Below are positions 1-64,000 of a DNA stretch of 64,000 nt, one piece after another. The position numbers and the translations under genes were made by a program. This stretch comes from Sinorhizobium sp. RAC02. GTDB lineage: Bacteria > Pseudomonadota > Alphaproteobacteria > Rhizobiales > Rhizobiaceae. Numbering within the stretch: the stretch's first letter is position 1; the number at the start of each line of letters is the position of its first letter. Under the pieces are notes generated by a model, which saw only the letters and a program-made list of their open reading frames with translations, was not told the DNA's origin and ran no database searches. The DNA lies in NCBI RefSeq assembly GCF_001713395.1, contig NZ_CP016450.1, positions 1,054,001 through 1,118,000 on the forward strand, given 5' to 3'.

Positions 1-246
1 GCGGCGATGGCGATTGCGTTCGCTCTATCGGGCTGTGCGCCTTCCACGCTGGAACCCATACGCGGCAGCATTACCTACAACGGGCAGCCGCGGACGAAGC
101 TGACGAAATCGCCGATCGGCAGTACGTTTGACCACAAATTCATTGGCCAGTCCGGCGACCAATATATCGAAACGTACCGCATAGCCCCGGATCGCTCGCT
201 GGAGCTTCTGTCCCGCTACAAGTTGGAAATCGTCGATTCCCGGTAG
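1..246 (+). CDS. small putative lipoprotein (5' end may lie outside the window)
   Basis: The reading frame is open from the first base and ends with TAG at 244-246. The first in-window ATG is at 7. The visible N-terminus is hydrophobic and ends in LSGC, which looks like a lipoprotein signal peptide with a lipobox, so the mature protein would be lipidated at that cysteine and envelope-located. About 65 residues follow, with no domain I recognise. The gene is convergent with exbD. Whether ATG 7 is the true start or the gene begins further upstream cannot be decided here. Function unknown. Confidence 0.55.
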   Translation, partial: AAMAIAFALSGCAPSTLEPIRGSITYNGQPRTKLTKSPIGSTFDHKFIGQSGDQYIETYRIAPDRSLELLSRYKLEIVDSR

Positions 247-284
247 CCTGATCAAAATTATACCGTTTCGGGGCGGCTCGAGAG

Positions 285-308
285 GAGGCGCGTTCGCAAA
301 CGCGCCTC
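285..308. terminator. perfect 10-bp hairpin between convergent genes
   Basis: The arms GAGGCGCGTT (285-294) and AACGCGCCTC (299-308) are exact reverse complements around a 4-nt loop. The hairpin sits between the lipoprotein gene and exbD, which converge. No strong T-tract follows on either strand, so its role as a shared terminator rests on position and stem strength. Confidence 0.5.
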
Positions 309-319
309 ACATTTCGCTG

Positions 320-748
320 CTATTGCGCCGGTGCGGCGCCTTCCAGCCCGACAAGGGCGATCTTGGCGTAGCCGGCGGCGCGCAGCAGGTTCATCACATC
401 CATGACGCTGCCGTAGTCGACGGCCTTGTCGGCGCGCAGCAGGATCCGCGTCTGCTTGTTGCCTTCCGTCACGGCATCGAGTTCCGGCCCGAAATTGTCG
501 CGTGCGATCTCGCCGTTGCCGATCGACACTGCGAGGTCCTTCTTCAGCGTCATGAAGACCGGCTTGTCCTCGCGCGGGGTCGGCTGGGCGACGGAGGAGG
601 GCAGGTCGACATTGATGTCGACAGTGGCGAGCGGTGCTGCCACCATGAAGATGATGAGCAGAACCAGCATGACGTCGATGAACGGCGTCACGTTGATTTC
701 GCTGTTCTCCTCGAGGTCGTCGCCGCTATCCTTGATCTTGCTGGCCAT
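320..748 (-). CDS. exbD: biopolymer transport protein ExbD
   Basis: A 142-residue inner-membrane protein of the ExbD/TolR family, part of the ExbB-ExbD proton channel that energises TonB-dependent uptake of iron complexes. After a short polar N-terminus comes one membrane segment beginning NVTPFIDVMLVLL. The aspartate at about residue 25 is the conserved protonatable residue of the family. The rest is a periplasmic domain. It starts 4 bp after exbB ends, so the two are one operon. No tonB follows; the next gene runs the opposite way. Length and motif are typical. TolR is the alternative assignment, but the iron-type operator upstream favours ExbD. Confidence 0.88.
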   Translation of the reverse strand: MASKIKDSGDDLEENSEINVTPFIDVMLVLLIIFMVAAPLATVDINVDLPSSVAQPTPREDKPVFMTLKKDLAVSIGNGEIARDNFGPELDAVTEGNKQTRILLRADKAVDYGSVMDVMNLLRAAGYAKIALVGLEGAAPAQ

Positions 749-752
749 GGCG

Positions 753-1820
753 TCACCCGATCTTTACGACGGAGCCGGCAGCGCGTTCGGTGCGTTGCGC
801 GGGGTGGCGAACGGCGCGGCGCACGTCGAGGTCGCGGCTGGCGAGCCTTTCGATGGCAGCCGAGGCATCGGCAAGGTTCTGGCGGTAGCCGGTGATGGCG
901 CGGGCGAGGAAGTTGTAGAACACCACCGCGGGGATTGCGGCGACGAGGCCGATTGCGGTGGCCAGAAGCGCTTCGGCAATGCCTGGCGCGACGATGGCGA
1001 GGTTGGTGGTCTGCGCCTTCGAGATGCCGATGAACGAATTCATGATACCCCAGACGGTGCCGAAGAGGCCGACGAACGGACCGGTCGAACCGATCGTGGC
1101 GAGCAGGCCCGTGCCCTTGGCAATGCGGCGGCCGGAATGGGCTTCCATGCGCGAAAGGCGCGAGGCGATGCGTTCCTTCACGCCGCCATCCGACACGTGA
1201 TCGAGAACACCTTCGGACAATTCCATCTCTTCCCGGGCGGCGCGGGTCATGCGGGCGGCCACGCCGCGGTTGCGGCCGAGCGCCTGCTCGCCATCCTCCA
1301 GGCCGCGTGCAGCGGAGAGCCGGCGGACCGCGTGGCTGGCGGAGCGCTGGGCGCTGCCGAGTTCGACGATCTTCACCAGAAGCACGGTCCAGGTGACGAC
1401 GGAAGCGAAGGCAAGGCCGAGCATCACGCCTTTGACGACGATGTCGGCGGCCATGAACATGCCCCAGGGGGAGAGGTCGTGCGGCAGGCCGGACTGGCGT
1501 TCGCCGGCCGCGGGCTCTGTATCATCGAGCGCTTCGAGCTCGGTTGCCGTCTCTCCGGCGGGTGCCGTGCCCGTATCTTCCGGGTTCGCCGGATTTTCGG
1601 CCGTGTTTTCACCGGTCACGGGGCGGGATGTCGTGTCGGTCGTAGAGGCACCGTCCGTTGCAGCACCTGTCGCCTGTCCCGATGTTACAGGTTGGTTGTC
1701 CGTCTGGACCGACGGGGTCTCCTGGGTCTGCGCCGACACGGTATGCGGGGTGGTAAGCGCCATCAGGAGGATCGCGAGTAGCAGTCGAGACCGTTTCAGC
1801 ACGGTGTATTCCTCTTGCAT
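753..1820 (-). CDS. exbB: TonB-system proton channel protein ExbB (MotA/TolQ/ExbB family)
   Basis: A 355-residue protein with a signal-like hydrophobic N-terminus (about residues 10-30), a Pro/Thr/Glu-rich linker to about residue 110, then a MotA/TolQ/ExbB domain with three membrane segments near residues 128-150, 238-268 and 281-310. The conserved stretch GLLATIGSTGPFVGLFGTVW identifies the family. It forms the proton channel with ExbD in the inner membrane. It is longer than E. coli ExbB because of the periplasmic N-terminal extension, which I understand is usual in rhizobia. The first gene of exbB-exbD, it lies behind an IRO-like box, so iron repression by RirA is likely. Confidence 0.88.
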   Translation of the reverse strand: MQEEYTVLKRSRLLLAILLMALTTPHTVSAQTQETPSVQTDNQPVTSGQATGAATDGASTTDTTSRPVTGENTAENPANPEDTGTAPAGETATELEALDDTEPAAGERQSGLPHDLSPWGMFMAADIVVKGVMLGLAFASVVTWTVLLVKIVELGSAQRSASHAVRRLSAARGLEDGEQALGRNRGVAARMTRAAREEMELSEGVLDHVSDGGVKERIASRLSRMEAHSGRRIAKGTGLLATIGSTGPFVGLFGTVWGIMNSFIGISKAQTTNLAIVAPGIAEALLATAIGLVAAIPAVVFYNFLARAITGYRQNLADASAAIERLASRDLDVRRAVRHPAQRTERAAGSVVKIG

Positions 1821-1903
1821 GTCTCAGTTAAACGAAGCCCGCTCGCTGGAGCGGGCAGGGTACGGGCGCGAGGCGCTCCTAAAACCTGAGTTCTTAATAC
1901 GAC

Positions 1904-1946
1904 ATTATACGTAAGGCAGGCAATGATATGTTGAGTAGTTTATTCA
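1904..1946 (-). promoter_or_regulatory. putative exbBD promoter with IRO-like (RirA) box
   Basis: On the minus strand a perfect TATAAT -10 lies at 1909-1904, about 85 nt before the exbB start. Centred about 30 bp upstream of it, at 1932-1946, is TGA-N9-TCA (TGAGTAGTTTATTCA), the form of the iron-responsive operator bound by RirA in rhizobia. It overlaps the expected -35 region, as for repression under iron sufficiency. The rest of the 305-bp gap 1821-2125 shows no gene. Confidence 0.55.
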
Positions 1947-2125
1947 TGATAATGCCTGGAGCGGCCGGATGACTGGCTTTCGTCCTCGACGTGGCGCGGA
2001 TTTTGCGCGCAAGCCGTCGCCGCCTATGGACACTCGGCCTTAAACCGCACTAAGACAATCGCGACGCATCCGGCATTGCAACCGGGCCTTTGTGCCGCGG
2101 TCTGCCGTTACTCACAGGGCTAGAG

Positions 2126-2779
2126 ATGATTGACTACAAAGTAGCGCGCACGAAGATGGTGGACAACCAGATCCGTACGACGGATGTGACGTCGCACGAA
2201 GTGCTCGACGCGTTCCTCACCGTTGCACGCGAAGAGTTCGTGCCGGCGGCCGCAAAGCCGCTCGCCTATATCGACGATGATATCCAGATTGCGCCCGGCC
2301 GCTACCTCATGGAACCGTCGCCGCTTGCCAAGCTGATCCAGCTTGCGGAAGTCGCGCCCACGGATGTGGTGCTGGAAGTCGGCTGTGGCACCGGCTACGC
2401 CTCGGCGATCCTTTCGAAGCTCGGAAGTTCGGTCGTGGCGATCGAGAGCGACGCAACGCTCGCGGCGACCGCGACGGAAACCCTGTCCCGTCTCGGCCAT
2501 GACAATGTCGCCGTGGTCGTCGGTGATCTTGAGGCCGGCTACGCGCCCGAAGCGCCCTATGACGTCGTCTTCGTGCATGGCGCCGTGGAGTTCGTTCCGG
2601 ATGCACTCCTGGCGCAGCTGCGTGACGGCGGCCGATTCGTCGTCGTCGAGGGCTACGGCAACGCCTCGCAGGCGCGCCTCTATATCAAGGAGGGTGGCCA
2701 CGTTTCGGAGCGCAACGTTTTCAACACGGCGGTCAAGCCATTGCCCGGCTTCCGCAAGGCAAAAGAATTCGTTTTCTGA
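2126..2779 (+). CDS. protein-L-isoaspartate O-methyltransferase family protein
   Basis: 217 residues. A class I SAM-dependent methyltransferase fold is shown by VVLEVGCGTGYASAILSKL (motif I) and the following acidic strand end VVAIESD. The N-terminal KMVDNQIRTTDVTS and the 'EEFVP' segment are typical of the Pcm family, which methylates isoaspartyl residues in damaged proteins. The start is ATG 2126, with MIDYKVARTKMVDNQ as in relatives; an upstream in-frame start at 2090 adds residues without similarity. It lies before tolC. A second, better matching Pcm is at 26735-27391 behind surE, so this copy may have a divergent substrate. Confidence 0.8.
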   Translation: MIDYKVARTKMVDNQIRTTDVTSHEVLDAFLTVAREEFVPAAAKPLAYIDDDIQIAPGRYLMEPSPLAKLIQLAEVAPTDVVLEVGCGTGYASAILSKLGSSVVAIESDATLAATATETLSRLGHDNVAVVVGDLEAGYAPEAPYDVVFVHGAVEFVPDALLAQLRDGGRFVVVEGYGNASQARLYIKEGGHVSERNVFNTAVKPLPGFRKAKEFVF

Positions 2780-3039
2780 GATCTCTCCGTTGAAATGAGA
2801 TTTGGCGGGCCTGATTTGTTGCGCTTTGGCAACGGGCCTGCCGTATTGTCGCGTTCAAACGGCTCGCGGCCTGTCTGTCGGCTATTCCCCGATGAACTTA
2901 GAGGCAATATCGCGAGCGGCGCGGGCACTGTCCCAAAACGGTATCCCGCGACCCAAAAGTCTAGCCGGCGGGTGTGCCGGTGCGTACTGTGTAAGGAGAG
3001 GCTCTGCGGCGGGCCGATCCAGGATCGGAGTTTCGTACT

Positions 3040-4437
3040 GTGTCCAGTCTTCGTCGAACCGCTCTTGCGCTCGCCCTAGCCTCTGCCTTGCTGGCGATGC
3101 CTTGCAATGTCTCCGCTGAGACGCTGGCGGGTGCGATGGCCAAGGCCTACCAGAACAATCCCGATCTCAATGCCGCCCGGGCGTCGCTGCGCGCCATCGA
3201 CGAGAACGTCACGATTGCCAAAGCGGGCATGCGGCCACGGGTCAGCCTCGTGACACAGTCGGAGCTGAACCGCACGAACCTTGACATAGGACAGAGGAAC
3301 ATCTTCGGCGCGCGGGGCAAGCGGCGGACCGAGAGCTTTACCTCCAGCTACGGTCTCACGATCACGCAGCAGATTTTTGATGGTTTCCAGACGCTCTATC
3401 GCGTCAAAGCGGCTGAAGCGAACGTATTGGCCAACCGCGAGTCGCTGCGCGCCAATGAAATCTCGATCCTGCTGGCCGCCGTCGAATCCTACGCCAACAT
3501 TGCGCGTGACCAGCAAATCCTCGTGATCCGCAAGCAGAACATCGCCTTCTTGCAGGAGCAGCTCAAGGCTGCTGGCGCACGCCTCGATGTCGGCGAGGGG
3601 ACGCGTACCGATGTCAGCCTGGCGGAAGCGGATCTTGCCGCTGCCAGGGCTTTGCTGACGGCAGCGGTTTCGCAGCTCAAGCAGAGCGAAGCTGCCTATG
3701 TGCAGATCGTCGGGGAAATGCCGAAGGGCATCAAGCAACCGGCCGCGGCGAAGAAGGCGATGCCGGCCTCGCTCGACCAGGCAGTCGCCACCGGCATGCG
3801 GGAGAACCCGAATATTCTGGCTGCAATGCGCAGCGTTGATGCGGCCGGATACAATGTGAAGGTTGCCGAAGGCACCATGCTGCCGGGCGTCTCGCTGCAA
3901 GGCGACGTTTACAAATCCGTCAACAGCGAGGAAGGCCCGGCCGACAATCTCAGCAGCTCCCTTTCTGCCCGTTTGACCGTCCCTCTCTACCAGGGCGGCG
4001 CCGAATACGGCCAGATCCGCCAGGCCAAGGAGCAGCTCGGCCAGCGGCAGATTCTTGTCGATTCCGCCCGAATGGACGTGCAACGTACTATCGTTTCGGC
4101 CCATGCCCAGTTCGAAGCGTCTTTGACCTCGATCTCCGCCATCGGAGCACAGATCGAGGCTGCCAACATGGCGCTTGAAGGCGTGATCGAAGAGCGCAAT
4201 GTCGGTCAGCGCACGACACTCGACGTGTTGAACGTGCAGCAGAACGTACTCGATGCACGGGAAGACCTTGCGATTTCCCAGCGCAATGCCGTCGTCGCCA
4301 GCTACTCGGTGCTCGCCGCCACGGGCAGCCTGACGGTTCGGAGCCAGGACCTAGACGTGGCGGAATATCGCTCCGAGGTGCATTACGAGGCCGTCAAGGA
4401 CAAGTGGTTCGGCCTGAGAACCGTCGACGGTCGCTAG
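3040..4437 (+). CDS. tolC: TolC family outer-membrane efflux/secretion channel
   Basis: 465 residues. The N-terminal signal peptide is about 27 residues (hydrophobic, ending NVSA before ETLAGAM). It is followed by two tandem OEP (outer membrane efflux protein) repeats with long alpha-helical stretches, including AYQNNPDLNAAR and the C-terminal repeat's LYQGGAEYGQIRQAK and RTTLDVLNVQQ. The protein forms the trimeric outer-membrane tunnel for type I secretion and RND/MFS efflux. The start is GTG 3040 with a GGAG about 10 nt upstream; no ATG fits. It lies between the PCMT gene and popZ, an order I associate with rhizobial chromosomes. Confidence 0.92.
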   Translation: MSSLRRTALALALASALLAMPCNVSAETLAGAMAKAYQNNPDLNAARASLRAIDENVTIAKAGMRPRVSLVTQSELNRTNLDIGQRNIFGARGKRRTESFTSSYGLTITQQIFDGFQTLYRVKAAEANVLANRESLRANEISILLAAVESYANIARDQQILVIRKQNIAFLQEQLKAAGARLDVGEGTRTDVSLAEADLAAARALLTAAVSQLKQSEAAYVQIVGEMPKGIKQPAAAKKAMPASLDQAVATGMRENPNILAAMRSVDAAGYNVKVAEGTMLPGVSLQGDVYKSVNSEEGPADNLSSSLSARLTVPLYQGGAEYGQIRQAKEQLGQRQILVDSARMDVQRTIVSAHAQFEASLTSISAIGAQIEAANMALEGVIEERNVGQRTTLDVLNVQQNVLDAREDLAISQRNAVVASYSVLAATGSLTVRSQDLDVAEYRSEVHYEAVKDKWFGLRTVDGR

Positions 4438-4590
4438 ACCTCGCCCTTGGCAGCACAAACAAATCTGTGCATCACTCGTAACACATGATTCGCGGCGATT
4501 TAGTTCGCTATGGAACTCGCCTAGGGTTTTCGGGATGTCCGGCACGCCTCATGCGGCAGGCCGTGGACGTCGCAGCGATCGGGGATAGAA

Positions 4591-5373
4591 ATGGCTCAGC
4601 CAAATGTAGCGCGTGAACCGTCCATGGATGAAATCCTGGCGTCCATTCGCAAGATCATCGAAAATAACGAAGCCCAGACAGACCTCAGCGCTGATGCGCA
4701 GGATGACGAGGGGTTCGACATTACGACCGAGAGCCATTCCAACCTGCTGGATCATCCGTCTGTCGTCGAGCGGTTCCATGTGGAGGAACATCGCTCCACG
4801 GGAATTCAGCCAATCCAGCGAACGGACTCCCTGTCGGGCGGGCAGCCGGCACTCTCGCTGGCCGATGTTGCCGCGCGCGTCCGGGCGGCGTCGGAACGTC
4901 ACATTGCTGCGAACCGCGAGCCAATGGAGCGCGAGCCCGTCATGACCGAGCCGCTGGAGGTTGCCGCGAGCGGGGAAAGCTCGTTGGTAGCCGCGCGCAT
5001 GGCGGCGACGGCCAATCGTTTCCAACCCATGGTCGAGCCGGTTGAGAAAATCGAGCCTGTTGTGGAAACGTTCGAGGCAGCACGCCCGTTTGTCGAGCCG
5101 GTCCGGCAGGAGGAGGTCCGCGTCGCCGAGCCGGCCGCCGTGGTCCGCGACATCGCGACCCTCGTTTCGCCGGCCGTCGGCGAGCGGGTCGCACAGTCGT
5201 TCGGCGCGCTGGCTGAGGCAATCGATGCCGGCCCGCGCCGCTCCTTCGATGAGATCGCCGAGGAAATGTTACGCCCCATGCTGCAGGACTGGCTCGAAGA
5301 CAACCTGCCGACGCTCGTCGAGCGGCTGGTGCGCGAGGAGATCGAGCGCGTGGCGCGCGGCCCGCGCCGCTGA
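4591..5373 (+). CDS. popZ: PopZ-like cell-pole organising protein (DUF2497)
   Basis: 260 residues with the three-part layout of PopZ. The short conserved N-terminal helix contains REPSMDEILASIRKIIENNE. A long acidic, Pro/Glu-rich disordered middle (about 30-205) has several VEP-type repeats. The conserved C-terminal oligomerisation helices contain DEIAEEMLRPMLQDWLEDN and end at about residue 260. PopZ forms a polar microdomain that anchors ParB/oriC and recruits cell-cycle proteins; in Agrobacterium it marks the growing pole. Location directly before valS is the known PopZ context in Caulobacter and rhizobia. It is followed by a strong terminator, so it is not co-transcribed with valS. Confidence 0.85.
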   Translation: MAQPNVAREPSMDEILASIRKIIENNEAQTDLSADAQDDEGFDITTESHSNLLDHPSVVERFHVEEHRSTGIQPIQRTDSLSGGQPALSLADVAARVRAASERHIAANREPMEREPVMTEPLEVAASGESSLVAARMAATANRFQPMVEPVEKIEPVVETFEAARPFVEPVRQEEVRVAEPAAVVRDIATLVSPAVGERVAQSFGALAEAIDAGPRRSFDEIAEEMLRPMLQDWLEDNLPTLVERLVREEIERVARGPRR

Positions 5374-5409
5374 CCGACGCCGCCATTCCTTAATCAAATT
5401 GTGGTTTGA

Positions 5410-5437
5410 GCCGCGCCGGCCCCCCGGCGCGGCTTTT
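5410..5437 (+). terminator. intrinsic terminator after popZ
   Basis: A perfect 10-bp GC stem, GCCGCGCCGG (5410-5419) with CCGGCGCGGC (5424-5433), encloses a CCCC loop and is followed by TTTT. It separates popZ from valS. Confidence 0.85.
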
Positions 5438-5510
5438 CTCTGATATTGTTGACTTCACGCCGGCCATCCGGTTTAGAGAATCCACGACAAACAGCAGGCT
5501 TCGGACGAAA

Positions 5511-8354
5511 ATGCTTGAAAAAAATTATGATTCCGCAGCGGTCGAGCCGCGAATTGCCAAGGCGTGGGAAGATGCGGACGCATTCCGTGCGGGCGAGGGC
5601 GCAAAGCTGGGCGCCGAGACCTTCTCCATCGTGATCCCGCCGCCGAATGTCACGGGCTCGCTGCACATGGGACACGCGCTCAACAACACGCTGCAGGACA
5701 TCATGGTCCGCTTCGAGCGCATGCGCGGCAAGGACGTGCTGTGGCAGCCGGGCATGGACCATGCCGGCATCGCGACCCAGATGGTCGTCGAGCGCAAGCT
5801 GGCCGCCGAAAAGCTGCCCGGCCGGCGCGAGATGGGGCGCGAGGCCTTCATCGAAAAGGTCTGGGAATGGAAGGCGGAATCGGGCGGTCTGATCTTCAAC
5901 CAGTTGAAGCGCCTTGGCGCCTCCTGCGACTGGTCGCGCGAACGCTTCACCATGGACGAGGGGCTTTCCGAGGCCGTCCTCGAAGTCTTCGTCTCGCTCT
6001 ACAAGGAAGGCCTGATCTATAAGGACATGCGCCTCGTCAACTGGGATCCGAAGCTTCTGACGGCGATCTCGGACCTTGAAGTCGAGCAGATCGAGACGAA
6101 TGGCAACCTCTGGCACCTGCGCTATCCGCTGGAGCCGGGCGTCACCTATCAGCATCCTGTTGCCTTCGACGAGGACGGCACGCCGACCGAGTTCGAGACC
6201 CGCGACTATCTCGTCGTTGCGACGACCCGCCCTGAAACCATGCTCGGTGATACCGGCATTGCCGTGAGCCCGGAGGACGAGCGCTATACGTCGATCGTCG
6301 GCAAACACGTTATCCTGCCGATCGTCGGCCGCAAGATCCCGATCGTTGCGGATGAATATCCGGACCCGACGGCCGGCACCGGCGCGGTCAAGATGACGCC
6401 GGCGCACGATTTCAACGATTTCGACGTCGGCAAGCGTCACGGCCTGCGCCAGGTCAACGTTCTGACGATCGACGCCAAGATCACGATCAAGGAGAACGAA
6501 GACTTCCTCGAGGGGCTCGAGCCCAATCAAATGCAACTCGGCCTCTGGGACCAGCTCGACGGCATGGACCGTTTTGAGGCCCGCAAGCTGATCGTGACTG
6601 TCTTCGAAGAGGGCGGTTTCCTCGACAAGGTCGAGCCGCACAAGCACACCGTGCCGCATGGCGACCGCGGTGGCGTGCCGATTGAGCCGCGCCTCACCGA
6701 ACAGTGGTATGTCGATGCCAAGACGCTGGCGAAGCCGGCGATCGCCTCCGTGCGCGAAGGCCGCACCAAGTTCGTACCGAAGAACTGGGAAAAGACCTAT
6801 TTCGAGTGGATGGAAAACATCCAGCCGTGGACCATCTCGCGCCAGCTCTGGTGGGGACACCAGATTCCGGCCTGGTACGGCCCGGATGGTCAGGTCTTTG
6901 TTGAGAAGACCGAGGAAGAGGCGCTGCACGCCGCCATCCAGCACTACATCGCCCATGAAGGTCCGTGGAAGGCCTGGGTTGAGGAGAAGCTGGAAAACTT
7001 CGCACCGGGCGACATCCTGACGCGCGACGAGGACGTGCTCGACACATGGTTCTCTTCCGCGCTCTGGCCGTTCTCGACGCTTGGCTGGCCGGAAAAGACG
7101 CCGGAGCTGGAAAAATATTACCAGACCGACGTCCTGGTCACCGGTTTCGACATCATCTTCTTCTGGGTCGCCCGCATGATGATGATGGGCATGCACCTCA
7201 TGAAGGATGAGTTCGGCAACCCGATCGAGCCGTTCCATACCGTCTATGTCCACGCCCTGGTGCGCGACAAGAACGGGCAGAAGATGTCGAAGTCGAAGGG
7301 CAACGTCATCGATCCGCTCGAATTGATCGACGAATACGGTGCGGATGCGCTGCGTTTCACGCTGGCCATCATGGCCGCGCAGGGCCGCGACGTGAAGCTC
7401 GACCCGGCCCGTATTGCCGGCTACCGGAATTTCGGCACCAAGCTGTGGAACGCCACGCGCTTTGCCGAAATGAACGGGGTGAAGACCGATCCGAAGTTCG
7501 TGCCGGAAGCGGCCTCGCTGACGATCAACCGCTGGATCCTGACGGAACTCGCCCGCACGGCGCGTGACGTCACCGAGGCAATCGAGACGTATCGCTTCAA
7601 CGATGCGGCGAGCACGCTCTACCGCTTTATCTGGAATCAGTTCTGCGACTGGTATCTCGAACTGCTGAAGCCGGTCTTCATCGGTGAGGACGAGGCGGCC
7701 AAGGCGGAATCGCAGGCCTGCGCAGCCTACGTTCTGGAGGAGATCTACAAGCTTCTCCACCCGTTCATGCCGTTCATGACGGAAGAACTCTGGGCGCATA
7801 CGGCTGGCGAGGGAAAATCGCGCGAAAACCTGATCTGCCATGCCGAATGGCCGTCGCCGGCCTATGCCGACGACGCGGCCGCCGACGAAATCAACTGGCT
7901 GATCGATCTTGTCTCCGGCATCCGCTCGGTTCGGTCCGAAATGAACGTGCCACCGAGCGCGACGGCGCCGCTCGTCATGGTCGGGACCAATGCATTGACG
8001 AAGGCGCGCCTCGAAACGCACGGTTCGGCTATCCGCCGTCTCGCCCGCGTGTCGGAAATCAGCCTTGAGGAAACGGCGCCGAAGGGGGCTGCGCAGATTG
8101 TCGTCGGCGAAGCGACCGCCTGCCTGCCACTCGGCAGTCTGATCGACCTGGCCGCAGAAAAGGCCCGTCTCGAAAAGGCAGTCGACAAGGCAAAGGCGGA
8201 GGCCGCGCGCATCGAGAGCAAGCTGTCGAACGAAAAGTTCGTGGCCAACGCAAAGCCAGAGGTCGTCGAGGCGGAGCGCGAACGCTTCACCGAACTCGAG
8301 CAGCAGCTCGCAAGCCTTGCCGTGGCGCTCGCCCGCGTGAGTGAAGCCGGCTGA
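5511..8354 (+). CDS. valS: valine--tRNA ligase
   Basis: 947 residues, the normal size for class Ia ValRS. It charges tRNA-Val and edits mischarged threonine. The HIGH signature appears as PPNVTGSLHMGHALNN near residue 51, and KMSKSKGNVIDP lies near residue 590. An editing (CP1) insertion, an anticodon-binding domain and a C-terminal charged coiled coil (about 885-945) are present in order. The start is ATG 5511 (MLEKNYDSAAVEPRIA); longer in-frame starts from 5406 run through the popZ terminator and are not credible. Monocistronic between two terminators. Confidence 0.97.
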   Translation: MLEKNYDSAAVEPRIAKAWEDADAFRAGEGAKLGAETFSIVIPPPNVTGSLHMGHALNNTLQDIMVRFERMRGKDVLWQPGMDHAGIATQMVVERKLAAEKLPGRREMGREAFIEKVWEWKAESGGLIFNQLKRLGASCDWSRERFTMDEGLSEAVLEVFVSLYKEGLIYKDMRLVNWDPKLLTAISDLEVEQIETNGNLWHLRYPLEPGVTYQHPVAFDEDGTPTEFETRDYLVVATTRPETMLGDTGIAVSPEDERYTSIVGKHVILPIVGRKIPIVADEYPDPTAGTGAVKMTPAHDFNDFDVGKRHGLRQVNVLTIDAKITIKENEDFLEGLEPNQMQLGLWDQLDGMDRFEARKLIVTVFEEGGFLDKVEPHKHTVPHGDRGGVPIEPRLTEQWYVDAKTLAKPAIASVREGRTKFVPKNWEKTYFEWMENIQPWTISRQLWWGHQIPAWYGPDGQVFVEKTEEEALHAAIQHYIAHEGPWKAWVEEKLENFAPGDILTRDEDVLDTWFSSALWPFSTLGWPEKTPELEKYYQTDVLVTGFDIIFFWVARMMMMGMHLMKDEFGNPIEPFHTVYVHALVRDKNGQKMSKSKGNVIDPLELIDEYGADALRFTLAIMAAQGRDVKLDPARIAGYRNFGTKLWNATRFAEMNGVKTDPKFVPEAASLTINRWILTELARTARDVTEAIETYRFNDAASTLYRFIWNQFCDWYLELLKPVFIGEDEAAKAESQACAAYVLEEIYKLLHPFMPFMTEELWAHTAGEGKSRENLICHAEWPSPAYADDAAADEINWLIDLVSGIRSVRSEMNVPPSATAPLVMVGTNALTKARLETHGSAIRRLARVSEISLEETAPKGAAQIVVGEATACLPLGSLIDLAAEKARLEKAVDKAKAEAARIESKLSNEKFVANAKPEVVEAERERFTELEQQLASLAVALARVSEAG

Positions 8355-8383
8355 TTCTCAACCAAACAGAAGTATTCGACCTG

Positions 8384-8417
8384 AAAACCGCGCCGGAGCC
8401 TCCAGCGCGGTTTTTTA
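8384..8417 (+). terminator. intrinsic terminator after valS
   Basis: The stem is AAAACCGCGC (8384-8393) with GCGCGGTTTT (8405-8414), with a further short GGA/TCC pairing in the loop and a run of six T. Confidence 0.9.
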
Positions 8418-8712
8418 TTCGTCGGTTGGCTGGCAAATTACCGACTGTGGTCAAAATGTGACATGGTGCCGCATGCACGAAAAATTGACCTCCAAAATTG
8501 GAAAACGTTGCCATTTCGCGGAAAAATATTCCGAGCGAGGCATGTAGTGAGGGTCTTCAGAAAAATCTTACGTAATTTTTTGAATACCCCTTGGAAATCA
8601 GGGGCTAAAACTGGGGTTTGCCAAGCCGGCGCTCCTCTTCGATAGTCATAACCGGAGAAGCGCGGGACGGAGGCAGCTGTCGCGGCGCGGAACTTTTGCA
8701 GGGGAGGACTGT
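8418..8712. other. AT-rich intergenic region upstream of the FadL-type gene
   Basis: This stretch holds no credible ORF. Between about 8470 and 8600 it is clearly more AT-rich than its surroundings, as expected for a promoter and leader. A short CCCCT/AGGGG hairpin lies near 8587-8604. I could not assign a confident -35/-10 pair or a known operator. Confidence 0.4.
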
Positions 8713-9957
8713 ATGCGTAAAAGAAATATTGGTGCGGGGATTGTGACGGCGGCTAGCCTGCTGGCAGCGACCTCAGCCTATGCCGGCGGCCTTGAGCGCG
8801 GCGGCTACAACATCGATCTGTTGTTTGATCCTTCCGATTATGCCGCAGAGGCAGCAGCGACTTATGTCGCACCGCAGCGTGACCTCAACAATGTCGTTGA
8901 CATCAACCCGTTGAATGGCGACCTGAACAGCCGGCCGAATGATGGCATCCGCGATACGGAAAGCTATTGGGTCCCCCGTCTCGGCGTGAAGGCGAAAATC
9001 TTCGAAGGCGTCGACTGTATGGCTGACTATTCGCAGCCTTGGGGCGCCCACACCAATCCGGGTGAAAACTGGGCCGGCGCAAACGACAATATCGAAACCA
9101 AGATCGAGAGCGACAACTACGCCGCGACCTGCTCCTACAAGTGGGATGTGGGGCAAGGCCAGCTGCGTCTTATCGGCGGCGGCTTCTATCAGGAAGTGGG
9201 CGGCTTCAAGGAGCGTCTCGTCGCTGACTTGACCGGTACCGGTATTCCTTTGAGCGGCAAGGGTCGGCTTGACCTGGAAGGCAGTGGCTGGGGCTGGCGC
9301 ACGGGTGTCGCCTACGAAATTCCGGATTACGCCCTGCGCGTGAGCCTGGTTTACAACAGCGCGGTCGACCTCGATAACCTCGACGGTACGATCGACCTTC
9401 GTAATACCGTGCTGCCGGTGCCCGGCGGTGGTTTTGTTCCCGGCACGCTGTACGACGTCGAGAGCTTTGCCTCGATGCCGGACTCGCTGGAACTGAAGTT
9501 CCAGACGGGCGTAGCGCCGGATTGGCTCGTCTTCGGTTCCGTCAAGTGGACGGATTGGAGCCAGTTGCAGATCATCAAGGTCACGGCGAAGGATCCGACG
9601 GACCCGCGCAACGTGCCCACTTCGCTCGATCTGCTCTATCGCGACGGCTGGACGGTGTCCGGCGGCGTTGGCCACAAGTTCAACGAAAAGCTTAGCGGCG
9701 CTGTCAGCCTGACCTGGGACCGTGGCACCAGCCATGGTTACGGCAACCAGACGGATACCTGGGCTCTCGGCTCCGGGGTCTCCTACAACGTGAATGACAA
9801 CATCGAGCTGCGCCTTTCCGGTGCTCTCGGCCTGATGACGAGCGGCAGCTCCGGTCCCCAGGTCGTGGACGGTGTGCCCGTTGGCGGAAACATCGAATAC
9901 GACTTCGGCACGGACTACTTCGCCGCAATCTCGACGTCGCTCAAGGTCAAATTCTGA
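8713..9957 (+). CDS. OmpP1/FadL/TodX family outer-membrane transport protein
   Basis: 414 residues with a clear Sec signal peptide (about 24 residues, ending SAYA before GGLERGG) and a beta-barrel of amphipathic strands ending in phenylalanine (LKVKF), the usual last residue recognised by BAM. The N-terminal 'hatch' GGLERGGYNIDLLFDPSDYA fits the FadL family, which carries long-chain fatty acids or other hydrophobic compounds across the outer membrane. The start ATG 8713 has GGGGAGGA just upstream. It sits alone between two terminators. The substrate cannot be inferred from sequence. Confidence 0.85.
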   Translation: MRKRNIGAGIVTAASLLAATSAYAGGLERGGYNIDLLFDPSDYAAEAAATYVAPQRDLNNVVDINPLNGDLNSRPNDGIRDTESYWVPRLGVKAKIFEGVDCMADYSQPWGAHTNPGENWAGANDNIETKIESDNYAATCSYKWDVGQGQLRLIGGGFYQEVGGFKERLVADLTGTGIPLSGKGRLDLEGSGWGWRTGVAYEIPDYALRVSLVYNSAVDLDNLDGTIDLRNTVLPVPGGGFVPGTLYDVESFASMPDSLELKFQTGVAPDWLVFGSVKWTDWSQLQIIKVTAKDPTDPRNVPTSLDLLYRDGWTVSGGVGHKFNEKLSGAVSLTWDRGTSHGYGNQTDTWALGSGVSYNVNDNIELRLSGALGLMTSGSSGPQVVDGVPVGGNIEYDFGTDYFAAISTSLKVKF

Positions 9958-9984
9958 CCGGCGGACCAGCGAACAACGAGAATC

Positions 9985-10013
9985 AGGCCCGGTGTCACCA
10001 CCGGGCCTTTTTT
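9985..10013 (+). terminator. intrinsic terminator after the FadL-type gene
   Basis: The stem is AGGCCCGGT (9985-9993) with ACCGGGCCT (10000-10008), a 6-nt loop and a run of T. Confidence 0.9.
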
Positions 10014-10321
10014 CTTGGTTAACGTTTCCTTTCTGCGCGGCGTGTCCGGTGTGGAAATCACAGCGCCGCGCGAAAACATGTGACGGAATCGCAACACATT
10101 TTTTTCCAGAGTTTGCTACACCCCTAGGCAAGCGACGAAATGTCCATTTCCCGCCACAAACGGGGCGCAGCGATAGGGACATGTAGACGCGTGAGACCGC
10201 GCCCAAGGAAACGATGAGCCAGCCGATGTCATTGCCGCCGGAGTTGCCGGAAACATGCACGAGACCCGTGCAGTCCCGGTTTGGCGCAGCGACCAAAGCG
10301 CGGCGCGGAATTGTTGAAGTG
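10014..10321. other. intergenic region upstream of exoR
   Basis: This is a non-coding stretch containing the exoR promoter region. An AT-rich patch with a run of seven T lies near 10100. No known operator or hairpin is convincing. An in-frame extension of exoR to 10214 exists, but its peptide lacks a signal sequence and looks untranslated. Confidence 0.35.
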
Positions 10322-11122
10322 ATGCCCAAGTCCGAGTTGATGCCGATGAAAGTACTGGTAATGGGTCTTTGCCTCTCGCTCTCCTTCGGAGCGTCGCAGG
10401 CCCTCGCATTTGATCCTCAATCCGGCGTCAGCAAGGAAAGCGGACCGTTCGATCTCTTCAAGTTCGGCTTCTTCTCCTACAAGGAGGGGCGCAAGACCGA
10501 AGCCGTCGAGGCCTATCGCTACGCAGCGGAAAAGGGCCATACGGGCTCGCGCTGGGCGCTTGCCAACATGTATGCCGATGGCGACGGTGTCGCGGAAAAC
10601 GACCTCGAAGCCTTCAAGATGTATAGCGAGATCGCCCAGGCCGGCGTGGAGCCAGGTTCGGAAGATACCGGTTATTTCGCCAATGCGCTGATTGCGCTTG
10701 CCAGCTACTACCGCCGCGGCATTCCCGACAGCCCCGTCAAGATCGACATGACGCAGGCCCGGCAGCTCTATTTCCAGGCGGCGTCCGCTTTCGGTATTCC
10801 TGAAGCGCAGTTCCAGCTCGGGCGGATGATGCTGACGGGCGAGGGTGGTTCGGTCAGCGTGCATCAGGCCAAGAAATGGCTGAACCGCGCCCGCAACAAC
10901 GGCCACGCCGGCGCCATGGGTCTTTTCGGCAATATCCTCTTTCAGGAAGGCCAGACCACCCGCGGTCTTGCATTCATGACCGCAGCGCTCGACCATTGCC
11001 CGCCGAAGGACTGTGGCTGGCTTCAGGCGACGCAGGAAGAAGCGTTTTCCGTTGCTAGCGAAGAAGACCGCCGCAAGGGCATGGCGCTTGCGGAGAGCAT
11101 CCGGTTCAATCCGGAAGAGTAG
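10322..11122 (+). CDS. exoR: periplasmic exopolysaccharide regulator ExoR (Sel1-like repeats)
   Basis: About 266 residues from ATG 10322, close to the 268 of S. meliloti ExoR. A signal peptide (hydrophobic MGLCLSLSFGAS, ending ALA before FDPQSGVSKES) directs it to the periplasm. The mature part is built of Sel1/TPR-like repeats, with AEKGHTGSRWALANMYADGD and EAQFQLGRMMLTGEGG as clear units. ExoR binds the periplasmic part of the sensor kinase ExoS and holds ExoS/ChvI off; its loss raises succinoglycan and lowers motility. Alternative starts are 10340 and 10346, which shorten the signal peptide. ExoS and ChvI are not in the window. Confidence 0.88.
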   Translation: MPKSELMPMKVLVMGLCLSLSFGASQALAFDPQSGVSKESGPFDLFKFGFFSYKEGRKTEAVEAYRYAAEKGHTGSRWALANMYADGDGVAENDLEAFKMYSEIAQAGVEPGSEDTGYFANALIALASYYRRGIPDSPVKIDMTQARQLYFQAASAFGIPEAQFQLGRMMLTGEGGSVSVHQAKKWLNRARNNGHAGAMGLFGNILFQEGQTTRGLAFMTAALDHCPPKDCGWLQATQEEAFSVASEEDRRKGMALAESIRFNPEE

Positions 11123-11157
11123 TTCTCAGAAAAAATCGAACTGATTTTCGTACGCTG

Positions 11158-11955
11158 TCAGGCGGCGTAGTCGAATATGGCCACCACCGGCACATGGTCG
11201 GATGGCTTTTCCCAGTTGCGCACGTGCTTTTCGACGGCCGTCGAGACGAGACGGTCCGATGCTTCGGCCGAGAGCATGAGGTGGTCGATGCGGATGCCGA
11301 AATTCTTCGGCCAGCAGCCGGCCTGATAATCCCAGAACGTATAATGCGGCACGGCGTCGGTCGAGGCCCGGACAGCGTCCAGCAGGCCGAGGTTTTCGAG
11401 ACGGCGAAAAGCCTGGCGGGTCGGCGGCAGGTAGAGCGCATCCCTTTGCCAGACCTTCACGTCCCAGCAATCGTGCGGCTCCGGAATGACATTGTAGTCG
11501 CCGGCAAGCACCAGTGGCTCTTCGAGAGCCAGCCGGTCTTCGGCAAAAGCAATGAGGCGATCCATCCAGGAAAGCTTGTAGGGATACTTGACCGGGTCGT
11601 CCGCGGGGTTGCCGTTCGGCAGGTAGATCGAGCAGACGCGCACCACGCCACCCTCTACGGAAAACACGCCCTCGATAAAACGCGCCTGTTCGTCGCCGTC
11701 ACCGCCGGGCAGGCCGCGGTTCACTTCGTCCGGCCGGATTTTTGAGAGAAGGGCGACGCCGTTGAAGCCTTTCTGGCCGTGCGTCTCGACATGGTAGCCG
11801 AGCGCCTCGATATCAGCGCGCGGAAAGGCTTCGTCGACCGACTTGATTTCCTGCAAGGCAACGATGTCGGGATTGGACTCCTTGAGCCAAGCGACGAGAT
11901 TTTCGATGCGCGCCCGCACGCCGTTGATGTTCCAGGTGGCAATCTTGATCGGCAT
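11158..11955 (-). CDS. xthA: exodeoxyribonuclease III
   Basis: 265 residues of the EEP (exonuclease-endonuclease-phosphatase) fold. Visible motifs are IATWNINGVRAR at the N-terminus, LQEIKS with the metal-binding glutamate, VLAGDYNVIPEPHD, the RIDHLML aspartate and the terminal SDHVPVVA histidine. It cleaves at abasic sites and removes 3' blocks in base-excision repair. The start is ATG 11955 (MPIKIATWNING); an upstream ATG at 12012 would overlap erpA. It follows erpA by 26 bp on the same strand, so the two probably form an operon. Confidence 0.93.
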   Translation of the reverse strand: MPIKIATWNINGVRARIENLVAWLKESNPDIVALQEIKSVDEAFPRADIEALGYHVETHGQKGFNGVALLSKIRPDEVNRGLPGGDGDEQARFIEGVFSVEGGVVRVCSIYLPNGNPADDPVKYPYKLSWMDRLIAFAEDRLALEEPLVLAGDYNVIPEPHDCWDVKVWQRDALYLPPTRQAFRRLENLGLLDAVRASTDAVPHYTFWDYQAGCWPKNFGIRIDHLMLSAEASDRLVSTAVEKHVRNWEKPSDHVPVVAIFDYAA

Positions 11956-11981
11956 GCGGGTCTCGTTTCGGTTGGGTATTG

Positions 11982-12314
11982 TCAGATCGAGAAGCTGGTG
12001 CCGCAGCCGCAACTGGCGACGGCATTGGGGTTTCGGATCTGGAACGACTGGCCAAGCAGGTTGTCGATGAAGTCGATCTCGGACCCGTCCATGTAGACGA
12101 GGGAGAGCTGGTCGATCAGTACCTTGGCACTGTCGCGTTGAAGCACCAGATCGTCATCCTGCTGGTCCTCGACGAGGTCGAATTTGTAGGAGAAGCCGGA
12201 ACAGCCGCCACCTTCCACGGAGACGCGAAGGGCCTGCTTTTCCGGTGACGAACTGAGGATCGACGCGATGCGCCTTGCGGCGGCGTCGGAGATGGTTACG
12301 GATTTATCGCTCAT
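11982..12314 (-). CDS. erpA: iron-sulfur cluster insertion protein ErpA/HesB family
   Basis: 110 residues of the A-type Fe-S carrier family. The three cluster-binding cysteines are present: one in GGGCSGFSYKF and two in the C-terminal CGCGTSF. The N-terminal SDAAARRIASIL is typical. It passes Fe-S clusters to apo-enzymes. ErpA and IscA are hard to tell apart by eye. The absence of isc or suf genes here, and the lone position before xthA, favour the ErpA-type name used for rhizobia. Confidence 0.82.
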   Translation of the reverse strand: MSDKSVTISDAAARRIASILSSSPEKQALRVSVEGGGCSGFSYKFDLVEDQQDDDLVLQRDSAKVLIDQLSLVYMDGSEIDFIDNLLGQSFQIRNPNAVASCGCGTSFSI

Positions 12315-12533
12315 GTCTGCCTCCTGCCGGGGTCAAGATCCGGAGAGAATCGCCTGTCTGTTACAGCCGGCAACTGTGTTGCCGAAGGCCGGGCCCGTTG
12401 CGAGGCGTTAAAAACAAATCCCTGAAAAGACTGGTTTTTCAAGCATACCTTGCAGCCGGACTTGCCGCTGTGCACACTATAGGTATGAAGGCATTGAGGC
12501 CGCGTCAATGGGCGGCGTGAATGCAGGTGACGA

Positions 12534-13754
12534 ATGACACTGGACAGACATGCGCTGGGTTTTGGCGCAGGACAACGCGCCATCTATGCTTGCGACCCCT
12601 GGGCGACCCGCGGGCGGCTCCATCCGGAACCGGAAAGTCCCACGCGATCGGACTTTCAGCGCGACCGCGACCGCATCGTGCACACGACCGCCTTCCGGCG
12701 CCTCAAGCACAAGACACAGGTCTTCATCGCCGCCGACGGCGATCACTATCGCACGCGGCTGACCCACACGATCGAGGTGGCGCAGATCGCCCGCGCACTG
12801 GCGCGCGCGTTGAAGCTCGACGAGGACCTCGCCGAGGGGGTCGCGCTGGTGCACGATTTCGGTCATACGCCGTTCGGCCATACCGGCGAGGACGCGCTGC
12901 ACGAGGTTCTGGAGACCTTCGGCGGCTTCGACCACAATGCCCAGTCGCTGCGCATCGTCACCAAGCTGGAACGGCGCTATGCCGAGTTCGATGGGCTGAA
13001 CCTCACCTGGGAAAGCCTGGAAGGGCTCGTCAAGCACAATGGTCCGCTGATCGGGCCGACGGGCGAATGCACGCATGGCGACGACGTGCCGCGTCCCATC
13101 CTGGAATACTGCGCCCTGCACGATCTGGAGCTGGCAAGTTTCGCCAGTCTCGAAGCGCAGGTGGCGGCGATTGCCGACGATATCGCCTACAACACCCATG
13201 ACATCGATGACGGCCTGCGCTCCGGCTATCTGACGTTCGAGATGCTGGAGGAGGTGCCGTTCCTCGCCAAGCTCATGGCGGACGTGCGCGACAAGTATCC
13301 CGGCCTCGAAGCCTCGCGCTTCACCCACGAGATCATGCGCCGCCAGATCACCGCCATGGTGGAGGACGTGATCGGCTATGCGCAGGAGGCGATCCGCGAG
13401 GAACGGCCGGAAAGCGCCGAGGACGTGCGCAAGGCGCGCCGGTGCCTCGCGACCTTCTCGGAAGAGATGTCCATAACCGACAAGCAGATCAAGAAACTGC
13501 TTTTCTCGCGCATCTACCGCCATCCGGATGTCATGCGCGTGCGCGCCAACGCGGCGTCGATCCTGACGGACCTTTTCCATGCCTATATGGACGACCCGCA
13601 GCTCATGCAGGGGCACTATTGGGTGGACCGCATCGCGACCATGCCGGAATCGGCCAGAGCCCGCCATGTCGGCGATTATCTGGCGGGGATGACCGATAAC
13701 TACGCGATCAACACCCATCGCCGTCTGTTTGACCATACCCCGGAATTGCGGTAG
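12534..13754 (+). CDS. deoxyguanosinetriphosphate triphosphohydrolase-like HD protein
   Basis: 406 residues of the dGTPase subfamily of HD phosphohydrolases. The HD-domain metal ligands are seen in [15 protein letters not shown], in [19 protein letters not shown] and in a later [16 protein letters not shown] aspartate. The N-terminal [20 protein letters not shown] is the family entry motif. Such enzymes hydrolyse dNTPs to deoxynucleosides plus triphosphate; many bacterial members act on several dNTPs, so 'dGTPase' is a family name. It is divergent from erpA, with about 220 bp between, and lies 66 bp before argS on the same strand. Confidence 0.9.
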
Positions 13755-13820
13755 TCAGCCGCCACCTGAACTTCTTCGCAGAAAAGGCCCCGAACGGGCC
13801 GCTGCGTGCGGATGGATGAG

Positions 13821-15581
13821 ATGAACCTTTTTACAGACTTCGATAACAGAATCAAAAACGTACTCGAAGGACTTGATATCGTCCGTGAGAAGCGCGACGA
13901 ACTCGATTTCGGCCGTATCAGCGTCGAGCCGCCGCGCGATGCCAGCCATGGCGACGTTGCAACCAATGCCGCGATGGTGCTTGCCAAGCCGCTCGGCCTC
14001 AATCCGCGCGCGCTCGCAGATCTCATCGTCACGGAACTGAAAAACGACCCGGAAGTGGCGGATGTCAGCGTCGCCGGCCCCGGCTTCATCAATGTGCGCC
14101 TGTCCGTCGCCTACTGGCAGAAGCTGCTGGCCGGCATGATCAAGTCCGGCACGGACTACGGCCGCAGCTCCCTCGGCGCCGGCCGCAAGGTCAATGTCGA
14201 ATATGTCTCCGCCAACCCGACCGGCCCGATGCATGTCGGCCATTGCCGCGGCGCCGTGGTCGGCGACGCGCTGGCCAACCTGCTCGCCTTCGCCGGCTAT
14301 GCGGTGACCAAGGAATATTACATCAACGATGCCGGCTCGCAGATCGACGTGCTGGCACGCTCGGCCTTCCTGCGTTACCGCGAGGCGCTGGGCGAGGCGA
14401 TCGGCGACATCCCGGCGGGCCTCTATCCCGGCGACTATCTGGTTCCCGTCGGTGAGGTGCTGGCGGCCGAACACGGCACGACGCTGCGCGCCATGCCGGA
14501 ACATCAATGGATGCCGATCGTCAAGGAGAAGACGATCGAGATGATGATGGCGATGATCCGGGAGGATCTTGCCGCCCTCAACGTCAACCACGACGTCTTC
14601 TTCTCCGAGCGCTCGTTGCATGCCGGAAACGGTGCGTCCATCCGCACCGCGATCAACGACCTCACCTTCAAGGGCCACGTCTACAAGGGCGTGCTGCCGC
14701 CGCCGAAGGGCCAGCTGCCGGAGGATTGGGAAGACCGCGAGCAGACGCTGTTCCGCTCGACGGAAGTCGGTGACGACATCGACCGCCCGCTGATCAAGTC
14801 TGACGGCTCCTACACGTACTTCGCGGCGGACGTCGCCTACTTCAAGGACAAGTACGACCGCGGCTTCGACGAGATGATCTATGTGCTCGGCGCCGACCAT
14901 GGCGGTTACGTCAAGCGTCTGGAAGCGGTTGCGCGTGCGGTTTCGGAGGGTAAGGCAAAGCTGACCGTCCTGCTTTGCCAGCTGGTAAAGCTGTTCCGCA
15001 ACGGCGAGCCGGTGAAGATGTCGAAGCGTTCCGGCGACTTCGTCACGCTGCGGGAAGTCGTCGATGAAGTCGGTCGTGATTCGGTTCGCTTCATGATGCT
15101 GTATCGCAAGAACAGCGAGCCGCTCGACTTCGACTTCGCCAAGGTGACGGAACAGTCCAAGGACAACCCGGTCTTCTACGTGCAATACGCCCATGCGCGC
15201 TGCATGTCGGTATTCCGCCAGGCGGCGGAGGCTTTTCCGGATCTCGACGTCGCCTCGCTTGATCTTGCCGGCGCGATTGCCGGGAATATCGCTGATCCGA
15301 GCGAATTGCAGCTTCTTGCGAAACTGGCAGAATTTCCCCGTGTCATCGAGGGTGCAGCGGCCGCGCAGGAGCCTCATCGCATCGCGTTTTATCTCTATGA
15401 TCTTGCCGGCGCGTTCCATGGACACTGGAACAAAGGTAAAGAACAACCGGAATTACGGTTTGTTAACGATAAAAATAGAGAATTGAGTATCGCCAGACTT
15501 GGGCTGGTGCACGCTGTCGCGTCTGTTCTTAAATCGGGCCTGTCCATTACAGGCACCGCTGCACCGGACGAAATGCGATAA
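13821..15581 (+). CDS. argS: arginine--tRNA ligase
   Basis: 586 residues of class I Arg[18 protein letters not shown], the HIGH signature, lies near residue 135 and [12 protein letters not shown] near residue 399. The N-terminal Add-1 domain and the C-terminal anticodon-binding DALR domain, rich in helices, are both present. ATG 13821 ([11 protein letters not shown]) matches the usual start; ATG 13812 and GTG 13806 are in frame just upstream. It is followed by a SPOR-domain gene 63 bp away, then nagZ and scpAB, a rhizobial gene order. Confidence 0.96.
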
Positions 15582-15644
15582 CGTCACCATTTACCCACAA
15601 TAAGCTGGCAGACGCGTTTTGGTAGCTTTTGAGTGGGAAGCAGT

Positions 15645-18600
15645 ATGGCAGACAAGAACTTCGCACGAAGCGGAACCGCTGATACGGATCTCTTGGCAGA
15701 TGATGATCCGTTGAGCGAGCTTGCCCGTCTCGTCAATTTCGAGCCGCGCCCGGTCCAGGGCGTCAGCAAGTCCCATTCCGAGGCTGCCCAGGCGGCGCCG
15801 CGCTATGAGAACCCCGTCCTCGCCCTCGAGGATGAGCTCATGCGGGCTTTCGAGCAGTTCGACATGCCGATCCGCGGCGCTGTCGAGCCGGTCGTGGCCG
15901 AGAAGGTGACGCCTCACCATATCGAACCGGTTTTTGACGAGCCGGCTCCGGTTGTCGAAAGCCACGACGCCCAGCTGGACGATGCACCGTCGCGTGACCT
16001 TCCGGTCCATCATGCCGCTCGCCAGGAGCCTGCATTCGAAGAGCATCCTGAGCCCGTTTTCGCGAATGACATTGCCTCGTCTGAAGAGGGGGTTGTCGAT
16101 GCGCAGCGGGACGACACAGAGCTGGAGGCAGATCCGGCCCTGTTGCTTGCCGATGAGCTGGAAGCGGTTCTGCATGATGTACCCTCCGTCGATGCCAAGT
16201 CGACGCCGCATGCCGGTCAGGTGTTTGCCGAACGGTTCGAGCCGCGCTTTGAAGAGCCTGCCCGCAATGAACCGGTGCTTGAGACCTACACGCCCGCGCA
16301 GCCCGATGCTGTTCAGCCGGCGTTTCTGGGGCTTCAGCCGGTATCGACGGACGAGAGCCTGCTCGATGATGTCGGTCTCGCCCTTGAACGCGAGCTTGAG
16401 CTGTCGATTGGTGACGGTTTTGCCGATGAACTTTTCGCGGTGGAGCCTGCCCAGGGCAACGCACAGGGTGCGGACGCGTCCTTCGTCGAGCCGCTGGCTG
16501 TCGAGGTGGTGGAAAGCCATGTGGAGCCGCGGTTCGACGGTTTGACGGCGGACAACGCCGTTGCCGAGGATGCGCAGCCGTTCCAGGCCGAATCTGTTTA
16601 CGAACGCGAGGAGCCGCACTTCGTCGAGGCGATGCCCTATCAGACGCGGGAAGATCATGCCCGCGTTGTGGCCGAGGCCGAGACCCAGTGGCAGGCGGAA
16701 GAGCCCGCCTTTGCGCCGGAACCCGACTATCAGGTCGAGTCCGTGGCCAAGGGGCAGGGCTACGATCATGATGCGCTGCTCGCCGACATCGAGCGTTATC
16801 CCGTGCCGGAAAGCCGTTCAGCGGTTTCCAGCGCGTCGGTTGCGGCCGTCGCAATATCGGCTCGCAATCCGCCCGCCAATATTTCCGCCATCTTCGGTCG
16901 TGCAACACCCGTCGCGCATCGCGGGCCTGCCGTCGAAAAGGCGATCATTCCCCCGGTCGTCGAAAAGACCACCACTGCCATTGTCGAGCCGGTCAGGAAG
17001 CCGATCGTCGAAACCGTTCAGGCGCCTGTCGTTGAAGCACGCCGGGAGCCGGTCGCGTTGCCGGTTGCTGCTGCCGAGCCGGAGATCGATCTCGACAATA
17101 TGGAGTTCGATCTCTCCGATATCGACCTGGACCTGTCCGACTTCTCGCTCGACGACGAGCCGGTGAAGCATGAGACCAAGCCCGTTGTGGCCGTGGCTGA
17201 GGTCAAGGTCCCGGAGAAGAAGGCAGAGGTCGTAAAACCCGTCGAAGTGCAAGCGGTCGTTCGCCGCGAACCTGCTGTCGCCGTGCCGGTCTCGACCTAT
17301 ACGAGACCGCAGCCGCTTGCAGTGGAAACGAATGACGGCGCGCTGCCCTTCGATCCATCCATGATCGCCGACACCGACGAGGGTGTTTCGCCGGTTACGG
17401 AAGTTGATGTGCCGCAGCTGCCGGTTATCGAGAAAGAGAAGCCGCCGGTCTATCAGCCGGATTACGACTTCGACATCGATGCGGAAATGGCGCAGCTCTT
17501 TAGCGAGCCGGCTGCCAAGGCGAAGGGCGAAAGCCGCCAGGCCGGTGTTGCTGCCGTCGCAGCCGCTGCCTCCAACAGCCAGCCAACGGCGCAGATCAAC
17601 GATGTCGACGATTTCGAGCGCGCGCTGGAAGAGGATTTCCGCCGCTCGCTGAACCAGCCGGAGCGCATGGCCATTCCGGTTGATCCGGGCCAGGCCAGCC
17701 CGCTCTATTCCGGTGACGGCTATGATGACGAACCGGCCCGTCCGCGTCGCGGTCTGTTGATCGCCGCTTCGATTGCCGGCCTTGTCCTTATCGGTGGTGG
17801 CGGCGTCTATGCCTGGTCTGCCTTTACCAGCGGTTCTGTCGGCTCCGGCGAGCCGCGCGTCATTCTCGCCGACAAGGAGCCGGTCAAGGTCGTGCCCGAG
17901 GAAAAGGGCGGCAAGACCGTTCCGAACCAGGACAAGGCCGTTTACGATCGCGTCGCCGGCGACAATGCCAGCACGCCGCAGCAGGAACAGCTCGTCACTT
18001 CGACCGAAGAGCCGGTCGACGTGGTACAGCGCACGCTGACGCCCGAAACACTGCCGTTCGACGGACCGGAAGACGGTGTTGAAGCGGTTATCGCGGCTGA
18101 GAACGAAAACCGCGTACTGCCGGGCGTCGACGAGCCCGCCACGGCGACGGCGGACGGTGGCAACAAGCCGCTCGTTTCGCCGCGCAAGGTCAAGACCATG
18201 ATCGTCAAGCCGGACGGTACGCTGGTCGCCCGCGAGGAGATCGTGACGGAGCCGGCAACGGAAACCGCACAGATCGACGCCAAGGCGACCGGGACAACCG
18301 GTACGGCTTCGGGTGAGGCAGCAACGAATGCGACACTCGATGCCAATGCCTCCCTGCGCGACGAACAGGGCGCAACGGACGGCCAGCCGCGCTCGGCGCT
18401 TGCTGAAGCGGCCGATGCCGAGGTCGACGACACGGCGCCCGTGCGCACGGTGAAGACCACGACCATCGGCGCCACCAGCACCTCGACCGATGGCAATACG
18501 CCGGTTCCGGTAACCCGTCCGATCGACCAGCCGGTCACCGTCGTCGGCACCGTCACCGAAAACGGCAATGTCAGGGACACGCAGACTGCCGAGGCAACGC

Positions 18601-18896
18601 CGACCCAGGCCCAGCAGACAGCAGAGCAGACGCAGGTCGCTGCTGTCGCACCGGGCAGCTACGTGATCCAGATCGCCTCGCTGCCCTCGGAAGCGGAAGC
18701 GCAGAAGAGCTACAATTCGCTCTCCTCGAAGTTCGGCAGCGTGATCGGTGGCCGCGGCGTGGATATCAAGAAGGCGGAAATCCCGAACAAGGGCACCTTC
18801 TTCCGCGTTCGCATCCCTGCCGGTTCGCGTGATGAAGCCAATTCGCTCTGCAGCCGCTACAAGAGCGCAGGCGGCAGCTGCCTCGTCACCCGCTGA
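15645..18896 (+). CDS. large SPOR-domain membrane protein
   Basis: 1083 residues. About 700 cytoplasmic residues are acidic and low-complexity, with many short EPV/VEP repeats. One membrane segment follows at about 702-725 (GLLIAASIAGLVLIGGGG). A Thr/Ala/Pro-rich periplasmic linker leads to a C-terminal SPOR domain from about 1003 (YVIQIASLPSEAEAQKSYN to the end). SPOR domains bind glycan strands lacking stem peptides at the division septum, so a septal or cell-envelope role is likely. The start is ATG 15645 (MADKNFARSG); GTG 15633 is an alternative. It lies between argS and nagZ, which also touches peptidoglycan turnover. Confidence 0.85.
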   Translation: MADKNFARSGTADTDLLADDDPLSELARLVNFEPRPVQGVSKSHSEAAQAAPRYENPVLALEDELMRAFEQFDMPIRGAVEPVVAEKVTPHHIEPVFDEPAPVVESHDAQLDDAPSRDLPVHHAARQEPAFEEHPEPVFANDIASSEEGVVDAQRDDTELEADPALLLADELEAVLHDVPSVDAKSTPHAGQVFAERFEPRFEEPARNEPVLETYTPAQPDAVQPAFLGLQPVSTDESLLDDVGLALERELELSIGDGFADELFAVEPAQGNAQGADASFVEPLAVEVVESHVEPRFDGLTADNAVAEDAQPFQAESVYEREEPHFVEAMPYQTREDHARVVAEAETQWQAEEPAFAPEPDYQVESVAKGQGYDHDALLADIERYPVPESRSAVSSASVAAVAISARNPPANISAIFGRATPVAHRGPAVEKAIIPPVVEKTTTAIVEPVRKPIVETVQAPVVEARREPVALPVAAAEPEIDLDNMEFDLSDIDLDLSDFSLDDEPVKHETKPVVAVAEVKVPEKKAEVVKPVEVQAVVRREPAVAVPVSTYTRPQPLAVETNDGALPFDPSMIADTDEGVSPVTEVDVPQLPVIEKEKPPVYQPDYDFDIDAEMAQLFSEPAAKAKGESRQAGVAAVAAAASNSQPTAQINDVDDFERALEEDFRRSLNQPERMAIPVDPGQASPLYSGDGYDDEPARPRRGLLIAASIAGLVLIGGGGVYAWSAFTSGSVGSGEPRVILADKEPVKVVPEEKGGKTVPNQDKAVYDRVAGDNASTPQQEQLVTSTEEPVDVVQRTLTPETLPFDGPEDGVEAVIAAENENRVLPGVDEPATATADGGNKPLVSPRKVKTMIVKPDGTLVAREEIVTEPATETAQIDAKATGTTGTASGEAATNATLDANASLRDEQGATDGQPRSALAEAADAEVDDTAPVRTVKTTTIGATSTSTDGNTPVPVTRPIDQPVTVVGTVTENGNVRDTQTAEATPTQAQQTAEQTQVAAVAPGSYVIQIASLPSEAEAQKSYNSLSSKFGSVIGGRGVDIKKAEIPNKGTFFRVRIPAGSRDEANSLCSRYKSAGGSCLVTR

Positions 18897-19024
18897 GACT
18901 GACAGCCTGATTTTCGGAGGCGCGGGACCTGTTCCGCACCTCTTTGATTCCAACGGGGCGTTTGCAGAAATTCGTCAACGACACGCCCTTCGTCTTTCCT
19001 CACCGAACCTCTAAGATTGCTGAC

Positions 19025-20044
19025 ATGAGCGAATCGAAATCCTTCCTTTCGGGCTGCAAGGGCCTGAGCCTCACCGCCGATGAAAAGGCCTTCTTCCGCA
19101 GCGAGCGGCCCTGGGGCTTCATCCTGTTCGGCCGCAATATCGGCGAACCGGCGCAGGTCGCGGATCTGACGGCGGAAATGCGTGACTGTATCGGTGGCGA
19201 CGCGAACATTCCGGTGCTGATCGACCAGGAGGGCGGGCGCGTCCAGCGCATCAAGCCGCCGCATGTCCAGCAGTACCCGAACGCGGCGGCCCTTGGTGCG
19301 ATCTACCGGGCCGACGAGGAGAAGGGGCTGCGCGCCGCCTGGCTGATGTCGCGCCTGCATGCCTTCGATCTCCTGCGTCTCGGCGTCAATGTGGATTGCC
19401 TGCCGGTGCTCGATGTCGCCGTGCCGGGTGTGCACGACGTCATCGGCAATCGCGCCTACGGGCAGGAGCCCAAGATCGTGTCCGTCATGGGCAAGGCGGC
19501 TGGCGAAGGCCTGAAGGCTGGCGGCCTGCTGCCGATCATGAAGCACATGCCGGGCCACGGCCGCACCATGGTCGATTCCCATCACGACCTGCCGGTCGTG
19601 CATGCGAGCCGGGAAGAGCTTGAGGCGTGCGACTTCGTTCCCTTCCGGCACATGAAGGACGAGTTGATGGCAATGTCGGCGCATATAGTCTTCACCGCCA
19701 TCGATGCCGATAATCCGGCGACGACGTCGGCCAAGGTCGTGCGCGAAATTGTCCGCGACCATATCGGCTTCGACGGGCTTCTGATGTCCGATGACGTGTC
19801 GATGAATGCCCTCAAGGGCGATATTGCCGCAAGAAGCCGGGGAATCATCGCCGCCGGCCTCGACATGGTGTTGCATTGCCATGGCATCATGGACGAAATG
19901 ATTGCGGTGACAGAAAACGTTCCTCCGCTTGCCGGCGACAGTCTGCGACGGGCGAACGCGGTACGCGCAGGCTTTCCGACGCCGGACGGGGCAGACGAAC
20001 AGGCGCTGCGCGAAGAGTTCAACGCCATGATCGCGGTTGCCTGA
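19025..20044 (+). CDS. nagZ: beta-N-acetylhexosaminidase NagZ (GH3)
   Basis: 339 residues of glycoside hydrolase family 3. The signature KHMPGHGRTMVDSH near residue 172 carries the mobile loop with the catalytic-dyad histidine. FDGLLMSDDVSMNAL provides the nucleophilic aspartate. VLIDQEGGRVQRIKPP is the N-terminal barrel motif. NagZ removes GlcNAc from anhydro-muropeptides in the cytoplasm during cell-wall recycling. The start is ATG 19025 (MSESKSFLSG); earlier in-frame starts encode no similarity. Its stop lies 23 bp before scpA, so nagZ-scpA-scpB are probably one operon. Confidence 0.92.
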   Translation: MSESKSFLSGCKGLSLTADEKAFFRSERPWGFILFGRNIGEPAQVADLTAEMRDCIGGDANIPVLIDQEGGRVQRIKPPHVQQYPNAAALGAIYRADEEKGLRAAWLMSRLHAFDLLRLGVNVDCLPVLDVAVPGVHDVIGNRAYGQEPKIVSVMGKAAGEGLKAGGLLPIMKHMPGHGRTMVDSHHDLPVVHASREELEACDFVPFRHMKDELMAMSAHIVFTAIDADNPATTSAKVVREIVRDHIGFDGLLMSDDVSMNALKGDIAARSRGIIAAGLDMVLHCHGIMDEMIAVTENVPPLAGDSLRRANAVRAGFPTPDGADEQALREEFNAMIAVA

Positions 20045-20066
20045 CGGGCTCCGCAAAAGGAGCGAC

Positions 20067-20933
20067 GTGCAGGTGACGGGCGGCAAGCCTCCGAAGAAGG
20101 GTCGCGGTGCGGATGCGCCGATGGACGATCTGTGGCAGGACGAGGCCGAGGGGCGGGGACTTTCCGAGGAAAGCCTCGTCGTCGACCTGGCCGGCTTCGA
20201 AGGCCCGCTCGATCTTCTCCTGCACCTTGCCCGCACGCAGAAGGTCGATCTGACCCGCATCTCGGTGCTGGCGCTGACGGAGCAGTACCTGGCCTTCATC
20301 GACCGGGCGCGAAAAATCCGCATCGAGCTAGCGGCCGACTATCTCGTCATGGCCGCATGGCTTGCCTATCTCAAGTCCCGCCTGTTGCTTCCCAAGCAGG
20401 CGAAGGACGACGGGCCGACCGGCGAGGAAATGGCGGCGAGCCTGGCCTTCCGCCTCAAGCGCCTGGAGGCGATGCGCGACGCTGCCAGCAAGCTCATCAA
20501 CCGCAACCGGCTCGGCCGCGACATCTTTGCCCGGGGCATGCCGGAGCATATCCCGACCGAGCGCCGCTCAGGCTTCGAGGCCTCGCTCTACGATCTCCTG
20601 AGCGCCTATGCGTCGATGCGGCAACGGCATGCGGTCACGCAGGTTACGATCGAGAGGCGCAGTGTCTGGTCGCTCGCCGATGCGCGTGAGATCCTTCAGT
20701 TGCTCTTCGGCGAATTCGATGGTGACTGGACGGCACTCGATCATTTCATGATGCGCTACCTGACGGACCCGGCTGAGCGCACGACGGCAATCGCCAGCGC
20801 CTTTGCGGCAACGCTGGAGCTCGTCAGGGAAGGGCGGCTGGAATTGCGCCAGGACGGTGCCTTCCAACCGATCTACCTGCGCAAGGGTCCGAAACCGCAA
20901 GGCGAAGACGACGGGGGCACTGAGCGTGGCTGA
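20067..20933 (+). CDS. scpA: segregation and condensation protein A
   Basis: About 288 residues. The kleisin subunit of the SMC-ScpAB condensin, which compacts and separates chromosomes. VDLAGFEGPLDLLLHLARTQ is the ScpA N-terminal signature, followed by LAEYL-type helices and a C-terminal winged-helix part (SVWSLADAREIL). The start is chosen as GTG 20067 because AAGGAG (20057-20062) is just upstream; GTG 20073 is equally possible by spacing. The gene overlaps scpB by 8 bp, indicating coupled translation. Confidence 0.9.
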   Translation: MQVTGGKPPKKGRGADAPMDDLWQDEAEGRGLSEESLVVDLAGFEGPLDLLLHLARTQKVDLTRISVLALTEQYLAFIDRARKIRIELAADYLVMAAWLAYLKSRLLLPKQAKDDGPTGEEMAASLAFRLKRLEAMRDAASKLINRNRLGRDIFARGMPEHIPTERRSGFEASLYDLLSAYASMRQRHAVTQVTIERRSVWSLADAREILQLLFGEFDGDWTALDHFMMRYLTDPAERTTAIASAFAATLELVREGRLELRQDGAFQPIYLRKGPKPQGEDDGGTERG

Positions 20934-21630
20934 ACAAGAGGATGACGAAGCGGAGAGCGGGACGATCGTCGATCCGCGCCGGCTGCATGAGGCGGCGCGT
21001 ATTGCGGAAGCGCTTATCTTCGCCTCGACCGGGCTCGTTTCGCAGACCTACATTGCCGAGCGCCTGCCGCGCGGTGTGGACGTGCTGCATGTGATGCGCG
21101 AGCTCAAGGGTCTCTATGCCGGTCGTGGCGTCAATCTCATCCAGATCGACGATAGCTGGGCGTTTCGCACGGCACCGGATTTGTCCTTTGTCATTCGGAC
21201 CGACGAGACGGAGGTGCGCAAATTGTCGCGTGCCGCGCTCGAAGTGCTGTCGATCATTGCCTATCACCAACCTGTGACCCGTGCCGAGATCGAAGATATC
21301 CGCGGCGTGCAGACCTCCAAGGGGACGCTGGACGTTTTGATGGAGGCGGGGTGGGTGCGCTTCCGCGGCCGTCGGCGCTCGCCCGGCCGCCCCGTTACCT
21401 TCGGTACCACACGGGATTTCCTCGATCATTTCGGCCTCGAGGAACTGCGCGACCTGCCGGGTCTCGAAGAATTGAAGGGCGCTGGCCTGCTTTCCGGCCG
21501 CATCCCCTCAAACTTCCAGGTGCCGCTGCCGCTTGGCGAAGATGAGATCGCTGACGATGAGGACCCGATCACCGCACTCGATCTCGAAGAACTCGGTCTC
21601 TTGACACCGGGCGGAAAAGCGGACGAATAG
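20926..21630 (+). CDS. scpB: segregation and condensation protein B
   Basis: About 234 residues with two winged-helix domains typical of ScpB. Visible family segments are AARIAEALIFASTGLVS, LEVLSIIAYHQPVTRAEIE and RGVQTSKGTLDVLMEAGWV. It binds ScpA and the SMC head. The start is GTG 20926, overlapping the scpA stop by 8 bp; longer frames to 20803 are out of register with scpA's real coding sequence and lack similarity. The C-terminal tail is acidic and variable. Confidence 0.92.
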   Translation: MAEQEDDEAESGTIVDPRRLHEAARIAEALIFASTGLVSQTYIAERLPRGVDVLHVMRELKGLYAGRGVNLIQIDDSWAFRTAPDLSFVIRTDETEVRKLSRAALEVLSIIAYHQPVTRAEIEDIRGVQTSKGTLDVLMEAGWVRFRGRRRSPGRPVTFGTTRDFLDHFGLEELRDLPGLEELKGAGLLSGRIPSNFQVPLPLGEDEIADDEDPITALDLEELGLLTPGGKADE

Positions 21631-21695
21631 GCGAAGCTTTATGACAGGACTGTAGGGTCGGCTTACGTGCCGTCGGCAGGGAAAGACTTCGGGAA

Positions 21696-22793
21696 ATGGC
21701 TTCGGAGCCGTCAAACGGTATCGAGACGAGGCGGGCATCGGCGGTCACGTTCGCGGCGCGTCTGACCTTCGAGGATATCCACCACAGCTATCACGGCAAG
21801 GAAACCATCCGCGGCATTTCACTGACGGCGGAACCGGGGCAAGTGCTCTGTCTGCTTGGTCCTTCCGGCTCCGGCAAGACCACGCTGCTGCGCATTGCTG
21901 CCGGCATCGAGGCACAGACCGCCGGCCGTGTTCTCCTGAACGACCGCGAGATTGCCGGTCCCGACATGTTCCAGCCGCCGGAGCGGCGTGGCGTCGGCCT
22001 GATGTTTCAGGATTTTGCGCTCTTTCCGCACATGTCGGTGCTCGACAATGTGCGTTTCGGCCTGACGGCTTTGCCGCGTGCGGAGGCGGAGGCAGAAGCT
22101 GAGGCTGCGCTGGAACGCGTCGGCTTGGCGCATTATGCCCAAAAGTTTCCGCATGTGCTTTCCGGCGGCGAACAGCAGCGCGTGGCACTTGCCCGGGCGC
22201 TGGCGCCGCGCCCATCGGTTCTGCTGATGGACGAGCCGTTTTCCGGTCTGGATTCACGCCTCAAGGATTCAATCCGCGCCGATACGCTGGCGATCCTGCG
22301 CCAGTCGCGCGCCAGCGCCATCGTCGTCACGCATGACGCCGAGGAAGCGATGCGCATGGGCGATCGCATTGCGCTTCTGAAGGATGGCCGGCTCGTGCAG
22401 GTCGGCACGGCGGAGGAATTGTACCTCAACCCCAAGGACATCTTCGCCGCTGCCTTCTTTTCGGAGATCAACGAGTTTCCAGGGCACGTGCGCGGCGGCC
22501 GCGTGGAGACGCCACTCGGCAATGTCGACGGCAAGCATTTCAATGACGGGCAGAAGGTCCGGGTCGCTGTGCGCCTTTCGGGCTTGCATGTGAGCGAGAG
22601 CGGTGGCGATGTGCCGGCCCGCATTCTGTCGCGGCGGTTTCTTGGCGTGGTCGAATTGCTGGAGCTTGCGGTCTCCGGCAGCGAACGGCCGGTGCGGGCG
22701 CGTGTTCGGGCGGACCAATTGGCGGCCGGATTGCGCGATGTCACGCTTTCGGCTAACCAGCGCGACATACTAGTGTTTGTAAAAGACGGCTGA
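21696..22793 (+). CDS. ABC transporter ATP-binding protein (FbpC/PotA-like, TOBE domain)
   Basis: 365 residues. Walker A GPSGSGKTT lies at about 55-63, followed by a Q-loop in LMFQDFALFP, the signature LSGGEQQR, Walker B VLLMDEPFSG and the H-loop VVTHDAEEAM. A C-terminal TOBE-type regulatory domain follows (about 260-365). This layout belongs to the importer ATPases for iron(III), sulfate, thiosulfate or polyamines (CUT1/FbpC group). No permease or binding-protein gene adjoins it: scpB is upstream and tatA downstream. It must either serve a transporter encoded elsewhere or be an orphan. The substrate is not predictable. Confidence 0.85.
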   Translation: MASEPSNGIETRRASAVTFAARLTFEDIHHSYHGKETIRGISLTAEPGQVLCLLGPSGSGKTTLLRIAAGIEAQTAGRVLLNDREIAGPDMFQPPERRGVGLMFQDFALFPHMSVLDNVRFGLTALPRAEAEAEAEAALERVGLAHYAQKFPHVLSGGEQQRVALARALAPRPSVLLMDEPFSGLDSRLKDSIRADTLAILRQSRASAIVVTHDAEEAMRMGDRIALLKDGRLVQVGTAEELYLNPKDIFAAAFFSEINEFPGHVRGGRVETPLGNVDGKHFNDGQKVRVAVRLSGLHVSESGGDVPARILSRRFLGVVELLELAVSGSERPVRARVRADQLAAGLRDVTLSANQRDILVFVKDG

Positions 22794-22835
22794 ACGTCTT
22801 ACATCGGGTTTCGAATTCGAAAGGGAGTTACGGGA

Positions 22836-23033
22836 ATGGGTTCTTTCAGCATCTGGCATTGGCTGATCGTTCTGGTGGTTGTGCTGCTGCTGTTCGGCCG
22901 CGGCAAGATTCCGGAACTGATGGGTGATGTCGCCAAGGGCATCAAGAATTTCAAAAAGGGCATGTCCGACGAGGAAGCCGCTGCCGCCGACAAGGCGAAA
23001 ACCGTCGACCACAAGGCCGACGAGGTCAAGTAA
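22836..23033 (+). CDS. tatA: Sec-independent translocase subunit TatA
   Basis: 65 residues. An N-terminal membrane helix ([18 protein letters not shown]) is followed by the conserved hinge [18 protein letters not shown] and a charged amphipathic helix. TatA multimers form the size-variable pore of the twin-arginine pathway for folded proteins. A strong AAAGGGA ribosome site precedes ATG 22836. It is the first gene of tatA-tatB-tatC. Confidence 0.93.
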
Positions 23034-23158
23034 CCGGGATTACAGCGCCGTGCGTCATTCGTGACGCGCAAAGGACGCTGTAGAATTTGGATTGGCCAGG
23101 TCAGGATTGATCTGGCAGGCCGCGAGCGGTGGTTCGCGGTCCATGAGGACAAGACCCT

Positions 23159-23779
23159 ATGCTTGATGTCGGCTGGACCGAAATACTCGTCATTGCCATC
23201 GTTCTGATCATCGTGGTCGGTCCCAAGGATCTGCCGCAGATGCTGCGCACGTTCGGCCGCATGATGTCGAAGATGCGCGGCATGGCGAGTGATTTCCGCC
23301 AGCAGTTCGATGAGGCGTTGCGCGAAGCCGACCTCGAAGACGTCAAGAAGACGATCGGCGAGGCGCAAAAGCTCAACCCGCTGAACACCATCCGCGACGC
23401 GGTCAATCCGCTGCGCCAGATGGGCAACGACATCAAGGCTGATCTCCAGAAGACGACCAGTTCGGTTTCGTCCTCGAGTTCGGCGGCCAATCCGGTCGAT
23501 AGCGTTTCGAGTGCTCCAGTCGCCGCACCGTCGGAAGCGCAAAAGCCTGCTTCCACCGAGCCGGTGGCCGCTGTTCCGCTCAAGGCGGGCCCGACCAGAA
23601 AGACCGCGGCGAAGAAATCCGCTGACACTGCCGCGAAGACGGCAAAGCCGCGCAAGGCGCCTGCCAAGGCCGAAGCCGAGGTGAAGGTTGCGGCCAAGCC
23701 GGCAGCGAAGGCCGCAGCAGGTAAGAAGGCGGCCTCCGCCAAGTCCAAGACAGTGAAGACCAAGAAGGACGAGGCATGA
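23159..23779 (+). CDS. tatB: Sec-independent translocase subunit TatB
   Basis: 206 residues. The N-terminal helix MLDVGWTEILVIAIVLIIVV and the motif GPKDLPQMLRTFGRMMSKMR identify TatB, which with TatC recognises twin-arginine signals. The C-terminal half is Ala/Lys/Ser-rich and probably disordered, longer than in enterobacteria. The ATG of tatC overlaps its stop (ATGA at 23776-23779), so TatB and TatC are translationally coupled. Confidence 0.92.
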   Translation: MLDVGWTEILVIAIVLIIVVGPKDLPQMLRTFGRMMSKMRGMASDFRQQFDEALREADLEDVKKTIGEAQKLNPLNTIRDAVNPLRQMGNDIKADLQKTTSSVSSSSSAANPVDSVSSAPVAAPSEAQKPASTEPVAAVPLKAGPTRKTAAKKSADTAAKTAKPRKAPAKAEAEVKVAAKPAAKAAAGKKAASAKSKTVKTKKDEA

Positions 23780-24606
23780 GCGGCGATATCGAAGACAAGC
23801 CCCAGCCGCTGATCGAACACCTGATCGAGCTGCGCCAGCGCCTGCTCTGGGCGGTCGGTGCGTTTTTTGTCGCCTTCCTGGTCTGCTTCTATTTCGCCAA
23901 GCAGCTCTTCAACCTGCTCGTCCTGCCGTTCAAGTGGGCGGTGGAATGGGCAGGGTTGACGCATCGCAATGTCGAGCTGATTTACACGGCGCCGCAGGAG
24001 TTTTTCTTCACGCAGATCAAGGTCGCGATGTTCGGCGCCTTTGTCATCGCCTTTCCGGTGATCGCACAGCAGGTCTACAAGTTCGTCGCGCCCGGCCTCT
24101 ACAAGAACGAACGTTCCGCCTTCCTGCCGTTCCTGATCGCTTCGCCGATCCTCTTCCTTATCGGTGCGGCACTCGTCTATTTCTTCTTCACACCCATGGT
24201 CATGTGGTTCTTCCTCGCCATGGAGCAGGGCGGGGGCGAGGGGCAGGTGTCGATCCAGCTTCTGCCGAAGGTTTCCGAATATCTCAGCCTGATCATGTCG
24301 CTGATCTTCGCGTTCGGCCTCGTCTTCCAGCTTCCGGTCATCTCGTCGCTGCTGGTGCGCGCCGGTTTCATCGATTCGAAGGTGCTGGCCGACAAGCGTA
24401 AATATGCGATTGTCATCGCCTTCGTGGTAGCCGCCGTGCTGACGCCGCCGGATCCGGTTTCCCAGATCGGCCTTGCACTGCCGGCCATCCTTCTCTACGA
24501 GATTTCCATCTATACGGCCCGACTCATCGAACGGCAGCGGGCACGCGCCTCGAACGCACAGAGTGCGGAAGACGAGGTCGCTGCAACGCCGGGCGAGGCT
24601 GACTGA
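23776..24606 (+). CDS. tatC: Sec-independent translocase subunit TatC
   Basis: 276 residues with six predicted membrane helices. The N-terminal motif [20 protein letters not shown] and the first periplasmic loop with [15 protein letters not shown] are the TatC hallmarks. It is the receptor for twin-arginine signal peptides. It overlaps tatB by 4 bp. The hydrophilic C-terminus is slightly extended. serS begins 64 bp later and could be read through. Confidence 0.95.
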
Positions 24607-24670
24607 GCCTCGTCGGCACGTCGCTGCCGGGCGCGGATGGGTCTCAATCCACGGAACGCCTGGAACGACA

Positions 24671-25954
24671 ATGCTTGATATCAAATGGATCCGCGACAAT
24701 GCCGACGCTTTCGACGCCGCTCTGGCGAAGAGAGGTGCGAGCCCCCTTGCACAGGCCCTGATCGATCTCGACGAGAAGCGCCGCAGCGTCATCCAGAAGG
24801 CGCAGGACATGCAGTCGCGCCGCAACGCCGCCTCCAAGGAGATCGGCGCGGCAATGGCGAGCAAGAACAGCGAGCTGGCCGAAAAGCTGAAGGCCGAGGT
24901 GACCGCGATCAAGGATCTGCTTCCGGCTGCGGAAGACGAAGAGCGCGAGGTCACGGCCGAGCTTACCGATCAGCTCTCGCGCATCCCGAACATCCCGCTC
25001 GATGACGTGCCGGTCGGAAGCGACGAGGCAGGCAATGTCGAGAAGCTGAAATGGGGCAGCAAGCCCGGCTGGAACCACAAGGCGCTCGAACACTACGAAA
25101 TCGGTGAGGCGCTCGGCTGGATGGACTTCGAAGCCGCCGCGAAGATCGCCGGCTCGCGTTTCACCGTGCTGAAGGGCCAGCTTGCCCGCCTCGAACGTGC
25201 GCTCGGCCAGTTCATGATCGACGTGCACACCGGCGAGCACGGGTATACGGAAGTTCATGCGCCGCTGCTGGTGCGTGACGACGCCATGTTCGGCACCGGC
25301 CAGCTGCCCAAATTTTCCGAGGACCTGTTCCGCACCACGGATGGCCGCTGGCTGATCCCGACGGCGGAAGTCTCGCTCACCAATCTGGTGCGCGAGGAAA
25401 TCCTCGATCAGGAAAAGCTGCCGCTGCGCTTCACGGCGCTGACGCCGTGCTTCCGTTCGGAAGCCGGGTCGTCGGGTCGCGACACCCGCGGCATGCTGCG
25501 CCAGCACCAGTTCATGAAGTGCGAACTCGTCTCGATCACCGATGCGGACAGCTCGATCGACGAACACGAGCGCATGACCGCCTGTGCGGAAGAGATCCTG
25601 AAGCGCCTTGGCCTGCACTACCGCGTCATGACGCTCTGCACCGGCGACATGGGGTTTGGTGCGCGCAAGACCTACGACCTCGAGGTCTGGCTGCCGGGGC
25701 AGGACACGTTCCGCGAAATCTCGTCCTGCTCGGTCTGCGGCGATTTCCAGGGCCGTCGCATGAACGCGCGTTATCGCGGCAAGGACGACAAGGCGACGAA
25801 GTTTGTGCACACGCTGAACGGCTCGGGCACCGCCGTCGGCCGCGCGCTGATCGCCGTCATGGAGAACTACCTCAACGAGGACGGCACGATCACCGTGCCG
25901 GACGTCCTGCTGCCCTATATGGGCGGGCTGAAGAAGATCGAGAAGGCCGCCTGA
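24671..25954 (+). CDS. serS: serine--tRNA ligase
   Basis: 427 residues of class II SerRS. The N-terminal long helical arm (about 30-100, charged coiled coil) binds the tRNA-Ser variable arm. Motif 2 is seen in [19 protein letters not shown] and motif 3 in [18 protein letters not shown]. The start is ATG 24671 ([14 protein letters not shown]); the longer frame from 24473 is the tail of tatC in another register. It stands between tatC and surE, a gene order frequent in alphaproteobacteria. Confidence 0.96.
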
Positions 25955-25967
25955 GGCGGGAGATAAC

Positions 25968-26738
25968 ATGCGCATTCTTCTGACGAACGACGACGGCATT
26001 CACGCCGAGGGCCTTGCGGTCCTCGAGCGTATCGCGCGCGAACTGACGGATGACGTCTGGATTGTCGCACCCGAGACCGACCAGAGCGGCTTGGCCCATT
26101 CGCTGACACTCTCCGAGCCGCTGCGCCTGCGCAAGATCGACGACAAGCGCTATGCGCTGCGGGGCACGCCGACCGACTGCGTCATCATGGGCGTGCGGGA
26201 AGTGCTGGACGTCAAGCCGGACCTCGTTCTCTCCGGCGTCAATGTCGGCGCCAACATGGCGGACGACGTCACCTATTCGGGCACGATCGCCGGTGCCATC
26301 GAAGGCACCCTGCAGGGCATCAAGTCCATGGCGCTCAGCCAGGCCTACAGCCATGCGAGCGGCCGCATCGTACCGTGGGAGGTTGCCGAAACCTTCGCGC
26401 CCAAGCTCATCCGCCAACTCTTGGATGTGGACTTGCCGGACTGGACCTTCTTCAACATCAACTTCCCGAATTGCGCGCCCTCCGACCTTCAGGGCGTCGA
26501 GGTGACGAGCCAGGGCAAACTCGATTTCGGCCTGACGATCGATGAGCGCGCCGATGGCCGCGGCCTCCCGTATTATTGGCTGCGCTTCGGCGAGAGGAAG
26601 GGTGATTTCCGCGCCGGGACCGACATCCACGCGGTAAAGAACCACAAGATTTCGGTGACGCCGCTCAAGCTCGACCTCACGGACTACACCGTGCTCGACC
26701 GCGTGCAGCGTGCACTCAATGGCGAGGACGCGGATTGA
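25968..26738 (+). CDS. surE: 5'/3'-nucleotidase SurE
   Basis: 256 residues. The metal-binding [16 protein letters not shown] at the N-terminus, APETDQSG and [20 protein letters not shown] form the SurE active site. SurE dephosphorylates nucleoside monophosphates and helps in stationary-phase survival. It begins 13 bp after serS. Its stop overlaps the TTG start of pcm by 4 bp, giving the surE-pcm pair known from many bacteria. Confidence 0.95.
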
Positions 26739-27391
26739 ACACGGGACGGGTGATCGAGAAGGAAGGTTTGGCCGCGCTGGCGATGCGCCTGCGCGCGCAG
26801 GGAATCAATAATCTCGACCTCCTGACGGCCGTGGAGCAGACGCCGCGCACGCTGTTCGTGCCGCCGCAGTTTACCGGTGAGGCCTATTCGCGCCGTGTCC
26901 TGCCGCTGGAGTGCGGATCGTTCATGGAGGGCATCGACCTTGCGGTACGCATCTTGCATTTCCTCAACCTCAAGGCTGGCCAGCGCATTCTCGAAGTCGG
27001 CACCGGCAGCGGTTTCACCGCCGCCGTCATGGGACGCCTGACAGAGCGCGTTCTGACGGTCGACCGCTACAAGACGCTTGCCACCAATGCGCAGCAGTCC
27101 ATCGAAAAGGCCGGCATCCGCAACGTCATCGTGCGGCAGGCGGATGGCAATAACGGCATGCCGGGCGAGGGCACCTTCGACCGCATTCTGGTGACCGCAG
27201 CCTTCCCGGCCTTGCCGCGCTCCTTCGCCGAGCAACTTGTCTCCGGCGGCATGCTGATCGCACCCGTCATGGTCAGCGATACCGAGTGTCGCATGCTGAA
27301 GCTGGTGAAGACCGGCAGCCGTTTCGACCGCGAAGACCTCTTCGACGTGCCTTACCTGCCGATCGTACCGCAGATGGCGCAGGCGCTTTAA
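26735..27391 (+). CDS. pcm: protein-L-isoaspartate O-methyltransferase
   Basis: 218 residues. SAM-binding motif I is [18 protein letters not shown]; the N-terminal [18 protein letters not shown] and the central [20 protein letters not shown] are the Pcm hallmarks. It initiates repair of isoaspartyl damage. The start is TTG 26735, overlapping the surE stop, with GAGGA at 26724-26728 as ribosome site; GTG 26750 is the alternative and would remove five residues. Synteny surE-pcm-(unknown)-nlpD resembles the stress-survival cluster of gammaproteobacteria. Confidence 0.93.
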
Positions 27392-27418
27392 TCACCCTCT
27401 CATGATCCGTGTTTGTCG

Positions 27419-27457
27419 CTCGGCAGGCAGTCGCCTGCTGAGTCTGTGGGCTTTTTT
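27419..27457 (+). terminator. possible terminator after pcm
   Basis: A 10-bp stem, CTCGGCAGGC (27419-27428) with GCCTGCTGAG (27433-27442), contains one G-T pair. The T-run is 9 nt further on, so termination may be weak. Confidence 0.45.
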
Positions 27458-27529
27458 GCTGGAAATCCTCGGGCCTTCGGCACCGCCACTTGCACGTGAT
27501 GCGAGAATTCTCCTCGTGAATACAGCGCG

Positions 27530-27544
27530 TTAACCTTTTGTTAA
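27530..27544. promoter_or_regulatory. CtrA-type binding site
   Basis: TTAACCTTTTGTTAA matches the full CtrA consensus TTAA-N7-TTAA exactly. It lies about 110 bp upstream of the unknown gene at 27653 and after the pcm terminator. CtrA is the cell-cycle master regulator of alphaproteobacteria. Confidence 0.55.
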
Positions 27545-27652
27545 CCAGCGTAAGCTTCGCGCAAGTTTCGAGGCGTAGGCCGGTAACAAAGCAGCAGTTT
27601 CCACGCAGGACGCCGGTTTTCCAATGATGCGGCCGTTCCGATGGAGAGGGTA

Positions 27653-28279
27653 ATGTACGTCTCGAACAGGATCACCAGCAGCTCTACCGGCGACAGCCTC
27701 GCATATCTCGCGACCAAGGCTGCGGGCAAGGCTGTGGAGGAGAATGCCGAGGCTGGTTCGACCGCGCATCTCGCCGGCGGCAGCTACGATCCGTCCGCCC
27801 ATGTCGGCCTGACGGTTGATGCTCTTCTTGTCCTCAGTGTCGCCAGGGAAGAGATGGTCTCCAGTCGGCCGGCGCTGACCGAGGCCGAGCGCAACAACCT
27901 CGATACGACGGAGCTTGAAAAGCGCGAAAAGGATGCCTTCGGCCACTTCCTCGAGGCAGGCGACCGCAAGGGTTATTATCGCGCCTATATCGAATATTTC
28001 GACAGCATGCCGATGCAGGACCAGCGCAGTGCCCGTTACGCTGGCACGCGGGAACCTGCCGTCGCGGCCCTGCGTGCTATCGCGTACAATGAGAGTGCCC
28101 TCGACATGACGGCACCCGACACTGCGCTCGAAAATGCCGCGGCCGCCGGTGAACAAGCGGCACGTCGCTCCACGCCGATTTCGGCGATCTTCCAGCCGAG
28201 CCAGGGAGATTTCGAGAACGCTGCGCGCGTCAACGGCCGCATCTCGCGCGCCGACAGCATGTACGCGACCGGCTTCTGA
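27653..28279 (+). CDS. hypothetical protein behind a CtrA-type site
   Basis: 208 residues. No signal peptide or membrane segment is evident, and I do not recognise a domain. The N-terminus is Ser/Thr-rich, the middle is charged and helical (LTEAERNNLDTTELEKREKD), and the C-terminus is Ala-rich and polar. The start is ATG 27653 with GGAGAGGG directly upstream; an in-frame ATG at 27641 overlaps that ribosome site. It lies between pcm and the NlpD/DipM-like gene. The upstream CtrA-type site suggests cell-cycle or motility-linked expression. A flagellar or envelope role would fit, but nothing in the sequence proves it. Confidence 0.7.
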   Translation: MYVSNRITSSSTGDSLAYLATKAAGKAVEENAEAGSTAHLAGGSYDPSAHVGLTVDALLVLSVAREEMVSSRPALTEAERNNLDTTELEKREKDAFGHFLEAGDRKGYYRAYIEYFDSMPMQDQRSARYAGTREPAVAALRAIAYNESALDMTAPDTALENAAAAGEQAARRSTPISAIFQPSQGDFENAARVNGRISRADSMYATGF

Positions 28280-28361
28280 GGCGTTTCGACCTTGGTTTTG
28301 CCATGGTGCGGGAACACCATGGTTATCAATTCATCAAAAACCTGTTGCGGATAGCCCGGCT

Positions 28362-28376
28362 TTAACCGGGCGGTAA
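28362..28376. promoter_or_regulatory. near-match to a CtrA site upstream of the NlpD/DipM-like gene
   Basis: TTAACCGGGCGGTAA differs from TTAA-N7-TTAA at one base. It is 56 bp before the ATG at 28432. It gains some weight from the exact site upstream of the previous gene. Confidence 0.3.
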
Positions 28377-28431
28377 CTCTAACGCGCTTTAATCGGTCTA
28401 CATCAAGTAGCGTACCGATTGGGTTAGTCTC

Positions 28432-30012
28432 ATGCGTAAGAGTGTATCGCCGAGTTTTGGTAGGACTGCGACCCGCCTGATGGCGGCCGCCCTGCTGGCC
28501 AGCGTCGCGACCGGGTGCAGCTCGGACGTTTCTCGTTTTGGCGGCCTCTTTTCCTCCTCCGGTCAGGATAACATCACAACGAGCTCGGTTCCGCGCCGCA
28601 CGCTCTTTGGCGGTGGTGGAACCAATCCGGTTCCGCGCGGCACGGTCGGCAACGGCCAGCAGTTCGCGACGGCAGACCAGATGGGGACGCGCGACGAAGC
28701 GCTCAATCAGCCGTTCCCGGATCAGGGTACGGTTTCCTACGACCCCATCAATACCGCGACCACCAGCGGCTCCGGTACGCGGCTGGCCACGACACCGATG
28801 CGCGTCCAGCGTGGCGATCTCACCGATCCGACGGCCGGCGTTCGCCAGGATGCCGAGCGCGAAGTGGCCGTCGCCCGGGATTCGACCGAGCGCAAGGCGA
28901 AGGCTATCGTCTCGGACGCCGACACATTGACCACGGCAACCGTGAACAAGGGCAAGGCCGGCTGGTCGACGAACAACGCACCGGTCGTCATGCTGCGCCA
29001 GGGCGAAAGCGTGAAGACGCTCGCCAACCGCTACGGTGTGCCGGAAAAGGAAATTCTTGCCGCCAACGGTCTGAAGCGCTCTTCCGATGCCGAGCCTGGC
29101 CAGAAGATCGTCATCCCGACCTTCAGCACCACCTCCAGCGCCGCCAAGGCCTCGACGGACCATACGCTCAAGGTTGACAACAAGCTTCCGACGCCGGAGC
29201 GCAAGGGTGAGCAGAATGTCGCCATCCTGCCCGGCACCTCCACCCGCGAGAAGCAGAAGTCGGAAAGCGGCCAGACGAATTCCAACGTCGCTGACGCCGC
29301 CGAAGGCAAGGGCAAGGCCGGCTACGAAGTGCAACCCGGCGATTCGCTTGCCAAGATCGCGCGCAGCAACGGCGTTTCCGTCGATGCGCTGAAGAAGGCG
29401 AACGGCCTGGAAACCGCATCGATCCGCATCGGCCAGAAGCTGACGATCCCGGCTGGCGGCGCCGCCGAAACGACGACCGACAAGACGGTGACGGCTTCGG
29501 TTCCTGTCAGCAAGGAAAAGAAGGTCGAGACGACGGAGAAGAAGCCGGAATCCTACAAGGCGCCGGTGAAGACCGTTTCTGTCACGGAAGCGACGGAAAA
29601 GTCGGATGTGACGGATGAAGCACCGGAATCGACGGGTATCGGCAAGTATCGTTGGCCGGTTCGCGGCGCGGTCATCGCTGGCTACGGCGCCAATGTCGAA
29701 GGCAACCGCAATGACGGTATCGATATCTCGGTTCCGGAAGGCACGCCGATCAAGGCCGCTGAAAACGGCGTGGTCATCTATTCCGGCAGCAGCCTGAAGG
29801 AACTCGGCAACGCGGTTCTCGTGCGCCACGACGACGGCACCGTCACGGTCTATGGCCATGCCGGCGAGTTGAACGTCCAGCGCGGCCAGAAGATCCAGCG
29901 CGGCCAGACCGTCGCGACCTCCGGCATGAGCGGCAACGCAAACCGCCCGAAGGTTCACTTCGAGGTGCGCAAGAACGCTACCCCGGTCAACCCGATGACC
30001 TTCCTGGAATAG
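28432..30012 (+). CDS. NlpD/DipM-like lipoprotein with two LysM and a degenerate LytM (M23) domain
   Basis: 526 residues. The lipobox ASVATGC puts the lipidated cysteine at about residue 29. Two LysM peptidoglycan-binding modules lie at about 182-229 and 296-340, and a LytM/M23 domain at about 401-526. Two of the four usual zinc-site residues are changed: the first ligand before GID is Asp (NDGIDIS), and the HxH pair reads KVH. The central YGH is kept. Such degenerate LytM factors activate amidases rather than cut peptidoglycan themselves (E. coli NlpD/EnvC; Caulobacter DipM in division). Following surE-pcm supports the NlpD relation. Confidence 0.85.
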   Translation: MRKSVSPSFGRTATRLMAAALLASVATGCSSDVSRFGGLFSSSGQDNITTSSVPRRTLFGGGGTNPVPRGTVGNGQQFATADQMGTRDEALNQPFPDQGTVSYDPINTATTSGSGTRLATTPMRVQRGDLTDPTAGVRQDAEREVAVARDSTERKAKAIVSDADTLTTATVNKGKAGWSTNNAPVVMLRQGESVKTLANRYGVPEKEILAANGLKRSSDAEPGQKIVIPTFSTTSSAAKASTDHTLKVDNKLPTPERKGEQNVAILPGTSTREKQKSESGQTNSNVADAAEGKGKAGYEVQPGDSLAKIARSNGVSVDALKKANGLETASIRIGQKLTIPAGGAAETTTDKTVTASVPVSKEKKVETTEKKPESYKAPVKTVSVTEATEKSDVTDEAPESTGIGKYRWPVRGAVIAGYGANVEGNRNDGIDISVPEGTPIKAAENGVVIYSGSSLKELGNAVLVRHDDGTVTVYGHAGELNVQRGQKIQRGQTVATSGMSGNANRPKVHFEVRKNATPVNPMTFLE

Positions 30013-30041
30013 GATTGGTCGACGCACAGCATTGATATGAC

Positions 30042-30076
30042 AACGGGCGGTTCCCTTGGAGCCGCCCGTTCTCGTT
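30042..30076. terminator. terminator between the NlpD/DipM-like gene and ftrA
   Basis: An 11-bp stem, AACGGGCGGTT (30042-30052) with AGCCGCCCGTT (60060-relative arm at 30060-30070), contains one G-T pair, followed by CTCGTTT. It serves convergent genes. Confidence 0.75.
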
Positions 30077-30085
30077 TGCCTGTTG

Positions 30086-31075
30086 TTATGCGATCCGTCG
30101 ACCGAAGGCTTCGCGATAGGCGACGGGTGTCGTTGCCAGGTGAAGGCGGAAATGGTGGCGAAGCGTTCCGGTCGTGCCGAAGCCCGAGAGTGCCGCTACC
30201 TCTTCGACCGACGCGTTGGTTTCCTCGAGCAGGTCGCGTGCTTTTCCAAGCCGCTGGGCCAGCAGCCAGCGCGCGGGCGTCATGCCGGTCGTCGCTTCGA
30301 AGCGACGCAGGAAAGTACGGGTACTCATGCCGGCGCGCCGCGCGAGCGCCGCTACGGAATGATCGGCGCCGAGATTCTCCCGCATATGGTCGAGAAGTGC
30401 GCCGAGGCGGCCGCTTTCATGGGGGCGCGGCACCACCTGCTTGATGAACTGCGCCTGGCCGCCATCCCGGTGGGCCGGCAGGACCAGGCGGCACGCTACG
30501 CGATTTGCCGCTTCCGGACCGAAATCCCGGCGTATCAGATGAAGGCAGAGGTCGAGGCCGGCTGCCGTGCCGGCGGACGTCAACACAGAACCGGCATCGA
30601 CATAGAGCACGTCCGCGCTGACGTTGATTTCCGGGTGCTGTGCCATCAATGTGCCGGTGTAGCGCCAGTGGGTCGTGGCGCGCCGCCCGTCGAGCAGGCC
30701 GGCTGCTGCCAGCACGAAGGCGCCGGAGCAGAAGGACAGGATACGCGCACCACGCGCATGGGCTGCCTTCAGAGCATCGATCAGAGCCTGAGGCACGGGT
30801 GCGTCCGTGCCGCGCCAACCCGGAATGATGACCGTTCCTGCGTCAGCCAGCAGATCCAGGCCGCCATCGACGGAGAATGTCAGGCCGCCGGCTGCGCGCA
30901 TGTTGCCCTCATCCACGCCGGCCACGGCGAAGCGATACCAGTTCGTGCCCATTTCCGGCCGTGAAAGGGCAAAGATCTCGGTCGCAATGCCGAATTCGAA
31001 GGTGCAGAGCTGGTCGTAGGCGATCGCGACGACGAGCGGATTGGGCAACGGGCGGAGCGATAGCGTGTTTGGCAT
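30086..31075 (-). CDS. ftrA: GlxA/FtrA-type transcriptional regulator (DJ-1/PfpI + AraC)
   Basis: 329 residues. An N-terminal DJ-1/PfpI-like domain (to about 195, with ILSFCSGAFVLAAAGLLDGR around the 'nucleophile elbow' cysteine) is fused to a C-terminal AraC-type DNA-binding domain with two helix-turn-helix motifs (SVAALARRAGMSTRTFLRRF and the second around VEEVAALSGFGTTGTLRHHF). The name FtrA is used for this subgroup. Divergent from a rhodanese-like gene with 87 bp between the starts, it probably controls that gene. The inducer is unknown. Confidence 0.83.
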   Translation of the reverse strand: MPNTLSLRPLPNPLVVAIAYDQLCTFEFGIATEIFALSRPEMGTNWYRFAVAGVDEGNMRAAGGLTFSVDGGLDLLADAGTVIIPGWRGTDAPVPQALIDALKAAHARGARILSFCSGAFVLAAAGLLDGRRATTHWRYTGTLMAQHPEINVSADVLYVDAGSVLTSAGTAAGLDLCLHLIRRDFGPEAANRVACRLVLPAHRDGGQAQFIKQVVPRPHESGRLGALLDHMRENLGADHSVAALARRAGMSTRTFLRRFEATTGMTPARWLLAQRLGKARDLLEETNASVEEVAALSGFGTTGTLRHHFRLHLATTPVAYREAFGRRIA

Positions 31076-31162
31076 GATTTTGATCTTATATGGCGTTCAT
31101 GCCATCTGCAATCCCGGCGCTGAACCCGCTACCTTTCTGTCATCCAACAAGGAGCAGAGACC

Positions 31163-31594
31163 ATGAGCTACGTCACCGACTACGCACCGGCATCCTCCGC
31201 CATCGCGATCGAACATTTCCTGAAGCGTCTTTCCGTCGAGACCGATTGCGCCGATGTCTCCGCAGCCCTCAAGGCCGGTGATCAGGATTTCGTTCTGCTG
31301 CACGTCGTCGGCTCTCCGGAGGCCTATGCGCGGCGGCATGTGCCGGGCGCGCTGCACCTGCCGCACCGCGAGATTTCGGCCGCGCGCATGGCGGAGTGGC
31401 CTGAGGACACGCTCTTCGTGGCCTACTGTGCGGGGCCGCATTGCAACGGGGCCGACCAGGCGGCGCTGAAGCTGGCGCGTCTCGGCCGGCCGGTGAAAAT
31501 CATGATCGGCGGCATTACCGGCTGGGCGGATGAAGGGCTTCCCTTCGCCACGGGGGCTGAGCCAGGCAACCTGCTGGCGGTCGCCGCCGAATGA
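31163..31594 (+). CDS. rhodanese-like domain protein
   Basis: 143 residues with a single rhodanese fold. The active-site loop is VAYCAGPHCNGAD with the catalytic cysteine at about residue 89, and YARRHVPGALHLPH is the conserved 'CH2A-like' segment. It may transfer sulfane sulfur. Divergent from ftrA and overlapping the next gene by 4 bp (ATGA at 31591), it starts a three-gene set. The in vivo acceptor is unknown. Confidence 0.83.
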   Translation: MSYVTDYAPASSAIAIEHFLKRLSVETDCADVSAALKAGDQDFVLLHVVGSPEAYARRHVPGALHLPHREISAARMAEWPEDTLFVAYCAGPHCNGADQAALKLARLGRPVKIMIGGITGWADEGLPFATGAEPGNLLAVAAE

Positions 31595-32064
31595 GCGCTG
31601 ACACAATCGTCGTCCGTCCCTTCGAACAGCGGGATATCGGTGCGGTCTGGCAGCTGATGCGGGATTTGGCGGTTTTCGAGGGATATGTGGACGCCTTCGC
31701 GGTCACACCGGCCGACCTCCTGGCCCATGGTTTTGGTCCGGCACCCGCCTTCGGCGTATTCGTTGCCGTGAAAGGGGATACGATCGCCGGCATAGCTGTG
31801 CATTACCGCATTCCGTGGACGTTCGATCTGCGGCCTGTCGTGGTGCTGAAAGAATTGTTCGTGGCGGAGGCGTTTCGCGGGCAGTGCGTGGGCAACATGC
31901 TTTTTGCGCGTCTGCAGGCCTATGCAGTCGAGATCGGCGCGTCGGCGCTGCGATGGACGGTGCTTCCGGACAATGAGGCAGCCAAGCGGTTCTATGCGGG
32001 GCAGGGTGCTGCGCCGGATGCTGCCTGGGAACATTGGACCCTGCCTATCGCGCGCCGAATCTGA
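31591..32064 (+). CDS. GNAT family N-acetyltransferase
   Basis: 157 residues. The acetyl-CoA binding motif A is LKELFVAEAFRGQCVGNMLF, preceded by the typical antiparallel strands and followed by DNEAAKRFYAGQGA, the motif B helix-turn. The substrate cannot be told; the arrangement resembles diamine or amino-acid acetyltransferases. It starts inside the stop codon of the rhodanese gene, so translation is coupled. Confidence 0.83.
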   Translation: MSADTIVVRPFEQRDIGAVWQLMRDLAVFEGYVDAFAVTPADLLAHGFGPAPAFGVFVAVKGDTIAGIAVHYRIPWTFDLRPVVVLKELFVAEAFRGQCVGNMLFARLQAYAVEIGASALRWTVLPDNEAAKRFYAGQGAAPDAAWEHWTLPIARRI

Positions 32065-32100
32065 AACGGTCGGCGCGGTCACGAATCACAGGAGAGACCC

Positions 32101-32406
32101 TTGATCACCTGCTATCTCAGATACGTCATCGATCCACACAAGCTGGAGGCGTTCGAAGCCTACGCCCGTGCCTGGATCCCCATCGTCAACCGCATGGGCG
32201 GCACGCATCACGGCTATTTTCTGCCGAGCGAAGGAGCGAACAATATTGCGCTCGCACTCTTCAGCTTTCCGAGCCTTGCCACCTATGAAGACTATCGCAC
32301 ACGCATGCTGAGCGATCCGGAATGCATAGCGGCCTACGAGATGGACAAGCAGAACCGCAGCATCATCAGCTATGAGCGCAGCTTCATGCGCCCGGTCTTA
32401 TCGTAG
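32101..32406 (+). CDS. NIPSNAP family protein
   Basis: 101 residues, a ferredoxin-like alpha/beta fold of the NIPSNAP family: ITCYLRYVIDPHKLEAFEAY at the N-terminus and YFLPSEGANNIALALFSFPS in the centre. Function in bacteria is undefined; members often sit beside detoxification genes. The start is TTG 32101 with AGGAGA about 6 nt upstream. It is probably the third gene of the rhodanese-GNAT-NIPSNAP set. Confidence 0.78.
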   Translation: MITCYLRYVIDPHKLEAFEAYARAWIPIVNRMGGTHHGYFLPSEGANNIALALFSFPSLATYEDYRTRMLSDPECIAAYEMDKQNRSIISYERSFMRPVLS

Positions 32407-32414
32407 GAAGAGGA

Positions 32415-32441
32415 AAGCCGGCTCGTTTGGAGCCGGCTTAT
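32415..32441. terminator. bidirectional terminator between the NIPSNAP and DUF815 genes
   Basis: A perfect 10-bp stem, AAGCCGGCTC (32415-32424) with GAGCCGGCTT (32430-32439), has a 5-nt loop. On the minus strand it is followed by a short T-run. Confidence 0.75.
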
Positions 32442-32446
32442 CGGGG

Positions 32447-33331
32447 TCACTTGTTGAGCGGCTTGCCCAACCGGCCGGCGAGATCCTGCACATATTGCCA
32501 GGCGACGCGGCCGGAACGGGAGCCGCGGGTGGTGGCCCATTCGAGCGCTTCGGCGTGGAGTTGTTCCGTCGGAATACCGAGATCGAAATGGCTGGCATAG
32601 CCGTCGATCATTTCGAGATATTCGACCTGGCTGCACTTGTAGAAGCCGAGCCACAGGCCGAAACGGTCGGACAGCGACACCTTCTCTTCCACGGCTTCGG
32701 ACGGGTTGATCGCCGTCGATTGCTCGTTCTCCATCATGTCGCGCGGCAGGAGGTGCCGGCGGTTGGAGGTGGCATAGAGCAGCACATTGTCCGGCCGGCC
32801 CTCCACGCCGCCATCGAGTGCGGCTTTCAGCGACTTGTAGGACGTGTCGTCATGGTCGAAGGAGAGGTCGTCGCAGAAGATGATGACCGGGCAGGGTGCG
32901 TCCTTCAGGATCTCCATCAGCGCCGGCAGCGTGGCAATGTCTTCACGGTGCACCTCGACAAGCTTCAGGCCGCTTTCCGCATCCTTGGCCGCGAGCGCAT
33001 GCACCGATTTCACCAGCGACGACTTGCCCATGCCGCGTGCGCCCCAGAGCAGCACGTTGTTGGCCGGCAGTCCGCGGGCGAAGCGCAGGGTGTTGTCGAC
33101 CAGGATGTCACGTACATGGTCCACACCGCGGATGAGATCGATGTCGATGCGGTTCGGGCGCTTCACCGGCTGGAGGTGCTGGCGTGTCGGCGACCAGACG
33201 AAAACGTCGGCCGCTGCCCAGTCGTTGACGGCAGGCGCCGGGCCGGCGAGGCGTTCCAGCGTGGCATTGATACGGCCGATTTCGGCGAGCAAAAGCTTGA
33301 TGGTATCTTCCTGCAATTTCTCTCTCCTCAT
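32447..33331 (-). CDS. DUF815 family AAA-type ATP-binding protein
   Basis: About 294 residues. Walker A is LLWGARGMGKSSLVK, Walker B-like CPVIIFCDDLSF, and a sensor-like LLYATSNRRHLLPRDM follows, as in the DUF815 branch of AAA+ ATPases. The N-terminal NDWAAADVFVW and PVKRPNRIDIDLIRGVDHVR are conserved in the family. The role is unknown. The start at ATG 33331 is uncertain: TTG 33316 has a good AGGAGAGA ribosome site that would lie inside the longer version. Divergent from yajC. Confidence 0.8.
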   Translation of the reverse strand: MRREKLQEDTIKLLLAEIGRINATLERLAGPAPAVNDWAAADVFVWSPTRQHLQPVKRPNRIDIDLIRGVDHVRDILVDNTLRFARGLPANNVLLWGARGMGKSSLVKSVHALAAKDAESGLKLVEVHREDIATLPALMEILKDAPCPVIIFCDDLSFDHDDTSYKSLKAALDGGVEGRPDNVLLYATSNRRHLLPRDMMENEQSTAINPSEAVEEKVSLSDRFGLWLGFYKCSQVEYLEMIDGYASHFDLGIPTEQLHAEALEWATTRGSRSGRVAWQYVQDLAGRLGKPLNK

Positions 33332-33499
33332 GCGTTCTTGCCGGGTAGCATACGGCGCCACATCGCGAAAAGAGGGAAAGCGCTTGAAAACAGGCGGCTT
33401 CTCAAGGTCGTGTGTTGCATTCGAGACCTCTTTGCCTATATTCCGGCAACCGAAATGGGCCGTCAGGCTCCATAAATTCAAGATTTCAAGGAGTAGCTG

Positions 33500-33838
33500 A
33501 TGTTCATTACCGAGGCCTTCGCCCAGACGGCGGCACCCGGCGGGGCAGCTGGCGGTGCAGACATTCTCATGTCGGTCCTGCCGTTTCTGCTGATCTTCGT
33601 GGTGATGTATTTCCTCATCATCCGTCCGCAGCGCGCCAACATGAAGCGTCGCGAAGAGCTTCTGAAGAACATCCGCCGCGGCGACCAGGTCGTCACCGGT
33701 GGTGGCATCGTCGGCAAGGTCTCCAAGGTCCTCGACGGCAATGAACTTGAAGTCGAAGTCGCCGAAGGCATCAAGGTGCGCGTCGTACGCAGCGGCATCA
33801 GCGAAGTCCGCGTCAAGGGCGAACCGGTCAAGGAATAA
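33500..33838 (+). CDS. yajC: preprotein translocase subunit YajC
   Basis: 112 residues. A single N-terminal membrane segment (LMSVLPFLLIFVVMYFLIIRPQ) and the following RPQRANMKRREELLKNIRRGD are the YajC signature. It associates with SecDF in the holotranslocon. The Ala/Gly-rich residues before the helix lie in the periplasm. secDF follows after a 128-bp structured gap. Confidence 0.93.
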   Translation: MFITEAFAQTAAPGGAAGGADILMSVLPFLLIFVVMYFLIIRPQRANMKRREELLKNIRRGDQVVTGGGIVGKVSKVLDGNELEVEVAEGIKVRVVRSGISEVRVKGEPVKE

Positions 33839-33853
33839 CATGGCCTGCCGCTT

Positions 33854-33926
33854 GGCCGGATGAAAATCCGGCCGGACGGCCAGACTGGTTTTCGGCCGGC
33901 GTCGGCGCCGGGTTGTTTTTGTTTTT
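33854..33926 (+). terminator. structured yajC-secDF spacer with a terminator-like element
   Basis: The first hairpin is GGCCGGAT-GAAA-ATCCGGCC (33854-33873), perfect with a GNRA-type tetraloop. The second is CCGGCG (33896-33901) with CGCCGG (33906-33911), followed by a long T-rich run (TTGTTTTTGTTTTT), the form of an intrinsic terminator. Partial termination may set the yajC to secDF ratio. Confidence 0.55.
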
Positions 33927-33966
33927 ACGCAATTCCTGCAAAATCGCATCGCGCACTTTTGCTTGA

Positions 33967-36495
33967 ATGGCCGTAGGCGAGACCGCGATGCAACAATCCG
34001 CCCGCTTGAAGACCCTCTCTCTCTGGCTCGTCCTTGTGGCGAGCCTTCTTGTCATTCTGCCGAGCCTTCTCCCGGCCCGGATGAGCGCTAGCCTTCCCGG
34101 CTGGCTGGCGACGCACCGCCTTGTGCCCGGTCTCGACCTCACCGGAGGCTCCCGCCTGGTGCTGGAGGTGTCGCGCAGCGACATCGCGGCCGACCGGTTG
34201 CGTGCTGCCGTGGAAACGATTGGCAACACGCTGCGCGCTGCACGCATTCCCTATAGCGATCTCAATGGCGCGGAAGAGACGATCGACATCACCGTCACGG
34301 CGGCCGATCGGCTTGAGGCTGCGCGCGAAGCGCTCGCCGGCCTTGATCTCGGCACAATCAGCGAGCCGGAAAGCGGCCAACTCCGCCTCGTTCTGTCGCC
34401 TGCCGCCATAAACGATGCCGTGAGCGCCGCCTCGCTTGGCGCTGTCGATGCGGTACGCCGCCGTGTCGAGAGCCTCGACATTCCCTCCCTTGTCGTCGGG
34501 CGCGGCGAGCGCGACCGCATCGTCGTATCGATGCCGGGCCTGACCGATCCGCAGCGCGTCAAGGATATGCTCGCGCAGGTCGGCCGGCTTTCCGCCCGCC
34601 TCGTCGACAACAGCATGCCGGTCAATACGGCCATGGAGGATGGTGCACCGGCTGGCTCCGAAGTGCTCTACTCCATCGGCGAGCCACCGGTCGGCTACCT
34701 GGTCCGGCAGGACGATCTCTTCACCACCACGGATGTGGCATCCGCGCAGCCGGCGGCCAACGAAGAACCCTTCATCGAATTCGTGCTGAAGGGCGAGGCC
34801 GCAGACCGGCTCGCCGCTTTCACGCGCGACAATAGCGGCCGCACCATCGCCATCTTGCTTGACGGACAGATCATCTCCACGTCGCAGATCCAGGGCGCCA
34901 TCACCGACGGCGTCGGCCGGCTCTCCGGCGATTTCGATGCCGAGGGCGCTGCAAACCTCGCCCGCATCATCGCCAGTGGGCCGCTTCCGGCACCGCTCAC
35001 CATCATCGAGGAGCGCTCGATCGAGCCGGCACTCGGCGCGACATCCAGCAGAACGGTGGTGATCGCGCTCGCTATCGCCGTCGCCGCGGTCGTCGCCTTC
35101 ATGACCTTCTTCTACGGTGTGCTCGGCGTCGTCGCTTCGGTGGCGCTGTTCTTCAATGTGTTGCTGACCTTTGCCGTGCTTGCCCTCATCGGCGCGCCGC
35201 TCTCGCTTTCCATGATCGCCGGTATCGTGCTGACCGTCGGCATCGCGGTCGATGCGAGCGTGCTGATCTTCGAGCGTATCCGCGAGGAGGTGAAGGCAGG
35301 CCAGGCGCTTTCGGATGCGGTCGATACCGGCTTCGCCCGTGCCCGCGCAACGGTGCTCGATGCGTCCGCGACGATGCTGATCGCCATTGCCGTGCTCTTC
35401 CTGCTGTCCGCCGCCCCCGTGCGCGCCTTTGCGCTCGCCGTCGGCATCGGCCTGCTGGCGACGCTCTTCACCACCTTCACGCTGACGCAGCGCCTCGTGC
35501 GCGCCTGGCTCGGCCGCAGCCACGCGACACACCTGCCGAAGGGCGTGCGCTCCGGGTTCTTCGACCGGCTGAACCTGCGCTTCATGGCGGTGCGCAACGG
35601 CGTGTTCCTGCTTACGGCTGTGCTGTCGCTTGCGATCGCCGGCCTGCTCGTCGCTGGAAAGCTCCAGCTCGGGATCGATTTCACCGGCGGTGCTGCACTG
35701 GAAGTGCGGGCGAAATCGGGCAACGCCGATCCAACCGATATTTTCGCACGCCTCAGCGATACCGGTGTCGATGTTCAGAGCGTCACCAGGCACGGTGATG
35801 CGCGGCATGCGCTCATTCGACTGACCTCGGCGGGCGAGGGCGAGAACGCCGAGCAGACATCGGTGCTCGTCGCCCGCGGCGAACTGGAAGACGACTACGA
35901 TTTCCGTCGCGTCGAGGCGGTCGGCCCGTCGATTTCCGGGGAACTGATCGACACGGCGACACTCGGCTTCGTCGTCGGCCTTCTGGCGCTCGTCGCCTAT
36001 ATCTGGATCCGCTTCGAGTGGCATTTCGCCATCGGTGCGATCATCGCGCTGGCGCATGACGTGTTCTTCACACTCGGCTTCCTGGCGCTCGCCAAGATCG
36101 AGTTCAACATCACCGCCGTCGCCGCCCTCCTGACCGTCGCCGGCTACTCGCTGAACGACACGATGGTCGTTTATGACCGCATTCGCGAGAACCTGCGCCA
36201 TTTCAAGCAGATGCCGCTGCCGATCCTGATCGACGATGCGATCAACCGCACGCTGTCGCGCACCGTGCTGACCTCGGCGACGACGCTGATCGCGCTGGCA
36301 GCACTTGCGCTCTTCGGCGGCGAGGCGATCCGCACCTTCGCGCTGACGCTGCTCTTCGGGGTGGCGATCGGCACCATATCCTCTATCTACATTGCCGGAC
36401 CGATCCTCATCCTGTTCCGCCTGCAGCCGGAACGTTACCGCCCGGGCAAGGGCGGCAAGGGACCGGTCACGGAGGCGACGGGAGCCAATGGCTAA
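33967..36495 (+). CDS. secDF: fused protein-export membrane protein SecDF
   Basis: 842 residues that join SecD and SecF in one chain, with 12 predicted membrane segments. The SecD part has the N-terminal membrane helix, a large periplasmic domain containing LVPGLDLTGGSRLVLEV, and helices ending near residue 520. The SecF part starts around 535 with LQLGIDFTGGAALEVRAKSG and contains AGYSLNDTMVVYDRIRENL. SecDF uses the proton gradient to pull secreted proteins from SecYEG. ATG 33967 and ATG 33988 are both possible starts. The next gene overlaps by 8 bp. Confidence 0.93.
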   Translation: MAVGETAMQQSARLKTLSLWLVLVASLLVILPSLLPARMSASLPGWLATHRLVPGLDLTGGSRLVLEVSRSDIAADRLRAAVETIGNTLRAARIPYSDLNGAEETIDITVTAADRLEAAREALAGLDLGTISEPESGQLRLVLSPAAINDAVSAASLGAVDAVRRRVESLDIPSLVVGRGERDRIVVSMPGLTDPQRVKDMLAQVGRLSARLVDNSMPVNTAMEDGAPAGSEVLYSIGEPPVGYLVRQDDLFTTTDVASAQPAANEEPFIEFVLKGEAADRLAAFTRDNSGRTIAILLDGQIISTSQIQGAITDGVGRLSGDFDAEGAANLARIIASGPLPAPLTIIEERSIEPALGATSSRTVVIALAIAVAAVVAFMTFFYGVLGVVASVALFFNVLLTFAVLALIGAPLSLSMIAGIVLTVGIAVDASVLIFERIREEVKAGQALSDAVDTGFARARATVLDASATMLIAIAVLFLLSAAPVRAFALAVGIGLLATLFTTFTLTQRLVRAWLGRSHATHLPKGVRSGFFDRLNLRFMAVRNGVFLLTAVLSLAIAGLLVAGKLQLGIDFTGGAALEVRAKSGNADPTDIFARLSDTGVDVQSVTRHGDARHALIRLTSAGEGENAEQTSVLVARGELEDDYDFRRVEAVGPSISGELIDTATLGFVVGLLALVAYIWIRFEWHFAIGAIIALAHDVFFTLGFLALAKIEFNITAVAALLTVAGYSLNDTMVVYDRIRENLRHFKQMPLPILIDDAINRTLSRTVLTSATTLIALAALALFGGEAIRTFALTLLFGVAIGTISSIYIAGPILILFRLQPERYRPGKGGKGPVTEATGANG

Positions 36496-36874
36496 AGGCA
36501 TCGAAATCCGGGAGGCGCATTTCCCAGGGCGTGCGCCGATCGACGCATATGGCAATGGCGGCTTCCGCTTCGCCGACATGTCGCATCGCGGCTCCATCCT
36601 CTGCCTGCCGTCCGGCATTCACGGCTGGGACAAGGACGAGAGCGCGCCGCTGACGCTTGCCGACCTCCAGCGCGTGCTGGACGAGGCGGGCGATATCGAG
36701 GTTCTGCTCGTGGGCACGGGCAAGGATATCCGCCCGCTTCCGGCAGACATCAAGGCGGCCTTGCGCGAGCGCAAGATCAGTTCGGATCCGATGGGCACGG
36801 GAGCGGCCGTGCGCACGTTCAATGTCATGCTGGCCGAAAGCCGGGCGGTCGCCGCCGCACTCATTGCCGTGTGA
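36488..36874 (+). CDS. Mth938-like domain protein (DUF498)
   Basis: 128 residues. Mth938-like fold recognised from IDAYGNGGFRFADMSHRGSI and VLLVGTGKDIRPLP, the most conserved family segment. The related mitochondrial protein NDUFAF3 is a complex I assembly factor, which is interesting because the next gene resembles NDUFAF6, another complex I assembly factor. The start overlaps the end of secDF by 8 bp. The next gene follows after about 22 bp. Confidence 0.82.
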   Translation: MAKGIEIREAHFPGRAPIDAYGNGGFRFADMSHRGSILCLPSGIHGWDKDESAPLTLADLQRVLDEAGDIEVLLVGTGKDIRPLPADIKAALRERKISSDPMGTGAAVRTFNVMLAESRAVAAALIAV

Positions 36875-36896
36875 CGCGGAAGGCGGTTTTCTCGAC

Positions 36897-37748
36897 GTGA
36901 CCGATATGCAAGCCAATTACGCGCACTGTCTGACGGTGCTCCGCGAGACCGATCGTGACCGTTATCTCGCCTGCCTGCTGGCGCCGGCGGAAAAGCGGGG
37001 TGCTCTCGCCGCACTTTATGCCTTCCACGCAGAGATCGCCCGCGTGCGCGACATGGTGCGTGACGCGCTTCCCGGCGAAATCCGCCTGCAATGGTGGCGT
37101 GATTTGCTGGAAGGTGAGGCGGATGGAGACGCTTCCGCCAATCCGCTCGCTGCCGCCCTGCTGGCCACGGTCAAGGAGTACGGGCTGCCCATCGCCGTGC
37201 TGACGGACATGATCGAGGCCCGCATCTTCGATGTCTACAACGACCCGATGGAAAGCCGTGCGTCCTTTGAAGGCTATGCCGGCGAGACCGCGTCTGCGCT
37301 GATCCAGCTCGCGAGCCTCATTCTCGATCCCGCCAATGCGCCGAAATCCGCCAATGCAGCCGGCCACGCCGGTGTGGCGCAGGCGGTTGCGGGCGCACTA
37401 TTGATGCTGCCGATCCATCGCCGGCGCGGACAAGTCTACCTGCCGGCCGAACTTCTGGCCGCAACGGGGCTGACGCCGGAAGCTCTGCTCGACGGCAGCG
37501 ACAGACCTGCCGCAACGCGGGCGGTGGAAGCCTTTGTCGGCCTCGGGCGAGAACATCTCGCCAAGGCGCGCGCAGCGAACGGCATATCGGCGGCCAATCG
37601 CCCGGCCTTTTTGCCAGTTTCCCTGGTTCGGCATATACTGGATGCCGTGGAGAAGGCCGGCGCCGAAGCGCTCGAACGCTCCCCCCAGCCTCCGCAATGG
37701 CGGCGGCAATGGTGGATGTGGTGGGCAATGCGTCGCGGTCCGTTCTGA
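36897..37748 (+). CDS. squalene/phytoene synthase family protein, NDUFAF6-like
   Basis: About 283 residues. The trans-isoprenyl synthase fold is visible in YLACLLAPAEKRGALAALYAF, EIRLQWWRDLLEG and RRRGQVYLPAELLAATG, but the two aspartate-rich Mg-binding motifs needed for squalene or phytoene synthesis are missing. This pattern is that of NDUFAF6, a complex I assembly factor of the same fold. The start GTG 36897 has GGAAGGCGG upstream; ATG 36906 is the alternative. It lies directly behind the Mth938-like (NDUFAF3-related) gene. Confidence 0.75.
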   Translation: MTDMQANYAHCLTVLRETDRDRYLACLLAPAEKRGALAALYAFHAEIARVRDMVRDALPGEIRLQWWRDLLEGEADGDASANPLAAALLATVKEYGLPIAVLTDMIEARIFDVYNDPMESRASFEGYAGETASALIQLASLILDPANAPKSANAAGHAGVAQAVAGALLMLPIHRRRGQVYLPAELLAATGLTPEALLDGSDRPAATRAVEAFVGLGREHLAKARAANGISAANRPAFLPVSLVRHILDAVEKAGAEALERSPQPPQWRRQWWMWWAMRRGPF

Positions 37749-37826
37749 AAACCTGACAAGACGCAAAATTGGCGCAAGCCTTGTCCGCTACAGCGGCAGA
37801 ACGTTTTTCGTGGAGGAGTCGCGCCA

Positions 37827-38279
37827 ATGCTCTGGACCATCACCGTTGGATGCCTGCTGTTGGCAGGGCTTATCTTCCGGCAGACTTTTCGCCGGGATGA
37901 GGGGCAGGAGATGGCGGGGGAGGATGCAGGTCTTGCGATCCTGGAATTCGGCCGGGCCTTTCCGGGTGAGGCGATCCGCGAGGTGATCACGACCACGAAT
38001 GGCCGCACCGTGTTCCTTCGGCTGCATGACGGCAAGGCCGGCTGCATGAACGCCCACGGCCACCACTATTCCTGCCACCTGATCGAACCCGGCACGGTGC
38101 GCGTCAACAGCGCCGGCCCCAAGCGCCTCACCGTACAGTTCGCCAACGCCGCCTACGAAGGCGGCACCTTCGAATTCCGCGACGAGCGGGAGACGGCAGA
38201 AGTCTCGCTGTGGCTGCTCGGCAGCTTCATGCCCGGCCTGGCTGGCACAGATCAGCAGATCGTCGGTCAGCCAAGCTGA
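37827..38279 (+). CDS. hypothetical membrane-anchored protein
   Basis: 150 residues. One N-terminal hydrophobic segment (LWTITVGCLLLAGLIF) is followed by RQTFRR, indicating an N-out or signal-anchored protein. The remaining 125 residues are predicted to be beta-rich, with a Cys-His rich patch (GCMNAHGHHYSCHL) that could bind a metal. I do not recognise the family. It is convergent with trmFO, whose stop is only 3 bp away. Confidence 0.7.
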   Translation: MLWTITVGCLLLAGLIFRQTFRRDEGQEMAGEDAGLAILEFGRAFPGEAIREVITTTNGRTVFLRLHDGKAGCMNAHGHHYSCHLIEPGTVRVNSAGPKRLTVQFANAAYEGGTFEFRDERETAEVSLWLLGSFMPGLAGTDQQIVGQPS

Positions 38280-38282
38280 AGT

Positions 38283-39692
38283 TCAGCCTTCAAGCCACCG
38301 CGCGCAATCGTCGAGAGCCCGGGCGGCGGTGGCCTGTTTCTTGGCGATTGCCTTGTCCTTGCCCCGGAAACGCTTCAGGCCTTCCGGTCTGGTCACCGCG
38401 CCCGGGTCCAGCGGCGGGAACAGGCCGAAATTGACGTTCATCGGCTGGAACGAGCGTTTGCCGGGCTCGTCGTCCGAGACGATGTGGCCGCCGGTGATAT
38501 GGCCGAGCAAGGAGCCAAAAGCCGTCGTTTCCGGCGGCAGCGACGGTGTCTCGCCACGGCGCTCGGCAGCGGCGAAACGGCCGGCGAGCAGGCCGATGCT
38601 GGCGCTTTCCACATACCCTTCGCAGCCGGTGATCTGACCGGCGAAACGCAGGCCGGGGCGGCCCTTCAGCGTCAATGAACGATCGAGCAGCGTCGGTGAG
38701 TTGATGTAGGTGTTGCGGTGCAGGCCGCCGAGGCGGGCGAATTCCGCACCTTCGAGGCCGGGGATAAGGCGGAAGATCTCCGCCTGCGCGCCGTATTTCA
38801 GCTTCGTCTGGAATCCAACCATGTTGTAGAGCGTGCCGAGCGCATTGTCCTGCCGGAGTTGCACGACGGCATAGGCTTTCACGGTCGGGTTATGCGCGTT
38901 GGTCAGGCCCATCGGCTTCATCGGGCCGTGGCGCAGCGTCTCGCGGCCGCGTTCGGCCATGACTTCGATCGGCAGGCAGCCGTCGAAATAGGGCGTGCCT
39001 TCCCACTCCTTGAAGCCCGTCGTGTCGCCGGCAATCAGGGCGTCGATGAAGGTATTGTACTGCGCCTCGTCCATCGGGCAGTTGATATAGTCCTTGCCCG
39101 TGCCGCCAGGGCCGACCTTGTCGTAGCGCGACTGGAACCAGCAGATATCCATGTCGATGCTCGGCGTGTGCACGATCGGCGCGATGGCGTCGAAGAAGGC
39201 GAGCGAATCGGCGCCGGTGCGTTCCTGGATCGCGGCAGCAAGCGACGGAGCGGTCAGCGGGCCGGTGGCGATGATCGCCTGGTCCCAGTCCTCCGGCGGC
39301 AAGCCAGTCACTTCTTCACGGGTGATGGAGATCAGCGGGTGGCTTTCGAGTGCGGCCGTGACGGCGATGGAAAAGCCGTCGCGATCCACAGCAAGCGCGC
39401 CGCCGGCCGGAACCTGGTTGGCATCGGCCGAACGCATGATCAGCGAACCGGCAAGCCGCATTTCGGCATGCAGCACGCCGACCGCATTGCTGGTCGCATC
39501 ATCGGAGCGAAAGGAGTTGGAACAGACGAGTTCGGCAAGGCCGTCCGTCTTGTGGGCATCCGTGCCGCGCACGCCGCGCATTTCATGCAGGATGACGGGG
39601 ATGCCGCTTTCGGCGATCTGCCAGGCGGCTTCGGAGCCGGCAAGGCCACCGCCGATGACGTGAATGGGGGCGAAGGAAGAGGTTTTTGTCAT
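38283..39692 (-). CDS. trmFO: FAD/folate-dependent tRNA (uracil-54-C5)-methyltransferase TrmFO
   Basis: 469 residues. The N-terminal dinucleotide-binding motif [20 protein letters not shown] binds [23 protein letters not shown], NKTPxxxR-like variants and [20 protein letters not shown] are conserved TrmFO segments. It makes ribothymidine at position 54 of tRNAs using methylene-tetrahydrofolate. The start is ATG 39692. Two DUF1127 genes lie upstream on the same strand behind their own terminators. Confidence 0.94.
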
Positions 39693-39767
39693 GGCGGTTC
39701 GTTACCATGGGGGCCGGAGCAATTCCAAGGAAAAGCGTCTGGCACGCATGCCGCACCCCGGAATCAA

Positions 39768-39796
39768 AAACGGCACCAGATGGTGCCGTTTGAAAC
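39768..39796 (-). terminator. terminator of the first DUF1127 gene
   Basis: The stem is AAACGGCACCA (39768-39778) with TGGTGCCGTTT (39781-39791). On the minus strand the descending arm runs into TTTTTGATT. It separates the DUF1127 unit from trmFO. Confidence 0.8.
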
Positions 39797-39849
39797 GTTC
39801 CTCGCGCGTCGCCGTTTCCGGCCGCAGCGGCGGAAATCCGGCTGATGTC

Positions 39850-39993
39850 TTAGCGGAAGGAACGGGAAGCGATGTCGCGGATGTCGTAACGGGTCAGGCC
39901 GATGTCGGACAGCGTGTGGTTCGACAGGTTGCCAAGTTCGTTCATCGTGCGGCGGTAGGAAATCCAGTTCTTTGCGATGCGGATCGGGTTCAT
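39850..39993 (-). CDS. DUF1127 mini-protein 1
   Basis: 47 residues. The DUF1127 pattern is clear: a basic helix (IRIAKNWISYRRTMNELGNL), then LSNHTLSDIGLTRYDIRDIA and a basic end. The start ATG 39993 has GAGGAGC about 8 nt upstream. Members in Brucella, Agrobacterium and Rhodobacter are small RNA-linked or stress-linked proteins, and some bind RNA. It has its own promoter with a T-N11-A box at 40101-40115 and its own terminator. Confidence 0.88.
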   Translation of the reverse strand: MNPIRIAKNWISYRRTMNELGNLSNHTLSDIGLTRYDIRDIASRSFR

Positions 39994-40049
39994 GGTCTTG
40001 CTCCTCAGAAGCGGTTGGCCGGGAGGTCTGCTCGCCGGTTTGTGAGGTC

Positions 40050-40115
40050 TATATACGCCCGCTCTTTGTTAATGTGCAGTGCAAAGAAAATGCAGCTGCT
40101 ATGCATTTGTGCAAT
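40050..40115 (-). promoter_or_regulatory. promoter unit 1 (DUF1127-1): T-N11-A box, TTGCACTGCACA element, -10
   Basis: Read on the minus strand: ATTGCACAAATGCAT at 40115-40101 (T-N11-A), TTGCACTGCACA at 40084-40073, then 17 nt and TATATA (40055-40050). The box ends 45 nt before the -10, placing its centre near -65, the classical recognition position of LysR-type regulators. The left half of this box is the least symmetrical of the four. Confidence 0.6.
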
Positions 40116-40261
40116 AAGATGATTAACGAGCGGGCATCTGGTTCCACTGAGGGCAAAAGGCAGAAAGTGCCGATATTCCGGGCAGATAGGGCGATGAGCA
40201 CCGGATTCATCGATGTTGCGGATGAAAAAACGAGACATTGTGCGCCGCAAAAACGGGCAAA

Positions 40262-40299
40262 CGAAAACGCCCTCCGGTGGGAAGCCGGAGGGCGTTTGA
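40262..40299 (-). terminator. terminator of the second DUF1127 gene
   Basis: A 13-bp stem, AAACGCCCTCCGG (40265-40277) with CCGGAGGGCGTTT (40285-40297), has a 7-nt loop. On the minus strand it continues into TTTTCG. Confidence 0.85.
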
Positions 40300-40325
40300 A
40301 ATGGATCCGTTCAGGATCGTTCGGC

Positions 40326-40469
40326 TTAGATCGAAGCCTTGCGAGCGATGTACGGGATATCGCTGCGGCCGATGCCGAGGTCGCGGAGTTCACGGTCCGA
40401 CATACGGCCGAGTTCGTTGACGGTCTGACGGTACTTGCGCCAGTTGTTAAAAGAGCGTGCCAGGTTCAT
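40326..40469 (-). CDS. DUF1127 mini-protein 2
   Basis: 47 residues, same length as the first copy. A basic N-terminal helix (LARSFNNWRKYRQTVNELG) is followed by RMSDRELRDLGIGRSDIPYI and a basic tail, the DUF1127 hallmark. The start is ATG 40469. It shares about half of its positions with mini-protein 1 (conserved NW, R, NELG, L, D, LG, R.DI, IA), so the two are paralogues. Its promoter carries the most symmetrical T-N11-A box (40593-40607). Confidence 0.9.
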   Translation of the reverse strand: MNLARSFNNWRKYRQTVNELGRMSDRELRDLGIGRSDIPYIARKASI

Positions 40470-40542
40470 GTCTTTACCCCTTTCATGGGCTTCCTACTGG
40501 GCGGCCGCTCGTCTTTGGCGCCGCCCTGATCTGATGTATTGA

Positions 40543-40607
40543 AATATACGCTGCATCGCCGAAAAGAACAGCGCTGTTACGGCACGGCACCCATGCGTTT
40601 TACGCAT
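40543..40607 (-). promoter_or_regulatory. promoter unit 2 (DUF1127-2): T-N11-A box, palindrome, -10
   Basis: On the minus strand ATGCGTAAAACGCAT (40607-40593) is a perfect dyad ATGCGT/ACGCAT. It is 44 nt upstream of TATATT (40548-40543). Between them, at 40578-40567, is a perfect palindrome AACAGCGCTGTT at the place occupied by TTGCACTGCACA in units 1 and 4. Confidence 0.65.
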
Positions 40608-40700
40608 GTCAAGCGGAAATTTTGGCGAAATTCTGGCGAAAATCCGGGCGATTCGCCACAAAGGTAAATGCGGCCATGCGTGCTTGTGTGGGTGCAGTGC

Positions 40701-40827
40701 AAAAAACAACGCCCGCCGGGGGAGGAGATCCGGCGGGCGTTGCTGATGTCGATTGGCAACCTGGGAGGAGGAGGGGCTGCCAATCCTGTCGGGGACGTTG
40801 GGAGGAGGAGATCGTCACCCGACCGAT
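40701..40827 (-). ncRNA. alpha-r14/cuckoo-type trans-acting sRNA, copy A
   Basis: Three hairpins on the minus strand. Hairpin 1 (40823-40788): stem GTCGGG(bulge T)GACG with CGTCCCCGAC. Hairpin 2 (40785-40751): GATTGGCAGC with GTTGCCAATC. Hairpin 3 (40741-40708): 12-bp stem AACGCCCGCCGG with CCGGCGGGCGTT, followed by GTTTTTT, the terminator. All three loops expose CTCCTCC (CTCCTCCTCCC in the first two), complementary to Shine-Dalgarno sequences. This matches what I know of the alpha-r14/cuckoo and CcsR RNA families. Ends are inferred: 5' from the TATATA box, 3' from the T-run. No ORF explains the conservation. Confidence 0.8.
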
Positions 40828-40833
40828 GACGTT

Positions 40834-40899
40834 TATATAGTCCGCCGGGCCTTTGGACAGAAGCGCCGGATGAGAATGGCACCCATGCACTCTGCGCAT
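40834..40899 (-). promoter_or_regulatory. promoter unit 3 (sRNA A): T-N11-A box and -10
   Basis: On the minus strand ATGCGCAGAGTGCAT (40899-40885) has dyad halves ATGCGC/GTGCAT with one mismatch. It is followed, after exactly 45 nt, by TATATA (40839-40834). The predicted start near 40827 falls 4 nt before the first sRNA hairpin. GGGTGCC directly follows the box, as in unit 2. Confidence 0.65.
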
Positions 40900-41002
40900 A
40901 TGCAGCAGACCAACGAAGCTCGGTTGCGCAAGCTTTAAGCTGGCGGGTGCGGCGTGGGGAGAAAATCGGTTATTTGGGGCGACGAGCCATGCGCCTTGCG
41001 CA

Positions 41003-41127
41003 AATAATAACGCCCGCCGGGGGAGGAGGTCCAGCGGGCGTCACTAAAGATGATTGGCAACTGGGAGGAGGAGTGTTGCCAATCGCATCGGAGGGACGCT
41101 GGGAGGAGGAGTGCGTCGCTCCGAATT
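41003..41127 (-). ncRNA. alpha-r14/cuckoo-type trans-acting sRNA, copy B
   Basis: Same three-hairpin plan as copy A. Hairpin 1 (41123-41089): CGGAG-C-GACGC with GCGTC-C-CTCCG, one internal C-C mismatch. Hairpin 2 (41084-41052): perfect 10-bp GATTGGCAAC with GTTGCCAATC. Hairpin 3 (41041-41010): ACGCCCGCTGG with CCGGCGGGCGT and a weak T-tract (TTATTATTT). Loops carry ACTCCTCCTCCCA twice and ACCTCCTCCC. No convincing promoter lies directly upstream; transcription may come from unit 4, about 140 nt further up, followed by processing. 5' end uncertain. Confidence 0.77.
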
Positions 41128-41269
41128 CCATGTCGATCCCCGTTTCCGGGGCGTCGGGTCTTCGGCATCATGCCGGGCGTTCGACCAGTCCGCCCTCCCG
41201 TTTCTCTGTCGCCTCACACTACGCGGCGCCTTGATTTCCGGGCCAGATCATTTCTGATCCGATGACCAA

Positions 41270-41335
41270 ACTATAGCTCCCCTTTTTGATTTTGTGCAGT
41301 GCAATATCGGCATGGATGATATGCGCCGGATGCAT
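41270..41335 (-). promoter_or_regulatory. promoter unit 4 (upstream of sRNA B): T-N11-A box, TTGCACTGCACA, -10
   Basis: On the minus strand ATGCATCCGGCGCAT (41335-41321), then TTGCACTGCACA (41304-41293), a 17-nt spacer and TATAGT (41275-41270). Box to -10 is 45 nt, identical to unit 1. The transcript would start near 41263 and run through sRNA B. The leader 41128-41263 has no recognisable gene, only a 10-codon ORF (41219-41251). Confidence 0.6.
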
Positions 41336-41568
41336 GCTCCAAATCGGGAGGCCAATCGGCCTTTGCACGCTAAAAATGCCATGGATTTCTTTATTTCTCG
41401 TTAATCTTGGTGGTCGCGATTGCCATTTCAAGGCGGAATGGCGCGAAGATTTGCCCGTTTATGGGTTTTTTGCTCCGATTGCGAATTTCCGGGTAACCTA
41501 TATCGTCCCTGTTGGCAGAGCCGGAATCGGCGCGATGACGACGCATTTTGCGAACGGAGCGGGAACGG
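41336..41568. other. non-coding stretch before the DUF2157 gene
   Basis: Completes the roughly 1.1-kb stretch 40470-41568 that contains no protein gene. The part after 41336 holds the leader of the DUF2157 gene. It is AT-rich around 41370-41400 and has a small GGCC-type hairpin near 41350. No promoter could be assigned with confidence. Confidence 0.35.
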
Positions 41569-42672
41569 ATGTACAGGGGCAGGCTGGAACGCGATCTCAA
41601 ACTCTGGACGGAGCAAGGCCTGATCGATGCACCGACTGCCGGGCGCTTGCTGAAGGAATATGATTCCCGCCCTAGCTCGTTCAGCCTGGGCCGGGTGCTG
41701 ATGATCATCGCAGCGCTTCTTGTCTCTGCTGCCGTCCTGCTGCTCGTTGCCGCCAATTGGGAGGTGATCCCGCGTCTCGTCCGGCTCGTAGGCATCGTGT
41801 GTGTGATCTGGGGCGCCTATCTTGCGGGCGGCGTGCTCATCACGCGTGGCGCAGAGCGGCTTGCCGCCGCCTTTCTCGTGCTCGGCACGCTCGCTTTCGG
41901 CGGTGCGATCGCACTTGTCGGGCAGATGTACCATCTCTCCGGCGATACGTTCCAGGCGATGCTGGTCTGGTTTGCCGGTGCGGTCGTGGCGGCCGTGCTC
42001 TTCCGTTCAGGCGCCGTCACGGCCATTGCAGGCTTTCTGGCCTTCGTCGTTGCCGGTGCGGACTGGACCGGATCCTACAATGCCCACGAGATGGTGCTGC
42101 TCTGGCTGATGCCGGTCATGGCCGTCATCATTATCCTGCTCGTGCGCTACACGGGCGCCGACAGGGTACGGCACCTGGCCTATCTGTTGCTCGTGACCTG
42201 GCTTGCCTTTATCTATAGCGAATACGAGACGCCGACGACTGCGATTGCGATCGCTGCGTTCGGCGCTGTTGCCTATCTGCTTGCCGCCGTGCCGCAATCG
42301 CCGCTTCATGCGGTTGCGCGCAGTGCCGGCGCCTCTCCGGCCTTCTATTCCTACCTTGTGCTGATCGTCGGCCTTTTCGTGCTGCACGCCGAATTCGATG
42401 ACATTGGAGATCGGCTGTTCCTCGGCATCATCACGCTCGTTGCCGCCATCGCCGGCATAGCACTGTCCGGCAAGGAGAACGGGGCGGTGCGCTATCTCGG
42501 TTACGCTACCTTCGCCGCCGAGACCCTTTACCTTGCATCGGAGACGATCGGCTCGATCATCGGTACATCCGGCTTCTTCCTTGTTTCCGGCCTGGTGGTG
42601 GCACTGATCGCCTGGGGCGTGATCGCGCTGGAGCGGCGGTTCTCCCAGGCTGCAACGAAGGCGGAGGCCTGA
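41569..42672 (+). CDS. DUF2157 domain membrane protein
   Basis: 367 residues. A soluble N-terminal helix region (YRGRLERDLKLWTEQGLIDAPT) is followed by about ten hydrophobic segments. The early pattern VLMIIAALLVSAAVLLLVAANW marks the DUF2157 family of unknown function. The start is ATG 41569 with GGAGCGG upstream. The following gene begins 2 bp after its stop and encodes a GDYXXLXY protein, a recurrent partner. The pair probably forms a membrane complex. No enzyme motif is seen. Confidence 0.83.
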   Translation: MYRGRLERDLKLWTEQGLIDAPTAGRLLKEYDSRPSSFSLGRVLMIIAALLVSAAVLLLVAANWEVIPRLVRLVGIVCVIWGAYLAGGVLITRGAERLAAAFLVLGTLAFGGAIALVGQMYHLSGDTFQAMLVWFAGAVVAAVLFRSGAVTAIAGFLAFVVAGADWTGSYNAHEMVLLWLMPVMAVIIILLVRYTGADRVRHLAYLLLVTWLAFIYSEYETPTTAIAIAAFGAVAYLLAAVPQSPLHAVARSAGASPAFYSYLVLIVGLFVLHAEFDDIGDRLFLGIITLVAAIAGIALSGKENGAVRYLGYATFAAETLYLASETIGSIIGTSGFFLVSGLVVALIAWGVIALERRFSQAATKAEA

Positions 42673-42674
42673 CC

Positions 42675-43262
42675 ATGACGACATCCCGTTTTTTCAGCGT
42701 GCCCCCGCTGGTCGCCGCCATCGTCGCCGCCGCACTCCAGACGGCCGTGCTGGGCTACATGGTCGAAAGCCGCGCCTCCATCCTGCGCAGCGGGGCGGAC
42801 ATCAAGCTGAAGACGTTGCCCGTCGATCCGCGCGACCTGTTGCGCGGTGACTATGTCATCCTGTCCTATCCGGTTTCGACGATCTCGAAAGCGATCGTGA
42901 CAGGCGAAGCGCCCAAAACCAGCGGGCTCGTGCGCATGTCCGTGCGGCTGAAGCCCGGCACCGACGGCCTGTGGACGGCGACCGAGGCAAGCTTCGGTGA
43001 TCTTGCGCCGGTGGAGGGCAGTGTCGTGCTGCGCACGCTGCCGTTTGATTATTACGCCGGAGTGGATGGAGTGCCGGAAACGCTCTTCGTCAATTACGGT
43101 ATCGAGCGCTATTATGTGCCGGAAGGCGAGGGCAAGGTGCTGGAGGAGGCGCGCAATCAGGAAGAGCTGGAAGTGGAGGCGCGGGTCTCGAAAGACGGCA
43201 CGCCGCAGATCGCCCGGCTGATCCTGCGCGGCGAGCCGATTTATGACGAACCGCTCTATTGA
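42675..43262 (+). CDS. GDYXXLXY domain protein
   Basis: 195 residues. An N-terminal membrane anchor (LVAAIVAAALQTAVLGYMV) is followed by a beta-rich domain with the naming motif in DPRDLLRGDYVILSYPVS. The C-terminal half contains FVNYGIERYYVPEGEGK, also conserved in the family. Function is unknown. It is the second gene of the DUF2157 pair, 2 bp apart, so co-translated. Confidence 0.83.
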   Translation: MTTSRFFSVPPLVAAIVAAALQTAVLGYMVESRASILRSGADIKLKTLPVDPRDLLRGDYVILSYPVSTISKAIVTGEAPKTSGLVRMSVRLKPGTDGLWTATEASFGDLAPVEGSVVLRTLPFDYYAGVDGVPETLFVNYGIERYYVPEGEGKVLEEARNQEELEVEARVSKDGTPQIARLILRGEPIYDEPLY

Positions 43263-43400
43263 CGGCGAAGGGGCGGGATAGCGCCCGTTTCCACGTATTT
43301 TTCCTTTGATCCGCCGAAAACGGGTGATATAGAGACGCCGCGCTCGGAAGGCGCCATGATGAGCGGCCGCAAGCCGCCGTGGCAACGAGGTTTCTGAGAC

Positions 43401-43485
<85 letters not shown>

Positions 43486-43530
43486 GAGCCACCAAACGCG
43501 GAAACAGCAGGTTTCAGCGGTTTGTGGACA

Positions 43531-43580
43531 CTGCTGCATAATCCCTTAATTCGAAGGCGATTTAAGGGATTATGCAGCAG
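43531..43580. repeat. perfect 19-bp inverted repeat downstream of tRNA-Leu
   Basis: CTGCTGCATAATCCCTTAA (43531-43549) is repeated as its exact reverse complement at 43562-43580, with a 12-nt spacer. It begins 46 bp after the tRNA. No T-tract follows, so it is not a typical terminator. A further imperfect hairpin lies just before it (43489-43526). Possible meanings: a tRNA-linked integration or recombination site, a remnant of a small mobile element, or an RNA processing structure. Confidence 0.6.
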
Positions 43581-43765
43581 ATTCTAAAGTACGATAGCGT
43601 TCTTTGTACGCCATGATTGGCGCGCGGCGCTGTCGAGAGCGCCATTTTGCTTGCCAAAAGGCCACCGAATTCAGTAAAGCCACTGCCGGCACATGGACCG
43701 GCGGGGTGTTCGCCATAACCGGCAGGCCGGTTTGAACACCGCCAACTCGAAATAAAGGTTTGAAC

Positions 43766-45241
43766 ATGCAGGTTATCGAAACGCTCGCTGAAGGGCTGAA
43801 GCGCGAAATCAAGGTCGTCATCCCGGCCAAGGACATGGAAACTCAGCTGAATGAGCGTCTTCAGGACGCCAAGGGCCGTGTCCGCATCAACGGCTTCCGT
43901 CCGGGCAAGGTGCCGTTCGCGCATCTCAAGAAGATGTACGGCAAGTCGATCATGGCTGAACTCGTCAACGAGATCATCCGCGACCGTCCGTCGACGATTC
44001 TCTCCGAGCGCGGCGAAAAGTCCGCTACGCAGCCGGAAATCGCGATGACCGAAGACCAGGCCGAAGCCGAGAAGATCCTCGCCGCCGAAGCCGATTTCGA
44101 GTTCACGCTCTCCTACGAAGTCATCCCGGCAATCGAGCTGAAGGACGCTTCCGGCATCGCCGTCACGCGCGAAGTCGTTGAAATCGATGCTTCGGAAGTC
44201 GACGAGCAGATCCTGAAGATCGCCGAAAGCGCGCGTTCCTACGAAACCAAGAAGGGCAAGGCCGCTGACGGCGACCGCGTCACGATCGATTACCTCGGCA
44301 AGGTCGACGGCGAAGCCTTCGACGGCGGCAAGGACGAAGACGCAGAACTCGTCATCGGCTCCAACCGCTTCATCCCGGGCTTCGAAGAGCAGCTCATCGG
44401 CCTGAAGGCTGGCGACGAGAAGGTCATCACCGTGACCTTCCCGACGGAATACCCGGCCGCAAACCTCGCCGGCAAGGAAGCCACCTTCGACATCAACGTC
44501 AAGGACGTCGCCGCTCCGGCTGAAGTCGAGATCAACGACGAGCTGGCCAAGAAGCTCGGCCTCGAATCGGCTGACAAGCTGCGCGAAATCGTCCGCGGCC
44601 AGATCGAAAGCCAGTACGGCTCGGTCACCCGCCAGAAGGTCAAGCGTCAGATCCTCGACCAGCTCGACGAGATGTACAAGTTCGACACGCCGGAGCGCCT
44701 GGTCGACGCCGAATTCGAAAACATCTGGCGCCAGATCAACACGGACCTCCAGCAGTCCGGCAAGACTTTTGCTGACGAAGACACCACGGAAGAGGCAGCC
44801 CGCGAAGAATATCGCAAGCTCGCTGAACGCCGCGTCCGTCTCGGCCTCGTTCTCTCGGAAATCGGCGAAAAGGCCGGCGTCCAGGTGAGCGACGATGAAA
44901 TGCAGCGCTCGCTCTATGAGCAGCTGCGCCAGTTCCCGGGTCAGGAAAAGCAGATCCTCGAATACTTCCAGAAGACCCCGGGTGCCGCCGCATCGCTGCG
45001 CGCCCCGCTCTTCGAAGAGAAGGTCGTCGATCACCTGCTCAGCGAAATCAAGGTTACGGACAAGACCGTTTCCAAGGACGAGCTGATGGCTGAAGACGAA
45101 GAGGGTTCCGACAAGGAAACCAAGAAGGCTGCGCCGAAGAAGAAGGCTGCTGCCAAGGCTGACGCTGCGGAAGGCGAAGACGCCGCTCCGAAGAAGAAGG
45201 CCCCGGCCAAGAAAAAGGCCGCTGAAGGCGACGCCGAGTAA
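43766..45241 (+). CDS. tig: trigger factor (ribosome-associated chaperone, peptidyl-prolyl isomerase)
   Basis: 491 residues. The N-terminal ribosome-binding domain has the signature [17 protein letters not shown] near residue 45. A central FKBP-type PPIase domain (about 155-245, [13 protein letters not shown]) and a long helical C-terminal chaperone domain follow, ending in a Lys/Ala-rich tail from about 445. The start is ATG 43766 with AAAGG upstream; an in-frame TTG at 43760 is less likely. The tail is longer than in E. coli. A strong terminator follows. Confidence 0.96.
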
Positions 45242-45265
45242 TCGGTTCGACCCCATCGAATACGG

Positions 45266-45298
45266 AAAGGCCGCCCATCGGGCGGCCTTTTTTGTTTT
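45266..45298 (+). terminator. intrinsic terminator after tig
   Basis: A perfect 11-bp stem, AAAGGCCGCCC (45266-45276) with GGGCGGCCTTT (45280-45290), has a 3-nt loop and a T-rich tail. Confidence 0.92.
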
Positions 45299-45443
45299 GC
45301 TGCGTCGGGTAGGGCCGTGCCTCGATGCCTTTTCGCGCGTTCATGGCGATGACCGTCCGGTTAACGGATATGGTGAACCAATCTTAAACACTTTGTCGAT
45401 AGCGTGGTTTCTTAGAATTTGGTGCAGGCGTTTGGGGCGTCCA

Positions 45444-46571
45444 TTGATCGTTCATGCTTTTCTCCGATGGGTCGAGACCGCGCGGGCAGCCGACAGGGCG
45501 AAGGCGGCCAGTGTGTTGGCAAGGGCTTACGCACGCGCCCGTATCGCTGTCGAAGACAGGCGCGCCGCTGAAATGGCGATGATCTTCCTGCTCGACGATC
45601 CGGCGCCGAAAGTGCGGCTGGCGCTTGCCGAAGCACTCGCCGAGTGCGGGGATGCCCCGCGCGCCGTCATCCTGCCGCTTGCCGAAGATCAACCGGAAAT
45701 CGCCGCGCACATCATTCTTTGTTCGTCTCTGCTTACGGATACCGATCTCGTCGATCTCGCCGCCAGGGGGAGTGACGTGACGCGCATGCTGGTGGCAAAC
45801 CGCGTCTATGTCTCCCGACCGGTATGTGCCGCGCTTGCCGAAATCGGCGAAGTACCGGACGTGCTGGCATTGCTGGAGAACGAGGGGGCAGTGCTGTCGC
45901 GCCGCAGCCTAGCGCGCATTGCCGACCGTCTCGGGCACGATGCGGACATCCGTGCGCGGCTGCTTGACCGTGAAGACCTGCCGAGTGATGCGCGCCATGC
46001 GCTTGTCGAGAAGGTCGGCACGGCCCTGGCCGGCTTCGGGCTTATCCAGGCGGCGGTTGGAACGAGCCGCGTCGAGCGTATTACACGCGAAGCCTGCGAC
46101 ATCGCAACGATCGGCATGGTGGCGGAGGTGACGTCGGCCGAAATGCCGGCCCTCATCGAGCATCTGCGCCTCACCGCGCGCCTGACGCCAGTCTTTCTCA
46201 TGCATGCGCTGTGCACGGGACGGGTGGAGTTTTTTGCCGCCGCGATTACCAATCTGTCCGGGCAGGCGGAACGGCGGGTACGTTCCATTCTCTCCGACGG
46301 TCGCGAGGCTGCGGTGCGCGCACTGTACGAGGCCGCAGGCCTTGGCCGGGATATCAGCGTACTGTTTTCCGAGGCGACGATGCTGTGGCGGTGTGAGGCC
46401 AAGGGCGGCGACGGCCTGCTTTCGGTCTCCGAGCGCCTGCTGTCCAGCGCCCGCGCTGCAGGCAACACGTCCTGCCAGTCGATGCTGGAGCTGGTCGAGC
46501 GACTGGCGATTGCCGAGCAACGCCAGACGGCGCGCAGCTACGCCGTCATCGCCACGCGCGAAGCGGCATGA
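45444..46571 (+). CDS. DUF2336 domain protein
   Basis: About 375 residues, all helical, with HEAT-like repeats (LLDDPAPKVRLALAEALAEC is a clear unit), recognised as DUF2336, a family frequent in alphaproteobacteria with no firm function. TTG 45444 (reads IVHAFLRWVETARAADRAKA) is chosen because similarity starts there and GGGGCG lies just upstream. No ATG fits. The last third (HLRLTARLTPVFLMHALCTG) is also typical. Convergent with the next gene, 3 bp between stops. Confidence 0.78.
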   Translation: MIVHAFLRWVETARAADRAKAASVLARAYARARIAVEDRRAAEMAMIFLLDDPAPKVRLALAEALAECGDAPRAVILPLAEDQPEIAAHIILCSSLLTDTDLVDLAARGSDVTRMLVANRVYVSRPVCAALAEIGEVPDVLALLENEGAVLSRRSLARIADRLGHDADIRARLLDREDLPSDARHALVEKVGTALAGFGLIQAAVGTSRVERITREACDIATIGMVAEVTSAEMPALIEHLRLTARLTPVFLMHALCTGRVEFFAAAITNLSGQAERRVRSILSDGREAAVRALYEAAGLGRDISVLFSEATMLWRCEAKGGDGLLSVSERLLSSARAAGNTSCQSMLELVERLAIAEQRQTARSYAVIATREAA

Positions 46572-46574
46572 ACC

Positions 46575-47006
46575 TCATTTGGTGAAGCGTTTTACCACCC
46601 AAGAGTAACCATCCTCGGCGTAGCGCACAGGCGTGGTCACGGCGGCCTTCAGGGCCGCTTTGTCAGGAATGGCCTTTTTCACGAAGTTCAGCGTGCGGGT
46701 CGCCAAGCCTTCTTTGGCTTCCGCAGTTTCGGCCGGTACCGGAACCTCTGTGGCGGCAAGGGTATCTGCCGGCGTTGCATCGGGCGCGGGCTTTGCCACA
46801 TCGGCGGTGATACGATCACCAGAACTCTCGCACACGGCGACGATCACCGGATAGTTCTTGTTCTGGTGGCGATTGATATAGGTTTCGGCCTGCGCATCGC
46901 AGAGCGACACGGTCTGCCAGCTGCGGTCGACCGTGTCGATGTAATGGCACTGGGTCGCGCTGTCGTCGCAACCCATGATCGTCATGACGATGAGCGCAGC
47001 TTTCAT
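46575..47006 (-). CDS. hypothetical protein with a hydrophobic N-terminus
   Basis: 143 residues. A short hydrophobic start (MKAALIVMTIMGC), then several cysteines (MGCDDSATQCHYI and later SLCDAQAE, VCESSGD), an Ala/Pro-rich linker and a basic C-terminus. The N-terminus could be a weak signal sequence. I do not recognise the fold. It lies between DUF2336 and parE on the same strand as parE and may be co-transcribed with it, although a hairpin lies between. Confidence 0.6.
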   Translation of the reverse strand: MKAALIVMTIMGCDDSATQCHYIDTVDRSWQTVSLCDAQAETYINRHQNKNYPVIVAVCESSGDRITADVAKPAPDATPADTLAATEVPVPAETAEAKEGLATRTLNFVKKAIPDKAALKAAVTTPVRYAEDGYSWVVKRFTK

Positions 47007-47045
47007 GGCCGTCCTTTCCGCCTTCGTTCCTGCCGGTTAGAAGCC

Positions 47046-47076
47046 GGCTTTGCCGCGAAAATAAGGCGGCAAAGCC
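47046..47076 (-). terminator. hairpin directly after parE
   Basis: A perfect 11-bp stem, GGCTTTGCCGC (47046-47056) with GCGGCAAAGCC (47066-47076), has a 9-nt loop and ends one base from the parE stop. The T-tract on the minus strand is poor, so the terminator call is moderate. Confidence 0.55.
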
Positions 47077-49134
47077 TCAGATATCAAGGTTGTCGGCGAA
47101 GACCGCACGCTCCTGGATGAAGCGGAAGCGGGCTTCCGGTTTGGTGCCCATCAGGTCGTCCACGGCCGTGCGCGTGCCCTCGAAATCCACGTCGTCGATG
47201 GCGACCTTGAGCAGCGTGCGCTTCTTCGGGTCCATCGTGGTTTCCTTGAGCTGCGCCGGCAGCATTTCGCCAAGGCCTTTGAAACGCCCGATCTCCACCT
47301 TGCCACGGCTGTTGAACTCGGTGCGCATCAACTCCTCGCGGTGCCCGTCGTCACGTGCATAGAGCGTCTTGCCGCCTTGGCTGAGGCGATAGAGCGGCGG
47401 CACGGCGAGGAAGAGGTGGCCGCCGCGGATGAGGTCCGGCATTTCCTTGTAGAAGAAGGTGATGAGCAACGAGGCGATGTGCGCGCCGTCGACGTCGGCA
47501 TCGGTCATGACGACGACGCGCTCGTAGCGCAGGTCCTCTTCGCGGTATTTCGAGCGGGTACCACAGCCGAGCGCCTGTATCAGATCGGAAATCTGCTGGT
47601 TGGCGCTGAGCTTTTCGCGGCCGGCGCTGGCGACGTTGAGAATCTTGCCACGCAGCGGGAGAATGGCCTGGTTGGCACGGTTGCGTGCCTGTTTTGCCGA
47701 GCCACCGGCCGAATCACCCTCGACGATGAAGAGTTCGGCGCCTTCGGCGGAGTTCTGCGAGCAGTCGGCGAGTTTGCCGGGCAGGCGGAGCTTGCGCACC
47801 GCCGTCTTGCGGCTGACTTCCTTCTCCTTGCGGCGACGCAGGCGCTCTTCCGCGCGTTCAATCACCCATTCGAGCAGCTTTGCCGCTTCACCCGGATTGT
47901 CGGCGAGGTAGTGGTCGAAGGGGTCGCGCAGCGCATTCTCGACGATGCGCTGGGCTTCGACGGAGGCAAGCTTGTCCTTGGTCTGGCCGACGAATTCCGG
48001 CTCGCGGATGAAGACGGAGAGCATGCCGACGGCCGAGATCATCACGTCGTCGGTGGTGATGCCCGCCGCCCGCTTGTTCTGTGTCAGTTCGGCGTAGTTC
48101 TTCAGGCCCTTGGTGAGCGCAATGCGCAGACCGGCCTCGTGCGTGCCGCCGTCAGCCGTCGGGATCGTGTTGCAATAGGAATGGATCAGCGAATCGCCAC
48201 CATACCAGGTGACTGCCCATTCGAGCGAACCGTGGCCGCCCGACTTTTCGCTCTTGCCGGCAAAAATCTCGCGGGTGACGGTGTAGTCCTTGCCAAGCGT
48301 TGCCTGGAGATAGTCCTTCAGGCCGCCGGGGAAATGGAAGACGGCCTTTTCCGGTGTTTCAGAGCCTTCCGGCAGCAGTGACGGATCGCAGCTCCAGCGG
48401 ATTTCGACACCGCCGAAAAGATAGGCTTTCGAGCGGGCCATGCGGAAGACGCGGCCGGGATCGAAACGGGCATGCGCGCCGAAGATTTCCGGGTCGGGAT
48501 GGAAGCGCACCTTCGTGCCGCGACGGTTGTGCACGTCGCCAAGCTCTTCCAGGCCGCCGACCGGCTTGCCGCGCGAAAAACGCTGGCGGTAGAGTTTCTT
48601 GTTGCGGGCGACCTCGACCTCGAGATGGTCGGACAGCGCATTGACCACCGAGACGCCGACGCCGTGCAGGCCGCCCGAGGTCTCGTAGGCCTTGCCGTCG
48701 AACTTGCCGCCGGCGTGCAGTACGGTGAGGATGACTTCGAGCGTCGACTTGCCCGGCATCTGCGGGTGGTTCTCCACCGGGATGCCGCGGCCGTTGTCGG
48801 TGACCGTCAAAAAGCCTTCGGCGTCGAGGTTGACGTCGATGAAGTTGGCATGGCCGGCAACCGCTTCGTCCATAGAGTTGTCGATGACTTCGGCGAACAG
48901 GTGGTGCAGCGCCTTCTCATCCGTGCCGCCGATATACATGCCGGGGCGCATGCGCACGGGCTCGAGGCCTTCGAGCACGCGGATCGCCGAGGCATCGTAG
49001 CCGCCCGAGCCTTCGCTGATGGGCTGCCGTGGCTCGCGTGCAGGCGCGGTCACCGTCGGCGTTTCGGCCGGAGCGGCAGGCTGCTTGGCGGGCGTGGAGG
49101 GTATATTGGCGAAAAGATCGTTGTCGTCTTGCAT
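47077..49134 (-). CDS. parE: DNA topoisomerase IV subunit B
   Basis: About 685 residues. The GHKL ATPase domain is shown by EVIDNSMDEAVAGHA, DNGRGIPVENHP and SGGLHGVGVSVVNALS. The Toprim part contains IVEGDSAGGSAKQARNR and later VVMTDADVDGAHI. ParE with ParC decatenates sister chromosomes. The first 60 residues are a Pro/Ala-rich variable tail. ATG 49134 (MQDDNDLFANIP) is chosen; ATG 49212 (MNLFSPNPDPPG) is in frame and possible. GyrB is the main alternative, but the size (GyrB is usually about 800 residues) favours ParE. Confidence 0.9.
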   Translation of the reverse strand: MQDDNDLFANIPSTPAKQPAAPAETPTVTAPAREPRQPISEGSGGYDASAIRVLEGLEPVRMRPGMYIGGTDEKALHHLFAEVIDNSMDEAVAGHANFIDVNLDAEGFLTVTDNGRGIPVENHPQMPGKSTLEVILTVLHAGGKFDGKAYETSGGLHGVGVSVVNALSDHLEVEVARNKKLYRQRFSRGKPVGGLEELGDVHNRRGTKVRFHPDPEIFGAHARFDPGRVFRMARSKAYLFGGVEIRWSCDPSLLPEGSETPEKAVFHFPGGLKDYLQATLGKDYTVTREIFAGKSEKSGGHGSLEWAVTWYGGDSLIHSYCNTIPTADGGTHEAGLRIALTKGLKNYAELTQNKRAAGITTDDVMISAVGMLSVFIREPEFVGQTKDKLASVEAQRIVENALRDPFDHYLADNPGEAAKLLEWVIERAEERLRRRKEKEVSRKTAVRKLRLPGKLADCSQNSAEGAELFIVEGDSAGGSAKQARNRANQAILPLRGKILNVASAGREKLSANQQISDLIQALGCGTRSKYREEDLRYERVVVMTDADVDGAHIASLLITFFYKEMPDLIRGGHLFLAVPPLYRLSQGGKTLYARDDGHREELMRTEFNSRGKVEIGRFKGLGEMLPAQLKETTMDPKKRTLLKVAIDDVDFEGTRTAVDDLMGTKPEARFRFIQERAVFADNLDI

Positions 49135-49440
49135 GGGCTGTTCAGAGTTTGTTCCGTTTGCCAGTTCTCCCGTCGATCCGGGTGGATCGGGGTTTGGCGA
49201 AAATAAGTTCATCGGCGAATCACCAACGACTCTGCCAGATTCCGTGGGGTTTCGCGATGACAGACTGGCGAATAACCGGCTGAATCCGGTCTGCCACCCT
49301 GTCTGATTTTCCGCCGCATCGTGCGACGCCGAGCGATTCCACCCGGCGGCACATGCGCGAAGCCTCGCCAACCGCTTGCCGAGGATTGCGTTGCGCGTGG
49401 GCGGATGGCAAGTATCGCCACCGCAAGGGAGCGCCAGTTC

Positions 49441-50325
49441 ATGCCTCAGTCCACAGTTCATTGCTTTCGCCGGCTGGTTCTGGCGGCGCTGTTCGCCGGA
49501 ATGGCCGTGCAGGACGCGGCCGCACTGACGCTCGATGCCTGGAAGGATGCGCTGTTTACCTATGGCGATGTGGTGGAAACGTCGGATGACGGGGCGCTTC
49601 GCGTTGTCGACTACCAGGAACTGCGCGACATCAACGGCCGCGATCAGGTGCCGGAGCGTCGTGTAAAGGCCGCCTATGTGTCGACGGCGGTAAAGAAAGC
49701 GCAACAGAACGCAACGATCGATACACCGGCAGGGCCGATCGACGTTTCGATGACGGGCAAGGGCGAGGGGGCGGCCTTCAGCGTCATCTTCATCCATGGC
49801 CGCGGCGGCGATCGCCGGCTCGGCAGCAACGACTGGAATTTCGGCGGCAATTTCAACCGGCTGAAGAACCTCGCGGTGCGTGGTGGCGGCGTCTATTATG
49901 CGCCGAGCGTGCCGTCTTTCGATGACGCGGGTGCGGCGCGCGTTTCGGGCCTCATCCTCACCGCCAAGGCGCTCTCGCCGAATGCGCCGGTCATTCTCGC
50001 CTGCGCCTCGATGGGCAGTTTCATCTGCGCCCGCGTCGCGCGCGATCCGGTAGCGGTCAAAAGCCTTGCCGGCATGGTGCTGATGGGTGGCGCGGCGGAT
50101 GGCGACTATGCGAAGACGCCGGCCTTCAAGGCGAAGCTGCCGGTCTATTTCACCCACGGCGACAGCGACAGTGTCTATGCCGCCAATGACCAGATCACCG
50201 TGTTCCGCAAGCTGCGCAAGGCCGGTGTACCGGCGCGCTTCGTGCTGTTCCAGACCGGCGGCCACGGCACGCCCGTGCGCATGACGGACTGGCGGGAAAC
50301 GCTCAACTGGCTGTTTGCGCAATAG
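49441..50325 (+). CDS. secreted alpha/beta hydrolase-like protein
   Basis: 294 residues with a likely signal peptide (LVLAALFAGMAVQDAAALT). An alpha/beta hydrolase core follows: the oxyanion loop IFIHGRGGDRR, the nucleophile elbow ILACASMGSFIC (serine in A-S-M-G) and a late FTHGDSDSV aspartate and GGHGTPV histidine. All three catalytic positions are present. The substrate is unknown. ATG 49441 is taken; longer starts back to 49321 lack similarity. It runs divergently from parE and lies 51 bp before tpiA. Confidence 0.78.
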   Translation: MPQSTVHCFRRLVLAALFAGMAVQDAAALTLDAWKDALFTYGDVVETSDDGALRVVDYQELRDINGRDQVPERRVKAAYVSTAVKKAQQNATIDTPAGPIDVSMTGKGEGAAFSVIFIHGRGGDRRLGSNDWNFGGNFNRLKNLAVRGGGVYYAPSVPSFDDAGAARVSGLILTAKALSPNAPVILACASMGSFICARVARDPVAVKSLAGMVLMGGAADGDYAKTPAFKAKLPVYFTHGDSDSVYAANDQITVFRKLRKAGVPARFVLFQTGGHGTPVRMTDWRETLNWLFAQ

Positions 50326-50376
50326 GCTTCGATTTGCTACGCCGCAAGCGACCGATTTTATGGATAGGGAGGCCTC

Positions 50377-51147
50377 ATGACACCGGACGTAACCCCGCTT
50401 GTTGCCGGGAACTGGAAGATGAACGGCACGCGTGCATCGCTCGACCAGATCAAGGCGATGGCCGAAGGCGTGAAGGGGCCGCTCTCTGAGAAGGTCGAGG
50501 CGCTGATCTGCCCGCCGGCGACGCTGCTCTATGTGGCGACCGCACTCTGCGACGACAGCCCGCTTCTGATCGGTGCGCAGGACTGCCATGAAAAGGCATC
50601 CGGCGCGCACACGGGTGACGTTTCGGCGGAAATGATCGCCGACTGCTTCGGCACCCACGTCATCGTGGGGCATTCCGAGCGCCGCACCGACCACAAGGAA
50701 AGCGATGCACTGATCCGTGCCAAGGCCGAGATCGCCCACGAAAACGACCTCGTCGCCATCGTCTGCATCGGCGAAACCGGGGACGAGCGCAAGGACGGCA
50801 AGACGCTGGACGTGCTGAAGACCCAGCTTGACGGCTCCGTGCCGGACGCCGCGACGGCGGAAAACACCGTCATCGCCTATGAACCGGTCTGGGCGATCGG
50901 CACGGGTCTGACGCCGACGGCGGCAGACGTGGAAGAGGCGCACGCCTTCATGCGCGCCGAACTGACGGCCCGTTTTGCCGGCGAGGGCGCCAAGATGCGC
51001 ATTCTCTATGGCGGCTCGGTAAAGCCCGGCAACGCCAGGGAGCTGATGGGGGTCGCCAATGTCGATGGCGCGCTGATCGGCGGCGCAAGCTTGAAATCGG
51101 ACGACTTCCTTGCCATCTACCGGGCATACGAAGAGCTCACAGCCTGA
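50377..51147 (+). CDS. tpiA: triose-phosphate isomerase
   Basis: 256 residues of the TIM-barrel enzyme interconverting glyceraldehyde-3-phosphate and dihydroxyacetone phosphate. GNWKMNG carries the catalytic lysine, VIVGHSERR the histidine and [12 protein letters not shown] the glutamate; [12 protein letters not shown] binds phosphate. The start is ATG 50377 with GGGAGG upstream. secG and pyrG follow on the same strand. Confidence 0.97.
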
Positions 51148-51269
51148 AGCTTGTTTCGCCTGCCTGCAAAAGGGCAGGTGGATTGACTGGTAGGGCTTGG
51201 AATGGTGCGCGGCTTGGTATATTGAGCCGCAAACCTGAAATTTGGGCCGTCTGGCCGGGATCCTGAAAC

Positions 51270-51755
51270 ATGCAGACCATTTTGCTCGTCATCTATCTCA
51301 TGGTCGTCGTCGCGCTGATCGGCGTCGTGCTGATCCAGCGCTCTGAAGGCGGCGGCCTCGGCATCGGCGGCGGCTCCGGCTTCATGTCGGCGCGCGGCAC
51401 GGCCAATGCCCTGACGCGCACCACGGCCATCCTCGCCACGCTGTTCTTCGTTCTGGCGCTTGGTATGGGCATCATCGCACGCTACGAGACGCAGCCGACC
51501 GACATTCTCGACCGTATCCCGGGCACGACCGGCACGGGCGGCGTTCTTGACGCGCTCGGCGGCGGCGAACAGAGCCAGGGCACGCAGAACAACCAGACGC
51601 CTGCGACGACCGGCACCGACGCCGTTCCGACCGAAGGTGGCGCGGCAACCGGAACCGGCACCGGCACTGGCAATACGCCCACCACGACCGGCACCGGTAC
51701 GACGGGCGGCGCAACGGGCACGGAACAGAATTCCGGCGTCCCGAGCGGCCAGTAA
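51270..51755 (+). CDS. secG: preprotein translocase subunit SecG
   Basis: 161 residues. Two membrane helices (TILLVIYLMVVVALIGVVLI and TTAILATLFFVLALGMGIIA) joined by SEGGGLGIGGGSGFMSARGTA are the SecG signature. A long low-complexity tail rich in Thr, Gly and Asn (about 95-160) makes it longer than the E. coli protein. It is the small subunit of SecYEG. It is placed between tpiA and pyrG, common in alphaproteobacteria. Confidence 0.93.
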   Translation: MQTILLVIYLMVVVALIGVVLIQRSEGGGLGIGGGSGFMSARGTANALTRTTAILATLFFVLALGMGIIARYETQPTDILDRIPGTTGTGGVLDALGGGEQSQGTQNNQTPATTGTDAVPTEGGAATGTGTGTGNTPTTTGTGTTGGATGTEQNSGVPSGQ

Positions 51756-51779
51756 GCTGCAAGGACTAAAAGACAAACC

Positions 51780-51813
51780 GGCCGGTTGGCGAAACCCAAC
51801 CGGCCTTCTTCTT
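51780..51813 (+). terminator. intrinsic terminator after secG
   Basis: A 10-bp stem, GGCCGGTTGG (51780-51789) with CCAACCGGCC (51796-51805), is followed by a T-rich tail. Confidence 0.75.
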
Positions 51814-51819
51814 GTGTAA

Positions 51820-53532
<1,713 letters not shown>

Positions 53533-53550
53533 GGCAATCCATTCAAAATG

Positions 53551-53584
53551 AAAAAGCCCGGCATCTCTGCCGGGCTTTTTTGTT
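53551..53584. terminator. bidirectional terminator pyrG / MFS
   Basis: A 13-bp stem, AAAAAGCCCGGCA (53551-53563) with TGCCGGGCTTTTT (53568-53580), has a 4-nt loop. It carries a T-run on both strands. Confidence 0.92.
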
Positions 53585-54807
53585 TATTCAGCGGCTTGCA
53601 CCAGCGGGCAGACCCCGTCATCGCAATCCTCGCCGGCAAGTACGCGCTGGCCAAGCCCGATGGTGAGGACGGCGCCGAGGCCGGCGGCGACGGAGACCCA
53701 GAAGCCGTTCTGCGCGCCGAAGTTATCGACCGCCCAGCCGGCGACGAAGGCGCCCAGGGCCATGCCGATGCCGATGCCGGTGGTGACCCAGGTGACGCCC
53801 TCGGTCAGCATGCTTTCCGGCACGCGACGCTCGACGATGCCGAAGGCGGTGATGAAGGTCGGCGAGATGGCGACACCGCTGAGGAAGACTGCGATTGCGA
53901 GCATAGGAACCGTGCCTGCGAAGGGCAGGGGCAGCGCAGTCAGCGCCAGGATGGCGACGGCGATCATCAATTGCTTCTGGAGTGCCATCTTCGGGTTCAG
54001 GGCGCCCAGGATGAGGCCAACGACGAAGGAGCCGACGGCGTAGACGCCGATGACGAGGCTGGCGGCATTCGGTTGGCCGAGTTCCTTGGTGATCGCCACT
54101 GCGCTGACTTCCGCCGTTGCGAAGGTGGAGCCGACGAAAATGAGGGCGAGCGTAATGATCTGTACGGGGCGGAGACGGATCGCCGATTTCTGTGGCGTGC
54201 TGCCGGCGACATGGCGGACCGCCGGTTGGGTGGAGCGCTGCAGCACGAAGGCGAGCGTGCCGATGGCGAGGAAGGCGGTGCTGATCAGCATGCCGGCTTC
54301 GGGGAAGAGTGCCACGGCGAGACCGACCGACAGCGAGGCGCCGGCAATGTAGACCAGTTCATCGGCCGCCGATTCGAAGGCGAAGGCGGTGTTGAGTTCC
54401 GGGCGATCGCGGAAAATGTCGCTCCAGCGGGCGCGCAGCATGGCGGGCATGCTGGGCATGGCGGCGGCGAGGAAGGCGGAGACGAAGAGCGTCCAGACGG
54501 GCCAACCCTGGTTGGTGCCGATGATCAGCGCCAGGAAGGCGATGACGGCGATGATGGTCGCCGGTGTCAGCACGGCCGCCTGGCCGTAGCGATCGACGAG
54601 GCGGGAGACCTGCGGCGAGATCAGTGCGTTGGTCAGCGCGAAGGTGGCGGACACGGCGCCGGCGAGCCAGTACTCACCGTGGGTCTGCGACAGCATGGCG
54701 ACGATGCCGATCGGCGCCATGGCGATGGGAAGGCGTGCGAGGAAACCGGCGGCGGAAAAGCCTTTCGTTCCGGGCACGCTGAAAATCTCTTTGTACGGGT
54801 TGGCCAT
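53584..54807 (-). CDS. MFS transporter
   Basis: 407 residues, about 12 membrane segments, a major facilitator of the drug:H+ or sugar-efflux type (loop 2-3 region around SPQVSRLVDRYGQAAVLTP is the MFS loop-A motif). The C-terminus contains two cysteines (EDCDDGVCPL). The substrate is unknown. ATG 54807 with AGGAGC upstream is the start; the longer frame to 54969 reads through the operators. It is divergent from the TetR gene, with three operator copies between, so it is its likely target. Confidence 0.87.
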   Translation of the reverse strand: MANPYKEIFSVPGTKGFSAAGFLARLPIAMAPIGIVAMLSQTHGEYWLAGAVSATFALTNALISPQVSRLVDRYGQAAVLTPATIIAVIAFLALIIGTNQGWPVWTLFVSAFLAAAMPSMPAMLRARWSDIFRDRPELNTAFAFESAADELVYIAGASLSVGLAVALFPEAGMLISTAFLAIGTLAFVLQRSTQPAVRHVAGSTPQKSAIRLRPVQIITLALIFVGSTFATAEVSAVAITKELGQPNAASLVIGVYAVGSFVVGLILGALNPKMALQKQLMIAVAILALTALPLPFAGTVPMLAIAVFLSGVAISPTFITAFGIVERRVPESMLTEGVTWVTTGIGIGMALGAFVAGWAVDNFGAQNGFWVSVAAGLGAVLTIGLGQRVLAGEDCDDGVCPLVQAAE

Positions 54808-54841
54808 GGCCTGCTCCTGAAAATGAACCGTCCTGCCACTT

Positions 54842-54911
54842 ACATACGTGGCGTATGTCGAAGAGATAGTTGCATACGTGGCGTATGTCAAATAAAATAC
54901 GCGGCGTATGT
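54842..54911. promoter_or_regulatory. three TetR-type operators between the MFS and tetR genes
   Basis: Three 17-bp dyads: ACATACGTGGCGTATGT (54842-54858, perfect), GCATACGTGGCGTATGT (54872-54888) and AAATACGCGGCGTATGT (54895-54911). The right half CGTATGT is identical in all. Starts are 30 and 23 bp apart. The last dyad ends 14 bp before the tetR ATG, so autorepression is likely. Confidence 0.8.
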
Positions 54912-54925
54912 GAAAGGAAAATGCC

Positions 54926-55516
54926 ATGCGCAAACCGCGCGAGGAAATGATTGCAGAAACGAAGGCCAAGCTGATTGCTGCCGGGCGGCTGGCTTTCGGA
55001 ACCGTGGGCTATGCAGATGCGTCGATGGATGACTTCACGGCGGGCGCCGGGCTGACGCGCGGCGCGCTGTACCACCACTTCGGCGACAAGAAGGGGCTTC
55101 TCCAGGCGGTCATCCGGGAAATCGACGCGGAAATGACGACGCGGCTGCACCAGGTTTCGGCAGCGGCTCCAAATCGCTGGCAAGGGTTCGTTGCAGAATG
55201 CGTCGCCTATATCGAGATGGCGCTGGAGCCGGAAATTCAGCGCATCATGTTTCGCGATGGGCCGGCAGTGCTCGGCGACGTGTCGCAATGGCAGACCACA
55301 AGCGGTTGCATCGCTGCCCTCAGCCGCAGCATCGAGGAATTGAAGGCCGATGGCGTGATGGCGGATATCGATACGGAGGCGGCGGCTCGCCTGATCAACG
55401 GCGCCAGCAGCCATGCCGCCTTGTGGATCGCCAAGTCGGAGGCGCCGGAAGAAACCTCCCGGCGCGCGGTGCAGGGTTTTCGAACGCTGCTGGAAGGGCT
55501 TTGCCTGAAGAGCTGA
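54926..55516 (+). CDS. TetR family transcriptional regulator
   Basis: 196 residues. The N-terminal helix-turn-helix is seen in YADASMDDFTAGAGLTRGALYHHFGDKK, typical of TetR/AcrR repressors. The C-terminal ligand domain is unassigned. Divergent from an MFS transporter and preceded by the three operators, it very likely represses both genes until its ligand binds. Confidence 0.88.
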   Translation: MRKPREEMIAETKAKLIAAGRLAFGTVGYADASMDDFTAGAGLTRGALYHHFGDKKGLLQAVIREIDAEMTTRLHQVSAAAPNRWQGFVAECVAYIEMALEPEIQRIMFRDGPAVLGDVSQWQTTSGCIAALSRSIEELKADGVMADIDTEAAARLINGASSHAALWIAKSEAPEETSRRAVQGFRTLLEGLCLKS

Positions 55517-55524
55517 CCGGGCTT

Positions 55525-56676
55525 TTACGATCCGGCCGGCGCTTCCTTCAGTTCGCAGGCAGTGGTGCCGATCGTCATCGTGTTGCCGCGCCAGTCGATA
55601 TTGCCGCCGACCCAGCTGCGCAGCCAGATGGCCGGCATCATACAATCGCGGACGATCATGGCCGGGACGGACCAGACGGAGAGCCGCCAGCCCTTGGCAA
55701 GTGCAAGCGCCACTTCCGGCAGGTAGATGGCCGCGAGCACCAGAAGTGCGGCCGGCGCAAGCGTTGCGTCGGACATCATGGCTGCGACAAGCGCCAGTAG
55801 CAGCGGCGGGATGGCGCCGAGCAGGATTTCCGGGGTGAAGAAACTCGGGAAAGTCACGCGGCGCAGGCGCGACCAGCGGCACTGGCGTGACCAGATGTCG
55901 TGCCCCGTGCGGCGCCCCAGCGGTTGCTCGAAGGGCGAGGAGACGAGGTGAACCTTCAGGCCGAGCCGGCTAACGAGCTTGGTGGAGGCCGCATCCTCGG
56001 CGATTTCCGCGCTCAGCGCATGGATGCCGCCATTCGCATCGAGCATGGGCTTGTACCAGAGCATGCTCTTGCCCTGCGCAAAGCCGAGCCCCAGCGCTTC
56101 GCCGGCATATTGCCAGCGTGCCTGCTGGGTGTTGAGGAACATGCATTCCACCTCCGCCCAGAAGCCATCCGGCCGCGAGCCGAGCGGCGTCGAGCAGACC
56201 AGGCCCGAATCGGTCCGCCAGCCGCCCATCAGGTGCTGAATGTAATCCGGCGGCATCAGCACGTTGGAATCGGCGAGGATCACCCAATCATGGCGCGCCG
56301 CCTGCCAGCCCTTGACGCAATTGTTGAGTTTTGGATTGGCGCTGATGCGGTCGTCGCCGACGAGGATACGCGCAGCGACATGGGCATGCCGCGCGGCCGT
56401 CTTCTCGATTTCGGGGATGATGGGGTCGCCGGCATGGGCGACGCAGAACAGCAATTCATAGTCCGGCCAGGTCAGGCGAAAGGCACGGTCCAGCGTTTCG
56501 GCCGTAAAATTCTCGATGCCGCGGACGGGAACGACGATCGAGACCGGTGGCTTTTCGTCGATTGTCGGCGGTGCGGCGTCGGCTGGTTTCAGCCGCTTGC
56601 CGGCGATCACGATGCTGGCGAGGTTGGTCGCGACAAGAGCGCCCGAGGCAAGGGCGAAGGCCTGAGCCATGTCCAT
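55525..56676 (-). CDS. family 2/21 glycosyltransferase, ceramide glucosyltransferase-like
   Basis: 383 residues. One N-terminal membrane segment is followed by a GT-A domain with PPVSIVVPVRGIE, ILVGDDRISANPKLNNCVKG, VILADSNVLM and the late (R/Q)xxRW signature SRQCRWSRLRR. Two to three C-terminal membrane segments complete the pattern of ceramide glucosyltransferases (GT21). Agrobacterium has such an enzyme, making glucosylceramide-type lipids. The acceptor here is inferred, not proven. It ends 8 bp from the convergent tetR gene. Confidence 0.78.
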   Translation of the reverse strand: MDMAQAFALASGALVATNLASIVIAGKRLKPADAAPPTIDEKPPVSIVVPVRGIENFTAETLDRAFRLTWPDYELLFCVAHAGDPIIPEIEKTAARHAHVAARILVGDDRISANPKLNNCVKGWQAARHDWVILADSNVLMPPDYIQHLMGGWRTDSGLVCSTPLGSRPDGFWAEVECMFLNTQQARWQYAGEALGLGFAQGKSMLWYKPMLDANGGIHALSAEIAEDAASTKLVSRLGLKVHLVSSPFEQPLGRRTGHDIWSRQCRWSRLRRVTFPSFFTPEILLGAIPPLLLALVAAMMSDATLAPAALLVLAAIYLPEVALALAKGWRLSVWSVPAMIVRDCMMPAIWLRSWVGGNIDWRGNTMTIGTTACELKEAPAGS

Positions 56677-56884
56677 TCAACGCGTACTCCGCTTGGCGCC
56701 GGTCCTGGCGGCTGCCGGGTGCATTCACGCGGGAAGAGACATCATTGTCACATGACAGGCGAATGACGCGCCGCAATACGCGCGTTCGACGGACGGTGAT
56801 TTCCGCAGGCTTCCGTCTTCGGCTGGCCATCCCCGCCGGAGCGGAGATGGCCATTTTTCAGGTTTTTTCAGATGCTTCTCGGAT

Positions 56885-57430
56885 TCAAGACAGGAATTCG
56901 GCCGTCGTCGTGACTTTGCCGTAGCCGAATTCGAGCGCTGACATGATCGTGGCGTGAACCTGTGCGGCGGGCACGACCGAATCACCAAACGCCTTGTCGC
57001 GCGTGGCGCAGGCATCGTGCACGACGGTGAGCCCGTAACCGAGATCGGCGGCGGCGCGGGCGGTCGCGTCGATGCAGACGTCGCTCATCGCACCGACCAC
57101 CACGACCTCTTCGATGCCTCCGTCCTGCAAGGTCTGCTGGAGTGTCGTTTCGCGGAAGGAATTCGGAAAATTCTTGACCACGACCGTATCGCCCGTCTGC
57201 GGCGCTACCGCCGGGATCGGATGGATGCCGTCGGTGTTCGGGGCAAAGAGCGGTGAGTCCGCCTCCTTCGACACGTGATGAACGTGGATGATCCGGTCAC
57301 CTTTGCCGCGTGCGGCGTCGACGACGCGGGCGGCGTTGGCGGTGGCGGCATCGATGCCGGTCAGCGCGAAGCTGCCGGAGGCGAGATAGTCCTTCTGGAG
57401 GTCGACGATGATGACGGCGCGTTTGCTCAT
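56885..57430 (-). CDS. cysteine hydrolase of the isochorismatase/nicotinamidase family
   Basis: 181 residues. The catalytic triad can be read as the aspartate in VIIVDLQKDYLAS, the lysine in VVVKNFPNSF and the cysteine in GAMSDVCIDATARAAADLG. Members hydrolyse isochorismate, nicotinamide or related amides; the metal-binding DxHxxH of true nicotinamidases is not evident, so nicotinamidase is less likely. ATG 57430 is the start. It lies divergently from a GlxA-type regulator 101 bp away, which probably controls it. Confidence 0.83.
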   Translation of the reverse strand: MSKRAVIIVDLQKDYLASGSFALTGIDAATANAARVVDAARGKGDRIIHVHHVSKEADSPLFAPNTDGIHPIPAVAPQTGDTVVVKNFPNSFRETTLQQTLQDGGIEEVVVVGAMSDVCIDATARAAADLGYGLTVVHDACATRDKAFGDSVVPAAQVHATIMSALEFGYGKVTTTAEFLS

Positions 57431-57531
57431 GGGAGATCCCTTCTGCACATGATTGATGTCATGGACATTCTGCCCCGGGCCTGCCATCTCTCGCCATTGG
57501 CGATATCGACATAATACAGGGTGAAAGTGAC

Positions 57532-58491
57532 ATGGCAGTCGCAGCCGAGATTGGACTGGTGCTTTATCCCGGCGTGCAGATGGCGGCCGTGCTCGGCATG
57601 ACCGATCTCTTCAATTCGGCGATGGAACTGGCCGGCCGGAAGGGCGAGGCCGGGCCGGTACTCGGGGTCAGCCACTGGAGGCTGGAGGACGGGCGGCCGG
57701 TGCGCATCGAAGCGAGTGCTCTCCCGACCGGGGCGCCGCGGCCCTGTGTTCTCGTGCTGCCGCCCGCACTTGGCGATCCCGTCCGCCGGGAGGACGCGGC
57801 GCCCTTCGCCGCCTGGCTGCGCGAATGCCATGCCAATGGCATTCAGCTCGCCTCGATCTGTGCCGGGGCCTTTTTGCTTGGCGAGACGGGGCTGCTGACC
57901 GGCCGGACGATTACCACCAACTGGGTGATTGCCGAGACCTTCGAAGTGCGTTTTCCCGATGTTCATGTCGATACCGATCGGCTGCTCAGCGACGATGGTG
58001 ACATCGTCACGGCCGGTGGCGTCATGGCCTGGGTCGATCTCGGGCTGAAACTGATCGACCGTTTTCTCGGGCCCACGATCATGCTGGAGATCGCGCGGCA
58101 ATTCGTCATCGATCCGCCGGGGCGGGAGCAGCGCTACTACAGCACCTTCTCGCCGCGCCTGCTGCATGGCGATGCGGCGATCCTAAAGGTGCAGCATTTT
58201 CTGCAGGCGACGGAGGCGAAGGAGATCGGCCTTGAGGGGCTCGCTGCGCAGGCGGGGCTCGAAGAGCGCACCTTCCTTCGGCGTTTTCGCAAGGCGACGG
58301 GGCTGACGACGACGGACTATTGCCAGCGACTGCGGGTAGCGAAGGCCCAGGAAATGCTGCAATTCACCACGCGCTCGGTCGACAACGTGGCGGTGGACGT
58401 CGGCTATAACGATCCCGGCGCCTTCCGGAAAGTTTTTGCCCGAATCGTCGGGCTGACGCCGGGAGACTATCGCAAACGCTTCCGCTCCTGA
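57532..58491 (+). CDS. GlxA family transcriptional regulator (DJ-1/PfpI + AraC)
   Basis: 319 residues. A DJ-1/PfpI-like N-terminal domain with IQLASICAGAFLLGETGLL is fused to a C-terminal AraC domain (GLAAQAGLEERTFLRRFRKA and NVAVDVGYNDPGAFRKVF helix-turn-helices). It is a second copy of the architecture also seen in ftrA at 30086. Divergent from the isochorismatase-fold gene, it is the likely regulator of that gene. The effector is unknown. Confidence 0.85.
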   Translation: MAVAAEIGLVLYPGVQMAAVLGMTDLFNSAMELAGRKGEAGPVLGVSHWRLEDGRPVRIEASALPTGAPRPCVLVLPPALGDPVRREDAAPFAAWLRECHANGIQLASICAGAFLLGETGLLTGRTITTNWVIAETFEVRFPDVHVDTDRLLSDDGDIVTAGGVMAWVDLGLKLIDRFLGPTIMLEIARQFVIDPPGREQRYYSTFSPRLLHGDAAILKVQHFLQATEAKEIGLEGLAAQAGLEERTFLRRFRKATGLTTTDYCQRLRVAKAQEMLQFTTRSVDNVAVDVGYNDPGAFRKVFARIVGLTPGDYRKRFRS

Positions 58492-58564
58492 GCGCATACT
58501 CCCGTTGAAAGTGATTGCGCACGACCGTCATCGTGCATAGCGCGGCCTTCCGAAAGGCGTTTTG

Positions 58565-59935
58565 TCAGGTAGTGCCTGGACTGAAGGCGAAGAGGTCCGC
58601 GTCCGCATCGCCATGGCCGGCGATCTCCGACGAAACGATCTCTGCGGCGATCTGGCTGAAGGTGATGCCGTTGCCGCCAAAGCCCATGACGGCGAACACG
58701 TTGTCCATGCCGGGAACGCGCCCGATCAGCGGCAAGCCGGTGCGGGTCGTACCAAAGGGGGCAGCCCAGGTATATTGCGGCGCCGGCAGGGAGAGGCCGA
58801 GCAGGGCTTCGACTTTCCTGCGGATGGTTGTCGCCTTGTTTTTCAGCTTCTGCGGCGAGGCGAAGGCGTCTTCGCTCTCCTCGTCCTCGCCGCCGGCTAC
58901 CAGCCGGCCGTCGCGCGAGCGGCGCAGATAGAGATAGGGATCGGCGCCTTCCCAGACGATGCAGTCCTTCAGCCAGTCCGGCAGGGCAATTCCGGGTGGC
59001 GTGGCGAGCGCCCAGGTAGAGATGATGGCGTGGTCCTTGTGCGCAAGTGTCTCCAGGAACTCGTAACCCGAGCAGAAGACGGCGTGGCGGGCGGCGAGAA
59101 TCTTGCCGTCGGCCGTGGCGAGGAAGACACCTTGAGTCGTTGAGCGCACATCGGTGATTTCGAGCGGGTTGACGAGTTCCACCCCGCGCCTTGCCGCCGC
59201 GCGCAGGATGCCGGCGGCCATCTGGGCCGGGTTTGCCGAGGCGGAAATGTCGCTAAGAATAGCGCCGGTGCGATTGAGGGAAAAACGCTCGGCGAGGCCG
59301 GCGGCGTCGAGAAAATCGGCCTCGATATTGGCTGCATGACGCGCATCGACTTCGGTGCGCAGGGCGCGGGCGCCATATTCGTCGCCCGCAAGGAAGAGCG
59401 TCTTCTTACGCTCGAAGCCGCAGGAAAGGCTGAGATCGGCGACGATGTGTGTCAACTGCTCCACGGCGCGCGCCGAGCGCTGCCAGGCGCGGGCGGCCTT
59501 TTCCGCGCCGATCATGCCGGCGAGTTTGTGGAGCGGGATGTCGATTTCGTGCTGGATCATCGCGGTGCTGGCGAGCGTGCTGCCATGCACGGGTTGGCGG
59601 CGGTCGACCACGAGCACGGAGCGTTTTCCATCCGCCAGCGCATGCGCCATCAGGGCACCGGAAATGCCGGCGCCGACGATGATGACGTCGTAGTCATCCC
59701 TCGATGGCGTTTGCTTCGTGTGAAGCGCGATGCGGGGCGAGTCGGCCCAAAGGGGGCGGGATTCGTGCAGATCGCGCTGGCGGGTGATGTCATCGGACTT
59801 TGAAATGGGAATGCTCCGGTGCGGAAGGTGGTCTGGAATGGCTGGCGGATGGAAAAGTTCCGGGCGTCTCCGCCTGTCATGCTGGTGCTTGCATTGCGGA
59901 CCGAAAGCATGCAAAGCACGGGGCGCCTGAAACAC
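58565..59935 (-). CDS. FAD-dependent oxidoreductase (DAO family), start uncertain
   Basis: The similarity-bearing part begins near 59770 (LHESRPLW) and gives about 400 residues: the FAD-binding YDVIIVGAGISGALMAHALA, GKRSVLVVDRR, the DAO-type core and the C-terminal GMDNVFAVMGFGGNGITFSQ. It oxidises an amine or amino acid of unknown identity. No ATG, GTG or TTG exists near 59770 in frame; CTG 59770 is there. The only normal starts are GTG 59935 and TTG 59914, which add an Arg/His-rich stretch that looks non-coding. The coordinates give the whole frame. Confidence 0.75.
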   Translation of the reverse strand: MFQAPRALHAFGPQCKHQHDRRRRPELFHPPAIPDHLPHRSIPISKSDDITRQRDLHESRPLWADSPRIALHTKQTPSRDDYDVIIVGAGISGALMAHALADGKRSVLVVDRRQPVHGSTLASTAMIQHEIDIPLHKLAGMIGAEKAARAWQRSARAVEQLTHIVADLSLSCGFERKKTLFLAGDEYGARALRTEVDARHAANIEADFLDAAGLAERFSLNRTGAILSDISASANPAQMAAGILRAAARRGVELVNPLEITDVRSTTQGVFLATADGKILAARHAVFCSGYEFLETLAHKDHAIISTWALATPPGIALPDWLKDCIVWEGADPYLYLRRSRDGRLVAGGEDEESEDAFASPQKLKNKATTIRRKVEALLGLSLPAPQYTWAAPFGTTRTGLPLIGRVPGMDNVFAVMGFGGNGITFSQIAAEIVSSEIAGHGDADADLFAFSPGTT

Positions 59936-59950
59936 GACCGGATTTTACCC

Positions 59951-60844
59951 ATGACCGTGAGTTCGAGAACGCCTCGCCCGATCGACCATCTGGTGTTGCC
60001 GGTGTCCGATCTCGGTGTTGCCCGCGAGCGTCTGACGGCGCTCGGTTTCACCGTCGCCAAGGACGCGCGCCATCCCTTCGGGACGGAAAACTGTTGCGTC
60101 TTCCTCTCCGACGGCAGCTATCTGGAGCCGCTCGGTATTGCCAATCGCGAGGAGTGCGAGGAAGCCGCCCGCAAGGGCAATGTCTTCGTCGCGCGCGACC
60201 AGGCCTTTCGTTTCCGCCGCGGCATAGAAGGCTTTTCCGGCATCGCCATGGCGAGCAGCGACGCCTGGGAAGACGACCAGCGCTACACGACGGCCGGCCT
60301 TTCGGGCGGTGAGGTGCTGGAATTCTCCCGCGACATGCTGCTGCCCGACGGCACATCGGCGACCGGCAGTTTTCGACTGGCCTTTGCCGCCGACCAGCGC
60401 AGCCCGGATTTCCTCTTCTTCGCCTCGCAACGCATCCTGCCGCTGCCCTCCGACCGCAAGTCGCTGGAAGCGCATGAGAATGGTGTCGTGGCGCTCTCGG
60501 AGGTCGTGCTGTCCGAGCAGAACCCGACCGACTTCCAGTACCTCGTGCAGGAAGCGGCCGATGAGCGCGAGGTCGAGGCCCTGTCCTTCGGCATGTCCGT
60601 CGATACGCCGCGCGGCCGCATCACCGTGCTGAACGATGCCGGCCTTGAAGGATTCTATGGCATTCCGCCGGTTGTGGGCACGGACCGTGGCCTCAAGGGG
60701 CGGGCGGTCGTGTTCAAGACTTCCAACCTGTCCGATTGTCGCCGCCTGCTGACGGAGCGCGGCGTCGCCTTTAAGGAGCGGGACGGCCGCCTGATGGTGC
60801 CACCGGCGCCGGGGCAGGGTGTCCACTTCGTCTTTGGAGAATGA
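59951..60844 (+). CDS. VOC family (glyoxalase-like) protein
   Basis: 297 residues with a vicinal-oxygen-chelate fold in two modules: [21 protein letters not shown] at the start and a second module from about 155. Glyoxalases, dioxygenases and fosfomycin-resistance proteins share the fold, and this sequence resembles the 'glyoxalase-like domain' group without a known substrate. ATG 59951 is the start. kdsA follows at 60846, leaving only one base between stop and start, so the two may be co-translated. Confidence 0.8.
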
Positions 60845-60845
60845 G

Positions 60846-61685
60846 ATGAAAACCAATTCCACCGTTGTCGTCGGCGAAGGCCCGAAGAAGGTCACCTTCT
60901 CGCAGACCGAACGCTTCTCGCTGATCGCCGGCCCCTGCCAGATGGAGAGCCGTGACCACGCCTACATGATGGCCGAGGCGCTCGTCGAAATGACCGACAA
61001 GCTCGGCATCGGCCTCGTCTACAAATCCTCCTACGACAAGGCGAACCGCACCTCGCTGTCCGGCAAGCGCGGCATCGGGCTGGAGAAGGCAATGGAAATC
61101 TTTGCCGACCTCAAGAAGGATTTCGGTTTTCCGGTGCTGACGGATATTCACACGGAAGAGCAGTGCGCAATCGTCGCCGAGACGGTCGACGTGCTGCAGA
61201 TCCCGGCGTTCCTGTCGCGCCAGACGGACCTGCTCGTCGCTGCCGCCAAGACCGGCCGCGCGATCAACGTCAAGAAGGGCCAGTTCCTCGCGCCCTGGGA
61301 CATGAAGAACGTGCTCACCAAGTTCACCGAGAGCGGCAATCCGAACGTCATGCTGTGCGAACGCGGAGCGTCCTTCGGCTACAACACGCTCGTCTCCGAC
61401 ATGCGCTCGCTGCCAATCATGGCCTCGCTCGGCGCCCCTGTCGTCTTCGACGCGACCCACTCCGTGCAGCAGCCGGGCGGGCAGGGCGGTTCGACCGGTG
61501 GCCAGCGCGAGTTCGTCGAGACCTTGTCGCGGGCCGCCGTCGCGGTCGGCATTGCCGGCCTCTTCGTCGAAACGCATGAAGATCCGGACAATGCGCCGTC
61601 GGATGGCCCGAACATGGTGCACCTGAAGGACATGCCGCGGCTTCTCGAAAAGCTCGTCGCCTTCGACGACATCACCAAGAGCTGA
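60846..61685 (+). CDS. kdsA: 3-deoxy-8-phosphooctulonate synthase
   Basis: 279 residues. [20 protein letters not shown] and [12 protein letters not shown] are the Kdo8P-synthase signature. The metal-type cysteine in the N-terminal GPCQMES, together with the later [20 protein letters not shown], is typical. It condenses phosphoenolpyruvate with arabinose-5-phosphate for the lipopolysaccharide inner core. The start is ATG 60846. A terminator follows before eno, although kdsA-eno order is common in rhizobia. Confidence 0.96.
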
Positions 61686-61691
61686 GGCTTC

Positions 61692-61726
61692 AAACGGATG
61701 ACATGGAGACGTGCCATCCGTTTTTT
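61692..61726 (+). terminator. intrinsic terminator after kdsA
   Basis: Stem AACGGATG (61693-61700) with CATCCGTT (61715-61722), followed by further T. Confidence 0.75.
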
Positions 61727-61763
61727 ACAACGGCTGCCTGCGCCATTGTAATTTCCGCATCGT

Positions 61764-61786
61764 CGATTAAAAGTGAATTTTAATCG
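61764..61786. promoter_or_regulatory. perfect AT-rich dyad upstream of eno
   Basis: CGATTAAAA (61764-61772) and TTTTAATCG (61778-61786) are exact reverse complements around a 5-nt centre, 30 bp before the eno ATG. The dyad could be an operator or a leader hairpin. Confidence 0.5.
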
Positions 61787-61795
61787 ATTTACTAA

Positions 61796-63091
<1,296 letters not shown>

Positions 63092-63120
63092 TCGGAAAAA
63101 CAGTTTCTCCGAAACGGCGA

Positions 63121-63150
63121 AGCCCGCATCTCCGGATGCGGGTTTTTTTT
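63121..63150 (+). terminator. intrinsic terminator after eno
   Basis: An 8-bp stem, CCCGCATC (63123-63130) with GATGCGGG (63135-63142), is followed by eight T. Confidence 0.9.
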
Positions 63151-63230
63151 GTCGCCCGTCCATCATGGTCAATGGTCGGTTAACCGCTTGCCGCTAGTGT
63201 CAAATCCGTATTGCGTAGCGGGGCACCTGC

Positions 63231-63539
63231 ATGTGGACCAAACATCATAAAAAGCGGAAATTCGGCCGGCTGGCACTACCGGTGATTACGGTCGCATTCC
63301 TTTCCTACTTCGGCTATCATTCCGTACATGGCGAATTCGGCCTCAGGGGGATGGAGGAGTTCGAACGGCAGAGGGTTGAGCGTCAGGCGCGCGTCGACGT
63401 GCTCGTGCGGCAACGCCAGATCCTGGAAAAAGAAGTGGCCTTGATGAGCGACGGCTCGCTTGAACGCGACATGCTGGATGAGAAGGCGCGCTCCTATCTC
63501 AACATGTCCCGCGCCGACGAAATCGTCATTTTCCACTGA
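63231..63539 (+). CDS. FtsB/DivIC-like septum formation initiator family protein
   Basis: 102 residues. A basic cytoplasmic start (MWTKHHKKRKFGR) is followed by one membrane helix (LALPVITVAFLSYFGYHSV) and a periplasmic coiled coil (about 40-75, VERQARVDVLVRQRQILEKE). The short C-terminal domain (LDEKARSYLNMSRADEIVIF) is typical of FtsB in alphaproteobacteria. FtsB helps assemble FtsL/FtsQ at the division site. The gene after eno and before pdhA is the usual location. Confidence 0.85.
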   Translation: MWTKHHKKRKFGRLALPVITVAFLSYFGYHSVHGEFGLRGMEEFERQRVERQARVDVLVRQRQILEKEVALMSDGSLERDMLDEKARSYLNMSRADEIVIFH

Positions 63540-63546
63540 AGAGCTG

Positions 63547-63569
63547 GATTAACTGAAATCTAGTTAATC
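63547..63569. promoter_or_regulatory. perfect dyad between the FtsB-like gene and pdhA
   Basis: GATTAACT (63547-63554) and AGTTAATC (63562-63569) are exact reverse complements with a 7-nt spacer. It begins 8 bp after the FtsB-like stop and lies about 120 bp before pdhA. The outer GATTAA/TTAATC also occurs in the dyad upstream of eno. Confidence 0.45.
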
Positions 63570-63688
63570 GTAAATCTCCCTTACTATTCAGCGGCTTACG
63601 AAGAATATAAGCCATGCATTTATGGCATTGCTGAGCCGGACTTTCTCCCCTATGGTTTTCTTCAAGAGGCAAACATAGGGAGGAACGC

Positions 63689-64000
63689 ATGGCTCCGCGT
63701 AAAACCGCGTCCACGTCCAGCCGTAAGACCACGGCAAGGCCTGTCAAAAAAGACTTCACCGGCGGCACCATCGCCGAATTCTCCAAGGAAGACGATCTCA
63801 AAGCCTACCGCGAAATGCTGCTGATCCGGCGTTTCGAAGAGAAGGCCGGCCAGCTTTACGGCATGGGCTTCATCGGCGGCTTCTGTCACCTCTACATTGG
63901 CCAGGAAGCTGTCGTCGTCGGCATGCAGGCGGCGCTGAAAGAAGGTGACCAGGTCATCACCGGTTATCGCGACCATGGCCACATGCTCGCTTGCGGCATG
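63689..64000 (+). CDS. pdhA: pyruvate dehydrogenase E1 component alpha subunit (partial, 3' end outside window)
   Basis: The first 104 residues of the E1 alpha subunit are visible. A Ser/Thr/Lys-rich start is followed by YREMLLIRRFEEKAGQLYGM, GGFCHLYIGQEAVVVGMQAA and GDQVITGYRDHGHMLA, which bind thiamine diphosphate and form the entry loop. It decarboxylates pyruvate for the PDH complex. ATG 63689 has AGGGAGGA about 5 nt upstream. The frame is open at the window end. pdhB and the E2 gene are expected next. Confidence 0.93.
   Translation, partial: MAPRKTASTSSRKTTARPVKKDFTGGTIAEFSKEDDLKAYREMLLIRRFEEKAGQLYGMGFIGGFCHLYIGQEAVVVGMQAALKEGDQVITGYRDHGHMLACGM

Follow-up and report, generated by a model that had tools for sequence, protein, structure and literature searches.

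Conserved LsrB-type boxes at four adjacent DUF1127 and ar14 RNA units, a probable split form of the DUF1127-sRNA operon

Described LsrB/VtlR and DUF1127-RNA systems

According to the parts of the literature cited here, LsrB of Sinorhizobium meliloti binds a T-N11-A box, TGCA-N6-GCAT, that occupies -72 to -57 in the promoter of the ar14 RNA NfeR1, and is required for the activity of that promoter (PMC10746234). In Brucella, VtlR/LsrB switches on DUF1127 genes; in Agrobacterium it does so for atu1667, which encodes a small protein, and AbcR sRNAs are likewise under its positive control. The VtlR core is given as GCAT-N3-TG-N3-T (PMC7486931, PMC12595884). In print, the core in PabcR1 lies at -61 to -49, and AbcR2 is LsrB-independent. 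A DUF1127 gene of B. melitensis that lacks the VtlR motif rises in a vtlR mutant (PMC7486931, PMC12595884). The function of the DUF1127 small proteins is debated; the passages cited propose that they bind RNA or interact with the kinase PhoR (PMC12501420).

We analyzed a 64-kb stretch of DNA from a Shinella genome (the window), which carries two DUF1127 genes and two ar14 RNAs as adjacent minus-strand units (Table 1). The locus resembles the LsrB-NfeR1 system in having a T-N11-A box before an ar14 RNA, the same RNA family, and an LsrB-type gene in the genome; however, the cited parts of the NfeR1 study treat one promoter, with NtrC as antagonist, whereas the window holds four adjacent units, two of them protein genes (PMC10746234). 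It resembles the VtlR regulon in pairing one LysR-type regulator with DUF1127 genes and sRNAs, and the published core is present at DUF1127-2 and sRNA A, but the cited VtlR passages name no ar14 targets, and DUF1127-1 and sRNA B lack the core (PMC7486931, PMC12595884). A third likeness is to the CIN1 locus and its cuckoo RNAs, described for Rhodobacter ccaF1-CcsR1-4, where a short DUF1127 gene also adjoins CcsR-like RNAs. As described there, however, the Rhodobacter locus is transcribed as a single unit from an RpoHI/RpoHII promoter, the RNA following the gene, and is processed by RNase E (PMC10253847). In the window, the RNAs precede the DUF1127 genes, and each unit has its own putative promoter with an LsrB-type box. 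Finally, SmelC397 and SmelC398 of S. meliloti are reported as same-strand neighbors of 124 and 217 nt, separated by 151 nt, with the longer one upstream (PMC2873474); the pair in the window measures 124 nt and, by prediction, 259 nt, with 177 nt between them. The parts are of kinds already known, and the locus would be an additional member of the known LsrB regulon, with an evolutionary twist.

A candidate regulator is present in the genome: a 302-aa LysR protein is encoded at C1:410170-411075, and its neighbors are a Pyr_redox_2 frame (trxB-like), two ar15 RNAs and an ArsR-type gene. By the published order trxB-lsrB-abcR-abcR-arsR, this gene is likely the LsrB orthologue; NCBIfam supplied no LsrB name, the protein falling below every cut-off among the matches listed. 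The initial annotation had proposed VtlR/LsrB as the regulator and DUF1127 genes and sRNAs as its targets, and both proposals gain support from this gene order, from the published box position, and from the persistence of the boxes in congeners.

Boxes, spacing and conservation

Re-reading of the sequence places the four 15-mers on the minus strand at 40115-40101, 40607-40593, 40899-40885 and 41335-41321, ending 45, 44, 45 and 45 nt, respectively, before a TATA-like hexamer, exactly as first described. Counted from the putative -10, all four boxes fall at about -72 to -58. The GCAT core comes to lie at about -61 to -49, and both positions agree with those published for PnfeR1 (-72 to -57) and PabcR1 (-61 to -49). 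The loose pattern AT[TG][CG]-N7-GCAT, 42-47 nt, TATA has four matches in the window, all of them these boxes, against a mean of 0.03 and a maximum of 1 in 200 dinucleotide-preserving shuffles of the window, a post hoc figure because the pattern was drawn from the same four sites. Better tests are conservation in 21 congeners, the other promoters of the genome, and other families. ATTGCACAAATGCAT, the first box, is no true ATGC-N7-GCAT dyad.

Table 1. Features of the four units, in order of position in the window
Feature	Position	Strand	Evidence and conservation
DUF1127-1, 47-aa small protein adjoining trmFO	39850..39993	-	Pfam PF06568 53.5 bits (cut-off 23.3); 21/21 genus loci
TATATA, putative -10 of DUF1127-1	40050..40055	-	TATA in 19/21 congeners, TAGA in 2 (L116, L119)
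Second site TTGCACTGCA, DUF1127-1 promoter	40075..40084	-	read in sequence; 21/21 congeners
Initially annotated box of DUF1127-1, ATTGCACAAATGCAT, imperfect dyad	40101..40115	-	21/21 congeners, mean column identity 0.99
DUF1127-2, 47-aa small protein	40326..40469	-	Pfam PF06568 65.1 bits (cut-off 23.3); 21/21 genus loci
TATATT, putative -10 of DUF1127-2	40543..40548	-	TATA in 21/21 congeners
LsrB-type box of DUF1127-2, ATGCGTAAAACGCAT, with published core	40593..40607	-	matrix 25.2, reached by 0.2% of controls
sRNA A, ar14/NfeR1 family, about 124 nt	40704..40827	-	Rfam RF02344 96.1 bits (cut-off 58.8); fold z -6.7
TATATA, putative -10 of sRNA A	40834..40839	-	TATA in 12/17 congeners, TAC or TAG forms in 5
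LsrB-type box of sRNA A, ATGCGCAGAGTGCAT, with published core	40885..40899	-	17/17 congeners; matrix 14.8, reached by 0.8% of controls
ar14 core of sRNA B	41005..41129	-	Rfam RF02344 120.3 bits (cut-off 58.8); 21/21 congeners
5' leader of sRNA B, predicted start about 41263	41130..41263	-	kept in 19/21 congeners, deleted in 2
TATAGT, putative -10 of sRNA B	41270..41275	-	TATA in 17/21 congeners
Second site TTGCACTGCA, sRNA B promoter	41295..41304	-	read in sequence; 21/21 congeners
LsrB-type box of sRNA B, ATGCATCCGGCGCAT	41321..41335	-	21/21 congeners; matrix 13.8, reached by 0.9% of controls

Alignment of the same region in relatives, which had been suggested as a check, bears out the boxes: in Shinella congeners the T-N11-A box is kept at DUF1127-1 (21/21), DUF1127-2 (21/21), sRNA A (17/17) and sRNA B (21/21), so that no unit examined in the congeners lacks it, at overall identities of 71-100%. 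Loss of the boxes in relatives that retain the genes, named in the initial annotation as a refuting outcome, was not observed. The columns of the DUF1127-1 box are the most conserved of the four. Automated spacing placed the TA-box at 38 nt in 2 of the 21 DUF1127-1 rows; in two rows (L116, L119) a TAGA stands at the usual place.

To compare these promoters with others of the genome, we scored them with a leave-one-out matrix (Table 1). Among the ar14, ar15 (AbcR) and DUF1127 promoters of the genome, 13 of 17 beat 99% of 4000 control stretches, three of the four window units among them; the controls are random 210-nt stretches that may include true sites, and the tested stretches are 125 to 225 nt long. 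The eight training sites were chosen by a pattern drawn from the initially annotated boxes, so finding those eight again is to some extent circular, and similarity among paralogous promoters is a further caveat; the window units, the ar14 copy on C3, the ar15 copy on C2 and the other families were chosen independently of that pattern. Three other ar14 copies of the genome have an ordinary box, and the AbcR2-like copy has none by this matrix, matching its published LsrB independence. The pattern TGC-N7-GCAT-N42-46-TAT occurs in 41 rows genome-wide, compared with 10 for the reversed pattern, and seven of these rows correspond to six of the promoters considered here. A sixth ar14 match (L006, 40.6 bits, below the cut-off) has no box upstream and was taken as a false match. 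The description of the locus as a compact regulon is too narrow in scope, since the box is also found at 10 of 13 further ar14, ar15 and DUF1127 promoters. Judging from these sequence patterns, each of the four units very probably has its own LsrB/VtlR binding site.

Two promoter forms and the leader of sRNA B

The four promoters are not of one form. The published core occurs in congeners at DUF1127-2 (20/21) and sRNA A (17/17) and is absent at DUF1127-1 and sRNA B (0/21 each), making direct LsrB control of the latter two less sure. The second site TTGCACTGCA, within 40 nt of the box, has the opposite distribution: 21/21 at both DUF1127-1 and sRNA B, compared with 0/21 at DUF1127-2 and 0/17 at sRNA A. 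At DUF1127-1 the matrix misses the annotated box, and the best score nearby, 6.3, is reached by 8.8% of controls. LsrB might then directly control only DUF1127-2 and sRNA A, with the other two units forming a second class, marked by the box and, some 16 nt beyond it, TTGCACTGCA, that acts through another LsrB binding mode or a different LysR-type regulator. The cited reports on Agrobacterium offer a parallel, an sRNA of ~225 nt that is VtlR-dependent even though no copy of the proposed box was detected in front of it (PMC7486931, PMC12595884). We nevertheless regard this alternative as doubtful: the sRNA B box scores within the top 1% of controls and keeps the same 44-45 nt spacing, and the box at the three other ar14 copies is of the ordinary kind. 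Our preferred reading, which we hold with good confidence, is that four separate units encoding NfeR1-family RNAs and DUF1127 proteins are all activated by LsrB/VtlR, in a split-operon arrangement. A class of promoters may go unnoticed in searches that rely on the published VtlR core.

The two RNAs differ in organization. A second ar14 copy, corresponding to A, is found in 17 of 21 congeners, and the predicted fold of A has three hairpins with anti-Shine-Dalgarno loops. Three C/U-rich motifs align between A and B, but B with its leader takes a different fold in the minimum-energy model. The B core is the best ar14 match in the genome; leader and core together give the predicted 259 nt, and covariation in the leader exceeds all 500 shuffles on all five measures. 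The CcsR1 model (RF02791) matches copy B weakly (32.9 bits, gathering score 65.3). Reading frames that cross sRNA B (53 and 78 aa) were considered and set aside: they have no Pfam match, and the ATG at 41131 is lost in most congeners (by eye). The fourth box was initially described as pointing at sRNA B; the reading that fits best is that it marks the promoter of an ar14 RNA that is longer and carries a leader.

It is also conceivable that copy B is silent or processed, the promoter at 41275 driving a separate leader RNA of which the ar14 core is the 3' end or a remnant. The 134 nt between the predicted start and the core would fit such an arrangement, as would the observation, made by eye, that nothing resembling a promoter immediately precedes the core in the genus loci, and the finding that just one of six S. 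meliloti NfeR1 copies is reliably visible on northern blots. We consider it unlikely, because the core is the genome's best match and is kept in 21/21 congeners, and because in the two congeners with the leader deleted the promoter lies close to the core. Moreover, the predicted length of B in three Sinorhizobium/Ensifer loci is 216, 218 and 203 nt, the first two close to the 217 nt printed for SmelC398 (PMC2873474). From size, order and these three loci, all from organisms other than S. meliloti, we infer that A would correspond to NfeR1/SmelC397 and the leader-bearing B to SmelC398.

Operon and free-standing forms

Outside the Rhizobiaceae, the RNA begins directly after the DUF1127 stop codon, behind one box-bearing promoter (31/31); in the Rhizobiaceae, the ar14 RNA stands alone and usually has a box. 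In the Shinella matrix, each of the 31 operon-type DUF1127 promoters scores at least 8, a level reached by 4.9% of 3030 random stretches, which may themselves include true sites. The published core is missing in 11 of the 31. Among 29 ar14 matches classed as autonomous in other genomes, eight have none of the three box forms searched. Before counting, 9 of 47 matches to the ar14 model in the genus (all under 26 bits) and 6 of 86 in other loci (five under 30 bits, one cut by a contig end) were dropped, and the tree leaves out 33 of 80 trmFO loci that lack a classified ar14, both Agrobacterium loci included. Of 121 genomes of the order, 112 contain LsrB and 40 have an ar14 match (15 over the cut-off); with LsrB nearly universal, their co-occurrence is uninformative as a test. 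A class-wide ar14 sample held too few genomes of the order for use. That the boxes are chance matches or functionless relics is highly improbable: although the pattern was drawn after the four sites had been seen, 0.03 matches are expected per window, and the boxes are retained in all congener units examined and recovered elsewhere in the genome and in other families.

These architectures suggest that the window is a split form of the DUF1127-sRNA operon (CIN1 locus), which in other families of the Hyphomicrobiales is still a single stretch preceded by a single box. In those families the gene and the RNA would be co-transcribed, and the split would have been accompanied by inheritance or copying of the box. 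A fuller account, for which we see the case as evenly balanced, is that Rhizobiaceae NfeR1-type sRNAs derive from the 3' part of a DUF1127 mRNA driven by LsrB, which became independent of the gene. A split in the stem Rhizobiaceae, the gain of an own promoter, duplication, and retention or re-acquisition of the box would have turned one transcript into a many-unit regulon, and the leader-bearing B, with its dyad and TTGCACTGCA, would represent a second LsrB promoter class missed by the published core.

Under the preferred reading of four LsrB/VtlR-activated units, sRNA B, sRNA A, DUF1127-2 and DUF1127-1 would each be transcribed from a separate promoter. LsrB/VtlR would bind the dyad at about -72 to -58 and recruit RNA polymerase, as proposed in print for NfeR1; activation would proceed from the predicted start points. 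As anti-Shine-Dalgarno RNAs, A and B may block translation of transport and metabolism mRNAs, their presumed targets, while the two 47-aa proteins would be produced under the same LsrB command. We also considered a feed-forward loop in which A and B pair with the DUF1127 mRNA starts. The pairings rank 18 and 19 of 39 for DUF1127-1 and 34 and 33 of 39 for DUF1127-2, so the DUF1127 start regions are not special as A/B targets, and the loop was rejected. Small proteins and anti-Shine-Dalgarno RNAs would thus stand under one redox-linked regulator within one small stretch, co-regulated because they were apparently once one transcript. The locus may offer a comparative case of an mRNA-borne sRNA that became a free gene while still inside its regulon.

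Four boxes at fixed spacing and their conservation

The genome (6.63 Mb, three contigs, C1-C3) takes its tree position beside Shinella yambaruensis, and its TrmFO is 95% identical to the TrmFO of that species. The initial annotation had placed boxes 45, 44, 45 and 45 nt upstream of TATA-like hexamers at four units; boxes and spacings are borne out in the window sequence, and we regard this observation as confirmed. All four box/-10 arrangements in the window lie at this locus, compared with a mean of 0.03 in shuffled windows, a post hoc figure since the search pattern was derived from the same four boxes.

Features of the locus and candidate regulator (units in transcription order, between a DUF2157 gene and trmFO)
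Feature	Position	Strand	Evidence
sRNA B	ar14 core 41005..41129; predicted start about 41263	minus	Rfam ar14 (NfeR1 family), 120.3 bits (cut-off 58.8)
sRNA A	40704..40827	minus	Rfam ar14, 96.1 bits (cut-off 58.8)
DUF1127-2	40326..40469	minus	Pfam DUF1127 match
DUF1127-1	39850..39993	minus	Pfam DUF1127 match
LysR protein, LsrB-type candidate	C1:410170-411075		only genome match at E 1e-80

Assuming a transcription start 6-7 nt beyond the hexamer, the boxes would lie at about -72 to -58. In PnfeR1 the published LsrB site lies at -72 to -57 (T-N11-A, TGCA-N6-GCAT), with evidence from gel shift, point mutations and lsrB deletion (PMC10746234); the dyad here covers that site. For PabcR1, the published site is at -61 to -49 (GCAT-N3-TG-N3-T, here the published core; PMC8844928), which corresponds to the dyad's last four bases plus the next nine and is present at DUF1127-2 and sRNA A. 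Further high-scoring box-like sites occur in the window at 41003 (minus strand), just behind sRNA B, and at 63614-63628, near the window end.

The locus was found in 21/21 genus genomes (best pieces 71-100% identity), and alignment of these relatives, the check proposed initially, shows the boxes kept at DUF1127-1, DUF1127-2 and sRNA B (21/21 each) and at sRNA A in 17/17 loci with a second ar14. Column identity is higher in the box than in the left flank for DUF1127-1 (0.99 vs 0.74), sRNA B (0.87 vs 0.62) and sRNA A (0.77 vs 0.52, with invariant half-sites and a drifting middle), while at DUF1127-2, where the left flank (0.96) exceeds the box (0.87), the comparison is uninformative. TATA stands at the expected -10 place in 19/21, 21/21, 12/17 and 17/21 congeners for DUF1127-1, DUF1127-2, sRNA A and sRNA B, respectively, the others carrying TAC, TAG or TATT forms.

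By eye, the DUF1127-2 5' untranslated region (40470-40537, minus strand) appears strongly conserved in the genus, with a possible GGGCGGCGCC...GGCCGCCC hairpin ahead of the ribosome site. One congener (L114) has an insertion-like sRNA B-sRNA A distance, about 0.86 kb above the usual; another, which lacks copy A (L119), has an ATGC-N7-GCAT dyad in the stretch from ar14 B to DUF1127-2 that may be left over from the promoter of copy A.

Two promoter types and a candidate regulator

The congeners reveal two promoter types. The published core is found at DUF1127-2 (20/21) and sRNA A (17/17) and at neither DUF1127-1 nor sRNA B (0/21 each); a second site, TTGCACTGCA, within 40 nt, is found at DUF1127-1 and sRNA B (21/21 each) and at neither DUF1127-2 (0/21) nor sRNA A (0/17). 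We interpret this second site as a putative activation site for an LsrB tetramer; the promoters bearing it may instead be read by a different regulator.

We scored promoters genome-wide with a weight matrix built from eight sites outside the window, chosen via a pattern derived from the four boxes, each training site being excluded when itself scored. Thirteen of 17 ar14, ar15 (AbcR) and DUF1127 promoters exceeded 99% of 4000 random stretches taken from the window (ar14 5/5, including A and B; ar15 3/4; DUF1127 5/8); recovery of the training sites is partly circular, while the window units, the ar14 on C3 and the ar15 on C2 were not selected in this way. Those that did not pass among the 17 are the AbcR2-like second ar15 copy, two promoters of longer DUF1127 proteins, and DUF1127-1 of the window, whose best score of 6.3 was reached by 8.8% of controls. 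In S. meliloti, AbcR2 is reported to require RpoH1 rather than LsrB (PMC8844928).

The pattern TGC-N7-GCAT-N42-46-TAT gave 41 rows genome-wide vs 10 for its reverse; seven of the 41 represent six of the ar14/ar15/DUF1127 promoters and 34 lie elsewhere. In two Agrobacterium genomes, 7/11 ar14-like matches have an upstream score of at least 15. The genome's three other ar14 copies (L002, L003, L005) show, by eye, an extra CCTCCT(C/T)CC motif immediately ahead of the Rfam match, which may form a fourth hairpin.

On one side of the LysR gene, the candidate for lsrB, lies a pyridine-nucleotide oxidoreductase frame (trxB-like); on the other lie two ar15 RNAs together with an ArsR-type gene. Published accounts give this arrangement for lsrB/vtlR. 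A match at E 1e-80 occurs in 112/121 genomes of the order. In some of these genomes (G301:C81, G264:C1, G321:C385), weak ar14 matches, possibly AbcR relatives, are found about 0.5 kb or less from the LsrB gene.

Predicted control by LsrB has good support at DUF1127-2 and sRNA A, is probable at sRNA B, and is no more than possible at DUF1127-1. The cluster is best read as a new addition to an already known regulon.

The predicted sRNA B leader

From predicted start to ar14 core, sRNA B has 134 nt, which 19/21 congeners retain and the other two lack through deletion. A 26-pair structure is common to the 19 leaders, with 96.7% of cells paired and nine pairs changed on both sides; it exceeds every one of 500 shuffles on each of five measures, as well as slid versions, although such a covariation excess can arise from relatedness. 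The 268-nt leader and core stretch has a fold z of -3.7.

Deep sequencing of S. meliloti gives SmelC397 as 124 nt and SmelC398 as 217 nt, the latter lying upstream of the former on the same strand at a distance of 151 nt (PMC2873474); SmelC397 is NfeR1. B is predicted to measure 216 nt in Sinorhizobium sp. 6-70, 218 nt in Ensifer adhaerens and 203 nt in S. glycinis, and the gaps from B to A are 159-166 nt. Going by size, order and these three loci, we take A and B to be the counterparts of SmelC397 and SmelC398.

A possible split operon

In the best 80 trmFO loci of other genomes among the matches listed, the ar14 model gave 86 matches, 80 of them classified. In 31, the start falls at -9 to 43 nt relative to the stop codon of a DUF1127 gene (operon-type); four of these have, in the 260 nt upstream, a box form that may be the DUF1127 gene's own. 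Another 20 lie in tandem behind another ar14 (box form in 0/20), and the remaining 29 are autonomous (box form in 21, none in eight). The operon-type DUF1127 promoters all score at least 8 in the Shinella matrix (31/31; published core in 20), a level reached by 4.9% of 3030 random stretches. Over all loci, 74/105 DUF1127 upstream stretches reach it vs 22/80 for ar14, the pattern expected if most operon-type RNAs lack their own promoter.

In a quick TrmFO tree (48 rows, midpoint root, 33 loci without a classified ar14 excluded), the autonomous rows comprise 20 around Shinella, Sinorhizobium and Rhizobium, which make up a single group (support 85) nested in operon-type families, plus one weak match in Bauldia (42.5 bits). 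Pararhizobium haloflavum, close to the base, has both forms. In Rhodobacter, DUF1127 and CcsR RNAs are described on one RpoH-driven transcript, an association named the CIN1 locus (PMC10253847). The simplest reading is that an ancestral operon split in the Rhizobiaceae, both parts remaining under LsrB, though a quick tree of one gene falls short of proving this. This putative split is the part that deserves specialist attention; the literature searched yielded no paper joining DUF1127 and NfeR1 and a single one that mentions SmelC398, and a printed account is possible among the many subscription papers outside that search.

Two Aurantimonas genomes carry tandem ar14-like arrays right after a DUF1127 gene, of six (L059 5083-5890) and four (L067 2192-2687), which recall the Rhodobacter CcsR1-4 array. 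In Microvirga and a relative (L075, L077, L086, L092, L095), DUF1127 promoters have TGCTGCATTGCACA or similar just after a TATA, not at -65.
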